A stretch of DNA of 64,000 bases. Origin: Cavenderia fasciculata (taxonomy: Eukaryota > Evosea > Eumycetozoa > Acytosteliales > Cavenderiaceae). Position 1 is the stretch's first letter, and every line of letters starts with the position of its first letter. A model generated the notes under the pieces. The model saw only the letters and a program-made list of their open reading frames with translations, was not told where the DNA came from and searched no databases. Made by a program: the position numbers and the translations under genes. Shown here in pieces: positions 1 through 64,000 of the stretch. The stretch spans positions 434,001-498,000 of the forward strand of contig NW_004457708.1 of assembly GCF_000203815.1 (NCBI RefSeq), given 5' to 3'.

Positions 1-622
1 AATTTTTAACAATTGCTTTACTAAATATATTATAACAATATACAATATAGAGGCATGTGGCGATATTGATGGATCATTGATCGTAATCCCTACTTACAAC
101 AATACAAAGTAAGTAGTTTCTACCATTGTAATACCATCGATATGTTCATTTTGCATTTAGTCAACAAGAGGTTCAATGTTTGGCACCAACTGTACAGTCA
201 GATAAATAGAAACATTTGATGGAAATTGTAACAAGTCCCTTTGAAATATTCACAACATTGAATGCTACCAAGAGGTTCTCGAGGTCCGTGACGCCACCTG
301 CAATTTCCCACTGCAAACCATGAAGGTACTCAGACCTTCTTTGCCTGTCGTAGCCGAGCCCATCAATGTCGATCTTGAAACATTATTCAATAAAACAATA
401 TCTTTTATCCTTCATTCTGTCTCGACTTTTTGTTTGTATCAATTGTTTGGTTTATAGGTACAAATACTATTGGTGTTATTTGCTCCAACCCCAAGCACTT
501 TTGCCTCGTCACTCTGACTTTTTGTTTTTATATTGTACTGCACACATCAAAAAAAGAGTATTAATGATTTGATAGTTAGAGACAAAGTAGTAAGAGATAG
601 TAGAGAGAGATATATATAAGAG
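1..622. other. Window edge without a secure gene
   Basis: No gene can be supported. Short open stretches exist on both strands (for example near 170-370 on the minus strand), with more balanced base composition around 240-370 than typical intergenic DNA here. None has a convincing start, splice pattern or recognisable domain. It may hold the end or a remnant of a gene that lies mostly outside the window. The last 60 bases are purine-rich and form the 5' leader of the HRD1-type gene. Confidence 0.4.
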
Positions 623-2042
623 ATGAGACTATCATTACGAACATACAGTTTAATGTCGGTTGCGGCAACAGCAGGCATAGTGTATCATGCCTATAGCAAA
701 TACCATCAGTTCTATCCTTCTGGTGTCTATTTGGCAACGGCCAAGCATTCTCTATTGGTATTTGCCAATATGTTACTTATATTAGCATATCTATTGGGAA
801 AGTTGGTAGTTTACTTATATCTAGATAAAGTACAAGAACGTGAATCTGAAGTATGTCAAATATTAAGAAAGAAAGAAAGATTAGATTTAGATTGAATTAT
901 TCTAACTTGTTCTTTTTTTATCTCTATCTTTTATAGTATGTTAGTGATAGATTAAAATCATCAATTACCGATACTATACTTGCATTAACCATCTTTAGAG
1001 ATCATTTCAATGCCCAATTTGTATTCTTATTCCTTTTATTATTATTCTTTCAAGTTTTCCATTGGTTAACAAAGAATCGTGTAGAATATGTATGTTAAAT
1101 TCAAAAGAATGAATATTTAGAGTAGAGAGAGAATTTATTAATCACATTGTTCATTTTAATTAGATTGAACATACTCCATATAACTTTTTAAATCAATGCA
1201 GATTGTGTGCATTGATGTTATTCCTTTTGGGTGGAGACTTTGGTTTTATTTATTATGCCGTCTTATCATTAATGAGAGAGGGTCCAAATGTTATGATATT
1301 ATTTGGTTTAGAGGTAAATACAACAAATCAAAAAGAAAAAACAAAACAAATGTATTGTTATTAATTTATTGTTGTTATTATATTTAGTTTGGATTATTAG
1401 TTGTAACAAATATATCAACATTGATTACATTTTTCATTAATATTGAAGGTATCAAGAGAGAAGGCAGATGGGATAACAAGGGATTGTACATTTTATATTT
1501 GGAATTTGTTACCGAATCCATCAAAGCTGCACTCTACCTTATCTTTTTCTTTGTAACTCTATTTTACAATTATGGTAAGTCGCGAGAGTAACAATTATAT
1601 ATATTATGTATTGCAAACAATATTAATGTATATATTTTCTCTTTTTGGAACCTAGGTTTACCAATTCACATTATTAGACAAATATTTATTTCATTAAAGA
1701 CTTCGATTAGAAGATTCAATGATATCAGAAAGTATAGAAACATTACAAACGAAAGATTTGCCGATGCAACAGAACAAGAACTGGCCAACACTGACAGAAT
1801 TTGTATTGTGTGTCGTGAGGATATGACACATGGAAAGAAGTTGCCGTGTGGTCATATTCTTCATCTTTCCTGTCTGCGATCATGGCTTGAAAGACAACAA
1901 TCATGTCCTATTTGTCGTGCAGATGTATTGGCTGATCCACCAGTTGTTAATCATCATGCAGCTCAACAACAACAAGCACAACAACAACAACCAGCAGTAG
2001 ATGTTGCTGCACCAGCTCAAGCACAGGTTCAACCACTCGACC

Positions 2043-2085
<43 letters not shown>

Positions 2086-2974
2086 TCCAGCTGCTGGAGC
2101 GGCAGCAGTTGCACCACTTCAACAACTACCAAACTTTAGACCTCAAATTGCAAATCCACTTCTTCGTGAAATGTTGTTGCAAAATGCAGTCAGAAATGGT
2201 AGATTACCAATGTTAAATATGAATAATAATAATAATATGGATGGACAACAACAACAACAACAACAACATACAATTGCAATCAATCCAAATCAACTTTTGA
2301 ATCAAACAACTCAACAAAATCAATTGCTTCAACAAAGATTACAACAACAAACTTTAATTGCCAATGCAGCCTCTAGTACAACTGAATACAATCCATTACA
2401 ACATTTAATGTTTATTCAACAACATCTTCAATATCTATGTCAACAAACAGAATTATTATCATTACAATTATCTTTAAATCCTCAATGGACAAATAATATG
2501 AATAATATGAATAATAATAATAATATTCAACAACAACAAAATAATAATAATATTGATAGTAGTAGTAGTAAAGATGAAAAGAAAAAAGAAAAGGAAAAGA
2601 ATGTAAGGTTTACACCTCCAACTCCTACATTTTCTTCAACTATGGCAACCTATATTAAAAGTAAAGAACATATTTATGACGAACCAACAATTGAAGAGGA
2701 AGACGAAGAAGAAGAGGAAGAAGAAGAAGAGGAGGAAGAAGAAGAAAATAATTATCCTTCTACTTCTACCACATCTACAACTTCTACAACTTCTACTACC
2801 ACTACTACTACTACCAACTTTTCCTCAAACATTGATAGTAATTCGCCACCAAAGGAGGAAAAAGTAGTTAAATCACAATCCGACGACTGGAATGAACAAC
2901 TTCGACAAAGAATCAATGCACTACATAAAGAACAACAAAGAGAAGACAACAACGACGATCAAGATGACCAATAA
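623..2974 (+). CDS. hrd1: HRD1/synoviolin-type ER membrane RING-H2 E3 ubiquitin ligase
   Basis: Likely the central E3 ligase of ER-associated degradation, ubiquitinating misfolded proteins at the ER membrane. Five exons: 623-850, 937-1089, 1164-1313, 1388-1574, 1656-2974 (678 aa). The N-terminal 260 residues hold about six hydrophobic segments and match metazoan HRD1 closely in order: an HxYxxxHQFYP-like start, LLGK, an FRDxF motif, FHWL, and an exon around [18 protein letters not shown]2 domain lies at about residues 289-327 (CIVC...[13 protein letters not shown]...CPIC). The C-terminal half is low complexity: polyQ, polyN, an acidic run and a Ser/Thr run, as is usual in dictyostelid proteins. 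It ends in a charged segment. The start is the first ATG in frame and begins the first transmembrane helix. The fit to HRD1 in both membrane region and RING makes gp78/AMFR less likely. Confidence 0.9.
2041..2083 (+). repeat. In-frame CAA microsatellite (polyQ)
   Basis: An uninterrupted run of CAA codons inside the HRD1 reading frame encodes a glutamine tract. Such tracts are common in dictyostelid genes and are probably length-variable between strains. Confidence 0.9.
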
Positions 2975-3070
2975 ATTGAATGATAACAATACAGCAACTG
3001 TTTGTTACTTTTTTTTTGTTTAGATAATTTACAATTAGTTTTTGTCCACATATATGGATTTGAAATGAGT

Positions 3071-3763
3071 TTATTGAGATGATGATTTTTCAGGTTCCGG
3101 TTCATAGTATCCATAACAATATTTTGTGTCTGGATGTTTATATTCTCGTTGATGTATAACAGAATGAGATGATGTCCGACAAACCAATTGACACAAATCA
3201 AATTGGTCATGTGGTTCTCCAATAGGAGATACACCCTCTACCATTTGAACGAGTACTGCTTCCAATGTCTCTTGTCGTGCACCCAAACAACATGATACAC
3301 AATAGGTATATTCTTCACAACACCTATATTTACTTGAACATCCATTACAAGAATATCTATCAAAATTATTTATATTACAACAACCCGAATCCAATTCAGA
3401 TCTTAAACAAATATGTCCTAAAAAAAAAGAAAAGAGTTAATAAATAATTCTATCTTTATCTTTAACTTTAATTTTCTATTTACCTTGATCGTCAACAACA
3501 TATTTTGAACTTTGTACAGTATATTTACAATAGGTGGAGTTGTCATGACTATTACGATTAGTTTGAACACCCCATTGAAAGTTTAATCTATTTACCAATG
3601 TTTGTATTTGTCTCTTGTCTATGGTCTGTTTTGGACTGTAAGGGTCATTGCCTCGTCCTCCTCTACCCCCACTATTGGTATAAAAGTTTAGAAAGATGAT
3701 TGAAGATACTACAAACAATGCCAATACCGTTATGGTTGGTAACAGTGCCTTTCTCGATATCAT
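3071..3763 (-). CDS. SPRING (C12orf49/SREBP-regulating gene) family membrane protein
   Basis: Two exons, 3763-3484 and 3417-3071, give 208 aa, close to the roughly 205 aa of the human protein. In animals SPRING is a Golgi/ER type II membrane protein needed for site-1 protease and SREBP processing. Seen here: a hydrophobic signal anchor at about residues 7-27 (TVLALFVVSSIIFLNF), then a lumenal Cys-rich domain with the family's signature order GCCNI, SCNGC, CCEEYTYCVSCCL, FDLCQLVCRTSS, and a KYCYG motif near the C terminus. The intron joins DDQG to HICLRSELDSGCC in frame. An upstream in-frame ATG at 3847 would add 28 residues. The inner Met (3763) is preferred because it places the anchor at the N terminus. 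The gene converges on the HRD1-type gene with 96 bp between stops. Confidence 0.87.
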
Positions 3764-4072
3764 CAATTGAATGATAAAACCTAATCTATCTATTAATAGA
3801 TAGGTAGGTAGAGAGAGAGAAGAAGAATATTCTTTAAACACACACACTGCTTGTTAAGAAACTATAAACTATATATATATATATTTATATTGCAGCACTA
3901 CATAATATGTTTATAAATAAATATTCTCTTTTAGATAGAATGATAAATAAATAAATAGATGAAAGCGAATTCGAACAACTAAAATAAAATCGAATAATGA
4001 ACTTTTCAACGTGTCACAGTGAATCACTATGGATTAAAAAATAAATTAATAAATATTTTAAATACATATTAT

Positions 4073-7011
4073 TTATTGATTGTTGTTGTTGTTGATATTG
4101 AGGAAATAAATTGAAAAAGGTATTTGATATTTAAAACTAAACAACTTTCTTTGGTCTTTTGGTTTTGTTTGTTGATTCTCTATACAAATCGATCGTGTAA
4201 CTAAAATATCTTCAACAGACATTGATTTAAATATTGATGGTGGAAGAGGAGGAAGAGGAGGAGGAGGAGGATTGATTTCTTCTTTTGTTGTTATTGTTGT
4301 TGATTTAACCCAATCAATGACTATTTTCCTTGCCAATTTAATTTGTTCAGATGATTTTATAAACAAATCAATTTCATTTGGTGTCATTTCAAGTCTACCT
4401 GGAACTTGATTGACCAAAAACTTTTTATCCAAACAATAGACTAGACATTTAAATCCAACCTCGTATCGATTGATAGAACCAGTATAGAAAATCGAATCTA
4501 ACCAATCCAATGTTTGTTTGTAATAGGTCAATGTTCTTGTTAGTCCAAATGGTTTGTCTTTAGACTCTGATAATATTTCAAACGCTCCAATTGAATGTGC
4601 CAACTTTAAAATGTCAAGAAAATCATCTCTAGAAAATACCCATTTTAAAAAGTCTAAAAAATCTCTACCTCTTAATCTTGATATAATCTCTTCTTTTACA
4701 ATTGATGATTTAATAAATCTTTTAGTATCCATTGATATTTTCATATCATTTTCAATTGATTCTTTTATAATACTAAAAAATAAATAAAAGGTTAATTAAT
4801 AATAAATAATAATTACTTTTAAATTTATATCAATGTTTAATATATATTTACCTAAATAATAAAGATGGATCATTTATAAAAGAATTGGAACGATTGATTC
4901 TAACAATATTATGTTTAATGTCATAAATCGAGTTGAATAAATCATATAAAATAAAATGATTCTTGTCCTCGACATGTACAACCAAAGATTGGAATGAATA
5001 ATTTTGTTTTGATCCAATATACATAATCTTTGACCTACTTGGATTATTTTCACTATATAAATCATTTTCATTAACTATTTTTAGTTCTAAATTATATTAA
5101 ATTATTAATATAAGATATAAATGTTTGATTATCTTTTTGTAAACATACCAATAGTATACTTACCATTTTTTAAAATGATATTATTATTATTATTATTATT
5201 CTCTAATTTTAAATCCCATTTGTTTGATTTAATTGATCCCAATTTACTGTTAAAGAGATTGATATCATTTGTAAAAGTAAATAATTGAATGGTATCAACT
5301 TTTTGAATAACTTTATAAATTCCAAAAACAGTGTCTCCATAGAGATAAAGACTAGTACCCATCTCTTTTGTAATCAATCGAATTTGTTCAACCATATTTT
5401 GAGCAGTCATTGATACACATTTAAAATATTCATTATAAAATTCAAATTGTTGATAATTATTTATATTTATATTCATTTTAATCCTACATTATAAAATAAA
5501 ACACACAATTTGTATTAATTATAAAGTATCTTTAAAATTTTAATATATTAAATACATACTCTTGATTCTTAATTAATTGATTATTTAAAATTGATTGATA
5601 TTGATTCATTTTAATAATATCATTATTTGAGTTGTTCATTTGAGAATTGATCATTAAAAATAACATATTTTTAACTTGTTGTAAACTAAATGCTTTAATG
5701 GTTGCAGAGGAAGCATGGTGATGTCCACCTCCACCAAATTGTGATACAATCTCACCTACATTGATATCTGGTTTTTGTTGACTTGATCTTCCAATGACAA
5801 TAATACATTCAGGAGATTGAGCGAGGAAAATACCAGTTTTAATATCCTTGTTCATTTCCATTATAGTTTGTATAATGGGAGAGAGTGATGGACAAGCACC
5901 ATCAAAAACAATTTCCCCAATATGAACTTTAAAATCTTCAGAGCAAGATGAAGACTTTTGGTGTTTAAAAGTGACTGTATAAATTGATTGACAAATATTT
6001 TCATAGATTGTCATATCTTTAGCTGAAAATGTTTTCATTGATGATATTTGTAATAAATTATTATATGATGTTGATAATGTTATATTTGATAAATTACTTA
6101 TTGATGTATTTTTTGTCATAATAGTTGGAGAAGAGGAAGAAGAAGAAGAGGAATTGGAATCAATCGTTGACGATTCATCTTTAGGGATTAAACTTTTTCC
6201 ACCCAACTTTCTAATTACATCCATTTTAAGATTAAATCTTGATAAATATTCAATTGCTTCAAAATCTATATGATTGGTTGAATTATAAGTTAATCTTCCT
6301 GTATCTTCATATATTCCCATTGCTAGCAAAAGAAAGTAGATTTGTGTTAACATTTGTTGTACAAATTTGAATAACTATTTAAATATTAATATTACCAATG
6401 ATTGTTGCAATATCAGTTGATAGATTTATCAATGGAGTATTTTGTTGATTATTATCATTTTTGAGTTTATTGATCATCATGGAAGTACATGCACCACATT
6501 GTTGAGAATCTACTGATATTTGATTGACGCTGTCTTTGGCAACTCTTGGTTGAATGTCATCTTTGGTATCGGGATGATGATCGAAAACGGTTATCGTCAA
6601 TTGTGGATCTATCATATCACTTGTCATCGATGACACCAATGAAGAAGAGGAGGAGGAGCTTGTTGGAAGATGTCGATACAATATCTTGTGTATATGTTTG
6701 AGACGTGCTATTTTCTTGGTGTCAACGATAATGATGTGACTTGTATTATCGATAACATCTTGACTAGGTGACTCTCCACTGATAAAGTTGAAACGTGACA
6801 ATATATTGGATCGATGTTGTTGATAGAAATCCATCATATGCTTGTACTGTGTAGGTGGTAGATAACATATAACCTTGTACATCTGTTCCTCGTCCAAATT
6901 ATTGAAAAATGAAGAGGTTGGTCTGTTCTCTTGAATGATAAAAGAACAAACTATCGATGATAATGTATCATAGTCACTTGCTATATGTCCTGTTATTAAT
7001 ATATATTTCAT
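4073..7011 (-). CDS. DHH/DHHA1 phosphoesterase fused to a CCA-adding/poly(A)-polymerase-like head
   Basis: Five exons joined by canonical sites and kept in one frame: 7011-6396, 6322-5560, 5483-5164, 5086-4852, 4772-4073 (877 aa). Residues 1 to about 420 are a DHH phosphoesterase: motif I ASDYDTLSS (11-19), IVD near 96, FDHHPD (DHH at 144-146), GIYEDTGRLTY near 208, then a DHHA1 domain with FGGGGHHHASSA near 400. From about 490 the protein resembles the class II tRNA nucleotidyltransferase head and neck: LYLYGDTVFG in the place of the GGxVRD motif, and NDPSLLFSII near 640 in the place of DPxRILRAxRF. The order DHH-DHHA1-nucleotidyltransferase is known from bacterial A-adding/CCA-type proteins, which normally carry two CBS domains between; none is visible here. 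The metal-binding DxD of the head is not preserved, so that domain may be inactive or regulatory. The DHH half looks catalytically complete. The fusion is strong if the intron 5559-5484 is real. It could otherwise be two adjacent genes, since an ATG sits in frame at 5476. Confidence 0.75.
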
Positions 7012-7184
7012 TCTGATTCTGTTTATCTATATATCTAATTGAATATTAGTATTATTGAACAATAAGCATGCATTATAATTAAATATGCAAGTGTTCCTAA
7101 AAAGGATATTTTCAAAAATATTTACTTTTCTTTTCTTTTCTTTTTTTAAAGTACTTACTATTACACTTGTCTCGTATTGTATTG

Positions 7185-7631
7185 TTAGTTATCCTTTCTT
7201 CTTTGAGAATCAGAGAATATTTCAGGTAACTTTGATAGTTTTAAAAGTACGATAAGAATACTATTGGCGTTATTCAATAGTTGAGTCTGTTCAGATTGAG
7301 TTGCCTGACGATGAAAGTCCCACATCTCTTTGGCATTGACTCGAATCTTGTTTCGTACACTTGCTACCAATGGCATTTGATAAGATGCTCTAATCAATTT
7401 TCGATACATTTTTAATGATTGTGGATCTGCTGTTGTAATCTTTATCACCTTTGACTTGTTTGTTGTTGTTGTTGTTGATATTGTTTCATCATTCTTTTTA
7501 TCATTATTATTGTTTCTATTATTACTACTACTATTTGAAATGAATCGTTTAAATGATTGTAAAGATGGTGTCCCAACAACAACAAGTTGGTGTTGTTGAA
7601 TAATTCTACTTGTAATTCTATTCATATTCAT
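7185..7631 (-). CDS. LYR-motif mitochondrial protein
   Basis: Single exon, 148 aa. The first 35 residues are Arg/Ser rich without acidic residues, as in a mitochondrial targeting sequence, followed by an Asn/Thr-rich spacer. From about residue 72 there is a Complex1_LYR-type helix bundle: LKMYRKLIRAS, with Tyr-Arg of the LYR motif, and a downstream conserved-type RNKIRVNAKEMWDFHRQ segment. LYR proteins act in the matrix as adaptors for Fe-S cluster delivery or respiratory-complex assembly, working with acyl carrier protein. Which member this is (LYRM1/LYRM9-like or another) cannot be decided by eye. It lies 173 bp upstream of the DHH fusion gene on the same strand, but nothing suggests shared function. 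Confidence 0.65.
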   Translation of the reverse strand: MNMNRITSRIIQQHQLVVVGTPSLQSFKRFISNSSSNNRNNNNDKKNDETISTTTTTNKSKVIKITTADPQSLKMYRKLIRASYQMPLVASVRNKIRVNAKEMWDFHRQATQSEQTQLLNNANSILIVLLKLSKLPEIFSDSQRRKDN

Positions 7632-8259
7632 AGCTTAAGTGTTTGTTTGATGAGATCAACAATGAAAACATTTCTAGTTGATTATCATTCTTCAAAAAAA
7701 GATCAAGACCATTTTTTAAAAAAAATACTTTTATATGTTTGTTCATAGATAAACATATATATTCATTCAATCACTTCAAGAATATTCTTTGTCATCTCAC
7801 ATGATACATCTAGATTCATAGAGGTAAAAGGACTTGGGGGTGGTCAATCTAAATTCTCTCTGGAATCTATCAATAGTAAAGAGAGAGAGGAGATAGTAGT
7901 ATTTAGTGCCAAGTAGTAGTAAAGTAGAATCATCTAATCATTGTTAGAAATAATGGAGTAAATGTGCTTATTTTTTCGTCTTTAATTCCATCAAGAGACT
8001 CTATACTCTATTTTGCTTGCGTCATCCCTTTAAATTAGTTTCCTTTTTCTTTCTTTTTTGAAAATATCTTGGCCGCGAGACTCATAGATCTTTCTAATTT
8101 TCATTCAAGATATCTATTAAGGTCATCGCGGTAGACTATTGTTATTGTATTCATTTGTATATTATTATTATTATTATATCTTTGTTATATATATTATTAT
8201 CTTGTTATATATATATATTTTGTAAATATTAAACTTTAAATAGAATTAGAAGAGACGAA
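7632..8259. promoter_or_regulatory. Divergent intergenic region (628 bp)
   Basis: Lies between two divergently transcribed genes, so it should hold both promoters. It has A/T tracts, purine-rich GAGAGAG near 7880, a CT-rich stretch near 8040-8060, a short GC-rich island (TTGGCCGCGAG) near 8070, and a TA-rich segment ending 40 bp before the + gene. No gene is visible. Confidence 0.4.
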
Positions 8260-9386
8260 ATGGGAGATAGTGTTGTAATGTATTTGTCATTTGACAAGAA
8301 TATGCTTGCAAATGATTATGTTAATCCAAAGTGGAGTGAAGAGACCAAAGGCAAGATTATAGAGACTATTGCCAAGCAAGAACAACAAGAAAAGGAAAAG
8401 GTTCAACCCAACGCCTTTGAAGAGGCCGCCAACCCATTTGGTTTTGGAGGAGGCAGAATCAGAGTACAGAAAAAGGATGAGCCTGTCAACAAGGCACTTG
8501 CCAAGTTCCACCAAGACAGTGGGTTCCTCGATGTCATGTCATACAGCCATTCAGTGGGTCAACGTAACAGTTGGGGTAGAAGAGCAAGCAGATATAAAAG
8601 ATTAGCTCCACAAGATGATGATGATGAACATGGTGCTGATTTTGTAAGATTTAAACAAAAAATAGATAGATAGATAGATAGATAGATATAGAATACTTAC
8701 TTATATTTTTTTTGATTCTTTAGACTGTAACACTTTATGAAAATTATTTGGCACCAATCTTCCAAGGAATGTGTGTTGGTAAAGAGGTGATCCAACAAGC
8801 CGTCATTAGACACTATGGATTCGATGACAAGAAACGTACATTTGGATTCCGTGAATATGAACTTGGATTTGTTACAGTGTCAAACAAATCAGTGTCTGGA
8901 GGTACTGGTGGCAGTCCAGTACAAACATTGTCATTGACTCCAACCGTTATTACTACATCGGTCGTCTCGTTTGATGTTGATACTGGCAAGGAGATTGAAT
9001 ATTCCACCTCTACATTGGACTATAAGTTCAAGGACCGTTGCAAGAGAACTATTCTTCCAATTGATCCATCCAACCCACTCATCCTCGACGACACCAAAGA
9101 AGAGACCAAACAAATCCTCAAAGACAGAAACATCGATTACACCGTCAATGACGGACCATCGACTACCACTATCCTCGTAGGTAACCAACTCAAGGATTTC
9201 AAGATATACCGTAGACTCAAAGTAGATCCCTCGATCAATATCGATGATTTAACAACCAAGATTGCTGAATTACTTGGCAAGGAAAAGACTACCATTAAAG
9301 GTCTTCTCAACACTGCCACTCAAATTTGTTTAGAACCATCCTTTAAATTGGAAGAAGATACTGTTATTGATCCAATCTTTGTTTAA
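8260..9386 (+). CDS. Unrecognised 348-aa protein
   Basis: Two exons, 8260-8643 and 8724-9386, in frame through a GTAAGA/TAG intron that carries a short TAGA microsatellite. I do not recognise a family. The N-terminal 128 residues are charged with a Gly-rich FGFGGGRIRVQKKDE segment, a basic NSWGRRASRYKRL segment and an Asp run. The second exon looks like a folded mixed alpha/beta domain without signal peptide or membrane segments, and has regularly spaced aromatic and charged residues. Codon use in the second exon is richer in C-ending codons than nearby genes, which hints at good expression. It is therefore likely a real, soluble cytosolic or nuclear protein. Confidence 0.8.
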
Positions 9387-9551
9387 ATAAAAAAAATGAT
9401 AAATTAAAACAAGTATAGTAGTTTTGGTTTATATATATATATATAATTTACAAATAGTATATTGGTTGTTGAGAATGTCTATCTACAAAATGAGGAAGAG
9501 GAGGAGGAGGAATGGAAATGGGGGATTGTCATCACTTTTGATTGTTGTTGA

Positions 9552-10292
9552 TTATTGATTATTATCCTTTTTATAATTTAAATATTGAGTATAGGATAAT
9601 GTCTTTTTAGAAGATTGATATCTTGTCAATTTAATAGTTTTCAAAAAGGTTTCATCCACTTTTCCATGGTATCCAGCTTTTTTAACCAATGATCTAAGTG
9701 CTTCTTCTTTTGTCCATTCTTGTTCGGGCATTACTTCTGGTAGATAGGTTGCATTTCTCTTTTGACCGTCAGTATTGAATTCAATCCAAATGCCATGTGT
9801 TCCAATTTCCCAATCCCAACAATCTTTGGCATCTTCAAATTGGACAAGTAGTGATACAGCACAACTTAACTTTTCAAGTTCTCTTTGTGGTATTGGTTTA
9901 AATCTATCATCTTTTAATGCACTAAAATAATAGACAGATAAAATAGGTTAATTATTAACTATTTGTTGTATTCTTCTTATTCTTACGTACCTTGACAAAG
10001 CAAATTTATTTAAACCTTCAACCAAAGGAATATTTGAAAAGGTTCCAATACATCCTCTTAATTCATGATCGCCTTTACCATGCTTATCAATCTTCCATGT
10101 AACAAATAATGGGCTAAATGAATATCACACAAATATTAGTAAATGTCTCTTTCTCTCTTTTTCTTTTTGATACACATACAAAGGGTCATTTGTAAAAGAT
10201 GGTTTATATAATTTCTTTGATTCATAATGTGAAATTAAAGAATCAAAACAATAAGAAACCATTTCATCTGATACTTGAATACTTGATGCCAT
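9552..10292 (-). CDS. AMMECR1-domain protein
   Basis: Three exons, 10292-10180, 10113-9991 and 9921-9552 (201 aa), about the length of the bare AMMECR1 domain. The family hallmark LRGCIGTF is present, preceded by FPLFVTWKI. Further conserved blocks are ALKDDRF, LEKLSCAVSLL, FEDAKDCWDWEIGTHGI, TYLPEVMPEQEW and TIKLTRYQS, all in the order found in human AMMECR1. The long N-terminal extension of the vertebrate protein is missing. Biochemical function is not established in the family; the conserved surface suggests a binding or catalytic pocket. Small exons and lack of internal Met codons make this gene easy to miss in simple ORF scans. Start is at the Met preceding ASSIQVSDEM; stop follows DNNQ. 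Confidence 0.9.
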
Positions 10293-10638
10293 TATTATTA
10301 TTATTTATTTGTAACTAACTTTTTGTTTTTGTTTTTAAAGTATGTATATGTATTTATTAGTTTTTCTTTATATATATTTAATTGTACAATATGAAATACA
10401 ATGATTATGATGATGATTGAGTACTAATAATATTAATATTACTTCTTTGTTCTTTAATAATAAGACTTGTTAATATGAATGAATGCAACGAACCAACCCC
10501 TTTAAAAAATATTAAAAATTTAATAAAAAACAATTTTGTTGGCCTGTTGAACTCCCACCTCCTCTTAAGTTGTTTTATTAGCTTTGTATATAATTATTAG
10601 ATTCTACTGAAGAGTTATATATATATACAATATACTAC
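10293..10638. promoter_or_regulatory. Divergent promoter, AMMECR1 / TFIIA gamma
   Basis: 346 bp between two divergent genes. It contains A/T-rich DNA with oligo(A) runs near 10500-10535 and a short, more GC-rich patch (10545-10570). No ORF or RNA gene is apparent. Confidence 0.4.
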
Positions 10639-11168
10639 ATGTCGAATCCTCCAACAGCTAATAAGAGATACTATGAACTCTACAGAAAAAGTACTGTCGG
10701 TGAAGCTTTGACCGACACATTGGAGGAATTACTACTAAGTCAATACATTAGTAAAAACCTTCATGACAAGGTCTTGCATCAATTCGATAAGGTATACTAT
10801 AGATATCTCATTTGAACAACAAGAGTACATTCTTCTCTAATCATACTACTCTTTATCATATCATATATATATATAGTCAATGAATGAAGCATTATCAACT
10901 ATAGTCAAATCAAAGTATTCATTCAAAGTATGATCATTTAGACAATAGACTTTGACTACTATTAACAACGAAATAGGAGGAGATATGATATTAACAAAGA
11001 TTTGCAATTGATTAGGGTGATCTTCATACATATAGATTCTGTGACAATGTTTGGACCTTTATCATTGACGATGCTAAATTCACAGTTGACAGTGGCGAAC
11101 CTATTACTGTCGATAGAGTCAAGCTTGTAGCTTGTGATGCTAATCTTTCTGAAACTGCACCAAGATAA
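10639..11168 (+). CDS. gtf2a2: Transcription initiation factor IIA gamma subunit
   Basis: Three exons, 10639-10791, 10877-10927, 11016-11168, encode 118 aa, near the usual 109-122 aa. TFIIA gamma (Toa2) pairs with the alpha/beta subunit and stabilises TBP on the TATA element. Clear family blocks: [14 protein letters not shown] at the N terminus, LLLSQYI, VLHQFDK, SMNEAL, and in the beta-barrel half [26 protein letters not shown]. Start is the first ATG, 15 residues ahead of the conserved YELYR. All exons are multiples of three, so splices fall between codons. No large ORF exists here, so the gene is seen only by joining exons. Confidence 0.93.
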
Positions 11169-11985
11169 AGCATACACACATACATTAATATTCAAACAAC
11201 AAACAACCAAACAACAATTAATAGGCAAAACACATAACATATTTATAACAACTTACAGAAGAAGAAGAGAGAACTAGTTTTTGGTCTGATGTTTGTAACA
11301 AAAAGACAGACTCCAACCCAACCATTCATTTATCAAACCCAACACCCCTCTTTGCATAATTATTATATTTTGAACAAGGAAATGAAGAATAGGTAGATAG
11401 ATAGATTAAACACACACATATATATTAGAGAAGAAAGAAGTAGAGAGAGAGAGAGAGAAAAAAGAAGATGTATATTAACCAACTTATAAATAAATAAATA
11501 ATAATACACAATATTTATTACTACATAATATCATCATATTCATATGAATGGGATTTATCGTTTAAATCTAGAGTATTCGATGAGATCTTAAAGGGCAAGT
11601 TAAGATTATCGCACTGAAAGAGGGTCTTGTTGCGTAAAAAAATCAACCAAACTCGGGACGCACCGTTAGCCACATGCTATGGGTGGCTGCAAATCCAGCG
11701 GATTTTTTTATCCTCATCGAACACGATCTCCTTTCATTCTTTATTCATTCAGCAAAGAGAGAGATAGTGATAGAAAATAAGGGGTTATTGATAGATAGAG
11801 TTATAACTATCTTGCCTGTAAATAGATTTTCACACAAACACACATCAAGATATTTTAGTAGTTTTTGTTGTAAAAATCAACAACATCACATCATTGCTGC
11901 TTACACCACAATAATCACACGCACTTACATACACACGCATACTGTACAATAGATAGAATATTATATATATATAGAGAGTATTGGA
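11169..11985. other. Intergenic region, 817 bp
   Basis: Between TFIIA gamma and the DOCK gene, both on the + strand. It contains purine-rich AGAGAG runs (near 11440), an A/T-rich stretch, the small-RNA candidate at about 11628-11709, and the 5' leader of the DOCK gene with CACACA stretches. No protein gene is visible. Confidence 0.4.
11628..11709 (+). ncRNA. Candidate Pol III small RNA (family unknown)
   Basis: A GC-rich island in A/T-rich surroundings with ordered potential stems: TGCGT (11631-11635) with ACGCA (11658-11662), AGCCAC (11668-11673) with GTGGCT (11683-11688), and AAATCC (11691-11696) with GGATTT (11700-11705), immediately followed by the rest of a T7 run (11703-11709). A stem ending in a T run is what a Pol III terminator would look like. 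I recognise no tRNA, 5S, U6 or 7SL sequence in it, and the 5' end is not defined. It could also be chance structure or a mobile-element scrap. Confidence 0.3.
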
Positions 11986-14900
11986 ATGAGTAATATATCG
12001 AAACCACCAGCTCAACAACAACCTGTTGTTGGTGGTGTAGGAAAGGGTAAGTGATCAAGATAGGTATATTATATATGTGCGTGCGAGTATTAACCTTTTT
12101 TTTTTGTATCTTTTGTTTAGTTGCACCACAACTCAAACCAGCAGCGGGTTTGGTAAGACCAATGATTGGTAAACCTGCACCTGCACCTACAGTAGGAGGA
12201 GGAGGAGACAACAGTAGCAGCAACGATACAACTACAACATCTGCAAGCGAGGGTAATGTGAAACCATCAGCTTTTAGATTAGCATCAAGTGTATTTAATC
12301 AATCGACACCCGACACTAATAACAGTAATACGTCTACACCAGCTGAGCCACCACAACCTCGTTTTAAATTGAAACCTGTAGCTTCAACTGTATTAAATAA
12401 ACCACCTCCACAACAACAACAACAACCATCATCCACTGCTACATCTACTAATAATAATGTTACAAGTACTACTACTACAACACCAACTGTAAAACCATCT
12501 GTAAATCAATTCAATAAACCACCTCCTGCAACAAATACAACAACAACTACAACAACAACACCGACATCACCAAATGGGAATGGAGTAGCCAAATTACCAC
12601 CAAGACCTGTATTGTTAAAAAAGGTTGCTACTCCTCTTCCTACACCACCTTCTTCTTCACAGTCACCATCACAATCATCTCCACCAACTACACCAAACAA
12701 AGAACAACCAACGTCGTCGGCCATTTCACCAGATTCAAACTCTACTCCTACTACTACTACTACCGTACTACCAACAAAAACACTCGAAAGACCAAAGAGT
12801 AGAGAGGAGATTGTAACCGAAGATTTATTAAATTCAATCATTACGGAAACTGAACAACCAACATTGGCCAAAAGAGCAAGTTTGATTATTGCCAAAGATG
12901 AACCAGTTGTACCAGTCGAACCAGTCACTACTACTACTACTGCTACAGCACCTGTAACACAACAAGAACCATCATCCACTTCTTCTTCTTCTACTGCAAT
13001 TAAATCCAATTTAAATACGACAACAAAAAAGAGAGAATGGAAACCAACAACATCAGCATCATCATTACAATTATCATTACCAGTTGATGTAGCAACCAGT
13101 GGATCATCTGAATTTTCACAATTGACAACACGAAACATTGAGGGTGGTCAAGTCGCACAACCAAAGAAAGAGACTGTACGTGTGCTGTCCTATCAAAAGG
13201 GTGATTTCACCAATTTGAATATGCATCGTGGTGATATTGTAGAGATTACCGAACAAGGTGAAAAGGATACTTGGACAGGGTTCAATGGATACAAGACTGG
13301 AAACTTTTCCATTCAAAATACCAAACCTATGGTGGTTAGTGTTGGTACAGACATTCAAGCTACGGTAGATCGTTTTGAAAAGGCGGTTTGTGTCAAGGAT
13401 CATAGAGGTAAACAAGGAATCTCACTCACTATTATGAAGGGTGATGTCATTGCCATCATCGATCGTAACAATCGTACAACTGCCTCTGTGGCATTGGGTC
13501 GTGTCAAACTGGGATTGGACGGATGGAGTGATGCTGGAGAGTTCCCACTTGAAAACATTCGTTTGGTCTCTCAAAAAGAGTATATCTTGTACAGCGACCT
13601 GCTGGATTTGGTCGTAGAGGTGAGCGAACGTTTCATGGACCCAGAATCATTGATTCAAGGCGGCAGTGAAAAGGAACTTGAAAAGAAACAACTTCAGTTG
13701 CGTGACAAGACAAAGTTACTCCAATCGATTCAAGACGCGATTCTCATCGAGACTGACGAACCACGTCTATTGCAATTGCAAGCCAACTTGCGTCAAGAGA
13801 TTGAAACTACCCATGCTATGCTGTCCAACGAGTTTTACGTATCGAATCCCAACAATGGAGAGATTGAAAATGAAGAGAGTAGTAGTCCGGTCGGTCTCCT
13901 CAAAGACCATCTCCAAATGGTCGGTGAAAAGAAGGGTCTAAAGTATGACAAGTTTGTCAATACTAACCGCGAGGCATCAGACTCTAATACACGTCGATGG
14001 GACTATGCACAAATCTCTGTCGACGTTAAATTAAACAAATCTACTTTGAAACGTGCTGGCAATAGTGGAACGTTGGAATACTATTTCTCACTACTCAACT
14101 ATACTCAATCAAAATTCATTACCGAACAAATGCAAATCATCCCGTCCGATACCAATAGTAGTGTCAAATTCCTATTCAAGGATATTGAACCTGCCGACTT
14201 GACCGATGACATTGCATTAGTATGCAAGGTTATTCGTCGTGGTACCATGAAGGATCATGCAGACACTACCCCAATCAAAAAGGGTTCATCAACCGACCTT
14301 CGTCGTCCATTTGGCTATGCCTGCATTAAATTAATCTCTGCATTCTCTGAAACTCAAATTGCCACCGAAAAGGATTCAAATCTTTATTTCTATTCTTCAA
14401 ATGATTTAAATTTTAATTTAATTCCTGAAAGTAAGTAAAAGAGAAGGGTCTAAAATGATTTAAATATATATATATTAACATTTATTTATTTTTTCATTTA
14501 GATGTATTAAAATTTAATAATGAAGAAGAATTAAAAAAACATGGAGTTGAATCAATACCAAAAGGAATGCCAACAGCTATATTACCGATAGCATGTAGTT
14601 TTTATGATATGAGTTATGAAAAATGTTTGGAAAAGTATCAACAATTGGCCAAGGCACAGACAATTGAAAAGATGGAACACAAGGTAGTAAAGAATGAAAA
14701 GAAACATCATCTCTATATTTCATTGGACAGTGGAAAGTTTACGGCCGATAAAAAGGTTGAGGTGTCGGTACGTGTACGTATGAATGATAGTGGAGAGTTC
14801 CTCCACAATTGCATATCACTTGGAGGAAAGGAGTTTTGGGCATCAGAGATTAAATCGTTTGTCTGTCACAATAGTTTGACTCCCACTTGGAACGAATACC

Positions 14901-17900
14901 TTCAATTCCAAATACCAGAAGACAAGTTTTTAAATTGTCATTTATTGTTTACTATCAAGAGTGCTAGTAGTAAGCAGAGTAAAACTAATATCATTGGTTT
15001 TGCATTTATGCGTCTTGGTTCAACCGATTCTTCAGTTGCTATTCAAAATGCTGATCATAACTTGTTAATTTACAAGGCATCGTCTGCAGATGTTCCAATC
15101 AACTATTTGACAGAGAATATTCCATCGGTTATCAATTCTAGTATTAGTAGTACAACTGGTACGTCGTCACCACCACTTTTAAGTAGTGGGTCGACTGGTA
15201 TGTCAACACTGAATATTAGTCAACAAATGTCACCTCCACTCAACCAATCTCAAAAGATTGATCATTCGTCGCCATCGTCGTCTCCACAATTGTCGTCTGC
15301 CAACACTGGCAAATTCTCAATTAAAAAGGGAGAGTCTCTAAAGATTAAATCAACATTCCATACAACCAAGTTTATTCAACACCCAAGTATTCATCAACTG
15401 TTGAATTGGAAACAACATGAAAAGGATTTACAACATATTTTGGATAAATTCAAGTTTGTAGAACCTCTGTTGATTATGCGTAATTTGTCTGGTATCGTCG
15501 ATTCATTGTTCCAAATTTACGAGTCTAGTACTGCTGGTAGTTTGTTTACCGTCGAACCAATGTCATTACTCGTTTACAATACAATCGTATTTATTATTGG
15601 ATTGTTGACAGATGAACGTATGGCAAGATATAGAAACTTCAAGGTCGATCTTGATCAATACATTGAAACCAAGTTTTCTGGTGCTCTGACTCATAAACAT
15701 CTGCTCAATTGTTTGGCCTATCATATGAAGGATATCTCGGCCAAGGAGAGTGCCAAGATTTCACCAACTCTCAAAAGTTTAGATTATATGTTCCAGTTGA
15801 TTACAAAGTCTCGTCTAGTCTATAAACAACAACAGAGTAAGAGTAGTATGCCTGGTTTGCAACTCAACTCTATCAACGATTCAGAATGGTACAAGGATAT
15901 TAGCGAGTTTTTGTCTCAACTTAACAAGTTGATGGCAAGTAATTCACCTTTACTCATTGTAGTACAGACATTGGCATTACGTAACTTTGCATCAATGATG
16001 AAAGGTTTATCTTACTTTTTGGACAAGGTGACATTGTGCAAGGTACTCTGCGAGTTTATCGAATCGGTACATTACAACGAGAAACAAGAGCATCTAAACA
16101 CTCACAAGTTGTCTGTATTTTATCAGATCCTATCTGCTCATTTGGCTATTGATCAAGAGACTGTAGAACATCTTTTACCAACACTCATGGCCATCACTGA
16201 TCAACATCTTACAAAGGGTGAAGAACTAAAACTTTCAACTCAGTTATTGTCATTGGCATTGGAATCACTCGAAACACTTGACAGTGTAGATTTGAAAAAG
16301 AAGTACTTTAATGTCATCATGACTGTATTTACCAAGGTATTGGGATTGGTTGATCAATTTTTGGTAAACGATCAAGCACACCATTCTCACAACAACTCTG
16401 CAGCCAATCAAATGGCCAATTGGCGTCAAGACGCTCCTTTCAACTATGACACTACCTTTTTGGTCACTTGTCTCTTATCAATGCTTCACTATATGGTTGT
16501 ATTTAACCTTACCAACAAGTATTTGATCGATGTTAGTGTTGGATCAGATTCAAAGCTATTCCTCAAAAAGATTTTGAGATTACTCGACACTTTATTGGCA
16601 CGTGGTGTCTATCACTATAGATTCCCAACCATGCAATTGTTCCATCACAAAATTACATTTAGATTGTTGACATTGCTTTCACCTGCCTTTGTCAAAGGAA
16701 ATACTCCGATTGGACAAGAAAATAATGAAAATTGGTTATCATTTATTGCATTACATTTCAATTTCTTTACAACTCATTTGATGCGTAGTAATCGTTACCG
16801 TGCACATAGATTGGCACCTTTACAACCCATTCTCTTGGATATTCGTGTTCGTATGGTAAAATCGGTTCGCGAGCTTTGGAATACTAGTATTGGTGCTTCG
16901 AGTCAGTTCCTAACACACATGGTACAATTATTGTTGGCATCATTACTCAATGGATTTGCCGAAGTGGATGAAATGTGTCAAGACTTGTTCTTTGCAGTCA
17001 TGAAAAAGGATCATCAAGAAAAACGTTCGTTTAAACGTGTAGAGAGTAAAGCAATTGAAATATTGGACAAGATCATCATTCGTGAGCGTTGGACTGACGA
17101 ACAAATCTTTAGACGCTTTTTGAACCAACGTCTAGACCCATTCTTTTCGAGTGCTGGTGAAGAACATGGTGATGCACAATACAAGAGAGAGGGCAAGGCA
17201 TTTATTGGTAATTTGTTACAACTATTGTCGTTATTGTTTGACTTTAGAACATTACCAATGGATCGTGCATTTGAAGAAGAACGTACAATTGCTACACTAA
17301 AGATGATGGAATACTTTAAAGATAGAAAAGATACATACATTAAATATGTACACGAGTTACTCAGTCAACACATCAATAGTGGATACTTTACAGAAGCTGG
17401 TTTCACATTCTTGTTGCATGCCGATTTGTATTCATGGGATGTTGATGAAGAACAGCAAGCATCTGTTGGAGCATTCACATTTACCACACCTGACCAACCT
17501 GCCCCTATCACTCTGCCAGCCGAACCTGCACATAGTCGAAAGGAACGTTTGGTCAAGATGGCCATTCAATACCTCGACAAGGGACAGGTATGGGAAAAGT
17601 GTATCACCCTACTACAGGAACTATCAGCATACTATGATGCGACATACAATTTCAGAGGACTGGCAGATGTTGCCAACCAACAGGCCGACCTCTACGACAA
17701 GATAGTCTCTACAGAACGGTTCTTTGCCGAGTACTTTAGAGTAGGTTACTATGGTCGCAAGTTCCCCCAAACAATCCAAGGCAAGGAGTTCTTGTACCGT
17801 GGGTTCGAGCTCGAACGTCTCGCAGACTTTACCACACGTATCTTGGCCAAATTCCCCAACGCCGAGTTGTTAAAGACGACTGGCGAGCCATCAGCCGACA

Positions 17901-18580
17901 TTCTCAACGCAGATGCACAGTACCTACTCATCACAATTGTCAATCCATCGTCCACTGAAGAGATCCATAAAAGAGTCAAACATGTCACAGAAGGAACACC
18001 ATCAAACAGTCGAGCCTACCACCGTCGTAACGATGTCAATGTTTTCCTTTACAGCAAGGCATTTGAGAAAAAGTCAGCTGCCTCACCATCCAATCCAAAC
18101 AACAAGTTTGCCGATCTATGGATTCGTAATCATTTCCTTATTGCCGACTCTTCATTCCCAACTATTCACCGTCGTGCAGAAGTCATTAAAAAGGAGCAGA
18201 CCGAACTCACACCCATTGAAAATGCCGTCAATAGTGTCGATCTCAAAAACGAAGAACTCGCAGAGATGGTCAAAAAGTATCTGGCCAATCCACAACTCAA
18301 TCTCAACCCACTTGCCATGGCACTTAATGGCAGTATCGATGCCGCCGTCAATGGTGGTGTATCACTCTACAAGGAAGCATTCTTTGAGAAACAAGATGTC
18401 CTCGATGCCATCTCCAAACCATTTATTCCAAAACTATCATCAGCTCTCAAGAATCAAGTAGAAATCTTGGAACGTGGTCTCTATATTCACAGTCAACGTT
18501 GTCCAGAAGAATTAAGAGGTCTACATGAAAAATTAGAATCTTTCTTCCCTAAATTTAAATCTGAAGTATTATCTCTCTAA
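11986..18580 (+). CDS. DOCK-family (Dock180-like) Rac guanine nucleotide exchange factor
   Basis: Three exons, 11986-12046, 12121-14430 and 14502-18580, encode 2149 aa. DOCK proteins activate Rac-type GTPases and drive actin remodelling. Order of parts: short exon-1 leader; Pro/Thr/Ser/Gln-rich low-complexity region (to about residue 360); an SH3 domain at about 368-430 (VRVLSYQKGDF...KTGNFSI) followed by a linker; a DHR-1 C2-like lipid-binding domain from about 650-990 (RRWDYAQISVDVK, FFSLLN-type strands, TPTWNEYLQFQIPED); a long helical armadillo-like middle; and DHR-2 at about 1800-2149 (WEKCITLLQEL, GLADVANQQADLYDKI, FRVGYYG, FLYRGFELERL, and near the end LNGSIDAAVNGGVSLYKEAF). The SH3 plus DHR-1 layout fits the Dock180 (A/B) branch rather than zizimins. 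D. discoideum has several DOCK genes; orthology was not resolved. WASP lies next door in convergent orientation. Confidence 0.92.
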
Positions 18581-18585
18581 AACAA

Positions 18586-18616
18586 ATATAAATATAAATA
18601 TAAATATAAATATTAA
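18586..18616 (+). repeat. ATAAAT hexanucleotide repeat in the DOCK 3' UTR
   Basis: About five copies of a 6-bp unit just after the DOCK stop codon. The unit contains AATAAA-like sequence read across copies, so it may double as a redundant polyadenylation region. A similar block follows HSP90 near 38893-38920. Confidence 0.7.
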
Positions 18617-18745
18617 ACAAACAAACAATCATAAATAAATAATAAATTAACTTATTTGTAATATTAAAAAACAAAACAATTTATTTATTTTATATTAATA
18701 CAATAAGAATATTTGATCTGATTTGATTGTTTTTTTTTTTTGGTT

Positions 18746-20161
18746 TTAATAGTCGGACCAATCATCATCATCATCATCTTCATCATCTTCATCTTCTCTC
18801 ATGTTACCTCTACGATGAGCCATGGCAGCAGCCAAAGTATCACAGAGTGAACGATTACCAACGTCACCGAGATTGTTGAGTTCTGGGAGTGGTTGAGAGG
18901 CATCGACCTTTTTAAGAGAGGTACCTTCACGAATAGAAGCAAGTAAATCGAATCTGCCTCCTGGAGCAGCACCGCCGCCGCCGCCACCGCCGCCTCCGCC
19001 ACTAGGGGCGACTCCTGGAGCTGGAGGTGGGGGTGGTGCACCTGGTGCTGGAGGAGGAGGTGGTGGTGGTGGACCGCCTCCAGACTTCATTGGAGGTGGA
19101 GGAGGTGGAGGACCACCGCCAGTCGAATGTGGTGGAGGTGGGGGTGGGGCAGCAGTAGCTCTGCTTCCACCTGGTGGTGGGGGTGGGGGTGGTGCTGAAC
19201 GACCTCCGCCACCGCTTGGTGGAGCTGGTCCACGTGATGGAGGTGGAGGTGGAGCGCCACCGGCAGATGCCAAACTCTCACCAATGATATTGACAATGAA
19301 TTGAGCAGTCTCGGCATTCTTGAGTTCCTTTTTAGTGATACCGGCAGACTGGAACAACTTTCTCCAGTCGGGTGGAATATTTCTAATTTCGAAACCTTGT
19401 TCTGGGTTCCAACCAATATGACTTCTATGTTCAAAGCCAGTTGGACTTGAAATATCCATCTCTACCTCTTCTTCACCTCCCAATAATGATGACAAGAAAC
19501 CTTTCTTTTTTTTCTTTTCTTTTGGTTTGGTTGCTGCTGGTGTTGATTTACCTAGGAAAGCAAAATTAAATAGGTAGATGTTAGATAAATTATAATAACA
19601 AATAATAAATAAATAATACTATATGTTTGATAACATACTAACATTGAGACTTGAAGATGAAGATGAAGTTGGAGCAGGGGCTCTTCCAGTACCACCACTC
19701 TTAATGTTCATCATGACACTGTGGAATTCATGTGCTTCACTAACTTCAGCAAATGACAAACCATAGACAGCATTGTCACCTTCAAAAGTATGGAAAAAGT
19801 CTCTTGACTTTTGATAATCAAATCCATCATACAATTCTTGTTCAAATACAGTTCTAGTATTCTACAAAACAAAAAGAGTAAAAAGAAAAGAAAAGAAATT
19901 AATAATTATGATATTAAATGATTATGATGATTGATTATATTTATATTTATCTATGTTTACCTTTAAATCTACAATTTTAATGTAGAATGATTTTTCGATA
20001 CGTTGAGAGATAAGAGAGAGAGCACCAACGACACCAGTGTATTCCCATACATTATTCTTTCCCTCGTATAATCTAGCAACAGATGATGTCAATACATCAC
20101 CATTACCGTGGAGTATATTCAATTGACCCCTCTCTTGATCTGATAAGGATTGGATACCCAT
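18746..20161 (-). CDS. wasA: WASP, Arp2/3 activator
   Basis: Three exons, 20161-19961, 19861-19639 and 19551-18746 (409 aa), close to D. discoideum WASP. It links Rac/Cdc42-type GTPases and phosphoinositides to Arp2/3-driven actin assembly. Parts in order: N-terminal WH1 domain (residues 1-140; VWEYTGVVGALSLI, RTVFEQELYDGF, FHTFEG); a basic KEKKKKKG patch; a CRIB/GBD (ISSPTGFEHRSHIGW then WRKLFQSAGI); a long proline/glycine-rich region with repeated PPPPPP profilin/SH3 sites; one WH2 motif (RFDLLASIREGTSLKKV); a central segment with DTLAAAMAHRRG; and an acidic tail ending DDDDDDWSDY with the penultimate-region Trp that contacts Arp2/3. All parts are present. The gene is convergent with the DOCK GEF gene. 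Confidence 0.95.
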
Positions 20162-20481
20162 GATGATTAAAATGGACTTAAAAGTTTAAAGCTTTAAACT
20201 ACTACTAACTATGACAATGATATGATATGTATTACTACTTTGATTGTTAAATATATATAGTTGATTTTGTTACAATAGATAATAAATAAATAAATAGGTA
20301 GGTAGGGAGTTATCTCTATCTATCTATCAAACAAAAGATAAAATAACTTGTGGATGAGGGTTTGCAGTTGACTGTGATGGATGGTGCCTAAAAAAAAAAC
20401 TTAAAGTTTTGAAAAAATCTGTCAAATTAAGAGAATGAGATTGGGTACCCAAACAAGATTGATGGCGACCATCACACAACA
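20162..20481. promoter_or_regulatory. Divergent promoter, wasA / RCC1-repeat gene
   Basis: 320 bp between divergent start codons. It holds TAGGTAGG repeats (near 20300), A/T-rich DNA and an oligo(A) run near 20392. No ORF of note. Confidence 0.4.
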
Positions 20482-21780
20482 ATGACTACTATTAAAACAA
20501 TAATTTATCAGTATGGAGATAATACATTTAATCTTTTAAATATTGATCAACAACAACAACAACAACAACCACAACATATTTATAAAAAGGAAATAGATTT
20601 TAAATTAAGATTATTAAGAACTACTTGTGATTCTATTGCTTTATTGTGTGACAGTGGTGATGATGATGATGATGATGATGATGATGGTACTCTTCATATT
20701 GATACTAGAACATCATTGTTGAAAGGATCAAAGTGTCTTAGATTCACTCATTCACAATCAAAGGTTATACTTGTTGCATCTGGTTACAATCATTTATTAT
20801 ATTTAGATGGTATGTTAATTGACACACAACTTTATGTTAGATTCACAAATTACTAGTAGTACTTATCATTTTGTTTGTTTCTCTTAGAAAAAGGAAAAGT
20901 ATTTATTTATGGATCAAATAATCATAATCAATTGGGTATTGATAAATGTATAAGTGGTATTGAATCATTTAGATCCTCAACTGCAATACTACCAATACTG
21001 CCAATATCAATTGATTGGTTTATTAATCAATCAATTGAAATTGCATATTTGTCATGTGGAAGGAATCATTCAATATTTATCGAGAAGCAACATGGACATG
21101 TTTATGCATGTGGTGATAATAAATTTGGTCAAAGTGGTCAATTGATCAATATTGAACAATCAAACCATTCATCAGCGGTCAATGTTATCAAAAAGGTAGA
21201 GGGTATAGATAATATTATCCTATCAAGTAGTGGAGATTTTCATAATCTATTATTAGATTCCAAGGGAAAAGTATATAGTTTTGGATTTGGTTTGTATCAT
21301 CAACTTGGACATGGTAATACAAATAATATACACTCACCATCAATGTTGGTGACATTGGATGAATGTAATATAGTCGATGTTTCATGTTCGGCATGGCACA
21401 GTTTAGTGTTGACCGATCAAGGACATGTATATAGTTTTGGATGGAATGAGTATGGTCAATTGGGTCATGGAGACAACGATAGTTGCCCTACACCTACACT
21501 TATCGACTCTTTATCAGACCTAGATTTAATCATTAAATCAATATCAACTTCAACCTATAATTCTTTATTTATCGATCAACAAAATAGAATATTATATTGT
21601 GGAAAAGACTTGGATCAATTAGATAAAGATACAAATACAACATGTAAACTATCACCTTTACCAATATTTCTACTAAATTCATCATCATCATCATCATCAT
21701 CAGATGATAGTACTATTTCAAGGTTTAAACCAACAACCGACAATATTTATAGTAACCAATATAACTTTTATACTTGGTAG
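20482..21780 (+). CDS. RCC1-repeat (beta-propeller) protein
   Basis: Two exons, 20482-20809 and 20888-21780 (406 aa). From residue 100 onward several RCC1-type repeats are visible: VFIYGSNNHNQLGI, VYACGDNKFGQSG, VYSFGFGLYHQLGHG and VYSFGWNEYGQLGHGD, each following an AHSLxL-like strand (NHSIFIE, FHNLLLD, WHSLVLT). The number visible (four to five clear blades, with weaker ones at each end) fits one propeller. The first 100 residues carry a polyQ and an Asp run, with a weaker start to the fold. RCC1 repeats occur in Ran and other GTPase exchange factors and in ubiquitin-ligase adaptors; no extra domain shows which. Function is therefore open. Confidence 0.82.
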
Positions 21781-22226
21781 TTGTTAGAAAGATCTAACCT
21801 CTAGAGAGATTGAATAAATATATATATATATTAATTAAATTAATAAATATTTAATGACTTTGATTTTTTTTTTTTTGGAGGGAATATACATTTTAATGTT
21901 TGAAAGTTTGAGATTTCCTAATCATTCATCAAACAACACGCACTTTCTTCTTCTTCTTCTTCTTTTATTACCACACTACAAACAAACAACAAACAGATTG
22001 ATAGATAGATAGACATAAATACATACTTTGTATATCATTTAAACATTATAACAACAAATACTACATTGACGACGAATACGGCTATTGTAATAGATAGATT
22101 GCATTGTGCAGTTTGGTATACCATGTTTACAATGCACTGTGTCTGCAGAACCTAATATAGTAGAATCATCACAACACCCTCCCCCTCTTTTCTATCTATT
22201 ACTATATATATACAACACTTTAAACA
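21781..22226. promoter_or_regulatory. Intergenic region upstream of the GON4L-like gene
   Basis: 446 bp between two + strand genes. It holds an oligo(T) run at about 21867, a CTT microsatellite near 21950-21965, a TAGA stretch near 22000, and a more GC-balanced leader close to the start codon at 22227. No gene is seen. Confidence 0.4.
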
Positions 22227-22360
22227 ATGTCGGCATTTGCACAACAACTGCAACTATTGCAGCAATCTTTAAAGAATGGGAAATATCCTTTTATTCAAAA
22301 TAAGAATAATAATAATCAACAAAGAAATCAACAACAACAACAAAGGCAACAACAACAATT

Positions 22361-22413
<53 letters not shown>

Positions 22414-25400
22414 TACAACAAGCCAATAATAATTTATTCAACTCAAAGTTAGGTAATATATCAGAATTCTTGTCAAATATAAATACTTCTACTGCGACTA
22501 CTACGACATCGACTACATCAACACAACAACAACAACAATCATCAAAACAAACTATAACTATAGATGATGACGATAATGTTATGGTGATGACGAAAACAAC
22601 CAATCATAATAATGTTTTAACCTCGAAAAGGAATGGTAATGGTCCAATTAATAATAATAATAATCAAGTTATTATTGTTGAAGATGATAATAATGGTAGT
22701 CAGGTTGATGAAGCAGCTCAAGTAAAAAACGACAATCATCATTTGCAATCACAAGAAGTAGTTGATAATTCAATTGAATTGAATAGTATGGATATTTCTA
22801 CCGGTTCAACTTCATGTAATATTCGAGACTCTGCATCGTTACCATCACCTGTACAACACTTACCAAGTGCAAATTCATCAATGAATATTGAAGATAATAG
22901 TTTTCATCAAACTCAAGATAGTCAAATTGATAACCAACAAGATGAAATTGATAAAGAAGAACAAGAAGAGGAAGAAGATGAAGATGAAGATGAAGAGGAT
23001 GAGGAAGAAGAAGAAGAAGAAGAAGAAGAAGAGATAATAGAAAACAGTCAAAGTGATCAAGATTTACCTATTACTTCTACTACAACTACTACAACAATGA
23101 CAAATATACCAAATGGATTATTTGATAGTCCACCAAGAAATGGTGGTGGAAGTTTACATAATAGTAATGGAAGCATGTCATCCTTTTTCTCACCATATAA
23201 TGGATTTTCAATGTTTGATACTGGGTATCAAGCATTACAATTAATGAACAATCAACAATCATCATCTCAATCACAACCATCACAACCATCTCTACTACCA
23301 AACAAAGAATCATCACCACCCAAAGTAATATTAGATATTGATCAATTGGTCAATTCAAATCATCGACCATCACATAGAACTAGATCTCACTTTAATTTAG
23401 AACATTTAGATTTTGATCAATTAGATGGTAAATATATTAAATATTAAATATTAAATATTAAATACTAAATATTTATGTTAATTTTATTTTTATTTATTTT
23501 TTTTAGAATATTTTGAAAATAATTTACCATTTGATATAATGGATGGTCATAATACAACTACAAGTGATATAGAAATGAGTATAGATGGTGGAAATGAAGA
23601 ATATAGAAAGTTTTTAATGGGTTTGAATGGTCAAGATTCATTGATCAATGGAACAAGTGCAAACAGTGTTTTACCAATGCTACCACCTAGTCCCCCACCT
23701 CCATTACCACTACCACACGATGATGATGAAGATGATGAAGATTATATACCAGAAGATGATGAAGAAGAAGATGATGATGATGAAGATCGTGATAAAACTT
23801 TTCTTGATCAACAACCAAGTATGATGACAGATAGATAGAATATTATCTATTACCTTTTTTTTTCTAACATTTTTTTGTTTCTATAGATGAAATTGAAGCA
23901 TTAATAGCAGATTTTATGGAAAATGAAGCAAAGGATAGTGATAATAATGAAATTATGAGAGTATTATCAACACCAAGTAAAAATCAGCAACAAACTCTTC
24001 CATTGATGCCACCATTGACACCAGGATCCTCAATTCAATCTTTTTTAATTCCACCTAGCCCCTTTTCATTCTCAAAGTTACCACTTTTCCCTCCATCTAC
24101 TCCTTTAAATTTAAATTTATTTGGTAACGGAAACTTAAACTTTAATGGTTTATCTTTTCCCGATTTGAATGCACTATTATCATCTCCACCACCACCTTTA
24201 CCACAACAATTACCATTCACTCCAACTTCTACTTCTTCTTCTACTGCGACTACCTTTACTTCAAATATGGTGACACCAAATATCTCACATATAACAACGC
24301 CAACAAAAAAACTATCACCAAATAATAATAATAATAATCAAATGGTTACAGATTTTGGACAACCATTTCAAATTGAAACTAGTGATAGTATATTTGATTC
24401 ATTTTTACCAACTTCTACGACTACAACAACAACAACTACTTCTACCACTTCTACTACCAATTCTACTCAACAACTAAACTTTGGAAGTTTAGATGATAAT
24501 AATGAAAACTTTGTAAATAATAATAATAATAACTTTAATACTAACTATGAGTCAATGTATGACAACGGCGGTTTTGATACAAATAATGACGACGACTATA
24601 ATAATAATAATAATAATAACTTTTCAAACTTTAATAATAATAATAATATTATCGATTTTAATCAACAACTTGATTTATTTTCAACAACATTTTCAAGTCC
24701 AATCAAACAACAAAATATGGTTCAATTGTTTATAGATGAAGAACAAATAACCATCGTAAAACAACAATTATCTTCACATTATCAACTCCTTCTTCAAGTA
24801 TTACTTAGGATGCGTGTTGAGGGCCAAAAATTGGAAGACAAGAATGAAAAACATCGTAAAACCAAAGAAAGAAGAGCAAACAATGCTCACAAAAGACAAA
24901 GAAAAGAACCAAAACCACCAAAAACTAGATTAGCTGGAGATGAAGTAATGAGACTTTTAGAAGAAGATGATCAACAACAAGACCAACAACAACAAGACCT
25001 ACAATCATTCCCTAGAAGAAAAGATGAAGAACCAGTATTTAATCCATATCCACCATTTATGGAATTTTGTAAAAAGTTATTGGATGATATTTACTTTCAG
25101 TACAAAAAACATATAGACAAGAATTATCTTTCTCAAATGTTGATTCAACACATTGAATCACCATCAAAGATTATTACACGATCAAATAGTCGACGAAATC
25201 AAATCTCTTCACCCTACTTTGACGATGAATGCTTAAAGTTGCATCCATACATTGACGAATTACTCCAAGAAGATAAACATCCACGCGAAGAATCAATGGC
25301 TGTCATTATGAATATCTTTGCCGACTTTTTCAATGCAGAACTCAATTTTAAATTTCGTAACCTAAACAAATTGAAATTTACACCAAGTGAAGATTTATTA

Positions 25401-26055
25401 TTAAAGTTTGGTCTTGAAACGTATGGATACGATTGGACTAGAATCAAGACAAACCTATTACCTACAAAATCAATTGGTCAAATCATTCATCGTTTTAAAA
25501 ATAGAACTACTGCCTCTTCTGTCGATAATATCTTGAAGGAATATTCAATTAGATCAAGATTGAGTCAAGAGGATATGGATTTGGTGCTAAAAGGAGTTAC
25601 AAAATATGGTCAAGATTGGGATAGAATTGCTAAAAAGTTGCCTGGCAAAACTCCCATCACCATCAAACAATTTTTTGACAAATGGACAAGAAAACAAACA
25701 AAAGAAAAAGCTATTCTTTTGGCTCAAACAAAACCAAAACCTGTTAAAAGATTAAATCGATTTAAACAATCTTTTAATAGAAATTTATTATCAATTGATG
25801 ATAATGATACGGTAAAACAAAAATCAAATAATGAAATGGATGATATGGATGATATGGATGACGAAATGGATGAAGATGAAATGGATGAAGATGATGATTC
25901 CTTTGATGATGATGATTCATTTGATATTGAAATGAATCAAGAAAATCAAAGTCAAAATCAAAATCAAAATCAAAATAATTATCAAGAAGAAGAAGAAGAT
26001 CATTATATTCATCAAGAAAATCATAATATAATTAATACTAATCCAGATATAAATG

Positions 26056-26103
<48 letters not shown>

Positions 26104-26345
26104 TTCAACATTTAGAAAATAATAATAATCTGAATAATATTCAATCACAATCACAAACGTCTATAGAAATATTAAAATGGACAAGAGAAGAAGATAAAAT
26201 AATATTAATTACAGTTAAAGAAAAGGGAATGGTTAGTGATGAAATATGGGAATGGATATCAATGAACAAGTTGACAATGAAGAATAGCTTACAAATAAAA
26301 GAAAGATATTTATTCCTCGTTGATCTCTTAAGGAGAAGATCATAG
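22227..26345 (+). CDS. GON4L-like nuclear protein with SANT/Myb-type domains
   Basis: Three exons, 22227-23427, 23507-23818 and 23887-26345 (1323 aa). The N-terminal half is low complexity: a long polyQ, acidic runs, Ser/Thr/Asn tracts and proline-rich stretches. From about residue 830 the sequence becomes ordered: a basic segment (KTKERRANNAHKRQRKEP), a helical segment with PPFMEFCKKLLDDIY, then tandem Myb/SANT-like units: FTPSEDLLLKFGLETYGYDW, the loop SIGQIIHRFKNRTT, LSQEDMDLVLKGVTKYGQDW, and near the C terminus a third (LKWTREEDKIILITVKEKG). The LLPTKSIGQI-VKN pattern resembles the SANT-like region of animal GON4L/YY1AP1 chromatin proteins. A general Myb-like transcription factor is the alternative. 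All exon joins keep frame; a long AAT tract lies at 26057-26103. Confidence 0.72.
22322..22420 (+). repeat. PolyQ-coding CAA microsatellite
   Basis: A run of mostly CAA codons with a few interruptions inside the first exon of the GON4L-like gene. It reads as a leucine/cysteine-rich shadow ORF in other frames. Confidence 0.9.
26057..26103 (+). repeat. PolyN-coding AAT microsatellite
   Basis: About fifteen AAT codons in a row in the C-terminal part of the GON4L-like protein, between an acidic segment and the last SANT-like unit. Confidence 0.9.
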
Positions 26346-27066
26346 AGTGAGATTGTTTTTACCAAAAATAATTAAGCCTCAAGAGCAATATTGCTAACTA
26401 ATCGAGAAACTTAAAAGTAGGGATTAGACACTTTAGCTCGGAAACACCATGGGTTTTAACCAGGCTTGACTCTCATTTGCCAAAAGATCAAGAGTTTAAT
26501 TTAGATATCTTTTACTAAAAGAGATAATATTTTAACCTAGTTATCTTGTTTTTCTCAATTATAGTAGGATGACGTCGATTCATATTCGAGAGATAAGTTC
26601 AACTTCTCTAAATCATGCCACCTCCGCCTTAATTTGATCGAAAGTCCTATTCTCGAGTGGTTCCCGTCTTTAAAAAATATCCACCTTTAATGTTCATTGG
26701 ATTTTTCGGCTTTAGAGGCAGAAGCGACGATGTTTTTAAAACGAAGGAATCGAGAAGAAAATTTTATTATTAATCAGTTAGTTTCAACAAAGATAAAAAA
26801 ACAAAACCTTCACACAATTCAAACAATTCACTCTCACAATCCCACATCAATCATTTAAACACTTTTTTTTATCTCTCTCTCTTCTTTTCTTCTTTATATA
26901 TATATTTATATTTATATGTTTTTAACGCTACAATCAACTCAATACACATATTATCATTATTATATTATATATATATATATATCAATTAGAATCTCTTTAG
27001 ACTATATAACATTACAACAAATACTTTAACAATACTTTTACTACTACTACTATACTTAATACAACT
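26346..27066. other. Intergenic region with an unusual complex-sequence block
   Basis: 721 bp between the GON4L-like gene and the transporter gene. Bases 26346-26760 lack the homopolymers and microsatellites usual in this genome's spacers, are richer in GC, and are full of stops in every frame. They include short inverted repeats such as the palindrome AGCAATATTGCT near 26384 and ACTCT/AGAGT around 26470-26495. From 26760 on the sequence returns to ordinary CT- and TA-rich promoter DNA. No RNA family is recognised. Confidence 0.4.
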
Positions 27067-28894
27067 ATGGTAACAGAAAATGATATTAGATATCGTGGTG
27101 ATACAACACCATTGATAAATACAGAAGAAAAGAAGGAAAGTGTTTATTCATATAAATCGTTGGTTAGAAAGTACCCGGTCAACTTGGACGAAGATACAGA
27201 GTTGGATAAATGTTTGACGATTGTCGATATTATATCTTATGGTGTTGGTAGTACAGTCGGAGCAGGTGTGTTTGTATCGATTGGTATTGCGATTTCAGGA
27301 TTCTCTGGTCCCGGTACAGCATTGTCATTCATCTTTTCGGCGATTGCCTGTTTGATCTCTGCCTTTTGTTATTCCGAATTTGCTGCACGTATTCCATTAT
27401 CTGGCTCTGCCTATACATTTGCCTATGTGGCATTGGGAGAGTATGCAGGTTGGTTTATCGGATGGAATCTTACACTCGAGTATGCCATCTCTGCCTCGGC
27501 CGTCGCTCGTGGATGGTCTGGTTACTTTTCCGAGTTCTTTAAGATCTTTAACAAGGCCACCCCAGAATGGGTGACTGGATACAATCTCAATGACTACTTT
27601 AGCATTGCTCCACTCTCGCCCGTCATCATTATCATCTGTACCGGTATTCTTGTATTTGGTGTCAAAGATTCGGCTCGTTTCAATCTCTCCATCACCATTC
27701 TCAACATTACCACCATTCTCTTTTTCATCATCTTTGGTGCCTTTTACGTTGATATCTCTAACCTCAACCCATTCCTTCCATATGGTATGAATGGTGTTTT
27801 CCAAGGTTGTTCACGTATCTTTTTCTCCTACGTTGGTTTTGATTCGGTCACCACTCTATCCGGTGAAGTTAAAAATCCAAAACGTGATCTTCCAGTTGGT
27901 ATCGTTGCCACTCTTGGTATTGCCACTGTTCTCTATGTTGGTGTTACAATTGTCTTGTCTGGTATGATTAAATATTTAGTATGTAAAAGTAAAAAAAAAA
28001 CAAAAAAACTATACTATATATTAATTATTTTTGTTTCTTTTATTTAGGATGTTAGTCATGATTCACCATTATCAGATGCATTCCTTTCATTGGCAACTAA
28101 TCACCCACATTTGAAATGGGTAGCTTTTGTTTTGGTTATTGGTACATTGACATCTTTGACTGCCTCTACTCTTTGTTCACTTTTGGGTCAACCACGTATC
28201 TATCTTCAAATGGCAAAGGATGGTTTGTTTTTCCAACAATTCGCCTCTGTCAACAAAAAGACCCAAGTCCCAGTTTTTGGAACCATCTTTACCGGTGCCT
28301 TTGCCAGTGTCTTGGCTATCCTCCTTAATCTCGATCAATTGACCAATATGATTTCTATTGGTACTCTTTTAGCCTTTACAGTTGTTTGTGCTGGAGTTGT
28401 CGTTGTTCGTTTAAGTGTAAGAAAGAAAGAAAGGAAAAGATAAAAAAAAAAGAAACAAAAAAAAGATATTCTAATTATTTATTTTTATTTATTTTTTTTA
28501 GGATGAACAAGGAAATGAAGAATATAGATTAAAATCACCAATTTTATTATTTGTATTGTTTGTATTTGCTTGCTTGTTTGGTGTTAGTAGTGCTAATAGT
28601 TGGAACTGGGGATACCAAGTTGGTTTCTCTGTACCAATGATTGCCGTTATGGTTGCACTCTCGTTGAGACGTCAATTGACCGTTCCAACCACTTTCAAGT
28701 GTCCACTCAGTCCAGTCCTACCATGTCTTGGTATCATTGTCAACACTTATTTCATTATGCATCTCGATACTGAATCATTCTATCGTGTCATTATTTGGAC
28801 AGTTGTTGGTTCTATCATCTACTTTGCCTATGGTATTCGTAATAGTAAACTTAATAATCGTATCAACGGTGGTTCTCAAAAATCTGTCAATTAA
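27067..28894 (+). CDS. Cationic amino-acid transporter (CAT/SLC7, APC superfamily)
   Basis: Three exons, 27067-27978, 28048-28416 and 28502-28894 (557 aa). A multi-pass membrane permease, likely moving basic amino acids across the plasma membrane or an endolysosomal membrane. After a 45-residue cytosolic N terminus comes the family's first helix with the unwound substrate motif GVGSTVGAGVFVSIG, then AISGFSGPGTALSF, a YSEFAARIPLSGSAYTFAY block, WNLTLEYAIS, FFSYVGFDSVTTLSGEVKNP, and ASTLCSLLGQPRIYLQMAKDGLF. About 12-14 hydrophobic helices can be counted. These motifs are specific for CAT-type SLC7 transporters. All exons are whole codons. Exon bodies use many C-ending codons, suggesting strong expression. 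Confidence 0.9.
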
Positions 28895-29186
28895 AACAGA
28901 AAAAGAGAAAGAAATTAAGGAATGAAGGGAAAAGAAATTAAGAAAGGAAGGAACGATCCCTTCTATCTATCTATATCTATATCTATATCCCTCCTCAATC
29001 ACACAACAAACAAACAAAAATAAATTGATTATTTATAATGTTTTTTAATCTCTCTAACAAACTAACTCTATAATATTAATATTATATTGATGTATTTACA
29101 AATTTGTTCTTTTTATTATTATTAATCGATCAACAGATAATAATGATTGTTTGACTATTGTTGTTGATTGCTTGTTTGTTTAGTTT

Positions 29187-29428
29187 TTAATCCTTTTTAC
29201 TTCCAACTAAATCTTTGATTTGATCAATAGTCTTGTCAAATGTCTTTGTTAGATTTGGTACATCATAGTTTTGTGCAGTGTAAATTCCTACAAGTACAAA
29301 GAATCGTAAATTAAAATCGTTGAACTTCATCATCATCAACTCTTTCAGTTGATGCATGTAATCATATCATTTCATTTACCTGAAACAGCACCAATACCAA
29401 ATACAATTGCATTCTTTAATAAAGACAT
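29187..29428 (-). CDS. STMP1/Mm47-like mitochondrial micropeptide
   Basis: Two exons, 29428-29380 and 29287-29187, give only 49 aa. The protein has one N-terminal hydrophobic helix (LKNAIVFGIGAVSGIY) followed by AQNYDVPNLTKTFDKTID and a charged end SKKD. The block G-x-Y-x-AQNYD-[IV]-PNL is the signature of animal short transmembrane mitochondrial protein 1, a 47-aa inner-membrane peptide tied to respiratory-chain function; plants have similar DUF4535-type proteins. The intron (GTAAAT...TAG) splits a Gly codon. No annotation pipeline that demands 100 codons would see it. Its 5' neighbour on the same strand region is the acyl-CoA oxidase gene, whose stop lies 257 bp upstream. Confidence 0.82.
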
Positions 29429-29684
29429 CTCTCTCTCTTTCTCTCTCTATTCTATTTTTAATAGTTATTTAAATATATATTTGAACAATGAAAATACAAA
29501 CAATACTTGTTTCATTTTATGCAAATTTTGAGCAACAAAAAAACTTTTATTTGAATTTTATTTATCACGTGACGGATAAATTATGAACATTGCCCAACCC
29601 CATCATCAATCCAATCAAACAATGGATTTAGTAGTAGGTGACGTGACTTGTAGTAGTTTCTTTTCTTTTTCTTTTTCTTTTTTT

Positions 29685-32036
29685 TTAAAGTTTTGATTTA
29701 ATGATTGGTTGTAAATATTGATTAAAACCATCAACTACTTTGGGTTGATTGAATGGTTGGGATTTAACCAAATTAAATAAGGTTTCGTAAGCTTTACCGT
29801 CGGAACGACCAATAGCACTGGCAAGAGCGAGATCACTTACTTCGAATGCTTCAACCAATGGAAGAGCATCTGGTCTAAGTTGACGAAGGAGATAGGGAAT
29901 GAGACCACGGATGGTATCAATATGTTTTGGCAATAAAAAGCCAGAACGAAGGAAATCACCGGCACTAGTTTCGAGTTGAACAAGAGCATAGAGTTGTGCA
30001 AGTTTGACAAGGACATCCTTGGATGGTGAAGTTGGTAGACGATTGATTTCGTCAAAGAAACTAGATAGGATATATACCTGGCAATAGGCATGACTAACAC
30101 GGATACAATCGGTATTGAGTTCGGTCCAGGTTTGAGCCAAATCATCTCCATTGGCAGTAGCATCTTGAAGGAGGAATGCTAAACGAGCCAATTCAGAGAA
30201 TGAACGTTGAGTATACAACTTTAACAATACTTCTGGTTTTAACAATGTTTGACCAGTTGCAAATTGACCTACGGGAAGACCAAGGAATTGTTCCAAAGTA
30301 GCATGTGATTGATCATTACTTTCATTGACCAAATATTGTACAGTCTCTCCTACTTTGGTTTGACCAGACAATAAAACATCTTTAAATACTTTTAATAGGT
30401 ATCTAGCAGTTTGTTGTGGTAGAATATTATTCTCTCCTTCGGCAGTTAGAACATGAGCATAACCAGCATATAGAGTTGGTAAACCACTAAGGTTTGAATA
30501 CCCGTGACCACCACAAGCCAATCTACAATCATCGATTGCTTTACAAGCAATGGTGGTACAGAGAGACTTTAGACCAGAAGACAGTGAATGGAGTTCAGAG
30601 AGACGTGAAACATCATGATTCTTTTTGATGGCAGTCATCATGGCGACATGGGATTGGTACAATCTCTTGCCCATAAAAGCAAAAGCATAGGTTGCAGCAA
30701 TCGATGGGAATATACGCATCTGTTGACTACCATAGTTTAATACCATATTCTCAATAATAGAATTGGTCTTGAATTGTCTTCTAACAATTGAATATCTAGT
30801 GGCAATGGTAATTGCTTTGGCCATTTGTGTAAATGAATCTTCAATTAAATGTGCTCTTACTCCTACCATTCCTGCATAAACTAATCTTGGATGTGGTGGT
30901 GCTAAGAAAGAAAATTAAAAAAAAAAAGTATATTAATATTAAGAAAAAACAATATTATATAAAGGTTCTTACCAATATAATGACCTTGTCTTGTAACTTG
31001 AAAGAATCTTGATAATAAATTTGATCTTGGTACTTTAAATTTATCAAGTCTAAGATAACCATTGTCAACCATATTAAACCCAAATTTGGGACCAATATCA
31101 CCAACTTCTACTCCTTTTAATGGAATATGATCATCCAATGAACGGATTTGGACCAATACTGGATGAACACCATAGTTTTTCAACTCGCCAGTTGCTTTTT
31201 CCTTTAACCACAATTGACCAAAAACAATGGTATGAGTTGAAATCTTACCAAGTGCTCCAATCCACCATTTTGTTGATGTTAAACTTGGTGAATTAATTTC
31301 AAATTCATCTGTTTCTTCCTAAATAAAATTAAAAATATAAAGAGAATAAATTGATAAGTATCATATGATATATATATATATATTCTTTTTCTTTCTCTTA
31401 CAATATAATGAATAGTAGTTTCAAGACTAGCAACATTTGAACCATGGCCCAATTCAGTTTGAGAATAAGAACCAATCCATTGATAGTTTAAAATCTTTGG
31501 TAACCATTCTTTTAATTGTTCATCTGATGCCAATGATTTGATACATCCAGCAAATACAACATCATGTAATAATAATGGCATTTCCTAAAAAAATAAATAA
31601 AAATTAACAAATCATATGACCAAGTTCTCTCTCTCTCTCTCTCTGACTTACATGACCAAGTTCTCTATGGAATTCCAGACCTGGTGTATTGACCAAACCC
31701 AAATTCTTTTTAATATTGATCACTCTAGAGACTACATCCAAACATCTTGAAAATTGATCTTCTCTTGATAAGAAATAATGTTGTTCTGGTTTTGAAATGA
31801 CTGGATCCTTTGAATAAGCTTCTTTTACTTTTCTCTAAATAAAATAAAAACAAAAAGAAAAGAAAGGAAAAGAAAAGAATAATTAATACTTTTATATTGA
31901 TTCTTTGAGTAGTAGGTTTTACCTTGGTATCTAATGATTCTTGATCATAGATAATATTAGTCATTGTTTCAACATGAAATGATGCTTTTGATCTCTCATT
32001 TTTGATATCTTGTAATGCTTGAGTAGTCGTTGACAT
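29685..32036 (-). CDS. Peroxisomal acyl-CoA oxidase
   Basis: Five exons, 32036-31923, 31834-31652, 31584-31402, 31318-30973 and 30901-29685 (680 aa), the usual ACOX length. Catalyses the first step of peroxisomal beta-oxidation, acyl-CoA to trans-2-enoyl-CoA, passing electrons from FAD to O2. Seen: N-terminal helical domain; SYSQTELGHGSNVASLETT (acyl-CoA dehydrogenase-type FAD/substrate loop); KWWIGALGK; GPKFGFNMVDNGYLRLDKF; RYSIVRRQF; the CRLACGGHGYSNLSGLP block; and TAEGENNILPQQTARYL, which holds the predicted catalytic Glu. The protein ends in Ser-Lys-Leu, a canonical PTS1 import signal. An in-frame four-intron structure with GTAAGA/GTAAGT donors supports the model. Confidence 0.95.
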
Positions 32037-33560
32037 GATTGATTGACGTACAAATAAATAAATAAATAAATAAATAAAGGATTATCTGGTCTAGTGTGTT
32101 GGTGGCGTTGAGTGAAATGAAGAAAGAAGAAGAACTTAAGCAACTAAAGTGTGGTTGGTGTGTGTTACTAATGACCCTGAATAAAAAAAATCACAATTTA
32201 AAAAAAACGTAGAAGGGTATGTTGTTGTCTCTGGTATTGAATATCTATCTCTTAATATTAACGCTGGGTTTAGAGCTAAAGTGCACCTTTTTAAAATAAA
32301 AGAACACTTGAGCTGATGATGTTCAACCCATTTTAGGTAAGATATTTAGAATGATGATGTTGAGGTATCACCCCATGAGTTTTTCTGACTTTTAATAAAA
32401 TTGATGCCATTTTCGCTTTGATTCGAGAAAGATCGCCCATATTTTTCGTTGCACCTATAATCTACCCAATAATCAATAATAATGATTGACTATGAATCAC
32501 TTTGATTAAAGGAAAATGAGGGTAGTACGACGATAGAGAGATGAGGTGGAGTGACCCCCAACCTATCTTCCTACCTACATACCACAAAGTAGGTTCAATC
32601 CACAGTCAAACCGAAAGAAGATAAATCTAACTCCCTACACCCTGTCACCTGTCATTGGATGAAGACACTCTAGAGTAGAGAATAACAAATAATAAGATAA
32701 ATATATATATTTCTCTCTCTTTAACTAAATAAATAAATACTTGATGCTTTCCATCTTCAACAAGACTCTCTATGAAACTCTGAACTCTATAGTTGAACAA
32801 CAAGAAGAAGAAAGACGAACCATCAAAAAAGAAAATCGTGATCGGCGAATTAGGGGTTAGGAGAATAAGTACACACAACTGCTTGTTGGCTTTTGGATGG
32901 ATGGATGGCTGGCTGCCATCTAAACTTTTGATTTGATGGATCCAAGATCAAGAAGGCGATCGCTGCCACCCATCCATCATCGTACTTTTTTTTTTATGAT
33001 TAGTTTGTTTGATTGATATTTTCAAGTAGTCAGAGAGGTCAGCTGCTTGCTTTATCTCTTATTTATCTTTCTTTCTTTCTATCTCTACCACATTAATTAA
33101 TTTGAAGATTATAATAGTAGTATAGCTTCATCATCTTCACTTTAACCACCACCTAAAAAACAATTATTTTAAAAAAAACAAATAATTTTAATTCACACCC
33201 ACCAAGGTTCTCTCTGTCTGTCTTACATCTTACATCGAGTATTTATAACAGTTCATACATATATATATATATCATCAAAATAGATAGAACTTAAAAGTAG
33301 TATTAGTAGTAACATTATTTAGTATCACCAACATTATCATCAACTCAACTCAACACATCATATTCTTATTTATTAGTTAGATCTACATTTGTTTCCTTTT
33401 TTTTTTTTTGTATATCTTATCTCTTTTTACTTTAATATATCAATCACACATATCTATATCTATATCTATATATTATTTATAATTAATTCTAAATCAGAAG
33501 AAACCTGTATTATTTAAAAACAAACTACTATTTATTAAACAAAGAAAACCTTTTGCGAAG
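32037..33560. other. Long intergenic region upstream of rasS (1.5 kb)
   Basis: Between the acyl-CoA oxidase and rasS start codons, so divergent promoters are expected. It contains TAAA repeats (near 32055), a more complex segment at 32240-32470, and CT- and TA-rich promoter-like DNA from 33000 on. The latter half, with oligo(T) and ATATCT repeats, likely includes the rasS leader. No protein gene is supported. Confidence 0.4.
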
Positions 33561-34257
33561 ATGTTCAACTTTAAATTGGTATTAGTTGGTCCAGGTGGTG
33601 TTGGCAAGTCATGTCTAACCATTCAATTCATAGCTCAGAGATTTGTAGACGAATACGATCCAACACTTGAAGATTCCTATCGTAAACAAACTACCGTCGA
33701 CGGTGAAGAATGTCTATTAGATATATACGATACTGCAGGTCAAGAAGATTTCAGTGCTGTTAGAGATCAATATATGCGTACAGGTAAAAAAAAGAAACAA
33801 AACAAAACAAAACAATATAATATAATATTATTATATATCATCATCATTATCATATGATAACTAATCAATCTACTTTTTATTAATTCTTTTAGGAGAAGGA
33901 TTCTTATGTGTTTATTCAATTACATATGCACAAAGTTTTAAAGAAATACCAAGATTACATAATCATTTACTTAAAGTTAAAGATTTGGATACGGTTCCAT
34001 TTGTTTTGGTTGGTAACAAATGTGATCTTAAAGATTTTAGAGAAGTGCCCACCGAAGACGGTGAGGAGTTGTCTAGAAAGTTGAATTGCAAGTTTTTAGA
34101 GACTAGCGCAAAGGATAGAATCAACGTTACCGAAGCTTTTCACGAATTGGTCAGGGAGGTTAAAAAGTCTCGTCTTGCCACCCAACAAACAACTTCTTCT
34201 GATGCTCAAGAAACAACTTCTCACAGTAAAAAGAAAAAGACTTGTATTTTATTATAA
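33561..34257 (+). CDS. rasS: Ras-family GTPase, RasS orthologue
   Basis: Two exons, 33561-33783 and 33893-34257 (195 aa). Small GTPase; in D. discoideum RasS works in endocytosis, feeding and motility control. All G motifs are present: P-loop GPGGVGKS, switch I with [24 protein letters not shown] and ETSAK. It ends in a lysine-rich stretch and CILL, a CAAX box predicted for geranylgeranylation. The N terminus [13 protein letters not shown] and the effector flank [16 protein letters not shown] match my memory of RasS much better than RasG, RasC or RasD. A Pro occupies the residue equivalent to Ras Ala11, as in RasS. The single intron splits the Gly codon after YMRT. Confidence 0.92.
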
Positions 34258-34437
34258 ACAAAAAGGAAAAAACAAAACAAAACAAAAATACTTACCATAA
34301 ATAATAAAAAAAAAAAAGGAATAACAAAATTGTTAAACACAAAAGAGTAAAAGAAAGAAGAAGAAGAAGAAGAAGAATATGACCAATATTTATATTTATA
34401 TAAATCCAAAAGAAGAATTTAATTAATTCTTTTTAAT

Positions 34438-35828
34438 TTATTTCCAAAGACAAATCTTTTTATCAAATGAACATGATGCTAACCAACCAAGAGTTGGATG
34501 AATAGTAAGATCACGAATTGATGATGTATGTGATTTTAATTTTGATACAATTTTTTGTGTTGATATATCCCAAACATAAATATTATTATCTTGTGATGTC
34601 TAAAGTAAAAAATAGAAAATGGAAATGGTAAATATAAAATATTCTTTTCTTTTTTCTATTTATATATATTTTTTTCTATTTTTCTATTTCTTACAGAATA
34701 AACAAAATTACCAGATAAATTAAAAGTATTACGAGTAGTAACAAATTCATCATTAAAAGCACCATAGAAATTACGAAGTTGTTGATCACTATGTAACTTG
34801 AAAAGGATTAGACGATTACGATCGGTAGATACCAATAAATATTTTTGATTTGGTGTAATTGAAAATTCCATGGCAGAAAAACTAACATGATCATCACCAT
34901 TTGAATTCATATTATACTTTTCAATTGAGAAATCTTCTGTATCAATATATTGTAAATAATTGGTTTCTCTACATGCTGTAATCACTTTTTTTGAATCCTA
35001 AAAGAAAATAAATAATTAAGTACTTTTTGTTTAATTTGATTTGTTTTTTCTATTTCTTACAGGAGTAAAAATTAAAGATTCTAAATTAAATTGAAATTCA
35101 AATGATTTGATCATATTAAATTGCCATTGATCTTGATTTGATAATGTATAGAGACAAAGAGTTTTATCATAAGAGCAAGTGGCAAATTTGGTTCCACATG
35201 GACTCCATCTAGCACGTACAACATATTTGACATGGTTTTTGAATTGTTGTAATACCTTTCCATCTTTACCATCGTTACTAATCTCCAAGAGAACGGTACT
35301 ACCATCTACAGAACTAGCCAATAAAAGGTTTGGATGGATTGGGTTGAAATCGAGAGAGATAAAAGGAGCCAATGCAAGATCTACAAAGGTATTGAGTACT
35401 TCATAGGTGGCAGCATCGATAACTTTGATAGTCTTGTCAGTTGATGCAGATACTAAAAGAGTACTTTCTTGAATGGCAGCGAATCTAAGAGCAAGGATGT
35501 TTTGAGAGTGAACATGAGTGAGATCCTTTTCAAGAGTGTGTGGGTAGGATACAGTAGAGTCGGCAGCAAACTTTAGATCATCATCTATTTCCGATTCATT
35601 GTCGATTGTCATTCCATTGAGTTGAGCAGATACTTGTAAATCGAGATAGTCATTGTAAATGGTGGTCAATTGACTACCCATCTTTACACAACTTGCATTA
35701 TATGTCTTTCCACTATCTCGTTGTAATGTCTCCAACGATTGTTCAAATCCTCTTTCTTCTAACCATTGACATACCAACATTGTCATTTCATCTCCATCTT
35801 CAACTTCATCTGTAAATAATTTTGACAT
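34438..35828 (-). CDS. LisH and WD40-repeat protein
   Basis: Three exons, 35828-35061, 34997-34695 and 34599-34438 (410 aa). The N terminus has a LisH dimerisation motif (MTMLVCQWLEERGFEQSLETL). From residue 90 on come about six to seven WD-type blades, with SASTDKTIKVID, SSVDGSTVLLEI, WSPCGTKFATCSYDKTLCLY, SQDNNIYVWDIS and, at the very end, ASCSFDKKICLW. This points to a scaffold that dimerises through LisH and binds partners through a propeller. Which complex is unclear; no extra domain separates it from the many LisH-WD40 families. The gene converges on rasS. Exons are all whole codons. Confidence 0.8.
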
Positions 35829-36515
35829 ATTATATATACTTATAAATATTAAAAAGTAAAGAAAAAAAAGAATGTTTCATTTGTTGTTTTTTTCGTCAGA
35901 GAGGTCAGTTGCTCATCCTGGTAAAAAGAATTAATTCTTTTTAATAATCATATTGTTATAATCAACAGAGTCTCAGGAGGAGGTCTATTATTATTGTTTT
36001 TATCACCTTTGAGGTATGTAATACATTATGTATATGATGAATTATTATTATTAATAACAACAATTAACAAGACAAGACTCAACAAATTAAGATCGAAAGA
36101 AAAACGTAAATTTTTAAAAAATTTTAAGAAGTTCGAAAAGCACATCTCATGGATTTTTAGATGAAATTCCCCTCTTTCATTAGAGATTTGATAAAAAATT
36201 AAATTAAATTTCACGCAAGACCCTCTACGACCACAGCAACCTTTTTGTGAACTCGACTTTGACGTTAATCATTTTCTTTATAAATAGTCAAAGGTAAGCT
36301 TTTCTCCTCTTATTATTATAGATTGGTTCTTTTATCAATAAAACAAACAAAAGTTAAACTATATATTAATTTATATATCTCTCCTTACATTCTCTCACCT
36401 CTCACCACAAAACTATTTCATTATAAATATATTCATTCCACTCTTCATTGTATATTCTTTCACATTTACTTTGTACATACAAACAAACATATAAAACAAA
36501 CAAACAAATATAGAA
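35829..36515. promoter_or_regulatory. Divergent promoter, LisH-WD40 / HSP90
   Basis: 687 bp. The half near HSP90 has A/T tracts, ATT repeats, a segment AAGAAGTTCGAAAAG (about 36127) and GAAATTCC near 36165 that recall heat-shock elements without matching the exact 2-nt spacing. The last 150 bp, rich in CAAACAAACA, are probably the HSP90 leader. Confidence 0.4.
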
Positions 36516-38858
36516 ATGGCCGAAGTTGAAAAGTAAGTAATCCTCTCAAACAGAAGGAATAAAGATAGTTATAGAGATAGATGGGTATCTCCTCTTCTCT
36601 CTTGATAGTTATCTCTTTTCCGATTTTTTTTTTTTTTCCTTCTCCGTCGCTAACTTTTTTTTTCTCTTTTTTTTTTTTTTTCCTTCTTCCTATCTTTTTT
36701 AGATTCCAATTCCAAGCTGAAATTAATCAGTTGATGAGTTTAATCATCAATACCTTCTATTCAAACAAGGAGGTATTCTTGAGAGAATTGATTTCTAACG
36801 CATCTGATGTAAGTTCAACAAAACAAAAAAAACCTTTTCCTTCCTCATCTAATCTCTCTTTTCTTTTCCTCCATTTTCTTTTTCATTTTTTAGGCTTTAG
36901 ATAAAATTCGTCATGAATCATTAAGTGAACCAGAAGTATTAGAATCAAAGAAAGAACTTGATATTAAGATTATTCCAGACAAGGAAAACAAGACTTTGAC
37001 TCTTATCGATAGTGGTGTTGGTATGACCAAGACTGATCTCATTAAGAATCTCGGTACCATTGCCCGTTCCGGTACCAAGAACTTTATGGAAAAGTTACAA
37101 AGTGGAGCCGCCGATATTTCCATGATTGGTCAATTTGGTGTTGGTTTCTACTCTGCCTACTTGGTTGCCGACCACGTTGTTGTCCACTCCAAGAACAACT
37201 TGGACGAGCAATACGTATGGGAATCCTCTGCTGGTGGTGAATTCACCGTTGCCCTCGACCACTCTGAACCATTGGGTCGTGGTACCAAGATTGTCTTGCA
37301 CATGAAGGAAGACCAATTGGACTTTTTGGACGAACAAAAGATCAAGAACCTCGTCAAGAAGCACTCTGAATTCATCCAATACCCAATCTCGCTCCTCGTC
37401 ACCAAGGAAACCGAAAAGGAAGTCGACGAAGAAAAGGAAGCCTCATCTGAGGAATCTACCGATGCCAAGGTCGAAGAGATTGACGAAGAAAAGGAAAAGA
37501 AAAAGATCAAGGAAGTCACCAAGGAATGGGATGTCCTCAACAAGACCAAGCCATTGTGGACCAAGAACCCATCTGAAGTCACCAAGGACGAATACAACTC
37601 TTTCTACAAGTCCATCTCCAACGATTGGGAAGAGCCACTCGCCGTCAAGCACTTCTCTGTCGAAGGTAAGCTCGAATTCAAGGCTATCCTCTTTGTACCA
37701 AAGCGTGCTCCATTTGACATGTTTGAAAGCAAGAAGAAGCACAACAACATCAAGTTGTACGTCAAGCGTGTCTTTATCATGGACAACTGTCAAGAAATCA
37801 TCCCAGAGTACTTGAGCTTTGTCCGTGGTATCGTCGACTCTGAAGATCTCCCACTCAACATTTCCAGAGAGACCCTCCAACAAAACAAGATCCTCAAGGT
37901 CATTCGTAACAACCTCGTCAAGAAGTGTCTCGAATTGTTCAACGAAATCGCCGAAAACAAGGACGATTTCAAGAAGTTCTATGAAGCCTTTGCCAAGAAC
38001 CTCAAGCTTGGTGTCCACGAAGACGCTCAAAACCGTGAAAAGTTGGCCGAACTCCTCCGTTACAACACCTCCAAGTCTGGTGACGACTGGACCACTCTCC
38101 GTGAATACATTGCCCGTATGAAGGAAGGTCAAAAGGAAATCTACTACATTACTGGTGAAAGCCGCAAGACTGTTGAAAGCTCTCCATTCATGGAAGCCTT
38201 CAAGAAGCGTGGTCTCGAAGTCCTCTACATGGTCGACCCAATCGACGAATACTCTGTCACCCAACTCAAGGAATTCGACGGTCACAAGCTCGTCTCGATC
38301 ACCAAGGAAGGTCTCAAGTTGGAGGAAACCGAAGACGAAAAGAAAAAGGCTGAAGAAGACAAGGCTGCCAACGAGAACCTCATCAAGCAAGTCAAGGAAG
38401 TCCTCGGCGACAAGGTCGAAAAGGTTGTTCTCTCTAACCGTATCGTCACCTCTCCATGTGTCCTCGTCACCTCTGAATTTGGTTGGTCTGCCAACATGGA
38501 ACGTATCATGAAGGCTCAAGCTCTCCGTGATAACTCCATGTCCACCTACATGACCTCCAAAAAGACCCTCGAACTCAACCCAGATCACCCAATCATCATT
38601 GAACTCCGTAAAAAGGTCAACGAAAAGGCAAAGACTTTCAAGGACTTTGTCTATCTCCTTTACGAGACTGCTCTCCTTACCTCTGGTTTCTCCCTCGAAG
38701 ATCCAAACTCCTTTGCTACCCGTATTCATCGTATGATCAAGTTGGGTCTCTCTATCCAAGACGACTCCAACGTTGCTGATGAAACTACCACCACCTCTGA
38801 TGATCTCCCACCAATGGAAGAAACCACCGGTGAATCTCAAATGGAACAAGTCGACTAA
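36516..38858 (+). CDS. hspD: Cytosolic HSP90 chaperone
   Basis: Three exons: a tiny first exon 36516-36532 (17 nt), 36703-36808 and 36894-38858, giving 695 aa. ATP-dependent dimeric chaperone for kinases and other clients. Seen: [34 protein letters not shown] (ATPase Glu/Asn), [22 protein letters not shown], a charged linker at about 215-265, the middle-domain block with [11 protein letters not shown] and the catalytic Arg, and the C-terminal MEQVD, a slight variant of the MEEVD TPR-docking motif. The absence of a signal peptide and of KDEL marks the cytosolic form. Codon use is strongly biased to C-ending codons, which also creates long antisense reading frames that should be ignored. Confidence 0.96.
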
Positions 38859-39097
38859 ATAATAAAATAAATTAATTCAACTTGAATTTATTAAATATAA
38901 ATATAAATATAAATATAAATAGAGATAGAAATAGTATTACTAGTACAATGATACTACTATATTTAGTGTTTTGTAGTTTTATGATTATATTGTTTGTGAA
39001 TTCAAACCACACTACTGTTTTTCCTATTTTAGGTTGATTTTTTATTTTTATTTTACCCCCTTCCAAAACAAGATAGGTAGACCGTTTTTCGTATCCA

Positions 39098-39129
<32 letters not shown>

Positions 39130-39193
39130 TACTGTCTATTATTACCTAAATATTTCAAACGTACCATACTATTTATATTATATATATTTATTT
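38859..39193. other. Intergenic region after HSP90
   Basis: 335 bp with AATAAA-like signals directly after the stop, an ATAAAT hexanucleotide run (38893-38920) and a TGAT repeat (near 39105-39125). Nothing else is visible. Confidence 0.45.
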
Positions 39194-41089
39194 ATGATTC
39201 TATTTTTATTTATTACTAAAATGATATTTAATAATTTAATTTATAGAGAAATATTAAATCATTTATTATTATCATTTCAATCACCAATAACATTAAAAGT
39301 TTTAAATTTTAATTTTTTATCAACATTTAAATTAATATCAAAAGATTGGAATGAAAAGATATTACCATTTTTAAGACCAATATCAATTACTTTGATTGAT
39401 TTTAATCATCATCAATGTTTTTCTTTTTTATCAGATTTAAATTTAAATAGAATTGATTTATTTTGTTTTAAAAAGATTAAAAAAGATCAACAACCATTTA
39501 ATATTAATAATGAAATGATAGAGTTTAAACATTTAAAAAGATTATTTTTAGATTTAAATTGTTTTACTCTTTCCAATCATAGTATCATATGTAATTTGGA
39601 AGAATTAAAATTAAAATTTAAACCACTTTCAAATTGGAATCATCCCATCGATGATCGATTATTTCATTCAATCTTTGATTATTTTGGTCAATTGGTGTCA
39701 TTGGATTTATCTGATAATAGGTTGGGTCCTGAATTATTACAAGATAAATTAATGATAGTATTTGGAAGCAATGTTGAACATTTAAATTTGGCTGGTAATA
39801 GTTTAGGTGGTGAATTGATTGAAAAGATTGGTTTAATACTGTCAACAAATTGTACTTGTAAATGGATTAATCTATCAAGAAATGAAATTCAATTAAAGAT
39901 TGGTCCATTTTTAAAACATTTGGAAAAGAATAATACATTGGAATATTTGGATATTGGAGAGAATTTTATACATCATCATGGTTATTTTATATCATACTAT
40001 TTGTATTTTAAAAGCCAACAAAGACAGACATGTTCACTCAAAACTTTAATTGCAGGATCGAATAATATACCACCAGATCAAATCATTCCAATCATTGTAG
40101 CATCTGCTCAATGTAAATTATCTCATCTATCATTAATTGAAACAATGTCAATTGATTCGAGTTTATTACCCAGTCTTGTATATGGTAAAGGATGTTTTGA
40201 AGGTCTTGAATCTTTAGAGTTATCAATGTGTACATCTGGTATTGATGCAATGGATGAATTAATGATTAATCATCTTGTTTCAAATTTGACATTCAAATCT
40301 TTGGATATTTCATTTTCACAACTTGAACCAAATTTACAACCAAAGATGGCAAAAATATTAAGTTTAAACAAATCAATCAATCATTTAAATCTTGGTTATT
40401 CATTTTCAAAAGATTCAAATAATAGTTTTGGATGTATAGAATTTACAAAAGAATTAATATTTAATCATTCATTGGTTAGTTTGGATTTATCTGGTAATGG
40501 TTTGGAACCAGAAGATGGTGCAATGATTGGTGTTTGGTTGGATAATAATAAATCATTGATTGAATTAAAGTTACAAGGAAATAATCTTGGTGGTGGTAAT
40601 GGCGGAAAAGGAATCGGTAGAATATTTCAATCTTTAATATTAAATAATTCAACCTTAAAAAGTTTAGATTTAAAATCAAATAATATATCAAAACTAGACT
40701 CTAATCTAATATATGATTTGTTAACTCTAAATACATCTCTTTTGTGGTTATCAATGAAATCAAATGATTTAGGATTCGATGAAAAACAATCAATTGAATG
40801 GATAAATGGAATATCAAAAAATAGATCATTAACCTATTTAGATTTATCAATTAATAATTTTGATCATTTCTTTCAACTCCTTTTAATGCAATCAATTAAA
40901 GATAATAATAATAATAATAATAATATTCTATCATCACTTTATTTAAATAATAATATTAATTTAATTAATCAATTTAATAATATTAAGCCTTCAACAAATC
41001 AAAAGAAACAATCTTCATCATCATCATCATCATCATCATCTTTATCAAAAGTTTCATTTATACATAAATTTATTAAATTAATTAAATAA
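39194..41089 (+). CDS. Leucine-rich repeat protein (ribonuclease-inhibitor type)
   Basis: Single exon, 631 aa from the first ATG; a second Met 11 codons in is also possible and starts an F-box-like helix (NNLIYREILNHLLLSF). After an N-terminal helical region, long RI-type leucine-rich repeats run to about residue 570: LVSLDLSDNRLGPELLQ, VEHLNLAGNSLGGELIEKI, LEYLDIGENFIHHHG, LVSLDLSGNGLEPEDGAMI, LIELKLQGNNLGGG, LKSLDLKSNNISKLDS, LTYLDLSINNFDHF. It ends with Asn and Ser runs and a basic helix. LRR horseshoes bind protein partners. The N terminus suggests a possible F-box, which would make it an SCF substrate adaptor, but that is inference. Codon use is strongly A/T-ending, unlike its HSP90 neighbour. 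Confidence 0.8.
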   Translation: MILFLFITKMIFNNLIYREILNHLLLSFQSPITLKVLNFNFLSTFKLISKDWNEKILPFLRPISITLIDFNHHQCFSFLSDLNLNRIDLFCFKKIKKDQQPFNINNEMIEFKHLKRLFLDLNCFTLSNHSIICNLEELKLKFKPLSNWNHPIDDRLFHSIFDYFGQLVSLDLSDNRLGPELLQDKLMIVFGSNVEHLNLAGNSLGGELIEKIGLILSTNCTCKWINLSRNEIQLKIGPFLKHLEKNNTLEYLDIGENFIHHHGYFISYYLYFKSQQRQTCSLKTLIAGSNNIPPDQIIPIIVASAQCKLSHLSLIETMSIDSSLLPSLVYGKGCFEGLESLELSMCTSGIDAMDELMINHLVSNLTFKSLDISFSQLEPNLQPKMAKILSLNKSINHLNLGYSFSKDSNNSFGCIEFTKELIFNHSLVSLDLSGNGLEPEDGAMIGVWLDNNKSLIELKLQGNNLGGGNGGKGIGRIFQSLILNNSTLKSLDLKSNNISKLDSNLIYDLLTLNTSLLWLSMKSNDLGFDEKQSIEWINGISKNRSLTYLDLSINNFDHFFQLLLMQSIKDNNNNNNNILSSLYLNNNINLINQFNNIKPSTNQKKQSSSSSSSSSSLSKVSFIHKFIKLIK

Positions 41090-41106
41090 ATATTTCTTTA
41101 CTAGGT

Positions 41107-41664
41107 TTATAATAGTTTAACATATAAATCTCCATAGGATTCACTATTTGATGAAGTTTTTACCATATGACCAGAAGAGTTGAGAGCATTGTATGAATGA
41201 TACCAAATGTCCTTGTTGGTGTTATCATCAGTTCCACGATACCAACCAGCGAAACCATATTGAAAATCAGTAGCATTATCACCCATTACATATGGTTTCT
41301 TGTGAGTGATTCTTAAACCTCTATTCCAAGTTGATACGACAAGTGATTCAATTGATTTTGTATTGTATGAACTACCATACTTGTATTTGGTGACTGGATA
41401 CTTTTCCATAACAGAGTCGATATCTTTAACGGTGCCAACCTTTTTCCAACCTCTTTCTACTGGTGGAATGGGAGTTTGACCTTGTTCGTCAATGACACCT
41501 CTAACATATTCATCGATTCTATTCAAATAGATATACTTTTCAAACAATTTGGTGTCAATGTGTAGTAAAACATACTTTCTCTGAGCATCTGTTGCCACAT
41601 TATTAAACACATTACTTTCTTTTAATGCATTCAAGTGTTGTTGATCTATTCCTTGTGCTATCAT
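41107..41664 (-). CDS. Unrecognised 185-aa protein
   Basis: Single exon, 185 aa. No family recognised. No signal peptide or membrane segment is visible. The C-terminal half is rich in aromatic and Gly residues (YGFAGWYRGTDD, IWYHSYNAL), suggesting a compact beta-rich fold; the N-terminal third is helical and charged. Base composition and codon use are ordinary for a real gene in this window. The stop lies 17 bp from the end of the convergent LRR gene, so their 3' UTRs must overlap. Confidence 0.75.
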   Translation of the reverse strand: MIAQGIDQQHLNALKESNVFNNVATDAQRKYVLLHIDTKLFEKYIYLNRIDEYVRGVIDEQGQTPIPPVERGWKKVGTVKDIDSVMEKYPVTKYKYGSSYNTKSIESLVVSTWNRGLRITHKKPYVMGDNATDFQYGFAGWYRGTDDNTNKDIWYHSYNALNSSGHMVKTSSNSESYGDLYVKLL

Positions 41665-42074
41665 TATTAAATATTATTATTATTTGTTTAAAGTGAAATG
41701 ATTGTTTGACATGCTTCATTATATAAACATCAGTAGAGTATTATTTATTCAAGTATAGCTGCCCCCCTTCTAAATAATCAAATATTCAAGATTAAACAAA
41801 GATCAAAGATTAAATTTTCAAACAATGAATGGTGGGAGGGTTGGCTTTTCTATTTTTTCGTTATTATTGTTCTATTTCAAGGGATAAAGAACAATCACGC
41901 TTTTAATGTTTAAACATGTCAACAATGGTATTAATCGGTCGAGAGATGGTTGACAATGACCGACGCTTGTAATATCAATCATCGACTCTATTCCCCCCTC
42001 TGGGATGCAATATGAATATAAACAGACACTATCGTCCCATGTTTAATCACTTTCAATAGTCTCTTAATTCAAAC
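41665..42074. promoter_or_regulatory. Divergent promoter between two unrecognised genes
   Basis: 410 bp. Contains two short C-runs (GCCCCCC at 41760 and CCCCCC near 41993), unusual in this A/T-rich genome, and A/T-rich DNA between. G/C-rich boxes near dictyostelid genes can act as developmental promoter elements, but no specific site is proven. Confidence 0.4.
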
Positions 42075-44044
42075 ATGCAACTCAATCAAAGTGTTAATGA
42101 AATCTTGAATAGATTATCTAAAAAGAGTGTAGATGATATCAACTTCAACTCATCATCATCAATTCAACACTCTACACTACTAGATCTACTTTGCAAGGAA
42201 AAGGGAATCAATAAGAATTGGTCATTTGAAGCATGTATTACTCACAATGCCTTTCAAAATTATATCATTGATCCACTTCCCAATATTATCTATTGTACAA
42301 ACAATTTTAAATGTAAATATTAATATTAATAATATAATACAATAGAGATCTAAAAAAGAATCAAATACACTTATTTATTTATTTTTTTTTTTTTTTATAT
42401 TCTAGTACCAATGTTATCATTTGATATTGAATCAAAACTATCAAATTTAGGTAATGATTTAACATTCAATTTTCAAGATTTATTTAAAGGGACAAGTAAA
42501 CCAACATTGATTGATTTATTTAATAGATCAAGTGGTTTATTTGTATGGTATAATAATATTAAATATGTTATTGTTATCAAGAGTGATCCAATTGTCAAAA
42601 GAATCTCACCACTTTTGGATTGGATTCAAATTCAACTTGGTATCATTCAACAGTCAGGTACAGGCACCACCACCGCCGCCACCACCACCACTGCATCTAT
42701 TCGTACATCTGATGGTATTAGTTCATCTTTTAATCCTCTTATTCTTCCATCGATTGTTATTACTCCACCACCATCACCAACTAACAAGTTGAGATCAAAA
42801 AGATCACATGCTCGTACATCTTCATTTTCAAGATCATCAAAGGCAACCAACACTACTACCACAACTACAACAACTACCAATCAATCAACTATCAATTCAA
42901 CTACCAATTCAATTAATTCAATGATTTATTTATTTGGAAAAGATCAATTCAAGAATGGATTTATTCCATTGGCAATGCCAGTTGGTTTTCAATATGTTGT
43001 ATTTGAATTCCTTGTCAAACATTGTTCTTTTGATAGTCAAGGTGAATTGGTTATTCCAACTGAACTACTAGGTTCATTTTTAGAGACTGATCAACTTTTA
43101 TATCGTGTTGACAAGGATACAAAGAAACAAGTGAAAAAGTTTCTAAGAGGTTTGACCAACACTATCTATCCATCATCAAGTCTTGCTCACTATCGTAAAA
43201 GATATCATCCAATCAATCATCTTGTCCAACACTCTATTAGTAATGATTCTTGGTCTGTTGCACTTGGTCAATGTTTTGATACTCCAAATGTAGTTTCATT
43301 TGCCAGACAATCAACTAATCTCGATAGTCGTGCCATCAATGATCAAGTATCTGCTACTCGCTTAACTTTTAAATCTACCAAGTATTCTTCATTATTCTCT
43401 CAAATGGCTCATTCCAACGTTGATCAAGATCATTCAAATTGTATGTAAATCTAAAAAAAAAGAAGAAGAAGAAAAAGAAGAAGAATTTATTTTTTAATTA
43501 ATTTAATTTTAATAATTTAGTTGTAATTATAAATTCGATCGATGAATATTGCAAGACATTTGATAAATTTATCATTTCATGTACTCAAATTTCAAGAATT
43601 GTTAGAGATGAAAGTTTATTACCTAATTTGTTGGAATATGGTAATAACAAGGGATGTGGTATTGTTGTTTTATTTCCACCTATTGAACTTATCATTCATT
43701 ACATTACCCAACAAGATGAACCACTTGATGATATCCTTTTATCTTGTATCAATAATATAAGAAATCATTGTGGTCAATCATCACTTTTACCATCATTCAA
43801 GAATCAACATCCAGTTTTATTTAAAGATTATGTCGATTATCTCAAGGCTGCTATTGGTCAACCAGAACCAATCAATCCAAATTCAATCAACCTAATTGAT
43901 ATCTCTGAAAGATTCAATTCATTATTTTGGTTTCCAACTGTGATTACTTTGGAAAACCTACCATTCTTTATGACTAGTGTTATTCTTGATGATGAATTAT
44001 CTAGTGATGAAGGAATCAATGACATTTATTCAGATGATGATTAA
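42075..44044 (+). CDS. Unrecognised 598-aa protein with a relic paralogue at 56 kb
   Basis: Three exons, 42075-42312, 42406-43440 and 43521-44044 (598 aa). I recognise no known family. A Thr/Ala/Ser/Asn-rich low-complexity insert at about 165-245 splits the protein. The best-structured part, residues 250-330 (KNGFIPLAMPVGFQYVVFEF, then ELLGSFLETDQLL), has a recognisable but decayed counterpart at 56367-56640, and the segment KYVIVIKSDPIVKR with the following helix has one at about 56150-56240. This shows the gene belongs to a small, expanding and decaying family. The C terminus is acidic. No membrane segment or signal peptide is seen. Confidence 0.8.
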
Positions 44045-44078
44045 AATTAATAAATAAATAATTTATTTTATTTTATTG

Positions 44079-44190
44079 TTAATTTAAAAAAATACTTTTT
44101 GCTTTAATATTAGTTGATTCAATGTTTTCTAAAGTTTTACAATATCGAACATAATTTGTAATTGAATGGATACTAGTTTTTTTACTGATA
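44079..44190 (-). pseudogene. Truncated copy of the 3' end of the ankyrin gene
   Basis: The minus-strand translation ending SIHSITNYVRYCKTLENIES...KAKSIFLN is almost the same as the last 36 residues of the ankyrin-repeat protein at 46054-46170, and the DNA is also nearly identical, including the flanking A/T-rich 3' sequence. Upstream of it there is no ankyrin coding sequence. It is a truncated duplicate lying on the far side of the F-box-like gene. Confidence 0.85.
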
Positions 44191-44434
44191 GGCTGGTTGG
44201 TGGTGGGTGACCAGCAGTGGTTTGTAACCCTTTCATCAACCACTTTATGGTGTTGATGATCAAAAAATTTGATCAATGAGATAGTGTATCATATTGAATT
44301 TTTCCCACCCTTTCATTCACATTCTTGATGGGTTCAGGAATCTCCCTCTCTATTTATTTATTTATTTATTTAATTGTATTATACACACCCCTTTTTATTT
44401 ATTTTAAAAACCTATATATTTCAATATCTTTAAT
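44191..44434. other. Spacer upstream of the F-box-like gene
   Basis: Contains a short GC-rich segment (44178-44225) with a possible GCTGGT/ACCAGC stem, a TTTA repeat (44350-44375) and A/T-rich leader. No gene is seen. Confidence 0.35.
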
Positions 44435-46012
44435 ATGGATATAGTTATTCAAAGGAAAATATTAGATTATTGTTACTCTTTGGATGGATTTATCATTTGC
44501 ATCGCACAAGAACAAAAGTGGTGGAGAATTCATTTACTAGTAGTCTGCAAAAGTTGGTTCAACTATATTAGAGAAAACTTGGTCACCTTTTTCGACTACA
44601 ATAAGGTAAACAATTTAAAACATTCTCTATGTTCAAAATGGTCTCTTTTCAACCATTCAATTCCTGAATCAGCAACACTGGCAAGTGATTCAATCGAGGA
44701 GATTTATTTATTAAAGAATTATAACCTTTTAAATAACTATTTTGGATCACTAAAAGATATTAGATATCATGAAACATTATCATCTCCAGCAGCAGGAGAA
44801 CCATATTTTGATTTCCTACTGTCAAATCAATCAAATATTACTGAATTATCAATTACATCTCAAAAAACTATGGTAATACATCATACAATGAAAAAATAAC
44901 CTTATCTAACAATCAATCACCATCCTTTTTCTATTCTTTAGGAATCTTCACCAATTTTAGATTATATCATGAAAAAATCAATTGAATTTCCAAGTTTAGA
45001 AACCTTTTATCTTTGTCTAAATGATAAACTAGATTATCGTAGATTGGAAGGATTACAAATGCCTAGGTTAAAAGAGTTTGGAATGATAACTAATAATGAT
45101 GTAAATCAAGATGTTTTTATTGGTTTTAATCAATTGGTTGGTGATAAATGGAAACAAACTTTGGAAAATCTATCATTGACGGTCAATAGCTATGATTTTA
45201 CAGACTCTTTTACAATCGAAACTAGTTTAAAGATTTGGAAAAGAATGCCAAAGTTGAAAGGTTTGGTACTACTTCAAATGGTCACAATGGATGATGGTTA
45301 TGAATTCTATAACTTTAATAATGTGAATGAAGCAAATTCTTTTCTGGAATTGGGTCTCTCTGATTTGAGGTTGCCAGAACCATCAATAGAATTTCTAGAG
45401 GTATTGGTTGCTTCTCCAAAATTGGAAAAACTCTTTTTAAACTATCGAATCGATCAACCGTTCACCAAAATCAATACCTCGTCGTTATGTTTCCTATCGT
45501 TGTATGATCAATATAAAATGCCATTCAATAATATCCAACCATTATTGCAGGGTTTAGAAATATTGGATTTACAATCATGTGATTTGGATTTAGTGGAACA
45601 GTTTCTTGGATTTGACGGAGGGTTAAGAGTTTCAAATGTTTCCATTGTTTTTGAATTCAAATCGATCAAAGATCAACAACAAGATAAAACATTGAAATGT
45701 TTACAGATTGTAAATCTACTTTTTAACAATTGCAAGTTCCTCAAACTATTGGATTTAAAATTCTTTATGTCTCCAGATACATTACTGTCTTTAATTTACG
45801 AAAAAATGTCCAATCATTGCAGTCTCCAGTTGATGAACACTTCATTTTACATATTCAATGTTGGAGAAGAAGGGGAATACCTAGATGGTGAAATCAACGA
45901 TAAACAATGGAATCAAATGTCTCAACAAATACGAACCAATTATTATCCAAATCTATTGTCTTGGACTCAAGGTAAAGGATTTATATCTACAATTTTTACT
46001 AAAAATATTTAA
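44435..46012 (+). CDS. F-box-like / leucine-rich protein
   Basis: Two exons, 44435-44872 and 44942-46012 (502 aa). The N terminus (MDIVIQRKILDYC, then WWRIHLLVVCKSWFNYIREN) has the helix pattern and the CKSW motif of dictyostelid F-box-like domains. The rest consists of irregular leucine-rich strands (FYLCLNDKL, LENLSLTVNSYDF, LKGLVLLQM, LEKLFLNYRI, LEILDLQSCDLD), as in the many F-box/LRR proteins of this group that act as SCF adaptors. Substrate unknown. It is flanked on both sides by copies of the ankyrin gene's 3' end, so it lies within a locally duplicated block. Confidence 0.65.
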
Positions 46013-46053
46013 ATATAAAAATAAATAATAAATAATTAATTTATTTTATTTTG

Positions 46054-48128
46054 TTAATTTAAAAAAATACTTTTTGCTTTAATATTAATTGATTCAATAT
46101 ATTCTAAAGTTTTACAATATTGAACATAATTTGTAATTGAATGGATACTAGTATCTAATTGACGTATACGTTTTGATTCTCTTGGATAATGTTTACGTAG
46201 AAATTGTGCAACTTGTACTCTACCTTGAACAAGTGAATATTCCATTGCCATTTTTGTAGGTCCTTCTGATCTATTTTGGTGCAACCATTGAACTATATTT
46301 AAATGGCCGTTTGAACTAGCCATATCCATAGCATTGGTTGTACATTGATTGTTTTTAGAATGAAGATATTTGACCATTTCTAGGTGACCATTTTGTGATG
46401 CTGTATCCATTGCAGAGGTTGGTAATAATAAATGATTGTTTTTAGTTTCTTGAAAGAGGAATTTTAAAATTTCTGTTTTACCATATTTGACTGATAATTG
46501 TATTGCATTCGAGGTAGATATTAGTTTTGGATAATGATGATAAAGAAATTGTATAATATCTAATCGATCATTTAATATTGCATTTTCAATTGAAATTTCT
46601 TTTGAAGAAGGAGGAACATTTTCCTCCTTTTTTACATGATGATAAAGAAATTCCAATATCTCTAATTTACAATTATTTTGAATAACCAATCCAATCATTG
46701 TTAAAATATTATATTCTAATATTTTATTAAATTCTAAAAACTAAAAATATAAATTAATAAATAATATCTATCAATCTATCATTTTCTTTTTTACCTTTAA
46801 AATATTTAAATGACCATTTTTTGAAGCATTATCTATGGCAATACTAGAATATTTTTCTGATCTATTTTGATAAAGAAATGATACAGTATCCAAATCACCT
46901 CTTTCACAAGCTTTGTTCATGGCTTGTGTGGTAGCACCTTCAGTTCTATTAAAATGTAGGAATTGAATGATTTCCAATTTACTGCATTTATCCATAGCTT
47001 CTTTTGAACATCCTTCAGTTCTATTAAAATGAAGAAACTAAATAAATAAACAACATGATTAATAAATGAAATAGAGAAATGTAGAAAAGATATCTTAATT
47101 TTTTTTACCTTTACAATATCTAAACTACCAAAAGTAGAAGCTCCATCCATAGCATAAAATGAACATCCTTCAGTTCTATTAAAATGAAGAAACTATAGAT
47201 AAAATCAATTAAATTAATAAATATCAAATTATTAATATTCTTTTTTTTCTTTACTTACTTTAACTATTTCAAAATGACCATTTCTTGAAGCATTATTAAA
47301 TGCTGATTTTGAACATCCTTCTGTTCTGTTGTGATGAAGAAACATTACAATATCCAAAAAACCTCCTTCTGAAGCATTATCAATAGCAGATTGTGTACAT
47401 CCTTCTGATCTATTAAAATGAAGAAACTATAATAGATTATTACAATTTGAATACAATTATTTCCTTTTTTTTTTTTCAAATATATTTACTTTTACAATTT
47501 CAAGATGACCATTTCTTGAAGCATAATCCATATGATTGGTAGTAAATTGACAATGATTGTTTAATTGATGAAAATATTCAATGACTGATAGATTACCATG
47601 GTTTGCAGCGTTTAGTAAAGCTAAACGGGGTGGATAATCAATCAGCTGTTTAAAAGTTTTCATCAACCATACTGCTAGATCACCACCATGTTTGGCAGCT
47701 TCATCAATGACATTGCTTAAATTGATGTTTGGGTATCGGTTGATGATAAACTCTAAAATATCTCTACGACCAGTCTTTGCAATGTTTGATGCTAGATTGA
47801 CATTGAATGACTCTTTAAATGGTATGGGGTTATAGTCAGGTGACCATTCCAATAGATGTAATAGTGTGTCCAATGTAGCATTACGATGTGAACAATAGCG
47901 CGAGATGATATAGGTTCTAATGTTTAATGATAGACTGACTCGTGTTGGGAGATGACGTTTAATAAAGCTCCAAGGAAGTGCATAGTCTACAATCATTTCA
48001 TAGTTTTCCAATGCGATGATTTCTTTTCCTTTTCGTCCTCCTCCATATTGCTTTGTAATTTGATTGATTTGATCAAATATCTTGTTCCTCAGATAAATTG
48101 ATCGAATAATTGTATAAAATGTTATCAT
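46054..48128 (-). CDS. Ankyrin-repeat protein built from modular exons
   Basis: Five exons, 48128-47490, 47426-47259, 47192-47109, 47037-46795 and 46740-46054 (606 aa). The N-terminal 110 residues are helical and unrecognised. From then on dictyostelid-type ankyrin units follow: NHMDYASRNGHLEIVK, SAFNNASRNGHFEIVK, AIDNASKNGHLNILK, SAMDTASQNGHLEMVKYLH, AMDMASSNGHLNIVQWLH. Exons 2, 3 and 4 all start with FLHFNR and are whole-codon units of 56, 28 and 81 residues ending in -VK or -LK; 28 residues is one repeat. This family is large in social amoebae, sometimes with an N-terminal F-box; roles are mostly unknown, presumably protein binding. Exon 4 also holds a two-residue-shorter repeat (SKEAMDKCSKLEIIQFLHFN). 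Confidence 0.82.
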
Positions 48129-48962
48129 TGCAATGAATAGAATTTTAAAGAGAATCTAATTTTTTAAAGAGAGAGGAAGGAAATACTAAAAAAAAAAAAA
48201 AGAGCAATTTTAAATTAAAGTTAATTTATACACCATGTAGAGGAGACTATTTATATAGTCAACACCATTGATGTGATCAACCTCTTCTAAATATTCAATC
48301 ATTCTTATCGACACAATCACCAACAATACAACCAAATCATTCAATGATTATAATCATTACAAGAATGAAATAATTGATCAAAATGGAAAGGATTAGGTTT
48401 GACAACACTAATAGAAAGAGTGGAGAAGAACATCTAGAGTCAACAGTATCAACTATCACTCCTCTTCCACCTATCAGTGTCTAGTGGTGTTGATATTGAC
48501 CACCAAATCAACAATAATTGCCATCGATCAACCAAAAAAATACCATTACAACAATGAACCTTTGGTTGAAAACATTCAGTTTCCGTTGGTCGTAGCGGCT
48601 GTCATCATGGGCCAAGATACTCTTGTTTTCATGATGCCACGACACGAGACACATCGACTCATCTTACAACAACCTTGAAGACCAAGGTCAAGATGAGGAC
48701 CAAAACATATCGGCTATTCAACAAAGATAATTTGACGATATTAATAATGACAAGATGTATCTGCTGATTTAAAGTACTCTATACTAAATGCTTCTTGGTA
48801 TAGTACAAACTAGAGTATTTTTATATCAGACTCTTATCTCCACAGATAAGATTAGTTGTTAATAAATAAAAAAAGCAATGAAATTTTAAAAGTATTCATG
48901 AAAAAGTAAACTTGGTTAATCATAAAAAAATAATATTAAAAACTAATTAATTCTAAACAACT
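48129..48962. other. Intergenic region with possible decayed coding sequence
   Basis: 834 bp between divergent genes. Bases 48380-48720 have coding-like, GC-balanced composition and short open stretches (for instance 48384-48483 and 48484-48678, both +), but no frame is long, spliced convincingly or recognised. This may be a gene remnant. The rest is A/T-rich promoter DNA. Confidence 0.35.
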
Positions 48963-49663
48963 ATGACATTTAATATTATTTCTATTTTAAAAGCATTATG
49001 TATTTGTAGAGGAGGAGAAAAGGAATTAGGTAGAATGAGTTGTATCATTTGTTTAAGAGCTTCAATACCAACAGAGGATTCAATTCATTTTAAACCATGT
49101 CAACATTTGATATGTGTAGAATGTGGTAACAATCTTTTCAAGAGAAATATTTATAATAACAAATCTTTACAATGTCCATCTTTAAAATGTAAATCAAAAC
49201 TTGATTTAATTAAAGATGAATCAAAAATTGTAAGTTAAAAAAACAAAAAAAATTTAATTGGTAGGATAATTAATTTATTTTTTGTTGTTTCTCTTTTTAG
49301 ATTCAATCAATTGGAAAGGTTGAATATGAAAAGATTGTATTTTTTAAACTATATCCATCTCGAGTTATACATTGTTTTAAATGTGATAAGAAATTTATCA
49401 ATCCAATCAACAATATGAATTTGAATGTTTCATGTGATCATTGTAAACAATCAATTTGTACAAATTGTATATCTATTCCTCATCCTGGTACATCTTGTCA
49501 AAATAATCAATTGTCTATGAAATCTGAAAATGAAAAGAAAACAAATGAAATTGTTAAAAGTATTAAAAGATGTCCAGGTTTAAATTGTGGTATCCTTGTA
49601 GAAAAAATTTCTGGTTGTCAACATGTTGTTTGTTTAAAATGTTCAACTCAATTGTATGTATAA
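48963..49663 (+). CDS. RBR-type (RING-IBR-RING) protein, C-terminally truncated
   Basis: Two exons, 48963-49229 and 49301-49663 (209 aa). RBR ligases take ubiquitin onto a RING2 cysteine before transfer. RING1 is seen as SCIICLRAS...CQHLICVECGNNL...LQCPSLKC; the IBR as CFKCDKKF...SCDHCKQSICTNC...HPGTSC; RING2 as RCPGLNCGILVEKISGCQHVVCLKCSTQL. The Cys of SGCQH matches the catalytic position. The protein stops right where the FCWxC-type second zinc site should follow, so RING2 is incomplete. An intron at about 49653-49711 would only swap the last residues for three others. This is either a truncated pseudogene or a stable short relative. The downstream NmrA gene begins (its 3' end) 53 bp away, suggesting a rearrangement border. 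Confidence 0.7.
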
Positions 49664-49715
49664 ACATTAAATATATATATTATTTCTTTTTATTAATTTA
49701 CCTTTTTTTAGTAAT

Positions 49716-50726
49716 TTATAAATATTTATAAGATTTTAAAAATGTAGATTTAAAATCTTTAATAGATTCACCTTTCCAATTAGAATGTTGAAGGAATTGT
49801 TCATAGGTTTCAATAGTTGGTGTTGTTGGTTTATATATTTTTGTTTTGGTGTCGTCGGTTTGATGAAAATATCCATATTTGATTGGATATTCGAAAATTG
49901 ATAATAAAACTTTTCCAGTTTGATTTAAACCAATACTAGATAAAAAGGCAAGATAATCTTCTTTGTTTTGTTGACGATAGATTGCCTTTTTACCAGTAAC
50001 TCTTTGAAAGATTTCAGCCATTTGATTTCCAGACAAGTATTCACTAACAATTTGTAAATGTTGACCATTATCAGATGTTTTTGGTGATTCTAAAAATTCG
50101 ATAAACAAGTCTCTTGCAGCCAATCCAGGTGTTACAAGTGCATCGGCATAGGGAAGTAATTGATCACCTGGTGTACCTGGTAATGAAAATACCAATGCAC
50201 CATCCTCCTCGAAAGTTGGAGCATAATACTCTAGGAAATTTGAATAAAAATAACCAATTGATACAAAACTACTATGAATTGGCAGTGTTTTAATATAATC
50301 TTCCAATTCAGAGCGTGGTGTCCAAATTAAAACATCTTTAAATTCTTCTTGAGCCTCTTTTGGTGGACGATCCAATGAACTGAAAATTAAATGTTTAACT
50401 TTGCTCTCGACTGCAATATCAACTATTTCCTTTACACCATTGATTTCTTTTAAAAGGAAATCTGGATCTTCATAAGAAATGGTTGGACTTATTAAAAATA
50501 CTCCATGTGCTCCATTAAATGCATTTAAATAATCTTGCTTAGTATTTTGAATTACCAATACCTCTACATTGTCACCATATTTCTTTTTCAATGCCTCTCC
50601 TTCCTCTGTATCCTTTCTACTAGTAGTAGTTCTAACTTTAAATTTTCCACTATCCAGTAATGCATAAACAACTCCTAAACCTTGTTTACTAAATGCTTGT
50701 GTTACTGTTATTATTTGTTTTGTCAT
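49716..50726 (-). CDS. NmrA-like NAD(P)-binding protein, copy A
   Basis: Single exon, 336 aa. NmrA-like proteins are atypical short-chain dehydrogenases, often redox sensors rather than enzymes (NMRAL1/HSCARG). The Rossmann start reads TVTQAFSKQGLGVVYALLDSGKFKVRTTTSR, where the family has GATGxQGxxVxxALL. The first two glycines of GxxGxxG are thus replaced (QAFSKQG), while the following strand, FKVR and the HGVFLIS, VKHLIFSS and GLAARDLF blocks are preserved. The C-terminal half fits the family's substrate lobe (SEYLSGNQMAEIFQRVTGK). It shares about two thirds of residues with copy B at 52672-53685, including the altered glycine motif. A divergent SnoaL-like gene starts 279 bp away. Confidence 0.85.
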   Translation of the reverse strand: MTKQIITVTQAFSKQGLGVVYALLDSGKFKVRTTTSRKDTEEGEALKKKYGDNVEVLVIQNTKQDYLNAFNGAHGVFLISPTISYEDPDFLLKEINGVKEIVDIAVESKVKHLIFSSLDRPPKEAQEEFKDVLIWTPRSELEDYIKTLPIHSSFVSIGYFYSNFLEYYAPTFEEDGALVFSLPGTPGDQLLPYADALVTPGLAARDLFIEFLESPKTSDNGQHLQIVSEYLSGNQMAEIFQRVTGKKAIYRQQNKEDYLAFLSSIGLNQTGKVLLSIFEYPIKYGYFHQTDDTKTKIYKPTTPTIETYEQFLQHSNWKGESIKDFKSTFLKSYKYL

Positions 50727-51005
50727 CTTTAATATATTATTATTATTTATTTGTTGATTTGATATATATTAATAATAATTAATTGTTCTTTTTATAGGTT
50801 TTGGTTTGATTAAAAATTTAATTTAAAAAAAAAAAAGAATATCAAAAAAAAGCTTCTCCTCTTCTCCATCTGGCTCATCTTCTAATATTGAAAAAATGGA
50901 TATTTTAATGTTTCGAGGTCATTTCAAACCACTCCTTGAATCAAAGATAAAAGAGTAATTACGACGTATCACACTACTATACAAATAATAATAATTTAAT
51001 AATTA
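50727..51005. promoter_or_regulatory. Divergent promoter, NmrA-like A / SnoaL-like
   Basis: 279 bp shared upstream region. It has an oligo(A) tract (50824-50838), a CT-rich patch and a small open frame of 20 codons starting at an ATG near 50897 and ending at about 50959, ahead of the SnoaL-like start; it may be an upstream ORF or chance. Confidence 0.4.
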
Positions 51006-51404
51006 ATGGCAGAGAAAAAGATTAAAGAATATTTTAAATATTTTAAAGAAAATAGAGATTCTTTAAAAGAATTGTATGATTTGTTTGAAGACTCTGCAGT
51101 GATTGAATTTCCATACCAAAGTAAAGAGTTGCCAAATAGATTAAATGGTATAGAAGAGATTAAAAACTATTATAAAGATTGGTCATCTATATTTCAATTT
51201 GATGATTTCCAAGTGACCATAACCAAAGTCAATGATGACCATATCTATGCAGAAACCAAATCACTCGGTAGAATCATACCAACCAATAAACCATACAATC
51301 AACATTATATTTCAATACTACACACCAATCCAACAACCAAAAAGATTATAAAATATATTGAAATCTTTAATCCAACCATCATTCAAGATTCATTTAATCA
51401 ATAA
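51006..51404 (+). CDS. SnoaL/NTF2-like fold protein
   Basis: Single exon, 132 aa. An N-terminal helix pair, then EDSAVIEFPYQSK, NRLNGIEEIKNYYKDWSSIF, DHIYAETKSLGRI and HYISILHTNPTTKKIIKYIEIFNP follow the SnoaL-like pattern: helix, strand with an aromatic pocket, the GxExIxxYY helix, then three long strands with YxExFxP-type end. Such cone-shaped folds bind small ligands or act as isomerases/cyclases. SnoaL-like and NmrA-like genes are often adjacent in bacteria, and this gene is divergent from an NmrA-like gene here; a joint role is inference only. Single-exon structure and small size are consistent with transfer or with a compact ancestral gene. Confidence 0.72.
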   Translation: MAEKKIKEYFKYFKENRDSLKELYDLFEDSAVIEFPYQSKELPNRLNGIEEIKNYYKDWSSIFQFDDFQVTITKVNDDHIYAETKSLGRIIPTNKPYNQHYISILHTNPTTKKIIKYIEIFNPTIIQDSFNQ

Positions 51405-51427
51405 ATAAAACTTCTTCTTTGTTTCTT

Positions 51428-51807
51428 TTATTCTATATTAATAATACAAAGATTCTTTTCTCTTGTTAATTGTTTATCTTCAGCTACACAAAGTACAAGA
51501 GCCCATTCTTCTAATCTTTTGACTTGTGTTATCAATTCTGAATCTGATAGATTTGATAATGCATTAAATCTTTCTGTTGCTACACTATCATGTTTTAAAG
51601 GATCTAAAAAATCAACCAATTGTTTTAAATCTTCTTGCTAAAGGTAAGTAGAAAAAAAAAGTAAAGTTATCTATATTAGCAAGTTATAACAAACTACAAC
51701 TCTACTTTTTGTTTACATACAGAAGGAACTTCTACTTGTTCTTGATCTTCATCATTTGGTGTTGATGGTTGTTCTTGTTCTTGTTGAAAATGATCTATAT
51801 TATTCAT
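51428..51807 (-). CDS. LIN52-like protein (DREAM/MuvB subunit candidate)
   Basis: Two exons, 51807-51721 and 51637-51428 (98 aa). In animals LIN52 is a small subunit of the MuvB/DREAM complex that represses cell-cycle genes. The C-terminal block FNALSNLSDSELITQVKRL, then EEWALVLCVAEDKQLTREKNL matches the LIN52 pattern of L-x-x-L-T/S-x-x-x-L-x-x-x-V-x-x-L-x-x-x-A-x-x-L-G-x-x-E-x-[KR]-x-[ML]-T-R-x-K-x-L, including the TRxKxL end. The N terminus is Glu/Gln-rich and variable. Length fits the family. The match is short, so it is a moderate call; other small helical proteins are not excluded. It converges on the SnoaL-like gene with 23 bp between stops. Confidence 0.5.
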
Positions 51808-51835
51808 TTACTATAGTATATAATGATTACATTCA

Positions 51836-51870
<35 letters not shown>

Positions 51871-52671
51871 AATAAATTTATACAAAAAAAAATAAGGCTT
51901 TCTATGTGAGTTGAGGATAAAAGAGAGACAAAAAAAAGAAAAATAATAATCATTTACTTTTGTACCATTATAGAAAAAAAAACAAAACATTCATATCATT
52001 AACAGTCAAAGGATTATTTGATCAAAGTCGATATGTTGAATAATTCCATGTCTCTTTTAAAGTTTGGGGTCACCATGTTTAGCAAATGGTTGTGTACAAA
52101 TAGTAGTATTCTTTATTTACAATAGATTTATTTGATTACTACAGTAATATACACACCGATGAGATCCAAAGTGACGCTGCTGTCTAGTCCATCCAGAGAA
52201 TTATCCGTGACATCCGGCATTGAGTTTCTTTAAAACTGCGAGATTATCCTGGGTGATTGGATTTGGCGCAATGCCAACCAATTGTTTTCCATGTTGATCA
52301 TAAAGTAGACCAGCAGATATTTCGATAGAATTTGACAGGAGGGAGGTGATTCTTGATGGTTGAAACGCTTGGCAAGGTCAGTGCCAATTTGGATCGATCA
52401 AAAACCAATTTGCCATCCTGAGAGATTCAGTCCCAACAACAACGAAACCACCTCCTCCGCCGCCGCCGCCAATCAAATAGCATATCAAACTTGATACCAG
52501 TTTTAACCTCGCTGTCTGCAGAAGAGTCTACGACACTTTGCATCTCTTCTCTGAATGTTCTTACTTGATATTGTAAAATGAACGTTATAAAATTAATAAA
52601 TTAAATATTTCTATATTTTCAGTAAACCGGCTCAGTACTGAGCATTCTAGTTATTTATTATTTATTTGTAT
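51808..52671. pseudogene. Intergenic region holding decayed coding sequence (about 52080-52570)
   Basis: The first 220 bp are A/T-rich. From about 52080 to 52570 the DNA turns GC-balanced and coding-like on the minus strand, with open stretches such as TFREEMQSVVDSSADSEVK, DGKLVFDRSKLALTLPSVST and HGKQLVGIAPNPIT, but in different frames with stops between. A CCG/CCT run near 52455-52470 gives a GC-rich repeat. It looks like a broken host gene whose family I cannot name. Confidence 0.45.
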
Positions 52672-53685
52672 TTATAAATAACCATAAGAAGATAATAATT
52701 TTGATTTAAAATCATTTGAAGATTCACCTTTCCAACCACAATGTCTAAGGAAATGTTCATAAGTTTCAATGGTATTGGCAGAGGAGGAGGAGGGTTGATA
52801 GATTGGATTGTTGGTGTCAAAATAGTTGTATTTGGCAGGGTATTGGTAAACTGCCAAATTGTATCTTGCCTTTCTTTCAAATCCAGATTTCTTCATCTTT
52901 TCAATATATTCTTTGGCTTCTGCTCTCTTGTAAATTGCTTTCTTGCCAGTAACTCTTTGAAAGATTTCAGCCATTTGATTACCAGACAAGTATTCACTAA
53001 CAATTTGTAAATGTTGACCATTTTCAAATGTCTCTGGAGATTCGATAAATTGAACAAACAAATCTCTAACAGCAAGACCTGGAGTTACTAGAGAATCGGC
53101 ATATGGAAGTAATTGATCACCTGGTGTATCTGGTAATGAGAATACAGTGACACCAGATTCATTGACGGTGGGTGGAAAAGATTCCAAAAAGTTTGAAAAG
53201 AAAAAGGCAATCGATATAAAACTACTATGAATTGGCAATGTCTTGATATACTCTTCAGCTAGAGTACGTGGAGTCCAAATTAAATATTCTTTAAATTCTT
53301 TGATGGCTTGATCCGATGGTTTGTCTAGTGAACTAAAGATGATATGTTTGACCTTGCTTTGGACGGCAATATCGGCAATTCTCTTGACACTATTCAATTC
53401 AATTTCCAAACACTTTGGATCTTGATGTGATACAGTTGTAATGACAAATACTCCATGTGCTCCATTTAATGCTTTGGTCAAAGAATCCAATGATTGATCA
53501 GAAATGATACAAATCTCTACATTTTCTCTACCATATTTCTTGATCAATGCCTCTCCTTCAACCGTTCCATTTCTACGAGTCAAAGCTCTAACTTTAAACT
53601 TTCCACTTGACAATAATGCATAAACAACTCCCAATCCTTGTTTACTAAATGCATTTGTAATTGTTATTATCTTTTTTTCAAACAT
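52672..53685 (-). CDS. NmrA-like NAD(P)-binding protein, copy B
   Basis: Single exon, 337 aa, clear paralogue of the gene at 49716-50726 on the same strand. Shared blocks include AFSKQGLGVVYALL, SGKFKVR, GEAL-KKYG, GAHGVF, VKHIIFSSLD, LIWTPR, IKTLPIHSSF, TPGDQLLPYADSLVTPGLAVRDLF and SEYLSGNQMAEIFQRVTGKKAIY. The same loss of the leading glycines of the Rossmann motif (TNAFSKQG) means the change predates the duplication. Between the copies lie the SnoaL-like and LIN52-like genes and a decayed segment, so the duplication was not simply tandem or has been interrupted since. Confidence 0.85.
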   Translation of the reverse strand: MFEKKIITITNAFSKQGLGVVYALLSSGKFKVRALTRRNGTVEGEALIKKYGRENVEICIISDQSLDSLTKALNGAHGVFVITTVSHQDPKCLEIELNSVKRIADIAVQSKVKHIIFSSLDKPSDQAIKEFKEYLIWTPRTLAEEYIKTLPIHSSFISIAFFFSNFLESFPPTVNESGVTVFSLPDTPGDQLLPYADSLVTPGLAVRDLFVQFIESPETFENGQHLQIVSEYLSGNQMAEIFQRVTGKKAIYKRAEAKEYIEKMKKSGFERKARYNLAVYQYPAKYNYFDTNNPIYQPSSSSANTIETYEHFLRHCGWKGESSNDFKSKLLSSYGYL

Positions 53686-54666
53686 GATATAGATAAATTA
53701 AATATATATTATTATTATTATTCTTAATTATTATTATTATTGAATGAATGAATGATTGTTTTTCTCTATTTTTATACCTTTTGGTCTTTTGACCACTTCG
53801 TTTAACACTTTTAAAATAACGACTTGGAATAATAGTTCTTTTTCCAAAGAATGTGTAAACACACATATAAACAAAAAAAGTAGAGATCAATAATAATATA
53901 TTTATATTATTTGACGAAGTGGTATGATCCTAATACTCTATTTGGTTGACAATGATTTATCATCTGATCTGTTTTTTTCCAAATATGAGTTATTATTATC
54001 GTCGTCGATGATTATAATAACCCGATGAAAAAAATAAAATAAAATGTACAAGAGTGAGTGACGACTCTTTGGAAGTCATGAAACCAAAAGTACTTATCTT
54101 TGCTGACGACGACAACGACGACGATGCAAAGTGTTGAATGATAAAAGTAAAAAGTAGAAAAAGTAGAAAAAGTAGAAAAAGTATTTCAACTTGTTTCTTT
54201 AAAAGATTAACAAAATGTTTATGATGATATCTATGACTCTTATTATCATGTGAATTGATGTATCATGTGACTTGATGTATCATGTGACTAGTTCTTTTTT
54301 ACCAAAATATTGATAGCACTGATAGTATTGATGTAAAAGTAAAGAAGCATACAACATAGATCTATGTTTGTTGTTGCTCGGGTGTTGGTATGGATTTTCG
54401 TTTTTTTTAAAGAGGGGGCAATTAATTCGTCTTTGTTGAACCAATTTTTTCTTTTTTTTTGATTTTTCATCGTCGTCTCTTGCCACCAGCGTGGGAGGAA
54501 TTGTCGCACAAAGGGCTTACATTCATCGACTGTACTTTTTTTTTAGACCATATCAAAGGTAACTACCGATAAACTTTTGTAAAGATTCGCAAAGACAACA
54601 TCTTACTAACTCTTTTTCTTCCTTATCCTTGTACATTATATCTATTAAACATATACAGCGCCAAAC
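53686..54666. promoter_or_regulatory. Intergenic region upstream of rpl8
   Basis: 981 bp between divergent genes. It contains a GACGACGACAACGACGACGA stretch (54102-54122), GTAGAAAAA tandem copies (about 54152-54180), the 17-bp CATGTGA repeats (54244-54290), oligo(T) runs near 54400 and 54535, and a T-rich leader just before the rpl8 start. No gene is seen. Much of it is simple sequence. Confidence 0.45.
54244..54290 (+). repeat. 17-bp tandem repeat with CATGTGA core
   Basis: Two full copies and one partial copy of TATCATGTGAMTTGATG (54244-54260, 54261-54277, 54278-54290). The core TCATGTGA resembles a CANNTG-type bHLH site (CATGTG). It sits about 380 bp ahead of rpl8, so it may be a cis element cluster. 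Confidence 0.75.
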
Positions 54667-55576
54667 ATGGGTAGAGTAATCAGAGGTAATTATCATATAT
54701 ATTAGCAAACGAATACTCAAGTGTCACATGATAGATAGATATAAGAGAATCAGTGCGCTCAAGACAAATGTGTACAATATATCTAATCAACCAATCCTCA
54801 ATCATTACTTTTACTATACTATCTATTTAGCTCAAAGAAAGGGTAAACAAGGTTCAGTTTTTGGTGCCCATACCAGTCATCGTAAGGGTGTCCCCAAATT
54901 CAGATCTTTGGATTATGCTGAACGTAACGGTTTCATCCGTGGTGTCGTAACTGAAATCATCCACGACCCAGGAAGAGGTGCTCCATTGGCCCGTGTCAAC
55001 TTTAGAAGCACTCGTGAATTCAAGTTGGACAAGCAATTGTTCATTGCCGCCGAAGGTATGTACACTGGTCAATACCTCTTTGCCGGTAAGAAGGCCTCCC
55101 TCACCATTGGAAACATTCTCCCAGTCGGCAAGATGCCAGAAGGTACCATTGTCTGCAACTTGGAAGAAAAGATGGGTGATTGTGGTGCTGTCGCCCGTTG
55201 CTCTGGAAACTATGCTTCCATCGTCTCTCACAACGTTGATGAAAACGTCACCCGTATCAAGCTCCCATCTGGTGCCAAGAAGAACATTCCATCGACCTGT
55301 CGTGCTATGGTCGGTATCGTCGCCGGTGGTGGTCGTATTGACAAGCCAATGCTCAAGGCCGGAAGAGCCTACCACAAGTACAGAGTCAAGAAGAACAACT
55401 GGCCAAAGGTCAGAGGTGTCGCTATGAACCCCGTCGAACATCCCCATGGTGGTGGTAATCATCAACATATCGGTCACGCCTCAACTGTTAAGAGACATGA
55501 CCCAGCTGGTAAGAAAGTTGGTCTCATTGCTGCTCGTAGAACAGGTAAGCTCAGAGGAAAGGTTGATGTCGAGTAA
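54667..55576 (+). CDS. rpl8: 60S ribosomal protein L8 (uL2)
   Basis: Two exons, 54667-54685 (19 nt) and 54831-55576 (254 aa; human has 257). Core protein of the large subunit near the peptidyl-transferase centre. The 5' exon MGRVIR is followed across the intron by [20 protein letters not shown], then [64 protein letters not shown], and [21 protein letters not shown] with the universally conserved His (hydroxylated in animals). It ends [11 protein letters not shown]. The short first exon and C-ending codon bias are typical for dictyostelid ribosomal genes. Confidence 0.97.
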
Positions 55577-55600
55577 ACTATTGATCAATCAAAGGTTTCT
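55503..55600 (+). repeat. 98-bp direct repeat, copy 1 (rpl8 3' end)
   Basis: The last 24 codons of rpl8, its stop and 24 bp of 3' UTR. Copy 2 at 55716-55813 is identical over all 98 bases as read here. Confidence 0.93.
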
Positions 55601-55715
55601 ACAAATAATAAAGGTCCTATATTTCTAAAACTTATAATAATTATCTTTTTGTGTGTGTGCGTAAAAATTTTGGGTTTGAAATTTTTTTTAAACACAAACA
55701 ACAAGCATAGTTGCG

Positions 55716-55813
55716 CAGCTGGTAAGAAAGTTGGTCTCATTGCTGCTCGTAGAACAGGTAAGCTCAGAGGAAAGGTTGATGTCGAGTAAACTATTGATCA
55801 ATCAAAGGTTTCT
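55716..55813 (+). repeat. 98-bp direct repeat, copy 2
   Basis: An exact second copy of the rpl8 coding end and start of its 3' UTR, 115 bp after the end of copy 1. It has no upstream rpl8 sequence, so it is a promoterless fragment. The sequence downstream of copy 2 is unrelated to that after copy 1. Confidence 0.93.
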
Positions 55814-56640
55814 CGTGAGTTGCATTCCTTCATCTCCTTCAAAGTAATCAAACAATTAGCTATGTGATCAGTGGAAGTACACTAGTTTCTGTTCGCATCT
55901 TACTCATTATCCTCTATGATGACTGCAAGGTATTCCTTTCCGAATTGGTTCAAGTGTTGCCTATGATCGAAGGATAGATTGATCCAATAGGGAATTGCCT
56001 ATTAGACAATTATATTATCCCTTCACAGCAACAACATTCTACCTCTCATTCAATCATCGTATCTTGTTTGTCAAGGTTGTATATAGAGACTATTTATCTT
56101 GTATCAATCAAGAAGAAGAACGTCGATTAGAAAAAAATAAGAGATACAATCATTGCAATCGACACCAAGCATAACGATATAATCATTCAACAACTAAAAG
56201 ATTCTATATTGGATATCTTCATTAACAGTCAACAAAGTATCGTAAAAGATACAAGAGTAGAACTAAATGGTGAATGTACATTATTATCATCAATTTCTAG
56301 ATCAGTCTCGTATCAACAGTCTATCATTTGAGAGTTGATGATTAATAGTGGACAAACATTGCAAATATGTGTTTCCCTTTAAGGGAAGGCTTTACAACAT
56401 TGGCACACGCTGTTGGGTTCCAATTTATCTTGTTTAGATTTTTTTATCTATACTGTGAACCCAACCGCGATGGTCTCTTGCCAATTCCATTCGAAGAGTT
56501 TGACCCCTTCTTGGAAGAGGACGAGTTGGTGAACCAGTTTGACGACGATACTAAATTGTTCTGTCGTTTCCTCATGACAAAGCAAATAATTGAACAAATT
56601 GGATGGAGACTACAATACTTCAAATCTCTCAGAGCTTGAC
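55814..56640 (+). pseudogene. Relic paralogue of the 42-44 kb gene
   Basis: Minus a few open stretches, this region has many stops. Two stretches align to the 598-aa protein at 42075-44044. DTIIAIDTKHNDIIIQQ with its following helix (about 56150-56240) aligns to KYVIVIKSDPIVKR. REGFTTLAHAVGFQFILFRF then PIPFEEFDPFLEEDEL (56388-56560) aligns to its residues 250-330. They are collinear. Open stretches before 56100 (for example ILYDDCKVFLSELVQVL) are not matched. The ORF starting at 56367 is the largest remaining piece (90 codons). Confidence 0.65.
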
Positions 56641-56952
56641 CTTGCCCAGCTAGGCCTTCAAGTCCAGGTTGAACTACCAAGTGCTAAAAGCCCTGCTACA
56701 AAAAGAAACAGAAGAAAGGCCAGAAACCAAAAGTGTCTTCTAGACGGGTGCAACCTCATCGTACAAAATGTTTGCTCTGACTGGCCACTGGATAGAGATG
56801 CAGACTATTGCAAGACAGAGTGCGCTATAGCCAATTATGTTGATCCAAACGACCGATTGGTATTCCACAGTAACACTTGCAATAATCGTATTGGAGGTGT
56901 CCCTTGCGGTAAGGCAATTCTCGCATATGCAAAATGCAAGTCAAAGTGTTAA
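56590..56952 (+). CDS. Cys-rich ORF of unknown status
   Basis: An open frame of about 120 codons, overlapping the end of the relic paralogue in another frame. It uses a basic segment (KRNRRKARNQK) and then about ten cysteines: CLLDGC, CSDW, YCKTEC, NTCNNR, PCGKAIL, CKSKC. The spacing suggests a metal-binding or disulphide-rich domain, but no family is recognised. A basic Lys/Arg-rich stretch in a further frame follows at about 56970-57110. It may be the last exon of a broken gene or a small real one. Start codon choice is uncertain (no ATG-start homology). Confidence 0.35.
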   Translation: MNKLDGDYNTSNLSELDLAQLGLQVQVELPSAKSPATKRNRRKARNQKCLLDGCNLIVQNVCSDWPLDRDADYCKTECAIANYVDPNDRLVFHSNTCNNRIGGVPCGKAILAYAKCKSKC

Positions 56953-57529
56953 ATGTGTTGGTGGAGTCTAAATAGAGCAAAGGAAAGAGCAAAAAAATGC
57001 CACCTACACCACCAGAACATCTCCTCGTAAAGCAAAGAAGAATATCACAAAGAACAAGAAAGCTGAGCCAAAACCAACAACAGTAAAAGATTCAATGGAT
57101 GTATGAACTATAAATAAATAAACAAATAAATAAATCAATATTATGAAAAAAAATCTATTTGTAATTATGTTAAATATGCATATGAACATTAGTTGTCCTC
57201 AATAACCAATCTCACCTCTTCCAACAATCATATCAATATTCATTATACTTTTACATTTGCAACAATATGGTAATGACCAACAATACCAACAATGCTTATC
57301 AAATTATTTCTCTGGCGCAGAGTTATCACTATGAAGTGGTTGGGACTCAACCGCTGAGCCTTTACCACTCGTTTGCCATATCATCGCTGAATGTCATTGG
57401 TCGTTCGGAACAAGCTGAGAGAATAGTAATACTACTACCACTCTATTTTTAGTTATCTAGAATTAAAAGGTCAACAAATGAAGAAATGTGCACCCTCAAC
57501 AACGTAGATCCATACTGACTATTATCTAC

Positions 57530-57596
<67 letters not shown>

Positions 57597-58628
57597 GTAG
57601 ATAATAGATAATAGTCAGTATCATCAGCACCTCTGACTCATCCTATCCTCTTCATTGGATACAATTTGTGGAGGTTCTTTACAATTTGTGGAGGGTCTGT
57701 CATTGGTCTGGTTTCAGTGCTGGTGTGTTGGGAATGGTCGCTTTATTGAGAGATTTCAGAGGCGAATCATTCTCATTCAAGGATACTGCATGTGCATCGT
57801 CTCTGATCCCGATCGTCGCTGGTATCATTGATCTACTTGAATATTTAAATTATTATATAATTAAAATTGCACCATGCACGATTATCGTTGTCCAATCAGT
57901 GCTCTGTCTCCAATCTTTTTTGTTTGTTGTCATCATCATCATCATTGTATATATCTAAAATAAAATAAAATTAAAGAAACGATTAATAATCTTTTAATTA
58001 ATTAGAAACGATTATATCTTGCTGTGTGTAGATTGACTGTATATATAATACATTTCATGAGATTAAAAGATACTTGATGATCACACATGTTGTTCTCTGC
58101 ATGTTGATAGAGCAAGCAGTGACAGATGAAACAATCAATCTACATATATCTCGTTTGTCTATCATCTTTTGTCTCTTTATGATTACAGCAACAAACACTT
58201 CCACGTCGATCAATGGTGAGCATCCTGAACATCCCATTCCTTCATAAAACACCGATCTTTCTTTTCATCATTATCTTCTCACTTCAGCAATGGTTGGCGA
58301 TACCTGCTGCCTCCATCTCTTGAATGTGTTCAATATATTCTCATCCAACCTTTGATTGTTGTTTATGTGTCTATCTTTATCCCTTGGTCAATGAGATTGT
58401 TGTTGGCACATGGCCAATGATTATACCTTTTGAGAAAAAGCGGTATACCGTATTGCCAACGTTCAATGTCTGTGATGATTACTTAGAAAACAAAAACTTT
58501 GAAAATTAATGTTAACAAAAAAAAAAAAAATTTATAGCCCTGTAGGGCAAAATCTTCACCTCCTTTTTTCACTGCTTTTTTTTTACCAATCTTTTTAAAC
58601 ACATTATCTGTAGAGAGAGATAGATAAG
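56953..58628. other. Gene-poor region with decayed fragments
   Basis: Open stretches at 57267-57452 and 57668-57958 (the latter with two or three hydrophobic segments) and at 58050-58230 (+ strand, hydrophobic) suggest remnants of a membrane-protein gene, but stops and frame changes prevent a gene model. No family is recognised. An inverted repeat with an ATT microsatellite interrupts at 57512-57621. The last 100 bp are the PARP promoter side with poly(A) and T-rich runs. Confidence 0.4.
57512..57621. repeat. ATT microsatellite inside an inverted repeat
   Basis: Left arm ATACTGACTATTATCTACTA (from 57512) and a right arm ending at 57621 are reverse complements apart from a 7-bp extra ATTATCT-type unit in the right arm. 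Between them lies an ATT run of about 20 units (57531-57594). The whole can form a long hairpin. Confidence 0.88.
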
Positions 58629-61600
58629 ATGAGTGGAATACAAGAAGCATTTAGTATAGAGTACTCTAAATCAGATAGATCTACATGTAAGAACTGTGGA
58701 AGCGGTCTCTCCAAAGGAGAGCTCAGGGTTGGCCACGGCAAACCAGGTCAATACCACGACGGATTAGAGTATAGCTACTTTCATGTAAAGTGCAAGATTA
58801 AATCTGTCAAGATTTTATCAGATTTGAAGGGTTGGGAGACTCTTAGATGGGATGATCAAATGACCATTAGAACAAAGCATTTCCCAAATGATACATCTGC
58901 AAATGCTGCTCTTGACACTCAACGTAAAGAATACATCAATGCACTTTGGAAGATTCAAGATCAACTTTCAGATTCTGTTTTAAAAGGTCCTCAAATTAAA
59001 GTAAGTTATAAAACTTTTTATATTTCTATTTTTTACTAAATATTTTTCTATTTTTCTATAGTCAATCATTGAAGAGAATAAAGGTAGAGTTGAAAAAGTA
59101 CCAGGTGATGTATTGGTTGGTATACTTTCCGATTGGTTATTACTTGGTCGTACTGGATCATGTCCAACATGTAAGAATTTCCATGTTGGTTTCAACTCTG
59201 TTGAATACAAGTGCTATGGTTATGTAACTGGTTTTACAAAGTGTGATTGGAAAGGTACTACAATCAAACGTCACAAAATCGTCATTCCATCATCCCTAAA
59301 GGCTAATCAATTAAAGTTTATTGAAAACTTTAAATTTTCAAAAGATTATCCAAAAGATGTTTGTAATTATGATGGTGATGATGATGATGAAGAAGAAGAT
59401 GAAGAAGAAAAAGAAGAATCATCAGATTCAGAAGCAGAAGAATCAGAACCAGAATCTGTTGATAGTGATGTTGTTCAAAGTGATCCAGAAAGTGGTGATG
59501 AACAAGTATCTAAAACAAAAAAGACAAAGAAAAAAGATCAAGAAGATGCTGTACCAATTGGTTCTGAATTGTATGGTATGGTTTTTATTATTGCAGGTAA
59601 TCAAAAGAATTTAGATCCATCACCATCTGAATTAAAATCATTAATCAATGATCATGGTGGTTCAGTTGTAGAAACTGTAGCCAAGGCAAATATTATGATT
59701 TCATGTGATGATGAAGTTAAAAAGTCAAAACCAACTAAAAAAGTTTCTGATGCTATTGATTCTGTAAGTAGAGAGAATTAAAAACAAAAAAATTATTTAT
59801 TTATTTTTATTTATTTATTAATTTTTTTTTATCCATTTAGATTCCAATTTTCCCAACTTCATGGTTACAAGATTTGGTTGATAGAAAAAATGAAGGAATT
59901 GAATTAAGAAAATCAAGTATTTCATCAAAATATGTAATTGAACCATCAGAATGTCAAGATGATTATGAATTGGTTACTACAAAATATGTTGCACCTAAAA
60001 AGGCAACTACCTCGACCACTTCAACCAAATCATCGTCGACCCTTCTTAAAAAGAGAAAAGAACCAGAGAAAAAGGAAATCATTTTTAAAAAGAAACCAAA
60101 GATGGGATCTGATATTCTCAAACCAGATGATGAAATCTCTAGCATTTACAACATTTATATGGAGGATGATCAAACCTATGGTACCATCACTTACAATGTT
60201 ATGCTCAATCTTGTAGACATTCATTCAGGTTACAACAAGTTTTACAAAATTCAATTATTAAATAATAATAATACTTATATTGTTTTCTTAAAATGGGGTA
60301 GAATTGGTAAAACTATGGGTAGTAAACAAGAACTTTGTAAGTCAAAAAACAAAAAAAAAAATATAATAATATTATTTTTATTAATTTTTTTTTATTTTCC
60401 AATTTAGTTACAAGTAAAAAAGGAGCAAAAGAATTATTTTCAAGTAAATTTGAATATTTTACAGGTATTACATGGGGAGATCATCATAGTTTTGAAAAGA
60501 AACCAGGAAAATATTATATGGTATCTCTTGATGATGGTTGGGATGATGATAATGATGAATTGGAGAGTGCCATTAAAAAGAACAAGAGTTCTGACAATTC
60601 TCAAAAAATGTTGGCTAGTCTTTCAACTCCATCCAATCTTGCTCCTCGTACCATTGAACTCATCAAATTAATGTTTGATCAGGAAATGATGAAAAAGCAA
60701 CTTGCTTCCATGAAGGTTGATATTGACAAGATGCCACTTGGTAAAATTTCAAAAAAACAAATTATGGATGGCTACCAAGTTTTGGCTGAAATTCAAGAAA
60801 TCCTTTCTCGTCCAAATGGAAATACTTCAACTGCTCCTTTATCTGATTGTGCTAATAGATTTTATTCTCTAAGTAAGTAAAAGAAAAAAAATAGAAATCA
60901 AATAATTTTAATATTAATTCTTTTTTTTTTTTTTTTTTTTTTTTTAGTTCCACATAATTTTGGTTCAAATTTGCCACCAATTATTAATACAAATGAAATG
61001 TTGAAAGAAAAGATGGATCTTATTGAAGCATTTATTGATATTGAAATTGCAAACAAACTTAAAAAGTAAGTAAAAAAATATAATAATATTTTTATTATTT
61101 ATTTACTTTTTATTTTTCTTAGACAATCAGAAAATACTGAAGGAAATTTAATTGATAACCATTATAAATCATTAAAGACCAATTTAGCACCATTAGACAA
61201 GGATAGTGAACTTTATAAAACATTGGTTAGTTATGCTCACAAGTCTCATGATACTAGTTATTTTGACTTTGGACTAAAGGTGGAGGATATCTTTGAAGTT
61301 GAAAGAGAAGGAGAGGTATCACGTTTTGATCCATGGAAGAAAAATGACAACAAGATGTTATTGTGGCATGGTAGTCGTTTGACCAATTGGTGTGGTATCA
61401 TTTCGCAAGGTTTACGTATTGCTCCACCTGAAGCACCCAAGACTGGTTATCGTTTTGGTAAAGGTGTCTACTTTGCCGATTGTATCTCCAAGAGTGCAAG
61501 CTATTGTTTCACTTCCAAGCAAAGTCCAACTGCTCTCATGATTCTCTGTGAGGTTGCTCTTGGCAAGATGAATGAACTCAAACATGACAAGTACATGGAA

Positions 61601-61819
61601 AAGGCTCCATCTGGAACTCACTCTACCAAAGCACTCGGCATGTCCATTCCCAATCCAAAGGAATACGTAAAGGTTGACAATGACATTGTTGTACCAGCTG
61701 GTTCAATCATCAAAACTGGTACAAATACCAGTTGTTCTCATAACGAATTTATCGTCTATGATGTATCCCAAATTAGAATTAAATATATTCTAAAAGTTAA
61801 TGTTCAAAACAAATATTAA
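58629..61819 (+). CDS. PARP1-like poly(ADP-ribose) polymerase
   Basis: Six exons, 58629-59000, 59062-59763, 59841-60336, 60408-60872, 60948-61065 and 61123-61819 (949 aa). Nuclear DNA-break sensor that builds ADP-ribose chains from NAD+. Order: one PARP-type zinc finger (about 5-90; YSKSDRSTCKNCGSGL, YFHVKC); PADR1/zinc III region (125-200; GSCPTCKNFHV, YKCYGYVTGFTKCDW); acidic insert; BRCT (about 280-390; MVFIIAG, LKSLINDHGGSV, PTSWLQDLVD); WGR (about 450-560; TYIVFLKWGRIGKTM, EKKPGKYYMVSLD); helical regulatory domain (600-720); catalytic domain with the HYE triad: LLWHGSR (about 799), FGKGVYFAD (833), NEFIVYD (924). Human PARP1 has two N-terminal fingers; only one is here. Several D. discoideum ADPRT genes share this plan; orthology not resolved. 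Confidence 0.94.
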
Positions 61820-62325
61820 AACAAAAAAAACAAAAAAAAGAAATCAAAAAGAAATCAAATTAAATTAATGAACAAATATTTCTAAAACCTGTATTCTCCA
61901 AATAACATAAATAAATAAAAAAAAGTGATTTTTAATAATAATAATAATAATACAAAAAAAAATCCCAATGCACAATAATTATAATTTTATAGTTTTTTCG
62001 GAGATTAGATATTTTCTTTTTTTTAAACAAATCGATAAAAGACAAGAAAATAGAAAAGTGGATGGGAAATTCTAAAAGCGCGAAAATTAATTTTTTATTT
62101 TTTTATTGCCAGTGTGCGCTTTGGGATTGATCACACCCACCATCTAAATTCATTCACACCTTTTTCAATGCTTGATATCATAGTAAAGCAGAAGTAATAT
62201 CTTATCTATCTTATATCTATCTATCTATTATTAGACTTTTAAAACGAGAGAAAGAAAGAAAGAAAGAAAGAAAATAGTATAGATATATATTTAGTTAGTT
62301 AGTACTATCTATTCATCACTATATA
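61820..62325. other. Intergenic region before the FAM135-like gene
   Basis: 506 bp between two + strand genes. A/T-rich with AATAAA-type runs near 61910, a more complex patch at 62060-62170 that includes a short GC-rich box (CCAGTGTGCGCTTTGG), and a GAAA microsatellite (62250-62272). The + gene's leader follows. No gene is seen. Confidence 0.4.
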
Positions 62326-64000
62326 ATGATATCACTTTATGCAACTGTCAATGTTCATCTATACATTGAATCATTACGTGTGATTGATTTAATTAGAAGA
62401 GGGTATGTAATATAGACTATTATAGACTATTATACCAGGCCTGGTTATTTATTTCCTTTTTTTTCTATACTCTAGAATATATAATATTAGAATAAAATGT
62501 TATAGAGAGATTGATGGATTACATGCAACACCATTACCACTAGTATCAGAAAAGTTTGGTGAACCAAGTCATAATATCAAACGACCAGAGATTCAACTAC
62601 CCAACTATTGTTCAAAGCATTTCTTTGTTGGTTATTTTAAAGAGAATATCATCATTCAGAATAGTTGTATCTTTCAAATAGACCTTCCATTAGAGAATCT
62701 AATGAATCAAAATGTATTAATAGAATTTGAATTAATTCAACATAATGAACAAGAGTAAGATTAAAAAAGAAAGTTAAACAACCCTAAATAGTATTTTGAT
62801 TACAACTTTTTATTTCTATTTCTATCTAGTGGAGCAACAGAAGAGATTGTACCAGAGAAAATAGTTAGTCATCAAAAATTAAGAATTAATAGAGCGGCAA
62901 GAGGAACACAACAATATTATCCAGTTATATTTGGTGATTGGTATTTCTCAATTTTAAAGGTACTAGTCAATACTACCATTACCAATGTTGGCTATAAATT
63001 GAATTTACCTTCAATTGTTGAAAAGGATTTATCTACGACAACGACGACGGCAACGACGACCCATCATTCTACTACAGCTTCAGTATCATTTTCATCAAAA
63101 TCACCAAGATCATCTAAAAGATTATCTGGATCAAATTCAGGTAGTCATTCAACTCCATCATCACCAAATTCATCAACTATTCATATTAATAGTACAAGTA
63201 AATCAACATCATCATTACCTAGTATACTACCATTTGATGAAGATATAGATAATCTTTTATCTTCAAAATATCAACAAGTTCAATCTTCATTGGTAGAATC
63301 TTATTGTCGACTAGTTGAAAGGTACAAACAATTATTACTACTTTTAAAACAGTCTCAGGTAGTTCAATTGGGTGAACTTGTCAATGTACCAGCACTCAAC
63401 ATTCCTCCTTTGGTTTCTTGGACTTGGAAACCTGCTCACATTATCAAAACAAATTCTTCCCCATCTTTAAATAGTTTAGAAACTAATAATAATAATAATA
63501 ACACAAGTACTATTAATTCTTCAAATAATAATAATAATAATAATAATATTTCAAAAAGAAAATCTTATATCAAGACGACAACAGGAGTATTAATGGATAA
63601 ACATTATGAAGATGAAGAAAGTAGTTTTAGTAGTTTTAGTTCATTTAGTAATGGTAGTAATAGTAGTAGTGGATATAATAGTTTATCAAGTGTATCAAGT
63701 TATGAAAGTACAGGATTAAATTGTAGTGTTGGTAGTTATGAAAGTTTATCAAAATCTCCAACATCTTCATCTCCAAATATTAGTTCAAGTGCCGACTCTT
63801 TACCAACTTGTAATAGTAATAGTAATAGTAATAGTTTATTATCTCCTCCTTTTGAACAACCAATGTGGAAAAAAATGATAAATAATTTCCAAAACATTTG
63901 TCAACAAATTTCATATCTTTGGGAATCATTTTGTAAAATATTTGCAATGGTCAGTCGAGAACATTGCTTTAAACATGCCATTCAATTTGAAAACAAATGT
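62326..64000 (+). CDS. FAM135-like protein (DUF3657), 3'-partial
   Basis: Exons 62326-62402, 62476-62754 and 62830 to beyond the window edge (about 508 aa visible). FAM135 proteins carry an N-terminal DUF3657 region and a C-terminal alpha/beta-hydrolase (lipase-like) domain; the latter would lie beyond the window. Matching blocks: ATVNVHLYIESLRVIDLIRRG, then IYNIRIKCYREIDGLHATP with Leu/His-Ala-Thr, FFVGYFKENIII, VLIEFELIQ and FGDWYFSILKVLVNTTI, in the family order (L-F-x-R-G-F-Y, LHATG, F-x-I-x-Y-K-N-E-x-V, FDYFHLSVV). A Ser/Asn/Thr-rich insert at about 215-400 precedes a helical segment (MWKKMINNFQNICQQ). The open frame has no stop to the end. Confidence 0.72.

Follow-up and report, generated by a model that had tools for sequence, protein, structure and literature searches.

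A single five-exon gene of the dictyostelid Cavenderia fasciculata appears to encode a DHH-DHHA1 phosphoesterase joined in one chain to a degenerate nucleotidyltransferase. The gene lies in the 64,000-nucleotide stretch analyzed here (the window: RefSeq assembly GCF_000203815.1, contig NW_004457708.1, positions 434,001 to 498,000; all coordinates below are those of the window unless another locus is named). A first-pass annotation made from the letters had proposed this fusion, and on the sequence evidence assembled below the overall observation holds. We consider it moderately probable that the protein descends from a bacterial fusion, with a live DHH-DHHA1 part and a dead transferase that serves in binding, dimerization, or control. 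The features on which this reading draws are as follows.

4073–7011, minus strand: whole gene, five exons, 877-residue protein (one open frame after joining exons)
6186–7002, minus strand: DHH domain, residues ~4–251, exon 1 and the start of exon 2 (Pfam, DHH-half HMM, motifs)
5643–5846, minus strand: DHHA1 domain, residues ~365–432 (Pfam, DHH-half HMM)
5484–5559, minus strand: intron 2 (76 bases), separating DHHA1 from the transferase half (predicted from sequence)
4866–5422, minus strand: putative degenerate nucleotidyltransferase head, residues ~481–640, exons 3–4 (MAFFT, spacing, motif score)
5338–5321, minus strand: GDTVFG, residues 509–514, in the likely place of GGxVRD (MAFFT, spacing)
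5302–5279, minus strand: KVDTIQLF, residues 521–528, in the likely place of the DxD strand (MAFFT, spacing)
5009–4983, minus strand: KQNYSFQSL, residues 593–601, in the place of RRDFTxNAL (alignment)
From 4874, minus strand: NDPSLLFS, replacing EDPxRxxR (alignment)
4328–4889, minus strand: neck and body, A-adding/CCA-adding-like, residues ~633–793, exons 4–5 (phmmer, hhalign, HMM)

Gene Structure and the DHH-DHHA1 Half

The exons (7011–6396, 6322–5560, 5483–5164, 5086–4852, and 4772–4073, minus strand) join across four predicted GT...AG introns, each of 73–79 bases and 79–91% AT, into one frame of 877 residues with zero internal stops, in agreement with the single frame proposed earlier, although the splicing is predicted only. 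Exons 3–5, which cover 1255 bases at 74% AT, contain one in-frame stop, the terminal one. Base shuffles of the same exons (n = 500) hold a mean of 38.5 stops and a minimum of 21, and the remaining two frames contain 59 and 28.

The DHH-DHHA1 half looks like a live metal-dependent phosphoesterase. Pfam DHH matches residues 4–209 (30.3 bits, cut-off 28.1) and Pfam DHHA1 residues 369–425 (27.2 bits, cut-off 25.9), while an HMM of the DHH half of the bacterial fusion family described below aligns in the stretches 5–113, 133–254, and 329–430. All motifs of an NrnA-type DHH-DHHA1 nanoRNase (DxD, VD, DHH, (E)D, and GGGGH) are present: SDYD at residues 12–15 (DxD 13–15), VD at 96–97, DHH at 144–146, EDTG at 211–214, and GGGGHHHASSA at 402–412 (GGGGH 402–406). 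The positions of these motifs are invariant or almost so across 71 bacterial sequences, and DxD, VD, DHH, and GGGGH fall within one or two residues of the places given by the first-pass annotation, which had called the phosphoesterase intact-looking. Because the catalytic motifs are kept, this half looks active. Its conserved blocks are separated by Ser- and Asn-rich stretches, a common feature of dictyostelid proteins.

Relation to a Bacterial Fusion Family

Both halves of the protein match one family of bacterial fusions in the same order. The NCBIfam model NF041569 (A-adding tRNA nucleotidyltransferase) matches the whole protein in three stretches that cover both halves (E = 3.7e-28, 98.3 bits), which bears out the domain order, that of bacterial A-adding or CCA-adding fusions, recognized earlier by eye. 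Taken alone, the DHH half (429 residues) scores 60.4 bits against this model, followed by 29.6 bits for NF053633 (bifunctional oligoribonuclease/PAP phosphatase NrnA), and the transferase half scores 41.1 bits, with NF041569 as its sole NCBIfam match up to E 10. The curated cut-off of NF041569, 1440 bits, is reached neither by the window protein nor by any of the bacterial fusion-bearing genomes compared with it (0/7). The CBS pair is absent, as had been stated: neither Pfam nor the fusion-family HMMs give a CBS match in the window protein.

Bacterial relatives were collected by scanning genome contigs with a two-row alignment of the window protein and P0001, a cyanobacterial fusion in which Pfam finds DHH, two CBS, PolyA_pol, and PolyA_pol_RNAbd domains, with DHHA1 slightly below cut-off. 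The scan found 101 relatives, of which 80 were kept; these and P0001 make 81 rows, and dropping 10 rows shorter than 820 residues left the 71 counted throughout. They come from Cyanobacteriota, Thermodesulfobacteriota, Myxococcota, Nitrospirota, Synergistota, Bacillota, and other phyla, and 31 of them, none cyanobacterial, were used for the spacing and alignment of the head. A full-length MAFFT alignment that included the window protein set its head against the CBS gap, and the halves were therefore handled separately. Against HMMs built from the 71 fusions, the window protein scores 149 bits for the DHH half, 61 for the transferase half, and 38.4 for the neck and body, compared with 6.4, 6.1, and 5.1 for the best of 1000 shuffles. 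Residues 1–432 and 587–800 each outscore five shuffles against every bacterial row (71/71).

Of 297 genomes sampled from the phylum of one Desulfatibacillum genome (G001, which carries locus L041), 254 match the window protein; among the matches listed for those genomes, open frames of ~900 codons are common, and most matches to the transferase start at residue 593. A phage collection gave no match and a plasmid collection one, a Pseudanabaena fusion. Shortened relatives also occur. In two Salinicoccus loci (L086 and L087), positions 4001–5281 encode a 427-residue DHH-DHHA1-CBS protein, and the 9.3 kb of the locus analyzed show no transferase match; this is a naturally occurring version of the fusion family that lacks the transferase. 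The Desulfatibacillum genome has a 442-codon frame matching model positions 1–428 in addition to a full fusion. In two cyanobacterial loci (L012 and L026) the frame stops within the transferase half and similarity continues downstream, in another frame in L012 and in the same frame in L026; these are either broken genes or assembly errors.

The Transferase Half

The neck and body of a nucleotidyltransferase are readily recognized in the second half of the protein. The best PDB matches by phmmer are 1vfg and 4wbz (E 1.4e-6 to 1.5e-6), deposited as poly A polymerase, which we take to be the Aquifex aeolicus A-adding enzyme; their residues 104–245 align with residues 594–736 of the window protein, in which the RDFT and EDPVR residues of these structures are not kept. 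Next comes 3h37 (E 3.4e-5), deposited as a tRNA nucleotidyl transferase-related protein and presumably the core of the Thermotoga maritima CCA-adding enzyme. Against the bacterial profile, hhalign gives a probability of 97.5 over residues 595–792 and aligns nothing before 595, so that with phmmer the alignment is firm from about residue 594. The nucleotidyltransferase similarity claimed from the letters is thus found by phmmer, NF041569, and hhalign alike.

The motifs of nucleotide addition have been replaced. Across the 71 bacterial rows, the G, G, R, and D of GGxxRD are each present in 71/71, the two DxD positions in 70 and 71, the R, R, D, F, and T of RRDFT each in 71/71, and the E of EDPxRxxR in 69/71, with its D, P, R, and R in 71/71. 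The window protein lacks all four sets, and the transferase half is degenerate, as had been proposed. Within the aligned part, EDPTRIIR has become NDPSLLFS and RRDFTINAL has become KQNYSFQSL, whose first two letters sit at the edge of the firmly aligned stretch. The first-pass annotation had found no RRDFTxNAM-like block; its residues are indeed replaced, but a degenerate block does exist at 593–601. The DxD, likewise said not to be kept, is missing as such, since residues 440–660 contain no DxD or DxE and their sole [DE]x[DE] is END, at 573 and 652, but one of its Asp residues seems to be kept (DTI). Because GGxxRD, DxD, RRDFT, and EDPxRxxR are replaced, we judge nucleotide addition to be lost, and the sequence makes such activity very unlikely.

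The start of the head can be recognized just by position and weak motif similarity, and its first two motifs are probably, though not certainly, aligned correctly. Pfam PolyA_pol does not match the window protein up to E 10, and a head-only HMM is not significant (6.4 bits versus 7.1 for the best shuffle). When the start of the head was tested with gapped profiles, 1/300, 1/300, and 5/300 shuffles reached the window score. Ungapped tests of the head motifs were negative, with the score reached by 451/5000 segment shuffles and 1289/2000 whole-protein shuffles, a failure that we would ascribe to long cyanobacterial inserts in the profile. With a profile of 52 non-cyanobacterial rows, 32/3000 segment shuffles reach the score and the motif fits best at the expected site; when the whole protein is scanned, this profile fits best at residue 210, with a score reached by 8/600 shuffles. 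MAFFT alignment of the 31 bacterial rows placed GDTVFG and DTI at GGxVRD and DxD unaided, and the distance from the G to the place of RRDFT is 84 residues, compared with 86–91 in those rows and 101 in the cyanobacterial P0001. Folding of exon 3 gave a poor model from the single sequence (pLDDT 39.6) and a pLDDT of 58.4 with the 31 bacterial rows, high only at ~residues 21–60 of the piece, a helix-strand-helix; guided as it was by the alignment, this fold is weak evidence.

Descent

Since each half scores best against NF041569, the gene most likely descends from a whole fusion. Its ancestor would be a bacterial Nrn(DHH-DHHA1)-CBS-tRNA nucleotidyltransferase fusion that arrived as a unit; the CBS pair and the catalytic residues of the head would then have been lost, and the neck and body kept. 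The sequence makes this course, of arrival as a unit from a bacterial type followed by loss of the CBS pair and of the transferase motifs, the most likely one.

Trees of 72 rows give the window protein an end branch of 3.2 in the DHH half and of 10 in the transferase half, both with long-branch warnings, as if constraint fell more in the transferase half than in the DHH half. In the tree of the DHH part with bacterial homologues, a comparison suggested in the first-pass annotation, the window protein falls at support 96 within a group of 27 rows, 18 of them from Cyanobacteriota, 3 from Bacillota, 2 from Synergistota, and the rest from elsewhere, but under a long-branch warning for which we do not trust the tree. 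In the transferase tree, also with a long-branch warning, no supported set holds the window protein. Because of these warnings, we draw from the trees no choice between transfer and old retention.

The amoeba's own genome (31.0 Mb, 21 contigs, searched in six frames with introns not removed) contains two other PolyA_pol genes (L001 and L002), in keeping with the two CCA genes that passages of PMC7432833 give for each of six dictyostelids, C. fasciculata included. An origin of the transferase half from these genes looks unlikely: residues 587–800 score 48 and 46 against L001 and L002, and shuffles score 46 and 44, in a crude comparison of six-frame translations with introns left in and of 10 shuffles against one frame only.

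Proposed Function and Comparison with Known Systems

Most likely, by analogy with known enzymes, the protein acts as a phosphodiesterase on short RNAs or dinucleotides and retains its pseudo-transferase for binding, dimerization, or control. The DHH-DHHA1 cleft would hydrolyze short 5′-phosphorylated RNAs or dinucleotides (nanoRNase, pAp, or pNpN type), the dead head, neck, and body would serve as an RNA-binding, dimerization, or regulatory part, and no nucleotides would be added. The substrate is a guess from NrnA and NrnB. DHH-DHHA1 proteins cleave RNAs of 2–4 nt, pGpG, or c-di-AMP, according to passages of PMC12709177, which also list tRNA nucleotidyltransferases as one of the architectures containing these domains; the literature passages at hand describe no DHH-domain activity within the fusion family. 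An Orn-type oligoribonuclease is present in the amoeba's genome, so a second nanoRNase may be superfluous.

Compared with the bacterial Nrn-CBS-transferase fusion, known from passages of PMC8208693 and modeled by NF041569, the window protein has the same order of DHH, DHHA1, head, neck, and body, and differs in lacking the CBS pair, in its four replaced motifs, and in being the product of a eukaryotic gene with introns. The CCA-adding enzyme of T. maritima likewise joins Nrn-type domains, which on our reading are DHH-DHHA1, to a transferase. There, passages of PMC8208693 describe the Nrn and CBS domains as accessory and dispensable for CCA addition by an active transferase, whereas the reverse seems to hold for the window protein: in the amoeba the Nrn part seems to have been kept and the transferase to have become a relic. 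The stand-alone nanoRNases NrnA and NrnB (passages of PMC12709177) share DHH-DHHA1 with all its motifs but have no transferase half, and the window protein is a longer chain whose DHH half scores 29.6 bits against NrnA and 60.4 against the fusion. Prune and CDC45 are eukaryotic members of the DHH superfamily too; according to passages of PMC3307487, Prune bears DHHA2 and CDC45 groups with RecJ, whereas the window protein bears DHHA1 of the bacterial fusion type.

Among the matches listed in a mostly non-subscription literature, we found no spliced, CBS-less eukaryotic member with a dead head, and "DHH" is absent from the main text of the dictyostelid CCA paper (PMC7432833). If our reading is true, an accessory half has outlived its main enzyme, and the protein is a candidate for the breakdown of short RNAs or cyclic dinucleotides in a eukaryote rich in diguanylate cyclases.

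Alternative Explanations

The same data could reflect a decaying gene, in which the transferase half is unconstrained and the DHH part alone, or nothing, is used. The replaced head motifs, the missing CBS match, and a transferase end branch ~3 times the DHH one would all fit, and the transferase half may have evolved faster through decay rather than by taking on a new role. We nevertheless regard decay as unlikely, because the 418 codons of exons 3–5 remain open although 38.5 stops would be expected at 74% AT, the body is still matched in PDB at E about 1e-6, and the introns look normal. There is still less to be said for two genes or products, in which a DHH-DHHA1 protein would stop within a retained intron 2 and the ATG at 5476 would start a second, transferase-like one. 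That ATG does lie near the start of exon 3, and if intron 2 were retained, an in-frame TAA at 5534–5532 would end the DHH part few codons beyond exon 2; but the intron (87% AT, GTATGT...TAG) resembles the three others, and in bacterial relatives a single chain holds both halves, arranged alike. That the nucleotidyltransferase is active despite its unusual motifs is hardly credible, even though the neck and body are kept and one DxD Asp seems to be: RRDFT and EDPxRxxR are replaced, residues 440–660 are without DxD or DxE, and two other PolyA_pol genes are at hand, comparable to the pair of CCA enzymes that passages of PMC7432833 give for each species. As for the substrate, the rank of NrnA, an oligoribonuclease/PAP phosphatase, as second-best model for the DHH half (29.6 bits) would suit a phosphatase of pAp, the by-product of sulfate assimilation, instead of an RNA enzyme; at half the score to the fusion family, it makes this reading very improbable.

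In dictyostelids, c-di-GMP is a developmental (stalk) signal. Like some bacterial DHH-DHHA1 enzymes that act on dinucleotides, the DHH part might open c-di-GMP or clear the pGpG derived from it, a possibility that we think improbable but worth setting out. The genome contains 13 GGDEF (diguanylate cyclase) matches over cut-off, with SGDEF in 13/13, and passages of PMC10559540 describe an amplification of dgcA in D. fasciculatum, to 13 genes. EAL and HD_5 are unmatched in the same genome, although intron-cut genes can escape such a search, and its three DHHA1 matches are the window gene and two ends that by eye are alanyl-tRNA synthetase-like. Cleavage of pGpG and c-di-AMP by DHH-DHHA1 enzymes is on record (passages of PMC12709177), and the phosphodiesterases named in passages of PMC10559540 and PMC4686194 are cAMP ones; the word is absent from PMC10399225. 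Together, the presence of GGDEF, the unmatched EAL, HD_5, and further DHHA1 phosphoesterases, and the naming of cAMP phosphodiesterases only make the protein a candidate enzyme for breaking down c-di-GMP or pGpG. Against this, we found no functional link, Orn is available for pGpG, and a six-frame search with introns left in can miss EAL, HD, or DHH genes. It did so with the DHH of the window gene itself: a PF01368 search of the genome returned nothing, the window gene included, and since this intron-cut DHH was also missed, the result is no proof that DHH genes are absent. That the protein is the missing dictyostelid c-di-GMP/pGpG phosphodiesterase, with the dead transferase half as a nucleotide or RNA sensor or a dimer scaffold, is a long shot, and we continue to prefer the broader reading of a fusion descendant with a live DHH-DHHA1 part.

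The GGDEF matches (loci L097–L109) are spread over contigs C1, C3, C4, C7, and C8, and their count agrees with that in passages of PMC10559540. Eleven of the 13 are 89–99% identical to one another, with L098 and L106 more distant, and some of their open frames are short (140–220 residues) and may be fragments or intron-split.

Neighboring Genes

Several other genes were recognized around the fusion gene in the window. Directly upstream, at 7185–7634 on the minus strand, an open frame could encode a small protein (148 residues at most) that has no Pfam match and contains, by eye, an LYR-like motif (MYRKLIRASY). Downstream, the adjacent gene, also on the minus strand, is a homologue of SPRING1 (SREBP regulating gene protein) at 3071–3436 (103.5 bits), whose likely first exon lies within 3476–3853. 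At 1592–2974 the plus strand encodes a RING finger protein in which one piece weakly resembles synoviolin and Gln, Asn, and Glu form long runs, and an exon of the AMMECR1 family lies at 9552–9947 on the minus strand (101 bits).
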